Positions 1-33,013 of a DNA stretch of 33,013 nucleotides are shown piece by piece. Made by a program: the position numbers and the translations under genes. The notes below the pieces were generated by a model. That model ran no database searches, was not told the DNA's origin, and saw nothing but the letters and a program-made list of their open reading frames with translations. The stretch lies in the NCBI RefSeq assembly GCF_001945525.1, contig NZ_MPJW01000135.1, positions 1 to 33,013 on the forward strand, given 5' to 3'. Numbering within the stretch: position 1 is the stretch's first letter; every line of letters begins with the position of its first letter. This stretch comes from Ileibacterium valens (lineage in GTDB: Bacteria > Bacillota_I > Bacilli_A > Erysipelotrichales > Erysipelotrichaceae).

Positions 1-65
1 GCCAGACCGTCCAGGTAAGAATAGAAGATTTGGCGATACTGTTTAGGGGATTTCGAATGGGTCAA
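1..65 (-). CDS. Unidentified protein, N-terminus only (cut by left edge)
   Basis: On the minus strand a TTG start at 65-63 follows a strong Shine-Dalgarno GGAGGTGG (complement of 71-78) with 5 bases between them. The frame is open for 21 codons to the window edge and reads M-T-H-S-K-S-P-K-Q-Y-R-Q-I-F-Y-S-Y-L-D-G-L. The ribosome-binding site is the main evidence. The peptide is too short for me to recognise a family. It is divergent from the carboxypeptidase gene at 504. Confidence 0.5.
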   Translation of the reverse strand, partial: MTHSKSPKQYRQIFYSYLDGL

Positions 66-503
66 AATAACCACCTCCGAAATCCTTCGGATTATGGATT
101 AGTTCCGAGCTTCGGTCTGTCAAGTGCCATATTCGGATAATTTATAAACTTTTGGAGCAACTCCACTGCTTGTGTTAAAAATCAAAAAAACGAGGAGCGA
201 ATTCCGCATGGAAGACACTCCTTAACTTAACGACATTGGAAATTTTTTATGTCAATAAGTATTACTTCTCTGCGAATAAAGAACTAAATAAATTCAGATT
301 ACCTTTTGAAAATTTAAAGTAATGAATTGATCAGAAATAAAAAAACAGATTGAATAACAGAGTACGAAAATATATAAGAGACTATAAAATTGTGATATAA
401 AGGAAATATAACTCAGTATAAAATAACAATAACTCTTCTTAGCTCATTACCAGAATCAAAGCGATCAATTCTTGAAGAGTCCAGCTATTTCAGGGGGATA
501 AGA
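66..503. other. Divergent intergenic region, left end
   Basis: No convincing gene here. On the minus strand a perfect TTGACA lies at 123-118, but the best -10 (CATAAT, 96-91) is 21 bases away, so a promoter for the left-edge gene is uncertain. Another TTGACA is the complement of 250-255. On the plus strand TTGAAT (350-355), 17 bases, then TATAAG (373-378) could drive the gene at 504. Two small hairpins (77-90, arms CCGAA/TTCGG, and 105-115, arms CCGA/TCGG) would lie in the leader of the left-edge gene. A minus-strand terminator-like hairpin is listed separately. Confidence 0.4.
184..221 (-). terminator. Terminator-like hairpin, minus strand
   Basis: Read on the minus strand, GGAGTG-TC-TTCC-ATGC-GGAA-TT-CGCTCC is followed by TCG and seven T. 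One pair is a G-U wobble in this orientation but a C-A mismatch on the plus strand, so the fold favours minus-strand RNA. No gene lies upstream on that strand inside the divergent region, so it would act as an attenuator in a long leader or end a short RNA. The three bases before the T-run weaken the call. Confidence 0.4.
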
Positions 504-1481
504 ATGACAAAAAATACAGAACATCATAATCCAAGATCACCAGAAGCCAGAAAAAGAAGAAAGAGACGAATTCGAAATCGGAGAATACTGCTGGGTGTTG
601 TTCTGCTTCTGCTGTTAGTGCTGGTGATTTTTTTAGTTCTGAAACTCAGTTCATGCCACAAAGTTCCTGGCCAAACTGCATCGCATAATAGTTCAGAAAT
701 TACCACCATAGAAATTTCTACGGATCATCAACTGACCTCCGAAGACTTTGTAAACGGAGGCTTCAGTGCAACAGATCTGAGTTTTGAAGATTCCATTGCA
801 AAAGATGATCAGGGAAATTATGTGCCAGGAACCTACACCATTGACGTTATGGATGCGGATGGAAATAAACACAAAGTTTCTGTCGTAGTCCTGGCCAAAC
901 AGAGCGCCGAATCTTCTGAACCGTCAGTTTCGCAAAAACATCAGGTTTCCATTGAAAATGGAACGACAGTTGTTGATGGAATTCTGATCTCAAACAAGAA
1001 ACATCCATTGCCTGCTGACTTTAATCCAGGCAATGATCCTCTCGCAGAACAGAAAGTTCAGGAATTAATCGCTGCAATGCAGTCTCACGGATTGGATGTT
1101 CAGAATACAACTTCTGGTTTTAGAGACTACACCTATCAGGAACAGCTGTATAACGGCTATGTAGAACAATATGGTGTAGAAGAAGCGGATAAGATTTCAG
1201 CCAGACCTGGTTATTCTGAACATCAGACTGGATTGACCCACGATTTGATCAATACCGCCGGCGAATTAATTACCAGTGAACCAGAAGCTGCATGGATCAG
1301 AGAAAATTGTGCTGACTATGGATTTATCGTTCGCTATCCACAGGATAAGGAAGATGTTACCGGTTATTCATATGAGCCATGGCATTTACGATATGTCGGA
1401 GAAGAAGCGGCAAGAGAAATCATGTCCAAAGGAATTACTCTGGAAGAATATCTTGATGTAGAAGGAGGGGACTATGCATAG
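504..1481 (+). CDS. Membrane-anchored VanY/LAS-family D-alanyl-D-alanine carboxypeptidase
   Basis: This is likely a zinc D,D-carboxypeptidase (peptidase family M15B) that trims the terminal D-Ala from peptidoglycan stem peptides outside the cell. The 325-residue protein starts with a very basic cytoplasmic tail (1-27), followed by one membrane segment (about 28-49), a small beta-rich region (about 65-130, resembling bacterial Ig-like linkers) and the catalytic domain (about 175-318). Visible family motifs are SGFRDY (204-209), SEHQTGLTHD with zinc ligands His240 and Asp247, and EPWHLRYVG with catalytic Glu291 and zinc ligand His294. The ATG follows AGGGGG with 6-7 bases between. Nothing in the context suggests vancomycin resistance; a housekeeping wall-remodelling role is more likely. 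The terminator overlaps the stop codon. Confidence 0.88.
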   Translation: MTKNTEHHNPRSPEARKRRKRRIRNRRILLGVVLLLLLVLVIFLVLKLSSCHKVPGQTASHNSSEITTIEISTDHQLTSEDFVNGGFSATDLSFEDSIAKDDQGNYVPGTYTIDVMDADGNKHKVSVVVLAKQSAESSEPSVSQKHQVSIENGTTVVDGILISNKKHPLPADFNPGNDPLAEQKVQELIAAMQSHGLDVQNTTSGFRDYTYQEQLYNGYVEQYGVEEADKISARPGYSEHQTGLTHDLINTAGELITSEPEAAWIRENCADYGFIVRYPQDKEDVTGYSYEPWHLRYVGEEAAREIMSKGITLEEYLDVEGGDYA

Positions 1482-1493
1482 CCCCTTTTTTTT
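1467..1493 (+). terminator. Intrinsic terminator overlapping the carboxypeptidase stop codon
   Basis: GGGG (1467-1470) pairs with CCCC (1482-1485) around the perfect palindrome CTATGCATAG (1472-1481), with one bulged A, then eight T. The TAG stop at 1479-1481 lies inside the hairpin. Confidence 0.85.
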
Positions 1494-1715
1494 ATGTTCT
1501 TGTGTTTCGTTTGATCTTTTTGATACTTTCAAATAAACCTCCCATAAATCAATTGAATACTCAGCAACGAAACTGAACGCCCAAAGTAATTCGAAGAGAA
1601 ATACGAAGAAAAATTTAAATTTCGAAAACACTTAAAGAGACAGGAAATTTCCCGAAAATATCATCTGTTTGATTTTGTAAGAGGAAAATCACATCTTCCG
1701 TCTTAAGGGGCGTTG

Positions 1716-1721
1716 TATAAT
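1716..1721 (+). promoter_or_regulatory. Probable -10 element for mreCD
   Basis: A perfect TATAAT lies 38 bases before the mreC ATG. No good -35 is visible at 16-18 bases upstream, and there is no TG extension, so this rests on the -10 alone. The remainder of 1494-1758 shows no gene. Confidence 0.45.
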
Positions 1722-1758
1722 TGGTTAGATACTTTGAACCGAAAGAAAGGACGATCAG

Positions 1759-2595
1759 ATGAGACGATTTACCAAGCTTCAGCGAGGGCTGATCATTGCC
1801 AATGTGTTATTGATTGTAATCTCGTGCGCCATGTTGGGACTCAGGCAGAAGACGATATCAAATCTCGGCTACAGTGCCTGGACCTATATTAAATATGGAT
1901 TGATTGACTATCCTCTGACATCAGCTGGAAGCATGATCCAGGATGTCGCCAATCTCTGGCATGTTTATGATGACAATGAGTATTTGAATCAGCAGCTGGC
2001 AGACCAGAGATCCTATCAGACTCTTTACGAAGAAGAACGAAGTAAGAATGCAGAGCTCGAAGGACTGATCGAAATGAAAAATGCTCAGGAAGCGGCGGTT
2101 GAAGTTTCCTGCAGAGTCATTTCCAGACCTCTTGATGCATGGGATCAGACGTTTACAATCTCGGCTGGAAGTTCTTCTTCGATTGAAGAAAATATGCTGG
2201 TTGTATCAAGTGATGGAGCCGTCGGACTTGTTGAATCTGTTCAGAATAATACCTCGGTAGTTCGTCTGCTCAGTTCAAGTGAAATGACAAACGATATTGC
2301 CGTACAGATTTCCCTTGAGGATGGAAGTTCAGTTGAAGGAGTTCTTCGTGGATATGATGCCAGGGAAAACCGCTATGAAGTGACTTTGTTTGATCATGAA
2401 GCACTCGTTTCTCCAGGGCAGCTGGTTTCTACTTCCGGTAAGGGCGGGAACTATCCTTCCGGTATTTATATCGGAGCAGTTACAGGTGTAAAGATGAGTG
2501 ATGATGCGATCATCTCGACCATCTATGTTCAGCCTGTAAAAAATATGAATTCTTTTACTTATGTGACCGTTATTGGCAACGGAGTCATTTCATGA
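1759..2595 (+). CDS. mreC: Rod shape-determining protein MreC
   Basis: MreC is a bitopic membrane protein that links the cytoskeletal MreB filament to the elongation peptidoglycan synthases. The 278-residue product has a short cytoplasmic tail, one membrane segment (about 10-28), a coiled coil (about 70-104, rich in Gln, Leu and Glu) and the C-terminal beta-barrel domain with the typical Gly-rich turns (SGKGGNYPSGIYIG near 225-238). Length and layout fit the family. An AAAGG site lies 8 bases before the ATG. The stop overlaps the mreD start by 4 bases (ATGA), so the two are translationally coupled. mreB, often next to mreC, is not adjacent here. Confidence 0.93.
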   Translation: MRRFTKLQRGLIIANVLLIVISCAMLGLRQKTISNLGYSAWTYIKYGLIDYPLTSAGSMIQDVANLWHVYDDNEYLNQQLADQRSYQTLYEEERSKNAELEGLIEMKNAQEAAVEVSCRVISRPLDAWDQTFTISAGSSSSIEENMLVVSSDGAVGLVESVQNNTSVVRLLSSSEMTNDIAVQISLEDGSSVEGVLRGYDARENRYEVTLFDHEALVSPGQLVSTSGKGGNYPSGIYIGAVTGVKMSDDAIISTIYVQPVKNMNSFTYVTVIGNGVIS

Positions 2596-3170
2596 GAAAA
2601 AAGACAGCAATTCTGATCGGTTTTTCGGTTTTGGGACTGCTGGACTCAGTTCTTTCTTACGGCCTGCCGCTAAACTTTCAATACACCGGATTTTCCATCC
2701 TCTGGCACTGGTATCTGATTGGATTGCTTGTTTTTGTTCGTGATAAGCCAATCCTGCTTCGCTTTCTGATCAGCTCATTAGCAGCCATTGCTTATGGCAT
2801 GCTTTTTGGAAGCGGATCGCTCTTTATCTGGGTTTCGTTTGTTGGATTAGCCGTCCTGATCGGCTTCTTTCAGAACTGGATGAATAACCATACCAGACAG
2901 TTTCTGGTCTACCTGCTGATGGTTACAGTTTTTGATCTCTTCTCTTATCTGTGGATGAGAAGTGCAGGAGCCATTGGTGTCAGCTTTTTCTTCTGGCTTT
3001 ATCGAATGGAGGCTGTCACGATCTTTGTGAGCGCAATTTGTATTGTGACCGTCATGTTTGCAGATAATGTAATGGTTCGATTCTTCCTGATTCAGCGACA
3101 TCTGGAAAGAAAGCATGAAAAGAAGCTGCTGGCTAAAATGCAAGCTCAGAAAGCCACCGAATATTTGTAA
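2592..3170 (+). CDS. mreD: Rod shape-determining protein MreD
   Basis: This is the polytopic membrane partner of MreC in the elongasome. The 192-residue protein is almost wholly hydrophobic, with about five membrane segments, and ends in a basic cytoplasmic tail (RHLERKHEKKLLAKMQAQK). MreD sequences are poorly conserved, so the call rests on size, topology and the ATGA overlap with mreC. A strong terminator follows 31 bases after the stop, closing a two-gene operon. Confidence 0.85.
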   Translation: MRKKTAILIGFSVLGLLDSVLSYGLPLNFQYTGFSILWHWYLIGLLVFVRDKPILLRFLISSLAAIAYGMLFGSGSLFIWVSFVGLAVLIGFFQNWMNNHTRQFLVYLLMVTVFDLFSYLWMRSAGAIGVSFFFWLYRMEAVTIFVSAICIVTVMFADNVMVRFFLIQRHLERKHEKKLLAKMQAQKATEYL

Positions 3171-3201
3171 TTCAAAAAACGTATAGACAATTGTAAAGTC
3201 G

Positions 3202-3235
3202 AAGTCCTGCCTTCTGGTGAAAGCAGGACTTTTTT
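3202..3235 (+). terminator. Intrinsic terminator after mreCD
   Basis: The arms AAGTCCTGC (3202-3210) and GCAGGACTT (3223-3231) pair perfectly over 9 bases, and the T-run covers 3230-3235. Confidence 0.92.
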
Positions 3236-3260
3236 CGAGAGATCCGAAAGGTTCTGTCCG

Positions 3261-3290
3261 TTAAAAAGGCAGGCAGCTTAGTGATAAGAT
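3261..3290 (+). promoter_or_regulatory. Extended -10 promoter for polA
   Basis: TTAAAA (3261-3266) lies 18 bases before TAAGAT (3285-3290), which is preceded by TG-A (3282-3284), an extended -10. Transcription would start near 3297. This excludes the upstream ATG at 3289, which lies inside the -10 box, as the polA start. Confidence 0.6.
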
Positions 3291-3336
3291 GAAAGGGAAA
3301 AGCACTGATTATAACTTTGCTGAAAGGAAATACGCT

Positions 3337-5931
3337 ATGAAAAAGCTTTTGCTTGTCGATGGAAACTCTGTCTTGTTCAGAGCCTACTATTCGACAATTT
3401 ATACCAATCCGATGAGTACATCGACCGGAATTCCAACCAATGCGGTTTTCGGTTTTATTTCCATGCTGAACAAAGCCATCTCCACCATGCAGCCGGATGC
3501 CATTCTGGTCGCATGGGATGCTGGCAAGAAAACCTTCCGGCACGATAAATTTGATGACTATAAAGGAACCAGAAAGCCTTTGGATGAAGAACTGATCGTC
3601 CAGATGCCGATTGTACGTGAATTCCTGGACGAAAATGGAATTGTCCGTTATGAGCAGGAAGGATATGAAGCGGACGACATCATCGGTTCAATGGCTAAAG
3701 CAGCCGAAGATATGGACGTTTCTATTCTGACTGGTGATAAGGATCTGCTGCAGCTGGTCAATGATCATACGAAAGTTTTGATGATGAAAAAGGGAGTCAA
3801 TCAAATGGCGGTGATGGATGAGGCAGCCATTGATGAACAGTATGGTCTTAAACCAATTCAGATTATCGATCTCAAGGGGCTGATGGGGGATCCATCTGAT
3901 AATATCCCGGGGGTTAAACATATTGGAGAAAAGACAGCTCTGTTATTGCTTCATAAATATGGAAGCATTGAAGAAACCTATGCCCATCTTGACGAAATTA
4001 AAGGCAAACGTCATGAATATCTCGAAGAAGGCAGGGATTCGGCTCTTCTGTCCAAGGAACTTGCAACCATCTTTACTCAGATGAAGCTGCCTTTTGATAT
4101 TGCCGATCTGATGTATAATCCAAACGAGAAAAATCCAAATACGTTTTATCAGAAATATGAAATGCGCTCCTTACTGACTTCACTTCCAACACAGCCTGAG
4201 GAAAGCAAATCCGCAAGTATTATTCATACTTCAGAGTGTCCGTTTACTGCTGAAGATGAAATCATCCTGATGCCGGTCGCCGACCAGAAACCATTTATGG
4301 AGCAGAGCCTGTTTGGTTTTATGCTTTGTGAAAATTCGCCAAAAAAAGAAGCAGATAAGGTTTATTACCTCAATAAAGAGGATGCATTAAAAGATGATAG
4401 TTTTAAAAAGCTGCTTGAAAATGGAAGAAAGATCACCACATGGAATGTGAAGGAAAGCCTCCATTTATTTGATCGCAATGGGTTTGCTCTTCCGAATTTT
4501 CAAAAGGATCTTCACTTAGCGGCCTTTTTGCTTTATTCTCAAGCAACCAGTCTGGAAGCTCTTTTAGAAGCCTGTGAAATCACGCTGCCGGTTTCTCTGA
4601 AAGACCTGAATAAGAAATCACTGGGTGGATTTACCGAAGAAAGAGCCATTCCGGTTTTCGGAAAATGGATCAGTGAGCTGCCGGCCCTTGATCAGAAGCT
4701 CTTTGCCTTGATCGAAGATGAAAATCTGCATGAACTGTATTGGGATGTTGAATTTCCACTGGCCCGGGTTCTTTACGAAATGGAATGCCAGGGCATTTCC
4801 ATCAGCAAGTCCATTCTGCTCGAAATCGGTAAAAACTATCAGGCCAGAATGGATGAAATCGCTCAGAGAATATATGGATATGCAGGCCATACCTTTAATA
4901 TCGGTTCTCCAAAACAGCTAGGAGAAGTCCTCTTTGATGAGCTGAAGCTGAAATCAAGCACGAAAAAGCGGTCGACCGCTGCCGAGGTTCTTGAAAAGCT
5001 CAGAGACGCCCATCCAATCATTGAAGATATTCTCGAGTATCGAATGTATTCCAAGATTGTGACTACCTACGTCGATGGACTGAAAAAATACATTATTGAT
5101 GACAAGATCTATACAACCTTCAATCAGACTATGACACAGACCGGAAGACTTTCCAGCTCAGATCCAAACCTTCAGAATATTTCGATCAAGTCAGAAGAGG
5201 GAAGAGAGATTCGAAAGGCGTTTGTCGCTCCAGAAAACGACTATTTCATTTCTGCTGACTATTCCCAGGTCGAATTGAGAATGCTCGCTCATATGGCCAA
5301 TGAAGAATTCATGATCGAAGCGTTCCAGGAAGGGATTGATATTCACAATCGGACGGCATCCATCATCTTTGGCGTTGAACCCGACCAGGTGACAGATGCT
5401 CAGCGCCGGACCGCAAAAACAGTGAACTTTGCCATTATTTATGGTCAGACCGAATTTGGTCTTTCTCAGGAGCTGAACATTTCCAGAGTTCAGGCACGAA
5501 ACTTCATTCGCGCTTATTTCCAGAGCTATCCCAATATTCATCGTTTTATGGATGGTCTGATCAGTGGATGCGAAGAAAACGGATATGTTGAAACCTTAAT
5601 GCACAGACGCCGATACATCCCGGAAATAAAAGATAAAAACTTCATGACCCGCGAATTTGGAAAACGCGCAGCCATGAACGCTCCGATTCAGGGGTCGGCT
5701 GCCGATCTGATCAAGATTGCCATGTTAAGGATGGATCAGGCTATTAAAGAAAAGAACCTGAAAAGTAAAATGCTTTTACAGATTCATGATGAACTGATCT
5801 TCAGAGTTCCGGAAGATGAACTTGAACTGATGCAGAAGCTGATTCCTGAAGTGATGGATTCGGCAATGAAGCTGAATGTTCCATTACAGGCTTCTGTCAA
5901 TACAGGCAAGACCTGGTATGAGGCGAAATAA
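3337..5931 (+). CDS. polA: DNA polymerase I
   Basis: PolA fills gaps and removes RNA primers. Its 864 residues comprise an N-terminal 5'-3' exonuclease (about 1-290, with the DGNS start and the ADDIIG and TGDKDLLQL motifs), a central exonuclease-like domain and a C-terminal family A polymerase. Visible polymerase motifs are DYSQVELRML (A; Asp641), RRTAKTVNFA (B; Lys694, Phe698) and QIHDEL (C; Asp818). In the central domain the usual N-x-K-x-D motif reads N-V-K-E-S, so proofreading is probably lost, as in many Gram-positive PolA proteins. Residue 699 is Ala where E. coli has Gly763. The start is ATG 3337 with GAAAGGA 8 bases before it; the ATG at 3289 lies inside the promoter. The stop overlaps mutM by one base. 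Confidence 0.97.
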   Translation: MKKLLLVDGNSVLFRAYYSTIYTNPMSTSTGIPTNAVFGFISMLNKAISTMQPDAILVAWDAGKKTFRHDKFDDYKGTRKPLDEELIVQMPIVREFLDENGIVRYEQEGYEADDIIGSMAKAAEDMDVSILTGDKDLLQLVNDHTKVLMMKKGVNQMAVMDEAAIDEQYGLKPIQIIDLKGLMGDPSDNIPGVKHIGEKTALLLLHKYGSIEETYAHLDEIKGKRHEYLEEGRDSALLSKELATIFTQMKLPFDIADLMYNPNEKNPNTFYQKYEMRSLLTSLPTQPEESKSASIIHTSECPFTAEDEIILMPVADQKPFMEQSLFGFMLCENSPKKEADKVYYLNKEDALKDDSFKKLLENGRKITTWNVKESLHLFDRNGFALPNFQKDLHLAAFLLYSQATSLEALLEACEITLPVSLKDLNKKSLGGFTEERAIPVFGKWISELPALDQKLFALIEDENLHELYWDVEFPLARVLYEMECQGISISKSILLEIGKNYQARMDEIAQRIYGYAGHTFNIGSPKQLGEVLFDELKLKSSTKKRSTAAEVLEKLRDAHPIIEDILEYRMYSKIVTTYVDGLKKYIIDDKIYTTFNQTMTQTGRLSSSDPNLQNISIKSEEGREIRKAFVAPENDYFISADYSQVELRMLAHMANEEFMIEAFQEGIDIHNRTASIIFGVEPDQVTDAQRRTAKTVNFAIIYGQTEFGLSQELNISRVQARNFIRAYFQSYPNIHRFMDGLISGCEENGYVETLMHRRRYIPEIKDKNFMTREFGKRAAMNAPIQGSAADLIKIAMLRMDQAIKEKNLKSKMLLQIHDELIFRVPEDELELMQKLIPEVMDSAMKLNVPLQASVNTGKTWYEAK

Positions 5932-6770
5932 TGCCAGAAGCACCAGAAGTCCAGAATGTGCTGAATTATCTTCAGGAACAGCTGCAGAATCATAAGATTA
6001 CTTCAGTCGAAATCAGCCATCCTAAACTTTCCGGCAACATGGATTATCATGAGATGGAAAAGAAACTGACTAATCAGACATTTCATAAATTCTTCAGGCA
6101 TGGGAAATACCTTGTTTTTGAACTCGATGATCTCGATTGGATTTCTCATCTGCGTATGGAAGGTAAATTTCTGATTGAAGATAAGATCCCAGAAGATCCT
6201 AAGATTAACAAGCATATTCATGCGAAGTTTCATCTGGATAATGGGAAATGGCTTCTATACATGGATACGAGAAAGTTTGGGCGAATGCAGGTTTATCCCA
6301 GAACAGAGGATTATTATTCGCTGCCTGCTTTTGATAAGGTTGGCCCGGATGTTCTTTCAGATCAGTTCAGTGCAAAGTATTTGCACAATAAGCTGAAGAA
6401 TAGAAAATGTGCAATCAAAACTTCACTTTTAAATCAGTCCATTGTGGCAGGAATCGGGAACATTTATGCCGATGAAATACTCTTCGATGCGGGTCTGGAT
6501 CCAAGAAGCATATCGAGTCATCTGGATCTTGAAGACTGCAAGAAAATCGTAGATGCGGCTAAACAGATTCTTTCTGAAAGTGTGAAAAGCGGTGGAACGA
6601 CGATCAGGAGTTTTGAATATGGCAATCATCTTAGCGGAACTTACCAGGATTCACTCAAAGTCCACCAGAAATCAGAGGAAATCTGTTCGAGATGTCATGG
6701 AACGATTGAAAAAGTGATCGTCAATCAAAGGAGTACTTATGTATGTCCAGCCTGTCAGATAAGAAAGTGA
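5931..6770 (+). CDS. mutM: Formamidopyrimidine-DNA glycosylase (Fpg/MutM)
   Basis: MutM removes oxidised purines such as 8-oxoguanine and nicks the abasic site. It is 279 residues, the usual length. The catalytic N-terminus is intact (Pro2-Glu3, start MPEAPEV instead of the commoner MPELPEV), as are Lys59 in GKYLVFEL, the helix-two-turn-helix around NQSIVAGIGNIYADEIL, and a C-terminal zinc finger (Cys252, Cys255, Cys272, Cys275). The ATG overlaps the polA stop (TAATG), and coaE begins inside its last 28 bases. The polA-mutM-coaE linkage is common in Bacillota. Confidence 0.97.
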   Translation: MPEAPEVQNVLNYLQEQLQNHKITSVEISHPKLSGNMDYHEMEKKLTNQTFHKFFRHGKYLVFELDDLDWISHLRMEGKFLIEDKIPEDPKINKHIHAKFHLDNGKWLLYMDTRKFGRMQVYPRTEDYYSLPAFDKVGPDVLSDQFSAKYLHNKLKNRKCAIKTSLLNQSIVAGIGNIYADEILFDAGLDPRSISSHLDLEDCKKIVDAAKQILSESVKSGGTTIRSFEYGNHLSGTYQDSLKVHQKSEEICSRCHGTIEKVIVNQRSTYVCPACQIRK

Positions 6771-7336
6771 TCGGCCTGACCGGAACCATGGGTTCTGGAA
6801 AAAGCACCGTACGAAAACTGCTTTCAGATCGACTAGCAGCGATCGATTGCGATGAATTATCAGCCAGACTACTTGAACCAGGAAATAAGGGATATGAAAG
6901 CCTGAAAGAGGCTGGAATGCTTTATGTAGACCCGAATGGCTTTCAGGATAAACAGAAAACTGCAGAGCTTGTTTTCTCAAATCCGAAATATAAAAAGCAG
7001 TATGAAAGAATTCTGCATCCTCTCATTCTCGAAGAAATGGATGAATGGGCTAACAGACAGACAGAAGACTGTGTAATCGAAGTTCCTCTTTTATTCGAAT
7101 TGAATCTTCAGGATCGATTTGATGAAACCTGGACAGTCACTGCTTCAGAACCTGTTGCATTAGCCAGAACAAAGCAGAATCGTCATATCGATATCGAACA
7201 GCAGCTGGCCAGAAGAAAGCATCAGATGCCGGATTCCTTAAAAATAGAGTTGGCTGATCGTGTAATCACAAATGATGGATCCCTGAACGATTTGAAGGCA
7301 CAGCTTGATGTACTGCTTGAAAAACTTCATTCCTGA
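6743..7336 (+). CDS. coaE: Dephospho-CoA kinase
   Basis: CoaE catalyses the last step of coenzyme A synthesis, phosphorylating the 3'-hydroxyl of dephospho-CoA. The 197-residue protein begins with a P-loop GTMGSGKS (14-21) and carries the family pattern DCDELSARL, the EVPLLFE motif and an Arg-rich lid (QLARRKHQMP). The ATG at 6743 has AAAGGAG nine bases upstream, within the mutM coding region, giving a 28-base overlap. No terminator follows immediately; the nearest is at 7534. Confidence 0.95.
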   Translation: MSSLSDKKVIGLTGTMGSGKSTVRKLLSDRLAAIDCDELSARLLEPGNKGYESLKEAGMLYVDPNGFQDKQKTAELVFSNPKYKKQYERILHPLILEEMDEWANRQTEDCVIEVPLLFELNLQDRFDETWTVTASEPVALARTKQNRHIDIEQQLARRKHQMPDSLKIELADRVITNDGSLNDLKAQLDVLLEKLHS

Positions 7337-7533
7337 TGGAAACTGTGTTTTAGCTTTTTATAGTCTTCCGGTCGGATCTGAAAGAAAGCCGTGCAAATTA
7401 GACGTTGATCTGGATTCAACTCGTCCTGTGAGTCATTTGGAAACTTTCAGGGAAGCTGAAATACTAACTGAAAGCTGATTCAGCAGGATCATTTTGTATA
7501 GGCTATTTAAGAAATTAAAGATATTTAGAAATC

Positions 7534-7580
7534 AAGCCCGATCAGAACGCGTTGAATTTTTTCGTGTTCAATCGGGCTTT
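7534..7580 (+). terminator. Probable terminator after polA-mutM-coaE
   Basis: The outer arms AAGCCCGAT (7534-7542) and ATCGGGCTT (7571-7579) pair perfectly, and an inner GAACGCG/CGTGTTC stem (7544-7550, 7563-7569) pairs with one G-U. The T-tract after the stem is only a few bases, so efficiency may be modest. Confidence 0.65.
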
Positions 7581-7597
7581 TATGCATCGATGAATCT

Positions 7598-7626
7598 TTG
7601 AATCAGAACCCGCAAAGTAATATGAT
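7598..7626 (+). promoter_or_regulatory. Promoter for dnaB
   Basis: TTGAAT (7598-7603), 17 bases, then TATGAT (7621-7626). The predicted start near 7633 leaves a leader of about 47 bases before the dnaB ATG. Confidence 0.65.
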
Positions 7627-7679
7627 GAATCCTGTATCGATTAAAAATGAAGATAATTCAGAAAAAAGGGGAAGTGTAT

Positions 7680-8930
7680 ATGAGCGAAATGGGAACATTC
7701 AGTGCAAACATGCAGCCAGAACAGACAAAGGTTTCCTGTGTGCTGAAGATGAGTGATGGACTTTCTTCAAAATCATTGGGGTATTTAAGCCTGCTCTACC
7801 GCCCGCTCATTAAAGTCCGTCCATACCTTCTCTATACGGTTTTGGTCTCGCTGGCAGAGCTGCGTGAAAATTATCGTATGGAAGATCTTCTGAACTATAC
7901 GGGAATGAACATCGGACTGTTTACTCAGTGTCGAAAAGAGCTTGAGCGCTTTTCACTGATGGCAACCTATGCGAATGAAGATGAAACGGAATTACTGATG
8001 TATATCATCCCTCCAAAAAGTCCACGTGATTTTTTACGTCATGATATTTTCGGAAGACTGTTCGTAAGCGAAATGAACAGTTCATATGTTCAGAAGATTA
8101 AGTCTCTTTATTCGCTGGACTACTCTGTAAAGGATCTGACCAATATTTCTGAAAAGATTCAGACGGAACGTCTTGATTCACACTGGACGATGGAAAAAGA
8201 GATGGCCATGCAAAAGCAAAAGCCAGAGCGTCTCGATTTCTCCTACCCATTCAACTGGCAGATCTTTTTTCGAGGAGCTGACCGGACTTTGCCTTCGAGA
8301 CTTCGTACGGATGCGAATAAGGAAAAAATCGCTATGCTGGCCAATATTTATGGAATCAAGGAAGAGGATATGCGGCGTCTGGCTTCCAGGTATACCAATG
8401 AAAATAAAACCGGATTCAACTTTGATCAGATGGAAAATGATCTGAAATATTCAAGGAAAAGAAACCCACAACTTGATGAGGTGGCCAGAAAATCGCCTTA
8501 TCAGCTTCCGCCGATTAGCTATTATGAAAGACTGCAGAAAAACGGTTCTGAAGCCATGCCGGATGAAAAGGATTTTATCCGCAAGCTGTGTGAACAGTTC
8601 GCTTTTTCCAATGAAGTGATGAATACATTGCTTGATTATTGTCTGCAAAACTGTGAAATGAAGTTTATTCCAAAAATCATTCGCCGCGAAGCCAACGTCT
8701 GGGCCAGAAATAACATTTCAACTCGTGAACAGGCTTTGGCATTTATCAATAATCAGGGGCTGTTCAAAGAAATCAATAAAAATTCGAAAAGTAAGAACAG
8801 CCAGCCTCTTAAAGCCGATGGCAGCACACTGCCAGACTGGTACAAGGAAACAGCAAGCCAGGAGCAGGTACCTGCCAGTGAAGAACTGGTGGCCCGGCTC
8901 AAGGAACTGCAGGCTAAATTTAAAAAATAA
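7680..8930 (+). CDS. dnaB: Replication initiation/membrane attachment protein DnaB (DnaB/DnaD family)
   Basis: This is the Bacillus-type DnaB, a helicase-loading accessory protein and not the E. coli replicative helicase. With DnaD and DnaI it loads the helicase at oriC and restart sites. The 416-residue product has an N-terminal winged-helix-like part with LSLLYRPLIKVRPYLLY (about 37-53) and a C-terminal DnaB/DnaD helical region (about 290-370, with the NEVMNTLLDYCL and AREANVWARN-like segments). The chosen ATG has AAGGGGA 7 bases before it. An in-frame ATG at 7647 lacks a ribosome-binding site and lies just after the predicted transcription start. The gap to dnaI is larger than usual. Confidence 0.88.
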   Translation: MSEMGTFSANMQPEQTKVSCVLKMSDGLSSKSLGYLSLLYRPLIKVRPYLLYTVLVSLAELRENYRMEDLLNYTGMNIGLFTQCRKELERFSLMATYANEDETELLMYIIPPKSPRDFLRHDIFGRLFVSEMNSSYVQKIKSLYSLDYSVKDLTNISEKIQTERLDSHWTMEKEMAMQKQKPERLDFSYPFNWQIFFRGADRTLPSRLRTDANKEKIAMLANIYGIKEEDMRRLASRYTNENKTGFNFDQMENDLKYSRKRNPQLDEVARKSPYQLPPISYYERLQKNGSEAMPDEKDFIRKLCEQFAFSNEVMNTLLDYCLQNCEMKFIPKIIRREANVWARNNISTREQALAFINNQGLFKEINKNSKSKNSQPLKADGSTLPDWYKETASQEQVPASEELVARLKELQAKFKK

Positions 8931-8985
8931 TAAACTCTAATCTTAAATATTCCTGGAGTATTCTGCCTTTTAAATTATTGATGAA

Positions 8986-9006
8986 GCAGTTAAGCATTCT
9001 AACTGC
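8986..9006 (+). repeat. Perfect inverted repeat between dnaB and dnaI
   Basis: GCAGTTA (8986-8992) and TAACTGC (9000-9006) form a 7-base-pair hairpin 55 bases after dnaB. No T-run follows, so it is not a clear terminator. It may stabilise the mRNA end. Confidence 0.5.
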
Positions 9007-9127
9007 AATCAAAATCAAGAATACATGTATAAAAGATTAAAAAGAGTGCGAGAACAAGAATACAACGGTAAATAAAGTGAAGATACTTAAGAGCAAGTGA
9101 TCAAACGATTGAATTGAATCATCTGGC

Positions 9128-9159
9128 CTGGATAGTAGATTCTCTAGATAGTGGATTCT
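9128..9159 (+). repeat. Two tandem 16-base direct repeats just upstream of dnaI
   Basis: CTGGATAGTAGATTCT (9128-9143) is followed directly by CTAGATAGTGGATTCT (9144-9159), 14 of 16 bases identical. The second copy ends four bases before the AAAGGGG ribosome-binding site of dnaI. Possible roles are an operator, such as one for a replication regulator, or a leader structure. No such function is shown by the sequence alone. Confidence 0.75.
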
Positions 9160-9176
9160 AAGGAAAGGGGACCGAC

Positions 9177-10112
9177 ATGAAAAATCCCTATGAAAATCTA
9201 TCACCGGAAGCGGTGGCTTACAGAAAGCAGCAGATTGAAGCTTTGCGAAAAAATAAAAAAATTGTCAGTCTGCTTTCTCAGAATAAAAAGAATCTGAAAT
9301 TTCTTGAAGATCATTCGTCTATTCTTACAGACTGGCTTAAAAACCAGGAAACCTGTTATGAATGTGTGGGTCTGAGTAATTGTGCCTATGCAAAAAAGGG
9401 AATTGCAGGAATGAGCAAAGAACTCGAATTCGATGAAGATGGCTACATGACGGAAGTTCTCAGACCCTGCAGATACAGGCAGGAGCAGGAAAAAAGAGAT
9501 GCTCATCTGAGAAACTTCTGGATCAATCATATGGATGCCAATGGACACCTTGTCAATCTGCCTGAAATTTCGCCTGCAGAACCTCAGGCCTATATTAATG
9601 CGGCGGTTACTCTGCTTGGAAGTTTTGATATGAAATTTGGAGTCTATCTATATGGACAGGCAGGGACTGGGAAAAGTTATCTGCTATCAGGTCTTGCCAA
9701 CGAATACGCAAAGGCAGACCAGAGTGTGTGCTTTGTTCGTTTTCCAAGAATGATCAGTGAATTAAAGCAGAATTTGGCAGATGAACAATACAAAAAAGAA
9801 CTGTTGTGGGATCTGAGTCATTGCGATGTTTTAATTCTTGACGATATCGGCTCGGAAGCAGCAACTCCCTGGACCCGGGATGAAATCCTGTTTCCAATCC
9901 TTGATGAAAGAATGAATCAAAAGAAAAAGACATATTTTTCCAGCAATCTGGCACTTGAAAATCTGATCAACCATTATCTGTTTAAATACGAAAACGATTC
10001 AGAAGTCGCGGCTTTACGTCTGATGGATCGAATTAAAACGCTGTCCATGCCGGTTCTTCTGGCTGGTGAAAGCCGCAGAATTCATCCAACAAATCTTGGT
10101 GGAGTTAAATAA
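9177..10112 (+). CDS. dnaI: Primosomal protein DnaI (helicase loader ATPase)
   Basis: DnaI is the AAA+ loader that places the replicative helicase on DNA. The 311-residue protein has the family's N-terminal cysteine-rich region (Cys60, Cys63, Cys69, Cys98, probable zinc site) and a C-terminal ATPase with Walker A GQAGTGKS (160-167), Walker B VLILDD (218-223) and the downstream IGSEAATPW segment. The ATG follows AAAGGGG by 6 bases. dnaI is usually adjacent to dnaB, as here, but 246 bases separate them. No terminator is visible directly after dnaI. Confidence 0.94.
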   Translation: MKNPYENLSPEAVAYRKQQIEALRKNKKIVSLLSQNKKNLKFLEDHSSILTDWLKNQETCYECVGLSNCAYAKKGIAGMSKELEFDEDGYMTEVLRPCRYRQEQEKRDAHLRNFWINHMDANGHLVNLPEISPAEPQAYINAAVTLLGSFDMKFGVYLYGQAGTGKSYLLSGLANEYAKADQSVCFVRFPRMISELKQNLADEQYKKELLWDLSHCDVLILDDIGSEAATPWTRDEILFPILDERMNQKKKTYFSSNLALENLINHYLFKYENDSEVAALRLMDRIKTLSMPVLLAGESRRIHPTNLGGVK

Positions 10113-10194
10113 GGTTTCTGAAAGTCTGCCAAGGGCAGTCAAAACGGGTGTTGTCTTAAAATCGAAAAATGAAAGCGGAAACATCGTTTTGAGT

Positions 10195-10223
10195 TTGAAG
10201 ACAATCAAATCAAATGACATAAA
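10195..10223 (+). promoter_or_regulatory. Possible promoter for the acidic lipoprotein gene
   Basis: TTGAAG (10195-10200), 17 bases, then CATAAA (10218-10223), each 4 of 6 to consensus. A small hairpin GATGAC-ATCA-GTCATC (10252-10267) then sits directly before the AAGGAG site and could affect initiation. Confidence 0.4.
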
Positions 10224-10285
10224 AATCATGTGTATTTAGGATGTGCAGGTAGATGACATCAGTCATCCAAAAGGAGATGTGAACG

Positions 10286-10594
10286 ATGAAAATCAGAAAT
10301 GCTGTTGAAGCATTCTCTCTGGCTGGCGTTCTTGCTCTGTCCGTATTCGGATGCAGCTCTGAACCTGCTAAGACGGAAGAAGAAAAAGTCGAAGACCAGG
10401 TAAAAGACGATGCTGCAAAGGCCGAAGATGATATCGATAAAGCTGCTGAAGATGTAAAAGATACTGCTGAAGCAGCAAAAGATGAAATTAAAGACACTGC
10501 GGATGACGCTGCCAACGACGTTAAAGACGGAACTGAAGATCTCGTAGAAGATACAGAAAACGCTGTCGATGACGTTAAAAAAGACGTTGAATAA
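10286..10594 (+). CDS. Small, highly acidic predicted lipoprotein with heptad/11-mer-like helices
   Basis: Unrecognised function. The 102 residues start with a basic n-region, a hydrophobic stretch and a lipobox-like VFGC (Cys23), so it is probably a membrane-anchored exported lipoprotein. From residue 24 on it has 32 Asp/Glu, 11 Lys, no Arg, His or aromatic residues, and repeating units such as DDIDKAAEDVKDTAEAAKDE, a pattern typical of long amphipathic helices (apolipoprotein/LEA-like). Phe at the -2 position of the lipobox is uncommon. An AAGGAG site is 9 bases upstream and a strong terminator follows. It could be a surface spacer, an osmotic or envelope-stress protein, or a cation-binding polymer; nothing decides between them. 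Confidence 0.8.
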   Translation: MKIRNAVEAFSLAGVLALSVFGCSSEPAKTEEEKVEDQVKDDAAKAEDDIDKAAEDVKDTAEAAKDEIKDTADDAANDVKDGTEDLVEDTENAVDDVKKDVE

Positions 10595-10945
10595 TCGAAA
10601 ACATCTATTGTTTTTCAACAATGAAAAGGGTTGAATTTCTTCGATTTGAAGGCTTGCATGATTTGACTTCTTTTCAGAACTTTGAAGCACATAAGCAGGA
10701 AAAGTCCCATCGATTGATTTCGATGGGACTTTTTCTTTACTTTTTTTAAAAGTTAAAGTAAGGTAATTTGTGATATTTCATGAGAATTGCATTACACAAG
10801 AAAAAAACTCGGAAACCAATCTTGAAAGGATTGGGATTAACATAGAAAAAAACTGAATGAGTTTACAAAATGAAAAATTCTTTTCAAGAAGTTTCGATTA
10901 GAGTAAACTATTCTTGTGAAACATATACAAGGAGGAAAATGAGTA
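10595..10945. other. Intergenic region between lipoprotein and aldolase genes
   Basis: It holds the strong terminator at 10701-10735 and the aldolase leader. A CCAATC/GATTGG hairpin lies at 10816-10834. The aldolase promoter is not clear: TTTCAA (10882-10887), 16 bases, TAAACT (10904-10909) is the best pair I see. No gene. Confidence 0.5.
10701..10735 (+). terminator. Intrinsic terminator after the lipoprotein gene
   Basis: The arms AAAGTCCCATCG (10701-10712) and CGATGGGACTTT (10721-10732) pair perfectly over 12 bases with an 8-base loop, followed by a T-run. Confidence 0.93.
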
Positions 10946-11812
10946 ATGTTAGTATCAGCTACAGAAATGATTAACAAAGCTCACGAAGGTCACTACGCAA
11001 TTGGTGCTTTCAACATTAACAACATGGAATGGATCAAAGCGATCCTTTTAGGCTGCGAAGCAAAACAGTCTCCAGTAATGCTCGGAGTTTCTGAAGGTGC
11101 AGCTAAATACATGTGCGGTTACAAGAATGCTGTTGACATGGTTAAGAATATCATGGAATTCTACAACATCACTGTACCAGTTGCTATTCATCTTGACCAC
11201 GGAACTTACGAAGGTGCAAAGAAAGCGATCGAAGCTGGCTTTACATCTGTTATGTTCGATGGATCTCATTATCCATTCGAAGAAAACATGGCTAAATCCA
11301 AAGAACTGATTGAATTGGCTCATTCAAAAGGTGTATCCATTGAATGCGAAGTTGGTGGAATCGGTGGAGAAGAAGACGGCGTTGTTTCTAACGGCGAACT
11401 TGCTGATCCAGTTGAATGCGGAACGATCGCTGATCTTGGCGTTGATTTCCTTGCTGCAGGTATCGGTAACATTCACGGCAAATACCCAGCTAACTGGGCA
11501 GGTCTGAACTTTGACGTTCTTGCTGAAATTCAGAAAACTACTAATGGAAAACCACTCGTACTGCACGGCGGATCTGGAATTCCACAGGAAATGGTTAAAG
11601 AAGCAATCACTCTTGGTGTTTCCAAAGTGAATGTAAACACTGAATGCCAGATCGTTTTCGCAGATGCTACTAAGAAGTACATCGAAGACGGTGGAATTGA
11701 TAAACCAAAAGGATACGACCCACGTAAACTGCTTAAACCAGGTGCAGATGCAATCCAGGCTCTGGTTGAAGACTACGTAGTAAACTACTTCGGTTCTGCT
11801 GGAAAAGCTTAA
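10946..11812 (+). CDS. fba: Class II fructose-1,6-bisphosphate aldolase
   Basis: This zinc-dependent glycolytic aldolase interconverts fructose-1,6-bisphosphate with glyceraldehyde-3-phosphate and dihydroxyacetone phosphate. It is 288 residues, as in Bacillus-type FbaA. Visible residues are HLDHG with catalytic Asp84 and zinc ligand His85, GNIHGKYP with His177, and LHGGSG with His207. The start follows a full AAGGAGG by 10 bases. An out-of-frame ATG at 10939 sits only 3 bases from that site and opens an 11-codon frame. Codon choice looks more restricted than in neighbours (frequent AAC, TAC, GGT), as expected for a highly expressed gene. It is monocistronic, bounded by terminators. A tagatose-bisphosphate aldolase is the main alternative. 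Confidence 0.93.
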   Translation: MLVSATEMINKAHEGHYAIGAFNINNMEWIKAILLGCEAKQSPVMLGVSEGAAKYMCGYKNAVDMVKNIMEFYNITVPVAIHLDHGTYEGAKKAIEAGFTSVMFDGSHYPFEENMAKSKELIELAHSKGVSIECEVGGIGGEEDGVVSNGELADPVECGTIADLGVDFLAAGIGNIHGKYPANWAGLNFDVLAEIQKTTNGKPLVLHGGSGIPQEMVKEAITLGVSKVNVNTECQIVFADATKKYIEDGGIDKPKGYDPRKLLKPGADAIQALVEDYVVNYFGSAGKA

Positions 11813-11843
11813 ATCGATCATTATTATTGAATAATTGCTATTC

Positions 11844-11875
11844 AGAAGGTGGGGAATTTCCTCACCTTCTTTTTT
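11844..11875 (+). terminator. Intrinsic terminator after fba
   Basis: The stem AGAAGGTG/CACCTTCT (11844-11851, 11863-11870), with additional GGA/TCC pairing inside, is followed by a run of six T. Confidence 0.92.
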
Positions 11876-12351
11876 GCTTGTTTTACGAAGTTTTAAGCTT
11901 TTAAATGGCGTTCGATTGAAAAAAGAAGCCGCATATTATCCCTCCTCTTTATGTATGGACTTCATAAAAGCTTCAGATCGATTACAATTAAATAGACATT
12001 CAGAACTTTTTTGCCATTTCCTGAATCTGCTCATAGTTTTCCTTAGCATCATCTGGCACAATCTGATGTTATAAAATCTGCCCTTCAGGTTTTATAAATT
12101 TTATAAATATGAGAGCGGCCTCGGGAATTATATTTTTGAAAAGAGCGTGAAACAAAGGTGACCGAACAGTTTTGAATGAATGAAAATATTCAAATAAATG
12201 GTGATTTAACCAGAATATAGAAATCATTTTAGAAATCGAATCAGGATCTAATATCATTTGAATAAATAGACCTTATAAAGCAGGTCTGAAAAGATGGTCA
12301 AAGGTCGATTTGTATTTCTGTTATCTCTTCAACTTGAAGAAAGGACAAAAT
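11876..12351. other. Intergenic region between fba and the S9 peptidase gene
   Basis: No confident gene. It holds a perfect 9-base tandem repeat TTTATAAAT (12091-12108), a hairpin at 12071-12095 (10 pairs with one G-U, loop CCCTT) and a small hairpin AGACCT/AGGTCT (12268-12287). On the minus strand a strong AGGAGGG (11946-11940) precedes a 13-codon frame (11934-11893), discussed in the findings. I could not pick a convincing promoter for the downstream peptidase. Confidence 0.5.
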
Positions 12352-14355
12352 ATGAGTGAATTAAAACCGATCAGCGTGCGCGATCTGCTCGAGTTCTCTT
12401 TCTATGGAGATCTTAAAACCTGCGGATCCCGCATCCTGTTTATCCAGGCAAAGGCCGATGAAAAGAAAAACTATATTCGTGATCTGATGGAATATCATCC
12501 TGAATCCGGAAAGATTACCCAGCTGACTCACCGCGGCAATATCGGCACTTATCAGTTCAGAGATGAAAATTCTGTTTATTTCTGTCTGCCTGAACAAAGT
12601 AATGAAAACAATAAGAACCAGGAAAATAAAGAAGAAGCTTCAACAGGAACTTCGCTGATGCTTTTGCCCCTTGATGGCGGAGAGGCTTATCAGGAAGATG
12701 TTCTGGATCTGAAGGGGGCAAGTATTGCTGCTGTTCTTGAAGATGGAAAGCTTTTAATGAGTTACTCCTGGAAAGAAGAGGATGAAGCATTCAAGGAAGA
12801 TGCAGATTACGAAGTCCTTGATGAATCTCCATGGTATTTCAATGGATCTGGTTTTATTCGTCATGAAAGAAACGGCCTGGCTTTATATGATCCAAAGACT
12901 AAGGCTCTTGATAAGGATCTGACGGGCAAACTTAATGTTTCTGCAGTTTCAGCCTTTAAAAATAAAATCTATTTTTCAGGATCCGAAATGAAAACTGTCG
13001 CGGCTTTGCAGGAAAGCGTGTTTCAGCTCGATCTGGATACAAAAAAAGTCACTGAACTTACGGCAAAGAAAAAGATGAGCATCTTTTCTGTTAAAGCCTG
13101 TGAAAAAGGTGTGTTTATTATTGGAAGTGAAAATAAGCGATATGGTCTGAACGAAAATCCATATATCTATCTTCTGAATCCAGAAACCGGCAGCTTTGAT
13201 GGAATCCTCGGTTGGGATGAGGCCTATGGAAATACGGTTGGAACGGACTGCGCTGTTGTTGGTGGAAATTCGGATTTCATTGATCCATATACTTCAGTCC
13301 TGAGCTTTGTCAGCACAATCGTGGATCATAATAATCTTTATACCTTTGACGGCAGCATTCTTCATGAAGTCCTTGAGTGGCAGGGAACAATTCATTCGTT
13401 TGGATATGCCAATGAAACGCTGTACTTTATCGGAGCTGCGGAAAATGAGCTTCAGCAGCTCTATCGTTTAGAAGCAGGAAGACCTGTTGTTTTATCAGAC
13501 TTTAACGAACTGTTAAAGGAACGCTACGTCGCCAAAGTCAAACCTATCATTTATTTAAACTATGCCAATGAAGATCAGATGGGCTGGGTTTTATATCCAA
13601 AGGACTTTGATCCAAAGAAGACTTATCCAGGTATTCTGGATATTCATGGAGGTCCAAAAACGGTTTACGGCAAAGTGTTCTACCATGAAATGCAGTTATG
13701 GGCATCCGAAGGATATTTTGTTTTCTTCTGTAACCCATTTGGTGCAGATGGTCAGGGCAATGCTTATGCCGATCTGCGGGGAAAATATGGAACAGACGAT
13801 TTTAAGGATCTGATGAACTTTACAGATGCTGTATTAAGAGAAGTTCCAAATCTTGATCCGAACAGACTGAGTGTGACTGGAGGAAGCTATGGCGGATTTA
13901 TGACCAACTGGATTATTGGGCATACTGACCGCTTTAAAGCTGCGGTCTCACAGCGCTCCATTTCAAACTGGATTTCTTTCTATGGAACCAGCGATATTGG
14001 ACCAGAGTTTACTGTAGATCAGCAGGCTGCCGGTTTAGAGCATGTCTCAAAACTATGGGAGCATTCACCATTGGCCTATGCCAGTCAGATTGTCACTCCG
14101 ACTCTGTTTATTCATTCAGATGAAGATTACCGATGTCCGCTCGAACAGGGAATGCAGATGATGCAGTCGATTCTGCAAAAGGGCGTTCCGACAAGAATGT
14201 GCCTTTTCCATGGTGAAAACCACGACTTATCCAGAACGGGTCAGGTAAAACACCGTCTGCGCCGACTGGACGAAATCACCCGCTGGATGAAAAAGTACAA
14301 TCCGGTAAATCATTCGATAAATAACGAAGGGAAGAAGGAGGGAAATCCGCAATGA
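12352..14355 (+). CDS. S9-family serine peptidase (prolyl oligopeptidase / acylaminoacyl-peptidase type)
   Basis: A cytoplasmic peptidase of the COG1506 type, probably cleaving short peptides. Of 667 residues, the first ~400 look like a beta-propeller that gates the active site; the C-terminal ~250 form an alpha/beta hydrolase. The catalytic triad is visible: Ser512 in GGSYGGF, Asp592 in HSDEDYRCP and His624 in GENHDLS. The oxyanion region is DIHGGPK. There is no signal peptide. The ATG at 12352 has AAAGGA 6 bases upstream; an in-frame ATG at 12310 has no ribosome-binding site. The stop overlaps the start of the EIIA-like gene (ATGA). Exact substrate cannot be told. Confidence 0.9.
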   Translation: MSELKPISVRDLLEFSFYGDLKTCGSRILFIQAKADEKKNYIRDLMEYHPESGKITQLTHRGNIGTYQFRDENSVYFCLPEQSNENNKNQENKEEASTGTSLMLLPLDGGEAYQEDVLDLKGASIAAVLEDGKLLMSYSWKEEDEAFKEDADYEVLDESPWYFNGSGFIRHERNGLALYDPKTKALDKDLTGKLNVSAVSAFKNKIYFSGSEMKTVAALQESVFQLDLDTKKVTELTAKKKMSIFSVKACEKGVFIIGSENKRYGLNENPYIYLLNPETGSFDGILGWDEAYGNTVGTDCAVVGGNSDFIDPYTSVLSFVSTIVDHNNLYTFDGSILHEVLEWQGTIHSFGYANETLYFIGAAENELQQLYRLEAGRPVVLSDFNELLKERYVAKVKPIIYLNYANEDQMGWVLYPKDFDPKKTYPGILDIHGGPKTVYGKVFYHEMQLWASEGYFVFFCNPFGADGQGNAYADLRGKYGTDDFKDLMNFTDAVLREVPNLDPNRLSVTGGSYGGFMTNWIIGHTDRFKAAVSQRSISNWISFYGTSDIGPEFTVDQQAAGLEHVSKLWEHSPLAYASQIVTPTLFIHSDEDYRCPLEQGMQMMQSILQKGVPTRMCLFHGENHDLSRTGQVKHRLRRLDEITRWMKKYNPVNHSINNEGKKEGNPQ

Positions 14356-14999
14356 AGCCGCAGGAACTGTCAGGAAACAGACAATCTGTAAAAGAGAATA
14401 CGGATAGGAAAAGAAAGCGTAAACCGGATTCTTCCTACCGTTCGACGCGCTCTGCAAAAGTGCAGAACATCAATGATAACCGCAATGCTTCTGCAAACAA
14501 AGCAGAAAACAGGAAACAGGAAGGCCGTAAAAAGGAAAAGCGGGTAGTCGACAAGCGGCTGTATGCCCCAGTCTCTGGAGATATCATTCCTTTATCGAGT
14601 GTAGCCGACCCAGTATTCGCTCAGAAGATGATGGGCGATGGAATCGCATTTTTACCCGAAGGGGATATGGTGGTTTCTCCCTGTTATGGAAGCGTTGCAA
14701 TGATCGCAAGAGCAAAAAATGCGGTTGGAATTGAGAATGATTACGGAGATCAGATTCTTGTTCACATCGGACTTGATACAATTGATTATAATGGAAAGGG
14801 AATAGAACTCCTCTGTTCGGAAGGACAAAGAGTTAAACCGGGAGTACCGCTTGTAAAGCTTGATCGGCGCTTTTTCGATTCAGTCAAAGCCGATCTGACA
14901 ATCCCGATGACTATTACAAATCTGGATTTTGGTGTCTATCAACCCCTCGAAGGAGACCGCGCTCAGGCAGGAAAAACGCCTGTTCTCGAACGCCGCTGA
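14352..14999 (+). CDS. Variant PTS EIIA (glucose-family) domain protein with basic N-terminal tail
   Basis: The C-terminal ~145 residues clearly match the glucose-family EIIA fold: YAPVSGDIIPL (71-81), DPVFAQKMMGDGIA (86-99), VHIGLDT (137-143) and EGQRVKPG (157-164). His138 matches E. coli His90, the phosphorylated residue. The position of the second active-site histidine (E. coli His75) is Asn123 (KNAVGIEND against HAFSIESD). The first ~68 residues are a highly basic, low-complexity tail absent from normal EIIA. No PTS permease, HPr or EI gene is nearby; the gene overlaps the S9 peptidase by 4 bases, with AAGGAGG upstream. It may therefore be a regulatory phospho-acceptor and not a sugar-transport component. 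The domain call is firm, the function open. Confidence 0.88.
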   Translation: MKPQELSGNRQSVKENTDRKRKRKPDSSYRSTRSAKVQNINDNRNASANKAENRKQEGRKKEKRVVDKRLYAPVSGDIIPLSSVADPVFAQKMMGDGIAFLPEGDMVVSPCYGSVAMIARAKNAVGIENDYGDQILVHIGLDTIDYNGKGIELLCSEGQRVKPGVPLVKLDRRFFDSVKADLTIPMTITNLDFGVYQPLEGDRAQAGKTPVLERR

Positions 15000-15010
15000 A
15001 TTCTGGATTA

Positions 15011-15039
15011 TTTACCGTTCGCAGCTTTTCGTGTATACT
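15011..15039 (+). promoter_or_regulatory. Possible promoter for murA, upstream of a terminator hairpin
   Basis: TTTACC (15011-15016), 17 bases, then TATACT (15034-15039). A transcript from here would begin near 15046 and run straight into the hairpin at 15048-15075. Confidence 0.45.
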
Positions 15040-15047
15040 TTCAAATT

Positions 15048-15075
15048 AAATGGTGGGGGAGACTCACCATTTTTT
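15048..15075 (+). terminator. Intrinsic terminator after the EIIA-like gene
   Basis: The arms AAATGGTG (15048-15055) and CACCATTT (15065-15072) pair perfectly, with T to 15075. A second small hairpin AAACGG-TAAT-CCGTTT (15085-15100) ends in TTTT. Confidence 0.8.
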
Positions 15076-15170
15076 CAAGTGGATAAACGGTAATCCGTTT
15101 TCAAACCCGATAAAATATGAAGGTCAGGAAACGTTAAAGATTTTGTATGAACAAGAATAAGGGGTGCAGC

Positions 15171-16466
15171 GTGGAAGAAGTTATTAAGATTGAAGGCGGA
15201 CATCTTCTGAATGGTAAAGTCAGAGTTTCCGGAAGTAAGAATGCCACCGTCGCTCTCATACCGGCTTGTGTACTGGGAAACAAACCGGTTCGAATTTATG
15301 GCGTGCCAGAAATATCCGATGTAGATGCATTAATCATTCTTCTCGAGGAACTGGGCGTTCAGGTCATTCGAGAAGCCGACGATACTTTATATATTGATCC
15401 ATTAGGAATGGAAAACAGACCGATGAACAGTGAAGCCGTTCAGAAATTGCGTGCTTCCTATTATTTCATGGGCGCATTGCTTGGAAAATACGGCAGAGCC
15501 GAAATTAAAATGCCAGGAGGCTGCTTTTTGGGACCTCGGCCAATTGATCTGCATCTGAAAGGTTTTGAAGCCCTGGGTGCAAAAATTGATTATCGAGATG
15601 GCTGCTATATTATCGAAGCAGATGAACTGAAGGGAACCAGAATCTTTCTGGATATTTCGAGCGTTGGGGCAACGATCAATATTATGCTTGCGGCTGTTTA
15701 TGCCAAAGGACGAACGATTATTGATAATGCGGCGCGTGAACCAGAAATTATCGATATTGCGACTTTGCTCAATAAAATGGGAGCTAAAATTCATGGAATG
15801 GGTACAAGTACTCTGGTCATTGATGGTGTCGAGCAGCTTGGAGGCTGCTTTCATGAGATTATTCCAGATCGCATTGAAGCCGCAACCTACGTATTAATGG
15901 CAGCTGCCATGGCCGAAGATATGACTATCGAGAACGTGATCCCACAGCATCTGGATGCCATTTTATCCAAGCTTTCTGAAATTGGAATTAACCTGGAAAT
16001 CGGATCTGATTTCGTTCATGTCTTTGGAAATGATCCAAAGGGAGAACTCAGACCAACAGAAATTATTACCAAGCCTTATCCTGGATTTGCAACCGATGCT
16101 CAGCAGCCATTTACTCCGCTGCTGACCAGAGCCCGCGGCCAGTCCATGATTCGGGAAAATATCTATGGCGAACGCTTTAAACACATGGATGAGCTGCGAA
16201 AGATGGGCGCAAACACCTATGTCCGGGTACCGGATGGATTTGTTTATGGTCCAACTCCTTTAAAAGGAGCGAAGGTTCGTGCAACCGACCTGAGATGTGG
16301 AGCAGCATTGGTTATCGCCGCATTGATGGCAGATGGTGAAACTGAAATTCATGATATCTACCATATCGATCGTGGATATGACAATCTTGACAAAAAACTA
16401 AGAAGTCTTGGCGCAGTAATCTGGCGTGAAGAAGTTGAAGATGATCCAGATTTTAAACAAAATTAA
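15171..16466 (+). CDS. murA: UDP-N-acetylglucosamine 1-carboxyvinyltransferase
   Basis: MurA makes the first committed peptidoglycan precursor by adding enolpyruvate from PEP to UDP-GlcNAc, and is the fosfomycin target. The protein is 431 residues from the GTG start. Key residues are Lys23-Asn24 in GSKNA, the catalytic Cys118 in PGGCFLGPRP (the fosfomycin-attacked cysteine is present), YPGFATDAQQPF with the general-base Asp, and the TDLRCGAALV segment near the end (the usual form is RAGA). I chose GTG 15171 because AAGGGG lies 6 bases before it and the protein then starts MEEVIKIEGG; the in-frame ATG at 15147 has only a weak site. Bacillota often have a second MurA; which paralog this is cannot be told here. 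Confidence 0.95.
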   Translation: MEEVIKIEGGHLLNGKVRVSGSKNATVALIPACVLGNKPVRIYGVPEISDVDALIILLEELGVQVIREADDTLYIDPLGMENRPMNSEAVQKLRASYYFMGALLGKYGRAEIKMPGGCFLGPRPIDLHLKGFEALGAKIDYRDGCYIIEADELKGTRIFLDISSVGATINIMLAAVYAKGRTIIDNAAREPEIIDIATLLNKMGAKIHGMGTSTLVIDGVEQLGGCFHEIIPDRIEAATYVLMAAAMAEDMTIENVIPQHLDAILSKLSEIGINLEIGSDFVHVFGNDPKGELRPTEIITKPYPGFATDAQQPFTPLLTRARGQSMIRENIYGERFKHMDELRKMGANTYVRVPDGFVYGPTPLKGAKVRATDLRCGAALVIAALMADGETEIHDIYHIDRGYDNLDKKLRSLGAVIWREEVEDDPDFKQN

Positions 16467-16474
16467 ATGATTTT

Positions 16475-16533
16475 ACCGGCTGCTGATTTGTTGATCCTGT
16501 CAAAAGGGATCAATAAATCAGCAGCCGGTTTTA
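16475..16533 (+). terminator. Very long intrinsic terminator after murA
   Basis: Two 23-base arms (16475-16497 and 16507-16529) pair without a break, with one G-U wobble and a 9-base loop, followed by TTT. The arms begin ACCGGCTGCTGATTT and end with its complement. Confidence 0.9.
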
Positions 16534-16560
16534 TATTGTTCCAGTTCTACATGAAAATTT

Positions 16561-16588
16561 TTTTCATCAGGGATTTATGTAATACAAT
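16561..16588 (+). promoter_or_regulatory. Promoter for the LytTR gene, placed for a leaderless mRNA
   Basis: TTTTCA (16561-16566), 16 bases, then TACAAT (16583-16588). Only six bases separate the -10 from the ATG at 16595, so the predicted transcription start is at or next to the A of the ATG. No Shine-Dalgarno is present. Confidence 0.55.
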
Positions 16589-16594
16589 GACATT

Positions 16595-17275
16595 ATGATT
16601 AAAGCGGCGATTCTTGAAAGAGAAAAAGAAAGCAAGGATATTATTTTTTTGCTTGGAGAATATTTCCGGGAAGTTGATTGGACCTTCCGGCATTTTTATA
16701 AAGCGAGTGAACTGGCAAAAGCAATGAAAAACGAGCAGTATCAGATTTTCGTATTTGATGAGATTTTTAAATCCCCTCGTTTAGAAAGTGTCTTTGTCCA
16801 TGATAATCCAACCGCAATCTTTATTTTTGTCTGTGAAAACCCTGAAGAAATCAAGAATGGAGATACGAGGGAGAGAATCTTTTATATTTCAAAGGCGGCG
16901 ATGACTGAAGATCTTGAAAAGATCCGTTCAATCATTGTTGGACTCGTCAGGCAAAAAGAAGTCTATTCCTTTACATATAACAGCATTCAGATTGATATTC
17001 CGATTGAAGATATTTTCTATATGGAAAAGATTGAGAAGAATGTCTACTTCTATACGCGTATTGGAACATTTCATCGCAGGCTGAATATGGTAAACCTTGA
17101 GGAATATTTCACCCGATACGGATTTATGCGTGTTCACGTCTCTTATATTGTAAATACGAAATATATAACTGGAATCTTTCACGATGAAGTGGAAATCAAT
17201 CGGGAAAAGCGGATTCCCTTATCTCGATCCCAAAAGAAAAAGAATCAACTGAAAGTCAGAAAGAAAACGACCTGA
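16595..17275 (+). CDS. Orphan LytTR-family transcriptional regulator with degenerate receiver domain
   Basis: The C-terminal half (about 120-215) is a LytTR DNA-binding domain, as in AgrA: IPIEDIFYMEKIEKNVYFYT, GTFHRRLNMVNLEEYF and MRVHVSYIVNTKYI are all typical. The N-terminal ~115 residues resemble a response-regulator receiver fold (strand AAILERE, then QIFVFDE around residue 50-56, and a Lys in YISKA), but the usual Asp-Asp pair at the first strand is Glu-Arg-Glu, so phosphorylation is doubtful. No histidine kinase is adjacent. The start has no ribosome-binding site and sits directly after a -10 box. The C-terminus is strongly basic. It may bind the nearby inverted repeats, but this is inference. 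Confidence 0.85.
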   Translation: MIKAAILEREKESKDIIFLLGEYFREVDWTFRHFYKASELAKAMKNEQYQIFVFDEIFKSPRLESVFVHDNPTAIFIFVCENPEEIKNGDTRERIFYISKAAMTEDLEKIRSIIVGLVRQKEVYSFTYNSIQIDIPIEDIFYMEKIEKNVYFYTRIGTFHRRLNMVNLEEYFTRYGFMRVHVSYIVNTKYITGIFHDEVEINREKRIPLSRSQKKKNQLKVRKKTT

Positions 17276-17703
17276 TCCAGGCGGATTGATATTTAGCGGA
17301 CCTGAGAATGAGGAATTGCAAATACTCATTAGTCTATAGAATTTGGGTTTATAAAATTAACAGCTCATGAATTCATCCGCTTTGAGATTCCAGTCTTTTA
17401 CAATACTTTTCGGTCATTCCGAAAAGTAGATCGGAATATTCAAAGGTATACTGAAGGTGGATAAAAAGAAATCGGTCAGTTAAAAATGCAGACTGAACGA
17501 TTGCAGGAATGAAAAAGAATCTGAAGTGAGCTTTTCATTCCTTCACAGAATAAAGGCAGCAAAGAACAGCGATCCTGGGAAGTCGCTGATCCTTGCTGCC
17601 TTTTCTATGTTTCTTGTTTCAGGGATTGACTTTGGTTTTGAATTTAACGATTCAGTGAGATTTTCTGAACAGTATTGCTCAGGGAATTCTAAAGTGAATC
17701 GAT
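17276..17703. other. Structured intergenic region between convergent LytTR and dapH genes
   Basis: No gene is seen, but four inverted repeats lie in a row: TACTTTTCGG/CCGAAAAGTA (17404-17428, 10 pairs, loop of 5), CGGTCAGT/ACTGAACG with one mismatch (17473-17499), AGGAATGAAAA/TTTTCATTCCT (17505-17542, 11 pairs), and the nested terminator at 17552-17604. A frame open from 17526 to 17741 runs across the terminator and is not credible. The last 100 bases (17605-17703) look featureless. Confidence 0.6.
17552..17604 (+). terminator. Nested terminator hairpin, possibly bidirectional
   Basis: The outer arms AAAGGCAGCAA (17552-17562) and TTGCTGCCTTT (17593-17603) enclose an inner CAGCGA/TCGCTG stem. 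The plus-strand side ends in TTTT. Read on the minus strand the stem ends in TTT followed by A, so it may also end the dapH transcript, which converges here. Confidence 0.8.
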
Positions 17704-18387
17704 TTACAGGGCCCGCAAATCGGTTTCGAGACCTGTTTTAGAGGTTGTCTTCCCATCTTTTTTCTTGATGATTCGAGCAGGCACTCCAGCTACCACTGTG
17801 TTTTCTGGAACATCTTCAGTGACAACGGCTCCAGCAGCAACCACAGCGCCTTTTTTGACTCTGACACCTTCTAAGACAACCGCATTGGCGCCAATAACTA
17901 CGTCATCTTCGATGACTACAGGTGTCGCGCTGGCAGGTTCTACAACGCCGGCAAGAACAGTCCCTGCTCCGATATGGCAATTGTCCTGTACGATGGCTCT
18001 TCCTCCTAAAACGGCGTTCATATCAATCATTGAGTTTTTTCCGACAACAGCTCCGATGTTTAGAACAGCTCCCATCATAATGACGGCATTGTCCTTGATC
18101 TCGACGTGATCGCGAATGATCGCTCCGGGCTCAATTCGGGCATGAATGGCTTTTGAATCAAGAAGAGGGATGGCTGAATTTCTGGCAGCAGTTTCTAAAT
18201 AATAGTCTTCGATGATCGACTCATTGGCTTTTAAGACAGGCTCAATGTCTTCCCAATCGCCAATCACCAGAGAATCAAACTGCCTGCAGTTAGGAAACTC
18301 GATGGGTGAATTTGACTTGAAATAAAGCTTAACGGGGGTTTTCTTTTTCGAATCGTGAATCAGCTGAATAATATCTTGTGCATCCAT
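17704..18387 (-). CDS. dapH: Tetrahydrodipicolinate N-acetyltransferase
   Basis: DapH transfers an acetyl group from acetyl-CoA to tetrahydrodipicolinate, the first step of the acetylase branch to diaminopimelate. The 227-residue protein has the DapH N-terminal helical part (about 1-80, with KLYFKS and [10 protein letters not shown]) followed by a left-handed beta-helix of hexapeptide repeats (about 85-205, such as [16 protein letters not shown] and [13 protein letters not shown]). Length and N-terminus favour DapH over the succinyltransferase DapD. An AAGGGAG site is 11 bases before the ATG. It is last in the lys/dap block but separated from dapB by a terminator and has its own promoter-like sequence. 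Confidence 0.93.
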
Positions 18388-18434
18388 AATGGATTTGACT
18401 CCCTTCTGACTGAACGGATCAGTTTATGGTGATA

Positions 18435-18464
18435 ATAATGAAATGAATAACTCCATCACGTCAA
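18435..18464 (-). promoter_or_regulatory. Probable separate promoter for dapH
   Basis: On the minus strand TTGACG (18464-18459), 18 bases, then CATTAT (18440-18435), located directly after the dapB terminator and about 50 bases before the dapH start. Confidence 0.5.
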
Positions 18465-18465
18465 G

Positions 18466-18493
18466 AAATAAAACAGGCCCAGAGCGGGCCTGT
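18466..18493 (-). terminator. Intrinsic terminator between dapB and dapH
   Basis: The perfect 8-base arms ACAGGCCC/GGGCCTGT (18473-18480, 18486-18493) have a 5-base loop. On the minus strand the tail reads TTTTATTT; on the plus strand a run of seven T follows after CA, so it can work both ways. A second 8-pair hairpin CCGCTTTA/TAAAGCGG (18511-18530) precedes it just after the dapB stop. Confidence 0.8.
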
Positions 18494-18550
18494 CATTTTT
18501 TTGACTGATACCGCTTTACTTATAAAGCGGATGAATACTTCTGGTTTTGC

Positions 18551-19282
18551 CTAAACGGCTTTGTTTAATGCGGATTCAACCATCTGATCCATATCGTAAA
18601 GACCAGGTTTCTGATTCAGAAGATAGTTTGCGGCATTGATTGCCCCATTGACAAAGATCTGACGGTTATTGGCATTATGAGAAAGCGATAGACTTTCTTC
18701 GGATCCTTCAAAATCAACTTCGTGATAGCCAGGAATCGTTCCGCCGCGCATAGCACTGACTCCGATTTCCTTGCCGCGTTTTTTGCTTTGAGGATTTCGT
18801 CCAAAGACATGATCGAATTCGTGATCTGGATCAGCAGCTTCTAAAAGCATCAATGCGGTTCCGCTTGGGGCATCGGCTTTCTGATTGTGATGCTTTTCAA
18901 GGATTTCAATATCCCATTGATCCTTCAGAATCTTCGAAGCAATGGAAGTCAGCTTCTTTAATACGGCAATGCCAAGGGAATAGTTGGCAGTAAAGAAAAC
19001 AGGAACGGCTTTTGCGGTTTCTGAAAGCAGAATTTTCTGATCCGTACTTAAAGCGGTTGTCCCTTCCACTAAAGCCACCTGGTGTTCAGCCGCCAAAGGA
19101 GCAATCCAGTTTAAATTGTCCGGATGAGAAAAATCGAAGATGACATCGGCCTGATCAATATTACCCATGATTTCTGAAGGATTCAGGACATCGCCCATAC
19201 CTAAAACATCATGTCCCTGATCCTTCAGGGTTTTTGCGATCAGCTGACCCATTTTTCCAGTTCCAATAATCAGGGCTTTCAT
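18551..19282 (-). CDS. dapB: 4-hydroxy-tetrahydrodipicolinate reductase
   Basis: DapB reduces the DapA product with NAD(P)H to tetrahydrodipicolinate. The 243-residue protein, a short form compared with E. coli's 273, has the nucleotide-binding GTGKMG (7-12) and the catalytic motif EKHHNQKADAPSGTA with His131-His132 and Lys135. Its ATG overlaps the dapA stop (ATGA) with AAAGG upstream, so translation is coupled. It supplies the substrate acetylated by DapH, encoded downstream. Confidence 0.96.
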   Translation of the reverse strand: MKALIIGTGKMGQLIAKTLKDQGHDVLGMGDVLNPSEIMGNIDQADVIFDFSHPDNLNWIAPLAAEHQVALVEGTTALSTDQKILLSETAKAVPVFFTANYSLGIAVLKKLTSIASKILKDQWDIEILEKHHNQKADAPSGTALMLLEAADPDHEFDHVFGRNPQSKKRGKEIGVSAMRGGTIPGYHEVDFEGSEESLSLSHNANNRQIFVNGAINAANYLLNQKPGLYDMDQMVESALNKAV

Positions 19283-20178
19283 AGAAGATCAACCTTTCTT
19301 AAGGAGTCAGCCAGTCTTTGCTCATTGGCTTCACTCATTTTGTAAAGAGGAAGACGCAAATCACCAACATTGAAGCCCATCAGATTGAGAGCACTCTTGA
19401 CTGGAATTGGATTGACTTCGCAAAACAGGGAGCGGACCAGATCCAGATATTTTAGCTGAAGATCCAGAGATTTCTTTGTATCGCCATTGAGGTAAGCCTG
19501 AACCATATCATGCGTTTCCTTAGGAGCCACATTGGCTAAAACGGAAATCACGCCGCTGCCGCCAAGAGAAAGCAGAGGAACGATCATATCATCATTGCCG
19601 GAATACATTTTAAATTTTTCATTCAGATAAGGAGCGATATCGGCCGCATAGGAGATGTTGCCGCTGGCTTCCTTGATTCCAGCAGCATTTGGATGCTTAG
19701 ATAGGCGGCCGATGACATCAGCAGGAATATTAATACCGGTACGCCCTGGGATGTTATAGATTACACATGGAATTTCTACAGCATCCAAGGTCTGCATAAA
19801 GTGATGATACAGCCCTTCCGGATTGGCCTTGTTATAGTAGGGGGAGATAATCAATAAGCCATCTGCGCCCATTTCCTGATAATCAAGAGATTTCTGTTTC
19901 ATAACCGCAGAGTTGTTGCTTCCAGTTCCAACAAGAACGAAGATCCGATCATCTGCTGCATCGAGAACAGTTTTCACCGCGATGTCGTCTTCTTCATGAG
20001 TCATTGTTGGCGTTTCCCCTGTTGTTCCTAAAACGAGGATTCCATCTGTTCCATTCTGAATATGAAATTCAACGAGTTCGCGGAGTTTTTCAGTGTTGAC
20101 CTGACCATCTTCGGTAAATGGAGTAATCAGGGCTACGATCGAGCCATCTGGCAGATTTTTTTTATTGGTTTTCGACAT
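19279..20178 (-). CDS. dapA: 4-hydroxy-tetrahydrodipicolinate synthase
   Basis: DapA condenses pyruvate with aspartate semialdehyde, the branch point to DAP and lysine. The 299-residue TIM-barrel enzyme has GTTGETPT (51-58), YNIPGRTG with Tyr141 and Arg146, and the Schiff-base Lys169 in GIKEASGN. Its start lies inside the last 17 bases of dapF, with AAAGGA about 10 bases upstream. In many bacteria DapA is inhibited by lysine; here transcription is also under the upstream lysine riboswitch. Confidence 0.96.
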   Translation of the reverse strand: MSKTNKKNLPDGSIVALITPFTEDGQVNTEKLRELVEFHIQNGTDGILVLGTTGETPTMTHEEDDIAVKTVLDAADDRIFVLVGTGSNNSAVMKQKSLDYQEMGADGLLIISPYYNKANPEGLYHHFMQTLDAVEIPCVIYNIPGRTGINIPADVIGRLSKHPNAAGIKEASGNISYAADIAPYLNEKFKMYSGNDDMIVPLLSLGGSGVISVLANVAPKETHDMVQAYLNGDTKKSLDLQLKYLDLVRSLFCEVNPIPVKSALNLMGFNVGDLRLPLYKMSEANEQRLADSLRKVDLL

Positions 20179-21004
20179 AAGAATAAATTCCTTTCAGAAT
20201 CCGAACGGCAGGTCCGGAAAGATAAACACGCTGTTCGTTGTCGACATCGATATGAAGAGTTCCTTTTTTCATTTCGATATCAATACGGGGTCTGGTCTTA
20301 GAAAGCATAAATGAGATCAGGCCACTGGCACACATTCCTGTTCCGCATGCCAGAGTCATCCCGCATCCTCTTTCATAGGTTGCGGCTTTTAATTTTTCAG
20401 GGGTAAGGACTTCTACGAAATTTACATTGGTCTGTTCAGAGAAAAGCGGGTGATGACAGATTTCCTTACCGACTTTTTCCCATTTTGGATCAAATGGATC
20501 CTCGACAAAAACAACTGTATGAATGGTCGACATATAGACGGAATACAGATTCAGGATTCCTTCTGAAGTTTCAAGTGGATATTCCCAGATGCGGGTATCG
20601 CTCTTAACTCCAATTTTGTCATTACCCCAGATGGGTTTACCCATTCCAACCAGACAGATAAAAGGATCGGCAGAAATTTCTGAGATTGTTTTCACTCCGG
20701 CTTTCGTTTCGACTTCATACATTCCGCCGTTGACCAGACCTTCATCATGACAATAAGCGGCAAAACAGCGGATTCCATTGCCGCACATATCCGCTCTTGA
20801 ACCATCCTGATTGTAATAAATCATTTCTAGCGGATCCTGTTTGACAAAGATACAGCCATCGGCACCGATTCCGGTATGACGATCACAGACGGAAACAATA
20901 AAGTCAGTTCGTTTTTCATCTGTATCAAAAAGATCAAGCAAGCCGGCATCAACCATAATGAAATCATTGCCGCACCCATGATATTTACTGACTTGGATAT
21001 CCAT
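20162..21004 (-). CDS. dapF: Diaminopimelate epimerase
   Basis: DapF converts L,L-DAP to meso-DAP, needed both for peptidoglycan and as the LysA substrate. The 280-residue protein has the two catalytic cysteines in conserved settings: Cys74 in DMCGNGIRC and Cys220 in TLACGTG. The N-terminal motif reads HGCGNDF (usually HGLGNDF or similar). Its ATG overlaps the lysA stop by one base (TAATG), with AAAGG 8 bases upstream. Confidence 0.96.
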   Translation of the reverse strand: MDIQVSKYHGCGNDFIMVDAGLLDLFDTDEKRTDFIVSVCDRHTGIGADGCIFVKQDPLEMIYYNQDGSRADMCGNGIRCFAAYCHDEGLVNGGMYEVETKAGVKTISEISADPFICLVGMGKPIWGNDKIGVKSDTRIWEYPLETSEGILNLYSVYMSTIHTVVFVEDPFDPKWEKVGKEICHHPLFSEQTNVNFVEVLTPEKLKAATYERGCGMTLACGTGMCASGLISFMLSKTRPRIDIEMKKGTLHIDVDNEQRVYLSGPAVRILKGIYSYVENQ

Positions 21005-22365
21005 TAAATAAGCCTTTCATCAACTTCATTTTTAATCAGATCTTCCAGACTCTCCCGTCTTACGACGATTCTGGCCTGGTCATCCTTGACGAAAACAACA
21101 GGAGGAACACCTAATTTGTTATAGTGACTGGCCATTGAATAGCCGTAAGCCCCTGTGGTATAAATCGCAAGCAGATCATCTGGCATCGCTGCAGGAAGAT
21201 AATCTTCCTTAACGAGGATATCCCCGCTTTCGCAGCATTTTCCTGCTACTGTGACTTTCTCTGACTTTTCTTCATCCATACGCTGTGCCAGATCACAGTT
21301 ATAATCCGCATCGTATAAAGCCGGGCGGATATTATCATTCATACCGCCATCGACAAAGACATACGTCTTATTGGGAGTATGCTTCACCGATTCAACACGA
21401 TAGAGCGTACAGGCTGCATTGGCGGTGATGCTTCGTCCAGGTTCAATCCACAGATTTTTTAGATGCAGTGAATTTTCTTTCTGCGCCTGATGGATGCTTT
21501 CAAGAATCGTGTTGCAGACCAGATCAATGGGAATTGGCTGATCGTCCGGAGTATACCAGGCTGCAAAACCTCCGCCTAAATCCAATGTTCTGACTTTCAT
21601 GCTGCTGCACTTTTTGAATTCGACGATAAATTTACACATGACATCAATTTCAGCTTTAAAGGCTTCCGGATCAAAGATCTGAGAACCAATGTGAGCATGA
21701 AACCCATCAAAGTGAACAGGGAAATCATCCTGATTGAAAAGCTCACTGATCTGCAAAATGGTATCCAGATCAGAGCAGAGAACGCCAAACTTGGAATCGA
21801 CATGAGCAGTCACAATATAGGCATGCGTATGGGCTTCTACTCCGGGATTAACACGAAGCAGGACGGATATAGATAAGTCTTTATCCAGGCTGCCTTCCTC
21901 AAGCATGGTTTCTGTCAGTCTTTTCAGTTTTCTGGCTTCGTGAAGATTGTCCAGAACGATGGTTCCAACATGGTTTTCAAGGGCCATGACGAGTTCAGAA
22001 GTACTTTTTGCATTTCCATGGAATACGACCTTATCCATTGGGAAGTCTGCCTGAATGGCCGTATAAAGTTCACCGGCACTGACAACATCTAAGCCCAATC
22101 CAGCCTGTCTGACGAGTTCTAACATCGCGATGGTGTTAAATGCTTTGGAAGCATACAGCACACGGGTGGACAGTCCTCCGGTAGAATCCTTGAAATTGGA
22201 AGTGAATTCTTCCATGTTTTTTAACAGCTGATTTTCCGAATAGACATAAACCGGAGTCCCAGCTTTCCTGGCAATTTCTGCAGCTGGAATCTTTTCGATA
22301 AACAGCTGTGAATCCTTCAGGGAATAACCCTGATAATTCAGAGCTTTGTTTTCTGATCCTTTCAT
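21004..22365 (-). CDS. lysA: Diaminopimelate decarboxylase
   Basis: LysA decarboxylates meso-DAP to L-lysine using pyridoxal phosphate. The 453-residue fold-III decarboxylase has the PLP lysine Lys74 in YASKAF, the HIGSQI segment, the phosphate-binding Gly-rich LDLGGGFA and the active-site GKCCESGDI of the partner subunit. AAAGGA lies about 10 bases before the ATG. It is the first gene after the lysine riboswitch, so its expression should fall when lysine is abundant. Being first, and overlapping dapF, it ties lysine formation to the DAP genes behind it. Confidence 0.96.
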   Translation of the reverse strand: MKGSENKALNYQGYSLKDSQLFIEKIPAAEIARKAGTPVYVYSENQLLKNMEEFTSNFKDSTGGLSTRVLYASKAFNTIAMLELVRQAGLGLDVVSAGELYTAIQADFPMDKVVFHGNAKSTSELVMALENHVGTIVLDNLHEARKLKRLTETMLEEGSLDKDLSISVLLRVNPGVEAHTHAYIVTAHVDSKFGVLCSDLDTILQISELFNQDDFPVHFDGFHAHIGSQIFDPEAFKAEIDVMCKFIVEFKKCSSMKVRTLDLGGGFAAWYTPDDQPIPIDLVCNTILESIHQAQKENSLHLKNLWIEPGRSITANAACTLYRVESVKHTPNKTYVFVDGGMNDNIRPALYDADYNCDLAQRMDEEKSEKVTVAGKCCESGDILVKEDYLPAAMPDDLLAIYTTGAYGYSMASHYNKLGVPPVVFVKDDQARIVVRRESLEDLIKNEVDERLI

Positions 22366-22376
22366 AAATGGGATCC

Positions 22377-22414
22377 TTTCTTAATGGAATTTCTTTTTCT
22401 TCATTGAATTTCTG
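22377..22414 (-). repeat. Two tandem 19-base repeats in the lysA leader
   Basis: On the plus strand TTTCTTAATGGAATTTCTT (22377-22395) is followed directly by TTTCTTCATTGAATTTCTG (22396-22414), 16 of 19 identical. The first copy overlaps the lysA ribosome-binding site (complement AAGAAAGGA). Confidence 0.65.
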
Positions 22415-22490
22415 TTTTTTTATTTCTTTTGAATCTCAGTCTGATAGAAGCTTTTATATCTCATCTATTTCTGCAGACCTCAGAACAAAG

Positions 22491-22517
22491 AAAAAGCCGT
22501 CCAAATAAATGGCCGGC
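22491..22517 (-). terminator. Riboswitch-controlled terminator upstream of lysA
   Basis: On the minus strand GCCGGCC (22517-22511) pairs with GGACGGC (22502-22496), one mismatch, with an 8-base loop and then TTTTT (22495-22491). Upstream, GGGC at the 3' side of the aptamer could pair with GCCC next to this stem (with GGAAA/TTTCC between), giving a competing antiterminator. Confidence 0.85.
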
Positions 22518-22540
22518 GGGCAATTGGGAAATGATTTTCC

Positions 22541-22706
22541 TGATAGCCCTCCTGCACGTTATCTGCAGACAGTCCGACATATTTTCTATGTCGGCCCACC
22601 ATCACGATCATGCCTGATCGGACAGTTCGGCGATGTCGCTCGATTTAAACCTCAGACGCCTGCCGGCTTGGTTCAAATCAGTCTCTACCGCAACCTCTAT
22701 CTTGGC
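22541..22706 (-). ncRNA. Lysine riboswitch (L-box aptamer)
   Basis: On the minus strand the conserved blocks of the lysine aptamer are visible in order: GATAGAGGTTGCGG (22701-22688), then further downstream CATCGCCGAAC, GTGGGCCGACAT, and the closing GGAGGGCTATC (22552-22542). GATAG and CTATC form helix P1. Inner hairpins include CCGACATA/TATGTCGG. With the terminator at 22517-22491 this is a transcriptional OFF switch: lysine binding stabilises P1 and frees the terminator. It should control lysA-dapF-dapA-dapB, and dapH only by readthrough. Confidence 0.93.
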
Positions 22707-22708
22707 AA

Positions 22709-22737
22709 ATCTTAGCACTCCCTAATTTCTTTTACAA
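22709..22737 (-). promoter_or_regulatory. Promoter for the lysine riboswitch and lysA operon
   Basis: On the minus strand TTGTAA (22737-22732), 17 bases, then TAAGAT (22714-22709) preceded by TG-C (22717-22715), an extended -10. Transcription should start about 22702, right at the 5' side of aptamer helix P1. Confidence 0.7.
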
Positions 22738-22938
22738 CAATGGAAAACTTTACAGAAAAAGTTTTGAAAATTCCCGGTAATATTGATCAAATTCATGCAT
22801 AATAGTCGCAATTGATCTTTATCGATCCGTTTGAAACGATCTGTTAGCCTTATGTCAATTTATTAAAGTCAGCAGAGTCAAACAAGATATTTCGGATCAA
22901 TGAGATGTTTAAAAGGATTATCCAGGAGAAAAAAATTT

Positions 22939-24108
22939 ATGCTTGCTAAACAGAAAGATATAACCGATCATCAGGAACTTGAAACCATCAGGCGCCGCAG
23001 ACGAGAGCTTCATCAGATTCCGGAACAGGCACTCGACCTGCCAAAAACAGCGGCCTATCTCAAAAATGAATTAAAAAACACCAGTGCAGAAATTATCGAG
23101 CTCGATCAGGCTGGCAGCAGCTTTCTGGCTTATTTTGATGCCGGAAAACCGGAAACCATCGCATTTCGGGCTGATATGGATGCTCTTCCGGTATTCGAAG
23201 AAACCGGAGTGGAATTTAAGAGTCTTCATGAAGGAAAAATGCATGCCTGTGGTCATGATGGACATATGAGTATGCTTTTAGGTCTGGCTGATCGTATTGA
23301 ACGAAGAAAAGATGAATTAAAATCAAATATCCTTTTAATCTTTCAGGCAGGAGAAGAGACACCGGGAGGGGCCAGACTGATCTGTGATCAGAATGTCTTT
23401 GAAAAATATAATGTTCAGTCTGTTTTTGGTTCACATTTATGGCCGATGATTGAAGCGGGAAGCATCGGAGTCAGACCCATTGAAATGATGGCCAGAAGCT
23501 GCGAGATTCGGGTCTATATCCATGGAAAAAGCGCTCATGCCGCCAGATATCAGGAGGGAATAGATACGCTCGAAGCTGGATGCCGGTTTATTCTTGAATC
23601 CATTGCCCTAGAAAAGGGAATCGATGAAAAGCAATTTCGAATTCTTCGTTTTGGAAAGATGGAAGCTGGAACGGTCATGAATGCCGTAGCAGCAGAATGC
23701 TATATGGAAGGAACGATGAGAACCTTCCTTGATCCGGTTTTTGATGAGCTGCAATCCGGTCTGATCCAAATTAAGGACAAACTGGAAGAGCAGATGGGAG
23801 TTCGGATTGATATAGATTTTTCAAGCGGATATCCGGCTGTGATCAATGATGAAATCCTGACAGAAGAAATCCTTGAAAGAAATCCAGCAATCATTCGTTT
23901 AGAAAAACCGGAAATGATTTCAGAAGATTTTTCATTCTATCAAAAGAAAGTTCCAGGAGTTTTCTTTTTTGTCGGAACCGGAACCGGAATCCCACTGCAT
24001 TCAAGTCACTTCAACTTTGATGAAGAGATTTTAAAGTCCGGGATCGATCTGTATGAAGATTTAGCGTTTCATCCATTAAAACATGCTTTGAATAAAAACA
24101 GAGGCTGA
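22939..24108 (+). CDS. dapL: M20-family amidohydrolase, probable N-acetyldiaminopimelate deacetylase
   Basis: The 389-residue protein is an M20D metallo-amidohydrolase with ADMDALPV (79-86), the metal-binding HACGHDGH (102-109; Cys104, His106), catalytic GEE (138-140), the dimerisation-domain GKSAHAA and a late SEDFSFY metal motif. The same family includes hippurate hydrolases and IAA-amino-acid hydrolases, so sequence alone is not specific. Its position divergent from the dap block that contains DapH fits deacetylation of N-acetyl-L,L-DAP to L,L-DAP, the substrate of DapF. It lies outside the lysine riboswitch. The ATG at 22939 has AGGAGA 9 bases upstream; the in-frame ATG at 22900 has no such site. 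Confidence 0.78.
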   Translation: MLAKQKDITDHQELETIRRRRRELHQIPEQALDLPKTAAYLKNELKNTSAEIIELDQAGSSFLAYFDAGKPETIAFRADMDALPVFEETGVEFKSLHEGKMHACGHDGHMSMLLGLADRIERRKDELKSNILLIFQAGEETPGGARLICDQNVFEKYNVQSVFGSHLWPMIEAGSIGVRPIEMMARSCEIRVYIHGKSAHAARYQEGIDTLEAGCRFILESIALEKGIDEKQFRILRFGKMEAGTVMNAVAAECYMEGTMRTFLDPVFDELQSGLIQIKDKLEEQMGVRIDIDFSSGYPAVINDEILTEEILERNPAIIRLEKPEMISEDFSFYQKKVPGVFFFVGTGTGIPLHSSHFNFDEEILKSGIDLYEDLAFHPLKHALNKNRG

Positions 24109-24179
24109 GAGCTGATCTTCAGATCTGAACCAGAGAACTGAACTATAGTCTATATCAGATTATTTGTTTATAAACGAAT

Positions 24180-24220
24180 AAAAGCGATCCAGAAGTATAA
24201 AAACTGGATCGCTTTTGTTT
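24180..24220 (+). terminator. Bidirectional terminator between convergent genes
   Basis: AAAAGCGATCCAG (24180-24192) and CTGGATCGCTTTT (24204-24216) pair perfectly over 13 bases. Runs of T follow on the plus strand, and TTTTATT follows on the minus strand, so it can end both the M20 gene and the membrane-protein gene at 24310. Confidence 0.9.
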
Positions 24221-24309
24221 TAGCGAATATCAATAACATTAGATGTCAGATCTACTGATTGCTGAATTTCTGAACTTCTGAACTCATGCATTCTCTGAAG
24301 ATATTTTCT

Positions 24310-24840
24310 CTAGAGGTATTTTTTGGTTTCAAAAGACTGTATCAGCATGAAGATGCCTTCGACGATTAAAAAGATTCCGCCGATTTTCAGAAGATTTTTT
24401 ACAGCTCCCATTGGATTAAAGATCAAAAATGCCCCTCCGATCATTAACACGATCGCAAACAGAGTGTTAAATCCCCATCCGGTAAATCGGGCATCTTTGA
24501 GAATCATTGAACGCTGAATCTGAAGAATGCCGTTGATCAGCATGATCACTCCAACCACAATCGGGAAAAAGGAAATCAGCCAGGTTGGACGGGCCAGCAG
24601 GATCAGACCTCCGATAATGCATGGAATACCATATAGGATTGCCGCAGAGCTGTTTAAAGTCCGATGGGCAAAATACAGATAAGCCTGATATATACCATAA
24701 ATCAAAAAGCAGGCTCCGATGACTCTGACCAGATTGATCAGAACCCCAGCTGAAAAGAAGCACATAAAAATTCCGCCCAGGATATATAACAAAGCAAGCG
24801 AGGCGGTCTGCTTTGTCGTTTGCTGCAGATAAGATTTCAT
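24310..24840 (-). CDS. HdeD/DUF308-family membrane protein
   Basis: A 176-residue protein with six predicted membrane segments in three pairs and small loops, ending ETKKYL. Gly-rich repeats such as YILGGIFMCFF, IPCIIGGLILLARP and VLMIGGAFLIFNP match the DUF308 family, to which the acid-resistance protein HdeD belongs. Function in Bacillota is not established. I chose the ATG at 24840 because AAGGAG lies 8 bases upstream; the in-frame ATG at 24846 is only 2 bases from that site, and the longest frame (from 24936) adds a hydrophilic stretch spanning the ribosome-binding site. It is a single gene. Confidence 0.8.
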   Translation of the reverse strand: MKSYLQQTTKQTASLALLYILGGIFMCFFSAGVLINLVRVIGACFLIYGIYQAYLYFAHRTLNSSAAILYGIPCIIGGLILLARPTWLISFFPIVVGVIMLINGILQIQRSMILKDARFTGWGFNTLFAIVLMIGGAFLIFNPMGAVKNLLKIGGIFLIVEGIFMLIQSFETKKYL

Positions 24841-25154
24841 ATTCATTTCTCCTTCGCCATAAGGCAATTGATGATTTCTTTCACCTTTATTATCGGATAA
24901 GAATGGAAAGTTTTTCATTCCGTTGACCACAGTCATTAAACTGTAAGGAATTGCAAGGCAAGATCAATTCAAAAAGGACTGTTTATAGACCGTACCGATC
25001 CTTTTGCAGGATGAAAGCGTCTTGAAAAAGATCAAAAAACAGACTAAAAACATTCAAACGATAGAGAAGAAACGATTTAATCTGTGTTATGATCAAATGG
25101 AAATTGTTAAATTTACAACTCGATAATTACCGGATTTGAGGAAGGAAACCGATT
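24841..25154. other. Divergent intergenic region between the DUF308 and HAD genes
   Basis: It contains the ribosome-binding site of the minus-strand gene (complement of 24849-24854) and the plus-strand promoter at 25085-25093. I see no clear minus-strand promoter, repeat or extra gene. Confidence 0.5.
25085..25093 (+). promoter_or_regulatory. Extended -10 promoter for the HAD hydrolase
   Basis: TG-T (25085-25087) directly precedes TATGAT (25088-25093). No -35 is recognisable, as is common with extended -10 elements. The leader would be about 55 bases. Confidence 0.55.
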
Positions 25155-25934
25155 ATGAAATTGCTTGCATCCGATTATGACGGAACTCTAAAATTTGGAG
25201 AAACGCTTGACGAAAGCGATCTCAGTGCGATACGCCGCTGGAAAGAGGAAGGAAACCTGTTTGCCATTGTCACAGGTCGTTCCAAGAATTCTATTTTTAA
25301 TGAAGCGGCTGCTCATGATATTCCAGTCGATTATTTTGTAACGAATAATGGCGGAATGATTTTTGACTCGAATGGGAACCGACTGATGACCTCACAGCTT
25401 GATACCCTTTGCGCAGTTGACCTGATGTTTGTTGCTCATGAAACTCCAGATGTGGTCAGCTATATGGTCAATAATGGATTTGAACGTCATAAAATTGAAG
25501 TTCATCCGCATCTGGAAGATCATCGCTATCCACATATCAATCCGGATTGGACTGAAGAGCAGATCATGGACAGTGGGCAGTTTGGACAGATCGTTTTTTC
25601 TATGAGAGATCCTCAGGCTGCCATTGAATTTGCAGATTCGATTAATCAGTATTTTGGACACCAGGTAACGGCTTATGCCAACAATTATTGTGTAGATGTC
25701 TGCCCGCATGGTGTATCAAAAGCCACTGGACTTGAATTTGTCACTGAGTTTGCCAATGTGCCGGAAATGGATGTTTACTGCATGGGCGATTCCTATAATG
25801 ATGTTCCAATGCTTGCCGGATGCTTTAATTCCGCAGCTTCCGCTCTGGCTCCTGCAGAAGTTCAGGAAAACGGACGCTGGGTTTATCCAACTCTTGGGGA
25901 TTTCATTACGGCCATTGAATCGGAAAGTATCTAA
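25155..25934 (+). CDS. Cof-type HAD-superfamily phosphatase
   Basis: A haloacid-dehalogenase hydrolase of the Cof (class IIB cap) type, acting on small phosphorylated metabolites, often sugar phosphates or cofactor intermediates. In its 259 residues motif I is SDYDGTL (nucleophile Asp7, Asp9), motif II is the Thr of IVTGRS (38-43), motif III is Lys189 and motif IV is GDSYNDVPM (Asp212, Asp216). The cap lies between about 80 and 180. AGGAAGG-like sequence precedes the ATG. It is a single gene with its own promoter and terminator; the neighbours do not reveal its substrate. Confidence 0.9.
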   Translation: MKLLASDYDGTLKFGETLDESDLSAIRRWKEEGNLFAIVTGRSKNSIFNEAAAHDIPVDYFVTNNGGMIFDSNGNRLMTSQLDTLCAVDLMFVAHETPDVVSYMVNNGFERHKIEVHPHLEDHRYPHINPDWTEEQIMDSGQFGQIVFSMRDPQAAIEFADSINQYFGHQVTAYANNYCVDVCPHGVSKATGLEFVTEFANVPEMDVYCMGDSYNDVPMLAGCFNSAASALAPAEVQENGRWVYPTLGDFITAIESESI

Positions 25935-26263
25935 AACCGATTAAACCCGTCATAGACCATACTGATTCTGAATATTTTCAACTGAATCGATCAAATCGAT
26001 TCAAAACAGGAGAACCGTCATAAAACGTCGGTTCTCCTGTTTTTGATTTACCATATTTTCGAAAGCGAGCCTTTTTATCCATTAAACTTAAAACTGGAAA
26101 CTTCTGAACGAACTTTCGCAAAACTAAAAGCAAAACAAAATAGGATATGAACTCGGCACGTGTCTGCCAATATTTCATAATAAACCTGTAAAATCAGGTT
26201 TATAGATAAGATTTCGATAAGACATTGTTGATGATTCATGAATATGAAGAAAGGAAGTATGTT
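25935..26263. other. Intergenic region between the HAD and cdaA genes
   Basis: Besides the terminator at 26003-26045 it holds a perfect 9-pair hairpin ATAAACCTG/CAGGTTTAT (26180-26203) without a T-run, about 60 bases before cdaA. A promoter for cdaA is not obvious; CATAAT (26176-26181) and TAAGAT (26207-26212) are possible -10 boxes with no good -35. A minus-strand frame at 26178-25978 overlaps the terminator and is not credible. Confidence 0.5.
26003..26045 (+). terminator. Intrinsic terminator after the HAD gene
   Basis: The 15-base arms AAAACAGGAGAACCG (26003-26017) and CGGTTCTCCTGTTTT (26029-26043) pair perfectly, ending in a T-run. Confidence 0.92.
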
Positions 26264-27226
26264 ATGAATTTTGGATGGTCGGAATTCAGTCTGCTCATCA
26301 GATTGATTCTGGATATTCTATGTGTCTGGGCATTGGTCTATGCCGGAATTCGAATTATTCGAAATAACAATCGAACGATTCAGATCGTAAAGGGAATTCT
26401 TGCCCTGTTTATCCTGCGTCTGGTCGCCATGTGGCTGGATTTAAAATCGGTGAACTATCTGCTGGATACGTTCTTAAACTGGAGTGTCATGCTGATCTTG
26501 ATTGTACTGCAGCCTGAAATTCGTTCCATGTTAGAAAAAATGGGAAAGACCAATACGATCTTTTCTTCGAACATTCCTGCGGCAAAAATCAACACTATGA
26601 TTAATGAACTCGTAAAGGCAGTCAGTGATATGTCCAAATCAAAGACAGGTGCGCTGATCAGCATTCAGATGGCGCAGGATATGACTGATTATTCGGACAC
26701 GGGAATTAAGACGGATTCGGATGTCACCTCTGAATTACTGGAGACAATATTTCAGTATGGAACGCCAATGCATGATGGTGCAGCCATTATTAAAGGGGAT
26801 AAACTTGCAGCAGCAGCAGCCTATTTTCCAAGTACTAGCCGGGATCTGCCAAGTAAATACGGAGCCAGACATCGAGCAGCTGTTGGTATTTCTGAAGTGA
26901 CCGATTCGATTACTCTAGTCGTCAGTGAAGAGACTGGCAATATTTCAATCGCCCAGCGCGGAACGCTCACTCAGACCAATCCGGAAGCCCTGCGCCGGTT
27001 CTTAACCAATAAATTGATTCCCGACGTAGCCGATGCTCCGCAAAGCGTCCTATCCCCAGTGATCAATACCGCACGAAATATTTCCAGTAATTTTACCCGG
27101 GGAAGACAAAATGCGAAAAATCATGATGATCGTGTCAAGGCCATTGAAATTGTCGACTTAAGAAGCAATGAAGAGGCTCAACCGCAAAAGGAGCAGACGA
27201 AAGGAGGCACCACCAATGGAAAATAA
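26264..27226 (+). CDS. cdaA: Diadenylate cyclase CdaA
   Basis: CdaA makes the second messenger c-di-AMP from two ATP at the membrane, controlling potassium and osmotic balance and wall homeostasis in Bacillota. The 320-residue protein has three N-terminal membrane segments (about 8-28, 38-57 and 68-84) and the DisA_N cyclase domain with DGA (171-173) and RHR (202-204), both needed for activity. The ATG at 26264 has AAAGGA 8 bases upstream; the longer in-frame ATG at 26225 has none. Its end overlaps ybbR by 11 bases. The order cdaA-ybbR-glmM is the conserved c-di-AMP cluster. Confidence 0.96.
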   Translation: MNFGWSEFSLLIRLILDILCVWALVYAGIRIIRNNNRTIQIVKGILALFILRLVAMWLDLKSVNYLLDTFLNWSVMLILIVLQPEIRSMLEKMGKTNTIFSSNIPAAKINTMINELVKAVSDMSKSKTGALISIQMAQDMTDYSDTGIKTDSDVTSELLETIFQYGTPMHDGAAIIKGDKLAAAAAYFPSTSRDLPSKYGARHRAAVGISEVTDSITLVVSEETGNISIAQRGTLTQTNPEALRRFLTNKLIPDVADAPQSVLSPVINTARNISSNFTRGRQNAKNHDDRVKAIEIVDLRSNEEAQPQKEQTKGGTTNGK

Positions 27227-28019
27227 GGACCATATCGAACAGAAGACGAATAAGGACTCCTGGTTTTCTGATCTTGGACACGATTTTTTACAGATAGCCA
27301 AAAGCCTTGGAAATCGGGTTTCCAAGCTTTTCGATAAAGTGATTTACAATCAGCGGGCTTCCTTAATCGTCTCTGGCGTTTTTGCCTTAATCTTCTGTGT
27401 TTCACTCAGCTTTGATGAATTACGCCTGACTCTTTTTTCACAGGATAAAACCACTCTTTTACTGAACAGTGTGCCCGTAGAGGCAACTTATGATGAAAGT
27501 ACCTATGAAATTACCGGGCTGCCAACCACCGCAAACATGGAAGTTGAAGGAGATCCTGCGGATCTGCAGCTGGTTCGAACTCAGAATTCAGCCAGTGTTC
27601 AGGCTGACCTGACCAATGTTCAGGAAGGAAGCAACAGTGTGGTCTTAAAAGCTTCAGGACTGCCATCTGGTGTCAGCGCAGTCGTTGATCCGGAAAGTGC
27701 TGAAATTAACGTGCTGAAAAAATATTCCCGAACTTTCTTTGTGACCCCAGAACTGATCGTTGGAGATAACCAGACAGAAAGTCAGTTTGAAACCCCACAA
27801 CTCTCTGCAAAGAGCGTATCGATCAAAGCCACCAAAGATAAGCTGAATTCAATCCGCAGTGTAAAAGCGATTGTCGATACGGCCGGTCATGATTCAGATT
27901 TCAGTGCAAATGCCATTTTAGTGGCTTATGACTCCAATGGACGGCAAGTCAATGTCACCATCAATCCACCGACAATCAATGCTTCCGTCAAGGTTAAAAA
28001 CGAACCGAATCATGGATAG
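27216..28019 (+). CDS. ybbR: YbbR/CdaR-family regulator of CdaA
   Basis: A bitopic membrane protein that in other Bacillota binds CdaA and modulates c-di-AMP synthesis from outside the membrane. The 267-residue product has a cytoplasmic N-terminal part of about 47 residues, one membrane segment (about 48-65) and extracytoplasmic YbbR beta repeats (about 70-265, with NMEVEGDPADLQLV-like and VRTQNSASVQADL segments). The ATG at 27216 follows AAAGGAGG by 8 bases; the in-frame ATG at 27168 has no comparable site. It is somewhat shorter than B. subtilis CdaR, so it probably has fewer YbbR repeats. Confidence 0.9.
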   Translation: MENKDHIEQKTNKDSWFSDLGHDFLQIAKSLGNRVSKLFDKVIYNQRASLIVSGVFALIFCVSLSFDELRLTLFSQDKTTLLLNSVPVEATYDESTYEITGLPTTANMEVEGDPADLQLVRTQNSASVQADLTNVQEGSNSVVLKASGLPSGVSAVVDPESAEINVLKKYSRTFFVTPELIVGDNQTESQFETPQLSAKSVSIKATKDKLNSIRSVKAIVDTAGHDSDFSANAILVAYDSNGRQVNVTINPPTINASVKVKNEPNHG

Positions 28020-28061
28020 ACACTCCCAGGCTTTCCAATGAAAACGGATTTTCGAATGACG

Positions 28062-28120
28062 AACTTTCAAAGTATGGTTGAAAGATTAAAATCAATCCAC
28101 CATACTTGACTTTGGAAGTT
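28062..28120 (+). repeat. Imperfect long hairpin between ybbR and glmM
   Basis: The inner arms AAGTATGGT (28070-28078) and ACCATACTT (28099-28107) pair perfectly. The outer arms AACTTTC (28062-28068) and GGAAGTT (28114-28120) pair with one G-U. No T-run follows, so this is more likely a processing or stability element within the operon than a terminator. Confidence 0.55.
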
Positions 28121-28281
28121 ATAAAAAACAAACTTCATCCTCATTATTTCGGAATTTCATAACCCTGATTGAAATATCCTGAAGATCAGGTATGAAAACA
28201 GTGAAAATTGACGGAAGTGAGGTTTGCTCAACAAAAGAAATCATTCATCTGAGTATCACAAGCGAAAGGAACGATGAAATT

Positions 28282-29628
28282 ATGGGAAAATATTTTGGAA
28301 CTGATGGTGTGCGCGGCCGCGCCAATGAAGAACTGACAATGGAAATGGCGATTCGAATTGGTCAGTATCTTGGATGGTATTACTCGCAGAATAAAAAGCA
28401 CGCCAGAATTCTGATTGGAAAGGATACCCGCCTTTCCGGAGATATGTTTGAACTTGCTTTAGCCGCTGGGGCAACCAGCACCGGAGCCAATTGCTTCCTG
28501 CTTGGCGTCTGCCCAACTCCAGCCATTTCTTATCTGGTAAACAAGGAAAAATTTGATTGCGGAATCATGGTCTCTGCGTCACACAATCCATATTACGACA
28601 ATGGAATTAAAATCTTCAACCATGAAGGAATCAAAATGGAAGAAGAGCTTCTATTGCAGATTGAAGATTATATGGATGGAAAAACTGAACTGCCTTTAGC
28701 AACCGGCGACAAGGTCGGAGAATATGTCAGCTGGGAAGATGGAATGGAAATTTATATTTCCTGGCTTAAGGAAATCGTACCAGTTGATCTTTCAGGAATG
28801 AAAATCGCTGTCGATCTGGCAAATGGATCAGCAGTCAGCTCTGCCGTTGAAACATTAACTGCTTTAGGAGCAACGGTTGAGGCCATTAATAATTCACCAA
28901 ACGGCATCAATATCAACCTGAAAGCAGGAAGCACTCATCCGGAAGGACTTCAGCGTTTCGTCACTGAAAATGAATGCGATCTGGGTCTGGCTTTTGATGG
29001 CGATGCGGACCGTCTGATTGCGGTGAACTCGGATGGAGATCTTGTCGATGGAGACTTCATTCTTTATATCCTTGGACGTCATCTCAAGAACGTAAACCGC
29101 CTGAACAAGAATATGGTCGTTACGACAGTTATGGCTAACCTTGGTTTATATAAGGCCCTTGATCAGTCGAAAATTGATTACATCCAGACGGATGTCGGAG
29201 ATAAGTATGTTCTTGAAGAAATGCAGAAGAATAATTACTATCTCGGCGGTGAACAGAGCGGACATATCATTTTCTATGAAAATGCGGTAACTGGTGATGG
29301 ACTGCTGACCGGTCTGAAACTGCTTGAATGCATGAAGGATACCAATAAGTCGGTTCAGGAACTTTCTGAAGGTCTGTTCATTTATCCGCAGCTGCTCAAG
29401 AACGTCAGAGTAAAAGATAAGAATATCGTACTGCATGATGAGGATATTCAAAACGAAATTGATGCAGTAGCAGCTGATCTGGGTGAAGATGGAAGAATTC
29501 TCGTTCGTCCAAGCGGAACCGAACCCCTGATCCGCGTTATGGTAGAAGCAAGAACTGATGAAATCTGCGAGGAATGCGTAGACCGCGTCTGCTCTCTGAT
29601 TAACGAAAAAGGATATGCGGCCGATTAG
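28282..29628 (+). CDS. glmM: Phosphoglucosamine mutase
   Basis: GlmM converts glucosamine-6-phosphate to glucosamine-1-phosphate for UDP-GlcNAc, feeding MurA and the cell wall. The 448-residue enzyme has all four family motifs: the phosphorylated Ser100 in VSASHNP, the metal-binding DGDADR, the sugar-binding GEQSGH and the phosphate-binding RPSGTEP. The start is ATG 28282 with AAAGGA 11 bases upstream; the in-frame ATG at 28192 lacks a site and would add 30 unrelated residues. In B. subtilis, Lactococcus and others GlmM interacts with CdaA, consistent with this cluster. The response regulator begins 20 bases after its stop. Confidence 0.96.
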   Translation: MGKYFGTDGVRGRANEELTMEMAIRIGQYLGWYYSQNKKHARILIGKDTRLSGDMFELALAAGATSTGANCFLLGVCPTPAISYLVNKEKFDCGIMVSASHNPYYDNGIKIFNHEGIKMEEELLLQIEDYMDGKTELPLATGDKVGEYVSWEDGMEIYISWLKEIVPVDLSGMKIAVDLANGSAVSSAVETLTALGATVEAINNSPNGININLKAGSTHPEGLQRFVTENECDLGLAFDGDADRLIAVNSDGDLVDGDFILYILGRHLKNVNRLNKNMVVTTVMANLGLYKALDQSKIDYIQTDVGDKYVLEEMQKNNYYLGGEQSGHIIFYENAVTGDGLLTGLKLLECMKDTNKSVQELSEGLFIYPQLLKNVRVKDKNIVLHDEDIQNEIDAVAADLGEDGRILVRPSGTEPLIRVMVEARTDEICEECVDRVCSLINEKGYAAD

Positions 29629-29648
29629 GACCGCGAAAGGAGTTATTT

Positions 29649-30308
29649 ATGAAACGTGTGATCAATGTTGTTGAAGACGAGAAGGATCTCAATAATCTGG
29701 TCGCCCAGTACCTGAAAAAAGAAGGTTACGAAGTTAATTCTTACTATACCTACGAAGAAGCCAGCTCTCATACCGGAGATGACGATGTCCATCTGTGGAT
29801 TCTCGATATCATGCTTGATGACAAGTCCGGATTTGATCTGCTCGAAGAAATCCGTCTGCAGGATCCGGAAACCCCAATTATTTTCATGTCGGCCCGTGAT
29901 AAAGAATTTGATCGAATCATCGGACTTGAAAAAGGCTGTGATGATTACATCACAAAACCATTCTCGCCAAAGGAAATGGTTCTGCGCGTAAACAACATCA
30001 TCAAACGGGCCTACCGCGATACAAATAATCGAATTTCCATTGATGGCTATGAACTCGATGAAGAACAGCGCAAGGTTTACGCTGAAAATGAAGAAATTGA
30101 ACTGACCACAAAAGAATTTGATCTGCTGATGATGTTTATCAAAAACAAGGGAATTGCATTCTCAAGGGATAAGATTCTTGAAAATGTCTGGGATGAAAAC
30201 TATTTTGGCAGTGATCGAGTTGTGGATGATACCCTGCGCCGTTTAAGAAAGAAGCTTCCTAACCTGAATATTCATACCATCTATGGTTATGGATATCGTC
30301 TGGGATAG
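29649..30308 (+). CDS. OmpR/PhoB-family response regulator
   Basis: The 219-residue regulator has an N-terminal receiver (about 1-118) with Asp10, the phosphoacceptor Asp53 in ILDIMLD, Ser81 and Lys103 in TKPF, then a winged-helix DNA-binding domain (about 128-219, ending TIYGYGYRLG). AAAGGAG precedes the ATG by 6 bases. It sits 20 bases after glmM and 9 bases before its partner kinase, so it is likely co-transcribed with the c-di-AMP cluster. Its targets are unknown; the placement suggests an envelope-related signal. Confidence 0.93.
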   Translation: MKRVINVVEDEKDLNNLVAQYLKKEGYEVNSYYTYEEASSHTGDDDVHLWILDIMLDDKSGFDLLEEIRLQDPETPIIFMSARDKEFDRIIGLEKGCDDYITKPFSPKEMVLRVNNIIKRAYRDTNNRISIDGYELDEEQRKVYAENEEIELTTKEFDLLMMFIKNKGIAFSRDKILENVWDENYFGSDRVVDDTLRRLRKKLPNLNIHTIYGYGYRLG

Positions 30309-30317
30309 AAGTAAGGC

Positions 30318-31748
30318 ATGAAAAATTTCTTTTCGGGAAATTTTAGAAAACTCTCATTGACCCAGCAGGTTCTTTCCCTGATCCTGCTGATGGTCATCTT
30401 TTTGAGTATATTTTTTGTCTTCTTTCTTTCCGATAATATGTCGGCTACCATCTCCAAACAGATTTATTCGATGATGTCCTATTCTCAGCAGCCAGTCGTC
30501 AGAGCTCTTGAGACAGGCAGGGAAAATACTTTTGATTCGGAATTTTTCGAATATCTAGCGACGGATCCGTATCAGGAAACCGGCGTTGTCATGAAAACAA
30601 GAGATTACATGATTACACGTTCTCTTGAAGACTATCCGGCAAGTTATGAAGAATATGTAGAAAAGCAGGCATTCAAACTGCTCGATAATCCACTTCCGGT
30701 TGTCTCGCAGAATAAGACGCGGGTCGCTGGTGCGGACCTCTATTATCGGCTGCAAAAAATAGAAACACCTTTTGGACCTGCGGTGATCTTCACCTACATG
30801 GATGGAGAATACGCCAATGAACTCAGAACCTCCTTAATGGATGGAACGATGTATGCGACTGTGCTTGCGTTCTTTTTGATTCTGATGATTTTTGTGTTCT
30901 GGGTTTTCTCGATCATTCATCCTTTAAACCAGATCAGAGCCTACATCACTCAGATCAAGCAGGGCAAGGATGTTGAGCTCTATATCAATCGCGATGATGA
31001 AATTGGAGAAGTAGCCAAGGAACTAAGAACATTGACTACTGAGCTTGCAAAACAGGAAAAATCCAAAGAAGAAATGATTCATAACATTTCACATGATTTA
31101 AAGACACCAATTGCTACGATCAAATCCTATTCCGAATCCATTAAGGATGGAATCTATCCATATGGAGATCTTGAAAGCAGTGTTGATGTCATTCTGAATA
31201 ATGCTCAGCGTCTGGAAGATAAGGTTCACTCTCTTCTTTACATGAATCGAATTGAGTATTTAGTCAGCTCGGATGCAGAAGGGGTAGTAACCAATATGAA
31301 GGATGTCATCAATGATGTTGTTCTGAATTCGGTTGTCATCAAACCGGAAATTGAAATCATCACAGATATCGAAGAAGTCTTCTTTGATGGTCTGTTTGAA
31401 AGCTGGAGAGTCTGTGTTGAAAACATCATGCAGAATGCCTTCCGCTATGCCAAAAGCTATATCCGGATCACGGTTCGTGAAAATGAACTGATGATCGCAA
31501 ACGACGGACCGAAAATGCCTGAAGATCGAATTGAAGCCCTGTTCAAACCGTATGTGAAAGGTGAGGGCGGAAAATTTGGACTCGGACTATCCATTGTCTC
31601 TAAAGTGGTGAATGCCAACCACTACAAGGTAGAAGGCTTGAATACAGAGGATGGAGTCTGCTTCAGAATTTATCGGGACGTACCAAAACCAAAGAGTGGT
31701 AAGTTTTCCATGAACAATAACCGCTCTTCAAGAGGAAAAAAACAATGA
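30318..31748 (+). CDS. Membrane sensor histidine kinase
   Basis: This is the partner kinase of the preceding regulator. The 476-residue protein has one membrane segment (about 18-38), an extracytoplasmic sensor region of about 140 residues, a second membrane segment (about 180-202), a HAMP linker, a HisKA domain with His259 in ISHDLKTP and an ATPase domain with the N box (Asn373 in ENIMQNAFRYA), NDGP (395-398) and GLGLSIV (421-427). The sensor region gives no recognisable ligand domain to me. The basic C-terminal tail (KPKSGKFSMNNNRSSRGKK) extends beyond the ATPase domain. The stop overlaps the next gene by 4 bases (ATGA). Confidence 0.93.
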   Translation: MKNFFSGNFRKLSLTQQVLSLILLMVIFLSIFFVFFLSDNMSATISKQIYSMMSYSQQPVVRALETGRENTFDSEFFEYLATDPYQETGVVMKTRDYMITRSLEDYPASYEEYVEKQAFKLLDNPLPVVSQNKTRVAGADLYYRLQKIETPFGPAVIFTYMDGEYANELRTSLMDGTMYATVLAFFLILMIFVFWVFSIIHPLNQIRAYITQIKQGKDVELYINRDDEIGEVAKELRTLTTELAKQEKSKEEMIHNISHDLKTPIATIKSYSESIKDGIYPYGDLESSVDVILNNAQRLEDKVHSLLYMNRIEYLVSSDAEGVVTNMKDVINDVVLNSVVIKPEIEIITDIEEVFFDGLFESWRVCVENIMQNAFRYAKSYIRITVRENELMIANDGPKMPEDRIEALFKPYVKGEGGKFGLGLSIVSKVVNANHYKVEGLNTEDGVCFRIYRDVPKPKSGKFSMNNNRSSRGKKQ

Positions 31749-32746
31749 AATTAGGAACGATTGGCTCGGGCGCTATTGTCGATAACATGTTTCATGCCAT
31801 CAAGGATATCGATGGAATTGAAGTTGAAGCTGTTTATTCACGAAATCTCGACAAGGCCAAAGAGTTTGCTGCAAAACATCAGGTAAAGAAGTATTACGAC
31901 AATCTCGATGATCTGTTCGCGGATGATTCGATCGATACCATTTATATCGCTACGCCAAATACGCTTCATTATCCTCAGGCAAAAAAAGCGCTTGAAGCCG
32001 GAAAGAATGTAGTTCTTGAAAAACCTTTTACAACGACATTAGAACAGGCTAAGGATTTATTTGAAACGGCTGAAGATAACGGGGTAATGATTTTTGAAGC
32101 AATTACCAACATCCACACACCAAACTTTGGACTTTTAAAGGATAATCTTGAAATGGCTGGTCCATTGAAGAATGTGATGCTTAACTTCTCGCAGTATTCT
32201 TCAAGGTACGATCGCTATCGTAAAAAGGAAATTTCGAATGCCTTCAATCCTGAGTTTGATGGCGGAGCTTTAACTGATATCAATATTTACAATATTCATC
32301 TGGCAAATGGCCTTTTTGGAAAACCGGAACATATTACTTACTATCCAAATCTTGGCTTTAATGGAGTGGATACATCTGGGATCCTGATCATGGAATATCC
32401 AGACTTTACGGTCACTGCAATTGGAGCCAAGGACTGCTCTGCAGATTATGAATTCCTGCTTGAAGGAGAAGATGGAACATTCAAGATCTCCAAGGCAAGC
32501 TCTGGTGTGATGGCTCAGGTCGACTTTATCCCAGTTAAAAAGGATAAAGATGATGAAGACATTCGCATCTCCATTGAACAGGGTCCGCATATGTCCTATG
32601 AATTCATGGACTTTCTGGTTGCCTTAAACGAAAACGATCAGGAAATGTATCAGAAATACAAAAAAGAAACTCTTGATGCCATGGAAATGCTCATGGAGGC
32701 CAAGAAATTCCGTGATAAAAAAGCTGCAGCTCGTCTGAACGCCTAG
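31745..32746 (+). CDS. Gfo/Idh/MocA-family NAD(P)-dependent oxidoreductase
   Basis: The 333-residue protein has an N-terminal Rossmann domain with GSGAIV (7-12), the family-typical ATPNTLHYP and the catalytic-region EKPFTT (92-97), then a C-terminal substrate-binding alpha/beta domain with GGALTDINIYNIHLANGLFG-like pattern. Family members oxidise or reduce sugars, inositols, amino sugars or bile-pigment-like substrates, so the substrate is not clear. It overlaps the kinase gene by 4 bases and ends the operon, so it may be the enzyme output or a metabolic accessory of the two-component system. Confidence 0.9.
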   Translation: MKLGTIGSGAIVDNMFHAIKDIDGIEVEAVYSRNLDKAKEFAAKHQVKKYYDNLDDLFADDSIDTIYIATPNTLHYPQAKKALEAGKNVVLEKPFTTTLEQAKDLFETAEDNGVMIFEAITNIHTPNFGLLKDNLEMAGPLKNVMLNFSQYSSRYDRYRKKEISNAFNPEFDGGALTDINIYNIHLANGLFGKPEHITYYPNLGFNGVDTSGILIMEYPDFTVTAIGAKDCSADYEFLLEGEDGTFKISKASSGVMAQVDFIPVKKDKDDEDIRISIEQGPHMSYEFMDFLVALNENDQEMYQKYKKETLDAMEMLMEAKKFRDKKAAARLNA

Positions 32747-32767
32747 AAAATCGAGTCACTAACAAAA

Positions 32768-32781
32768 TTCCAGATCTGGAA
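32768..32781. repeat. Perfect 14-base palindrome after the oxidoreductase gene
   Basis: TTCCAGATCTGGAA reads the same on both strands, 22 bases after the stop codon. It could be a protein-binding site or a small mRNA hairpin; no T-run follows. Confidence 0.5.
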
Positions 32782-32884
32782 GCAGTAAATATGCGGCTTG
32801 ATCAGTCGGTTGATGGAATTAAACGTACACAATAAATGCGATTGCAAAAGGGGCTGTTAAATTTCTGACAGTCCAAAAATAAAA

Positions 32885-32923
32885 AGAGGCACCTGATCCG
32901 TAATGGATGAGGTGCCTTTTTTG
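32885..32923 (+). terminator. Intrinsic terminator of the cdaA-to-oxidoreductase transcript
   Basis: AGGCACCT (32887-32894) pairs with AGGTGCCT (32910-32917), and the inner ATCC/GGAT adds four pairs across one mismatch. Six T (32917-32922) follow. Confidence 0.9.
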
Positions 32924-32930
32924 GTAAAAT
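32922..32930 (+). promoter_or_regulatory. Extended -10 promoter for the right-edge gene
   Basis: TG-G (32922-32924) precedes TAAAAT (32925-32930), starting in the T-run of the upstream terminator. Six bases separate it from the ATG at 32937, which predicts a leaderless transcript. Confidence 0.45.
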
Positions 32931-32936
32931 ATGTTC

Positions 32937-33013
32937 ATGCTCAATAAACAAAATTACCAAACACACTATAACTCGATTCAGGGCCGTTTGCCACTGCTCC
33001 ATTCTCTCTTCCC
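32937..33013 (+). CDS. Unidentified protein, N-terminus only (cut by right edge)
   Basis: The frame from ATG 32937 stays open to the window end and begins M-L-N-K-Q-N-Y-Q-T-H-Y-N-S-I-Q-G-R-L. An in-frame ATG at 32931 is also possible but lies before the predicted transcription start. There is no Shine-Dalgarno sequence. The peptide is too short to assign. The evidence is an open frame directly after a terminator and a promoter-like -10. Confidence 0.45.
   Translation, partial: MLNKQNYQTHYNSIQGRLPLLHSLF

Follow-up and report, generated by a model that had tools for sequence, protein, structure and literature searches.

An orphan EIIA of the glucose type with asparagine at the His75 position, coupled to an S9 peptidase gene in Ileibacterium valens: a possible regulatory protein

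Classical mutagenesis separates the accepting of phosphate by EIIA-Glc (His90) from its passing on (His75). In E. coli, EIIA-Glc requires His75 for phosphate transfer to EIIB but can accept phosphate from HPr without it. In Firmicutes, PTS regulation usually operates via HPr and CcpA. EIIA-Glc also acts by binding, as in the stimulation of FrsA and the binding to the peptidase IDE (PMC6877527), and the structure of the EIIA-FrsA complex was deposited as PDB 3our. The H75Q variant of Vibrio IIA-Glc has been used as a dephospho form (PMC9040800). The window analysed here is the whole stretch of 33,013 nucleotides from Ileibacterium valens (contig NZ_MPJW01000135.1, positions 1 to 33,013), and all of its features given below lie on the plus strand except where the minus strand is named. 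It encodes an orphan EIIA of the Glc type. We tentatively read this protein as a regulatory EIIA that is linked to HPr, feeds no permease and may act on a co-transcribed S9 peptidase, and our confidence in this reading falls somewhat short of even. No report of this EIIA was found in the literature on orphan EIIAs or on the PTS of Erysipelotrichaceae.

The gene (14352-14999) encodes 215 residues and was assigned from its open reading frame, its match to the PF00358 profile and its EIIA-Glc fold. Residues 69-191 (14556-14924) correspond to the Pfam domain PTS_EIIA_1 (PF00358) with an E value of 1.5e-38. The score of 131.8 bits, against a cut-off of 27.2, covers positions 2-124 of the 127 in the profile, and the TIGR00830 score is 112 against a cut-off of 97.5. 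By profile, the protein is a member of the PTS EIIA glucose family. The domain was predicted confidently in the AlphaFold2 model (pLDDT mostly >90). A Foldseek search with the model gave 2mp0, 1gpr, 3our and 1f3g as the closest PDB structures, all of them EIIA-Glc proteins, with E values around 1e-14 and an rmsd of 1.5-2.0. A Shine-Dalgarno sequence, AAGGAGG, is located at 14335-14341. A start at the GTG of codon 37 was considered and rejected because no ribosome-binding site was seen for it while the ATG has AAGGAGG, and because the MKP start is common to the S9-coupled orthologs.

The overall identity to E. coli EIIA-Glc is 32%, and the active site was aligned without gaps to the EIIA-Glc proteins of E. 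coli and B. subtilis. The alignment confirmed the preliminary description of this DNA, which had placed Asn123 (codon AAT, 14718-14720) at the position of E. coli His75 and His138 (codon CAC, 14763-14765) at that of the phosphate-accepting His90. The Thr73 position is occupied by Ala121, and Asp38, Gly92 and Asp94 are retained. In the initial collection of loci, position 75 was His in 108 of 109 other EIIAs, counted without this genome's own copies and without a divergent paralog, and the single exception is an ortholog. Likewise, in a 28-sequence alignment His90 was invariant and position 75 was almost invariantly His. Since 108 of the 109 other loci carry His75, Asn123 is, by sequence comparison, a real departure that goes beyond ordinary EIIA variation.

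Orthologs were searched family-wide, order-wide and in a sample of the class. Across 316 genomes of the order, the ortholog group was set sharply apart from other EIIAs, with scores of at least 278 bits against at most 168 bits. It consists of seven genomes from three genera of one family, namely this genome (G000), G028, and G003, G061, G062, G063 and G064 of one genus. Six of the members came from the searches and the seventh, G061, was read from its own locus. All seven genes lie at one locus, before murA, with fba upstream wherever the stretch read includes that site, and their products are 48-58% identical to the Ileibacterium valens protein. As far as seen, the orphan EIIA appears limited to a few related genera. 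His90 is retained in all seven. At position 75, G000 and G062 carry Asn, G003 and G063 carry Gln, and G064, G028 and G061 carry His. The preliminary description had named His in most close homologs as the result that would speak against it; this holds by half, as three of the seven orthologs keep His and four carry Asn or Gln, and the loss is not fixed within the group. Trees built from the EIIA and from its neighbouring genes join G003 to G063 and place G062 with G064 and G061; support for the placement of G028 is poor (56 and 77%). If His is taken as the ancestral state, these groupings imply that His75 was lost at least three times independently, always to an amide. Asp94, kept in Ileibacterium valens, is lost in the orthologs read from genus g4 (four-plus genomes), which could weaken phosphotransfer from HPr too.

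The losses of His75, of Thr73 and, in g4, of Asp94, along with the lack of a detectable Glc-family EIIB in the genome, would also be expected of a decaying, functionless remnant of a former PTS operon. However, the reading frame is intact in six of the seven genomes (a frameshift was seen in the remaining one, a 58%-complete assembly), the ribosome-binding site is strong and the position is conserved. The C-terminal AGKTPVLERR and a basic core before the domain are also conserved among the orthologs, and dN is low (0.28-0.51) against a dS of 1.8 or saturated, which reflects purifying selection. A remnant is therefore considered very unlikely.

The domain is preceded by a basic tail of residues 1-68 (14352-14555), as judged from composition, the model and the comparison of orthologs. 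The first 69 residues contain 23 K/R vs 9 D/E and have a pI of 11.0, whereas the pI of the adjoining domain is 4.9. Residues 1-60 are predicted to be disordered, with block pLDDT values of ~42-57. No amphipathic N-terminal helix was found in the model, in which the strongly basic tail has low pLDDT. The very basic tail of ~68 residues that had been described is thus present, and its length is specific to Ileibacterium valens within the ortholog group, the tails being ~31 residues in G028 and 16-17 in the other orthologs. The shared part is restricted to the last ~13 residues, the basic core KRKEKRxPDKRL. Joint conservation, or joint evolution, of Asn and the long tail was rejected on this ground.

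HPr (C256) and EI (C27) are both present in the genome. The EIIC search gave nine matches. Those examined comprised single EIICs with cellobiose-type EIIB/EIIA genes alongside, fusions to PTS_IIB, and one fructose-type EIIABC. The EIICs of the genome carry or adjoin EIIB of the lactose/cellobiose type, or EIIA/EIIB of the fructose type. No Glc-family EIIB (PF00367) was detected in this genome, whereas five control genomes and each of the six ortholog-bearing relatives gave matches in the same search. With the genome 98% complete in 291 contigs, it is possible but not likely that a PF00367 gene was missed. When five PTS families were searched in the genome, the contig was matched only at the EIIA itself, in agreement with the absence of PTS neighbours noted before. 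Because no PF00367 was detected in a near-complete genome that does have HPr and EI, an ordinary transport role appears improbable, as had been supposed. The genome does offer active-looking PTS permeases, EI and HPr to a working phosphocarrier in which Asn123 is tolerated and the phosphate is delivered in trans to some permease. But such a carrier would find no Glc-family EIIB, and the other permeases have EIIA/EIIB types of their own, so we give this alternative very little credence. A loss of His75 that followed the loss of EIIB was also considered and rejected, because PF00367 is present in genomes whose ortholog carries Gln or Asn.

A second EIIA-like protein is encoded beside serC/serA (L033:8552-9196, G000:C255). 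It has a PF00358 score of 34 bits and an unrelated N-terminal part. In this family, Asn stands at the His75 position and Lys at that of His90, uniformly so in the relatives from G003, G061, G062 and G064. An earlier BLAST pairing of Ala with His90 was replaced by the gap-free alignment, which pairs Lys. By sequence, members of this conserved family cannot be phosphorylated at the His90 position. Non-phosphorylatable EIIAs are thus tolerated in the same genomes, and the orphan EIIA might be a binding protein that is never phosphorylated. Asn or Gln at position 75 would then lock a dephospho-like form, His138 would be kept for structure or metal binding, and the protein would be regulated by its level and not by the PTS state. 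The treatment of Vibrio H75Q as the dephospho form, which does not fit simple dead-end phosphorylation, is in line with this explanation, and so is the additional loss of Thr73 and, in genus g4, of Asp94. On the other hand, His90 is invariant in the seven orthologs while neighbouring active-site residues drift, and in E. coli biochemistry His75 is not required for accepting phosphate from HPr. A protein that is never phosphorylated is accordingly considered rather unlikely.

The gene upstream (12352-14355) encodes an S9 family peptidase of the alpha/beta hydrolase type, as indicated by its open reading frame, a PF00326 match (E 1.8e-45) and the presence of the GxSxGG motif. Its stop overlaps the EIIA start in the sequence ATGA (14352-14355), and the gene order at the locus is fba-[S9]-EIIA-murA. 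Sequence patterns delimit the genes further. A terminator-like hairpin lies between fba and S9 (11844-11870), and a promoter-like site with a weak match to the consensus lies upstream of S9 (12228-12257). The murA gene has its own promoter-like site, TTTACC-17-TATACT (15011-15039), and sites resembling TTTAC..TATAAT stand before murA in the relatives read as well. Between EIIA and murA, a hairpin followed by a U-run (15048-15072, z -2.85) likely marks the end of the S9-EIIA transcript. Together, the hairpin after fba, the murA promoter-like site and the hairpin between EIIA and murA suggest, as sequence patterns, that S9 and EIIA form a two-gene unit of which murA is not part. The U-run hairpin directly follows the murA promoter-like site, with a similar arrangement in G028 (L114:8524-8560), so its role might extend beyond termination to that of a leader attenuator for murA. 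An Rfam search at the EIIA locus gave no match. Elsewhere in the window, Rfam identified a lysine riboswitch (RF00168, 69.8 bits) at 22536-22707 on the minus strand, upstream of a lysA-dapF-dapA-dapB-dapH-like cluster on the same strand.

The peptidase gene directly precedes EIIA, overlapping or abutting it, in six of the seven orthologs. The coupling to an S9 peptidase in the preliminary description was thus borne out here by the start-stop overlap and in most relatives by the linkage, but the linkage is not strict in either direction. In G028, the EIIA gene adjoins fba and murA, and no S9 gene was found at the locus or in the 65%-complete genome. In G190, from another genus, the order is fba-S9-murA-LytTR without EIIA. 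Judging from the latter order, EIIA probably entered the locus downstream of an S9 gene that was already there, and the finding of S9 without EIIA in another genus indicates that the peptidase does not need EIIA. In a further genus (G024:C5, L202:5864-8756), a standalone EIIA with both histidines is convergent to an S9 gene two genes apart, a second EIIA-S9 neighbourhood with a different arrangement.

S9 could also be a mere operon neighbour, with MurA, FBA, the LytTR regulator, or nucleic acid bound through the basic tail as the actual partner. The genes for fba, murA and LytTR flank EIIA in the orthologs read, and the sole ortholog without S9 still adjoins fba and murA. However, murA is set apart by its own promoter-like site and by the hairpin between it and EIIA, and fba-S9-murA exists without EIIA, so gene order alone proves nothing. 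We consider a partner other than S9 rather improbable. The LytTR-type DNA-binding protein (16595-17275, plus strand) is receiver-like, though diverged, in its N-terminal part. Its gene has no sensor kinase gene beside it and is conserved behind murA in all relatives read. A link to murA and MurNAc recycling, prompted by an EIIBCA near a murA-murR-murQ-like cluster in G006, was rejected on two grounds: the murA gene of this locus is preceded by a promoter-like site of its own, and the protein in G006 is a permease fusion.

In the preferred reading of a regulatory, HPr-linked EIIA, His138 would be phosphorylated by HPr~P at low sugar uptake and high PEP. The phosphate would stop there, with the partner histidine now an amide and no Glc-family EIIB in the cell. 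The phospho or dephospho state would then set the binding of EIIA to a partner protein. The basic N-terminus would take the place of the classical amphipathic membrane helix and may help to dock the partner. From the shared two-gene transcript, the most likely partner would be the S9 peptidase, by analogy with Vibrio, where EIIA-Glc in its unphosphorylated state binds the alpha/beta hydrolase FrsA and also regulates the peptidase IDE. It is the most natural candidate at low-to-moderate probability, because S9 is independent of EIIA in other genomes. An invariant His90 combined with a repeatedly changed position 75 favours a protein that receives phosphate without the need to pass it on. Against such a switch stand the three orthologs that keep His75, the Glc-family EIIBs of the relatives, and the fact that the loss of His75 does not track the loss of EIIB. 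A bolder version holds that an HPr-phosphorylated, non-transferring EIIA serves a cytoplasmic S9 peptidase as its dedicated subunit or switch and links peptide turnover to sugar status, amides having been repeatedly selected in place of His75 so that the phosphate is held but not handed on. We consider this version doubtful.

The ortholog group amounts to a natural experiment, in which close relatives carry His, Gln or Asn at position 75 of one locus while His90 is invariant, and one genome has no detectable acceptor EIIB. The preferred reading, if correct, would show how a transport phosphocarrier becomes a pure signalling protein. It would also extend the range of PTS-controlled targets in Firmicutes to a peptidase.

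Among known systems, EIIA-Glc (Crr) of E. coli and IIA-Glc of B. subtilis share the fold as well as His90, Asp38, Asp94 and Gly92 with the orphan EIIA. The orphan differs from both by Asn at His75, Ala at Thr73, the peptidase coupling and the lack of a detected Glc-family EIIB in the genome. Its N-terminus is basic and disordered, whereas that of EIIA-Glc is an amphipathic helix. The Vibrio pairs EIIA-Glc-FrsA (3our) and EIIA-Glc-IDE are similar in that an EIIA-Glc-type protein acts on an alpha/beta hydrolase or a peptidase. However, the Vibrio EIIA has both histidines and additionally works as a phosphocarrier, neither FrsA nor IDE is an S9 peptidase, and the EIIA-S9 interaction suggested here is deduced from gene coupling alone. 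EIIA-Ntr and the incomplete regulatory PTS resemble the orphan, as read here, in having a phosphorylated EIIA with a regulatory role and no permease, but EIIA-Ntr is of a different EIIA fold family, PF00359. The nearest other EIIAs are encoded by standalone genes in beta-glucoside PTS operons of the same family (for example Traorella-type L176 and L175; G024 L116). Unlike the orphan, they keep both histidines and lie beside an EIIBC permease gene and an antiterminator-like gene; they are the likely source of the orphan's domain.
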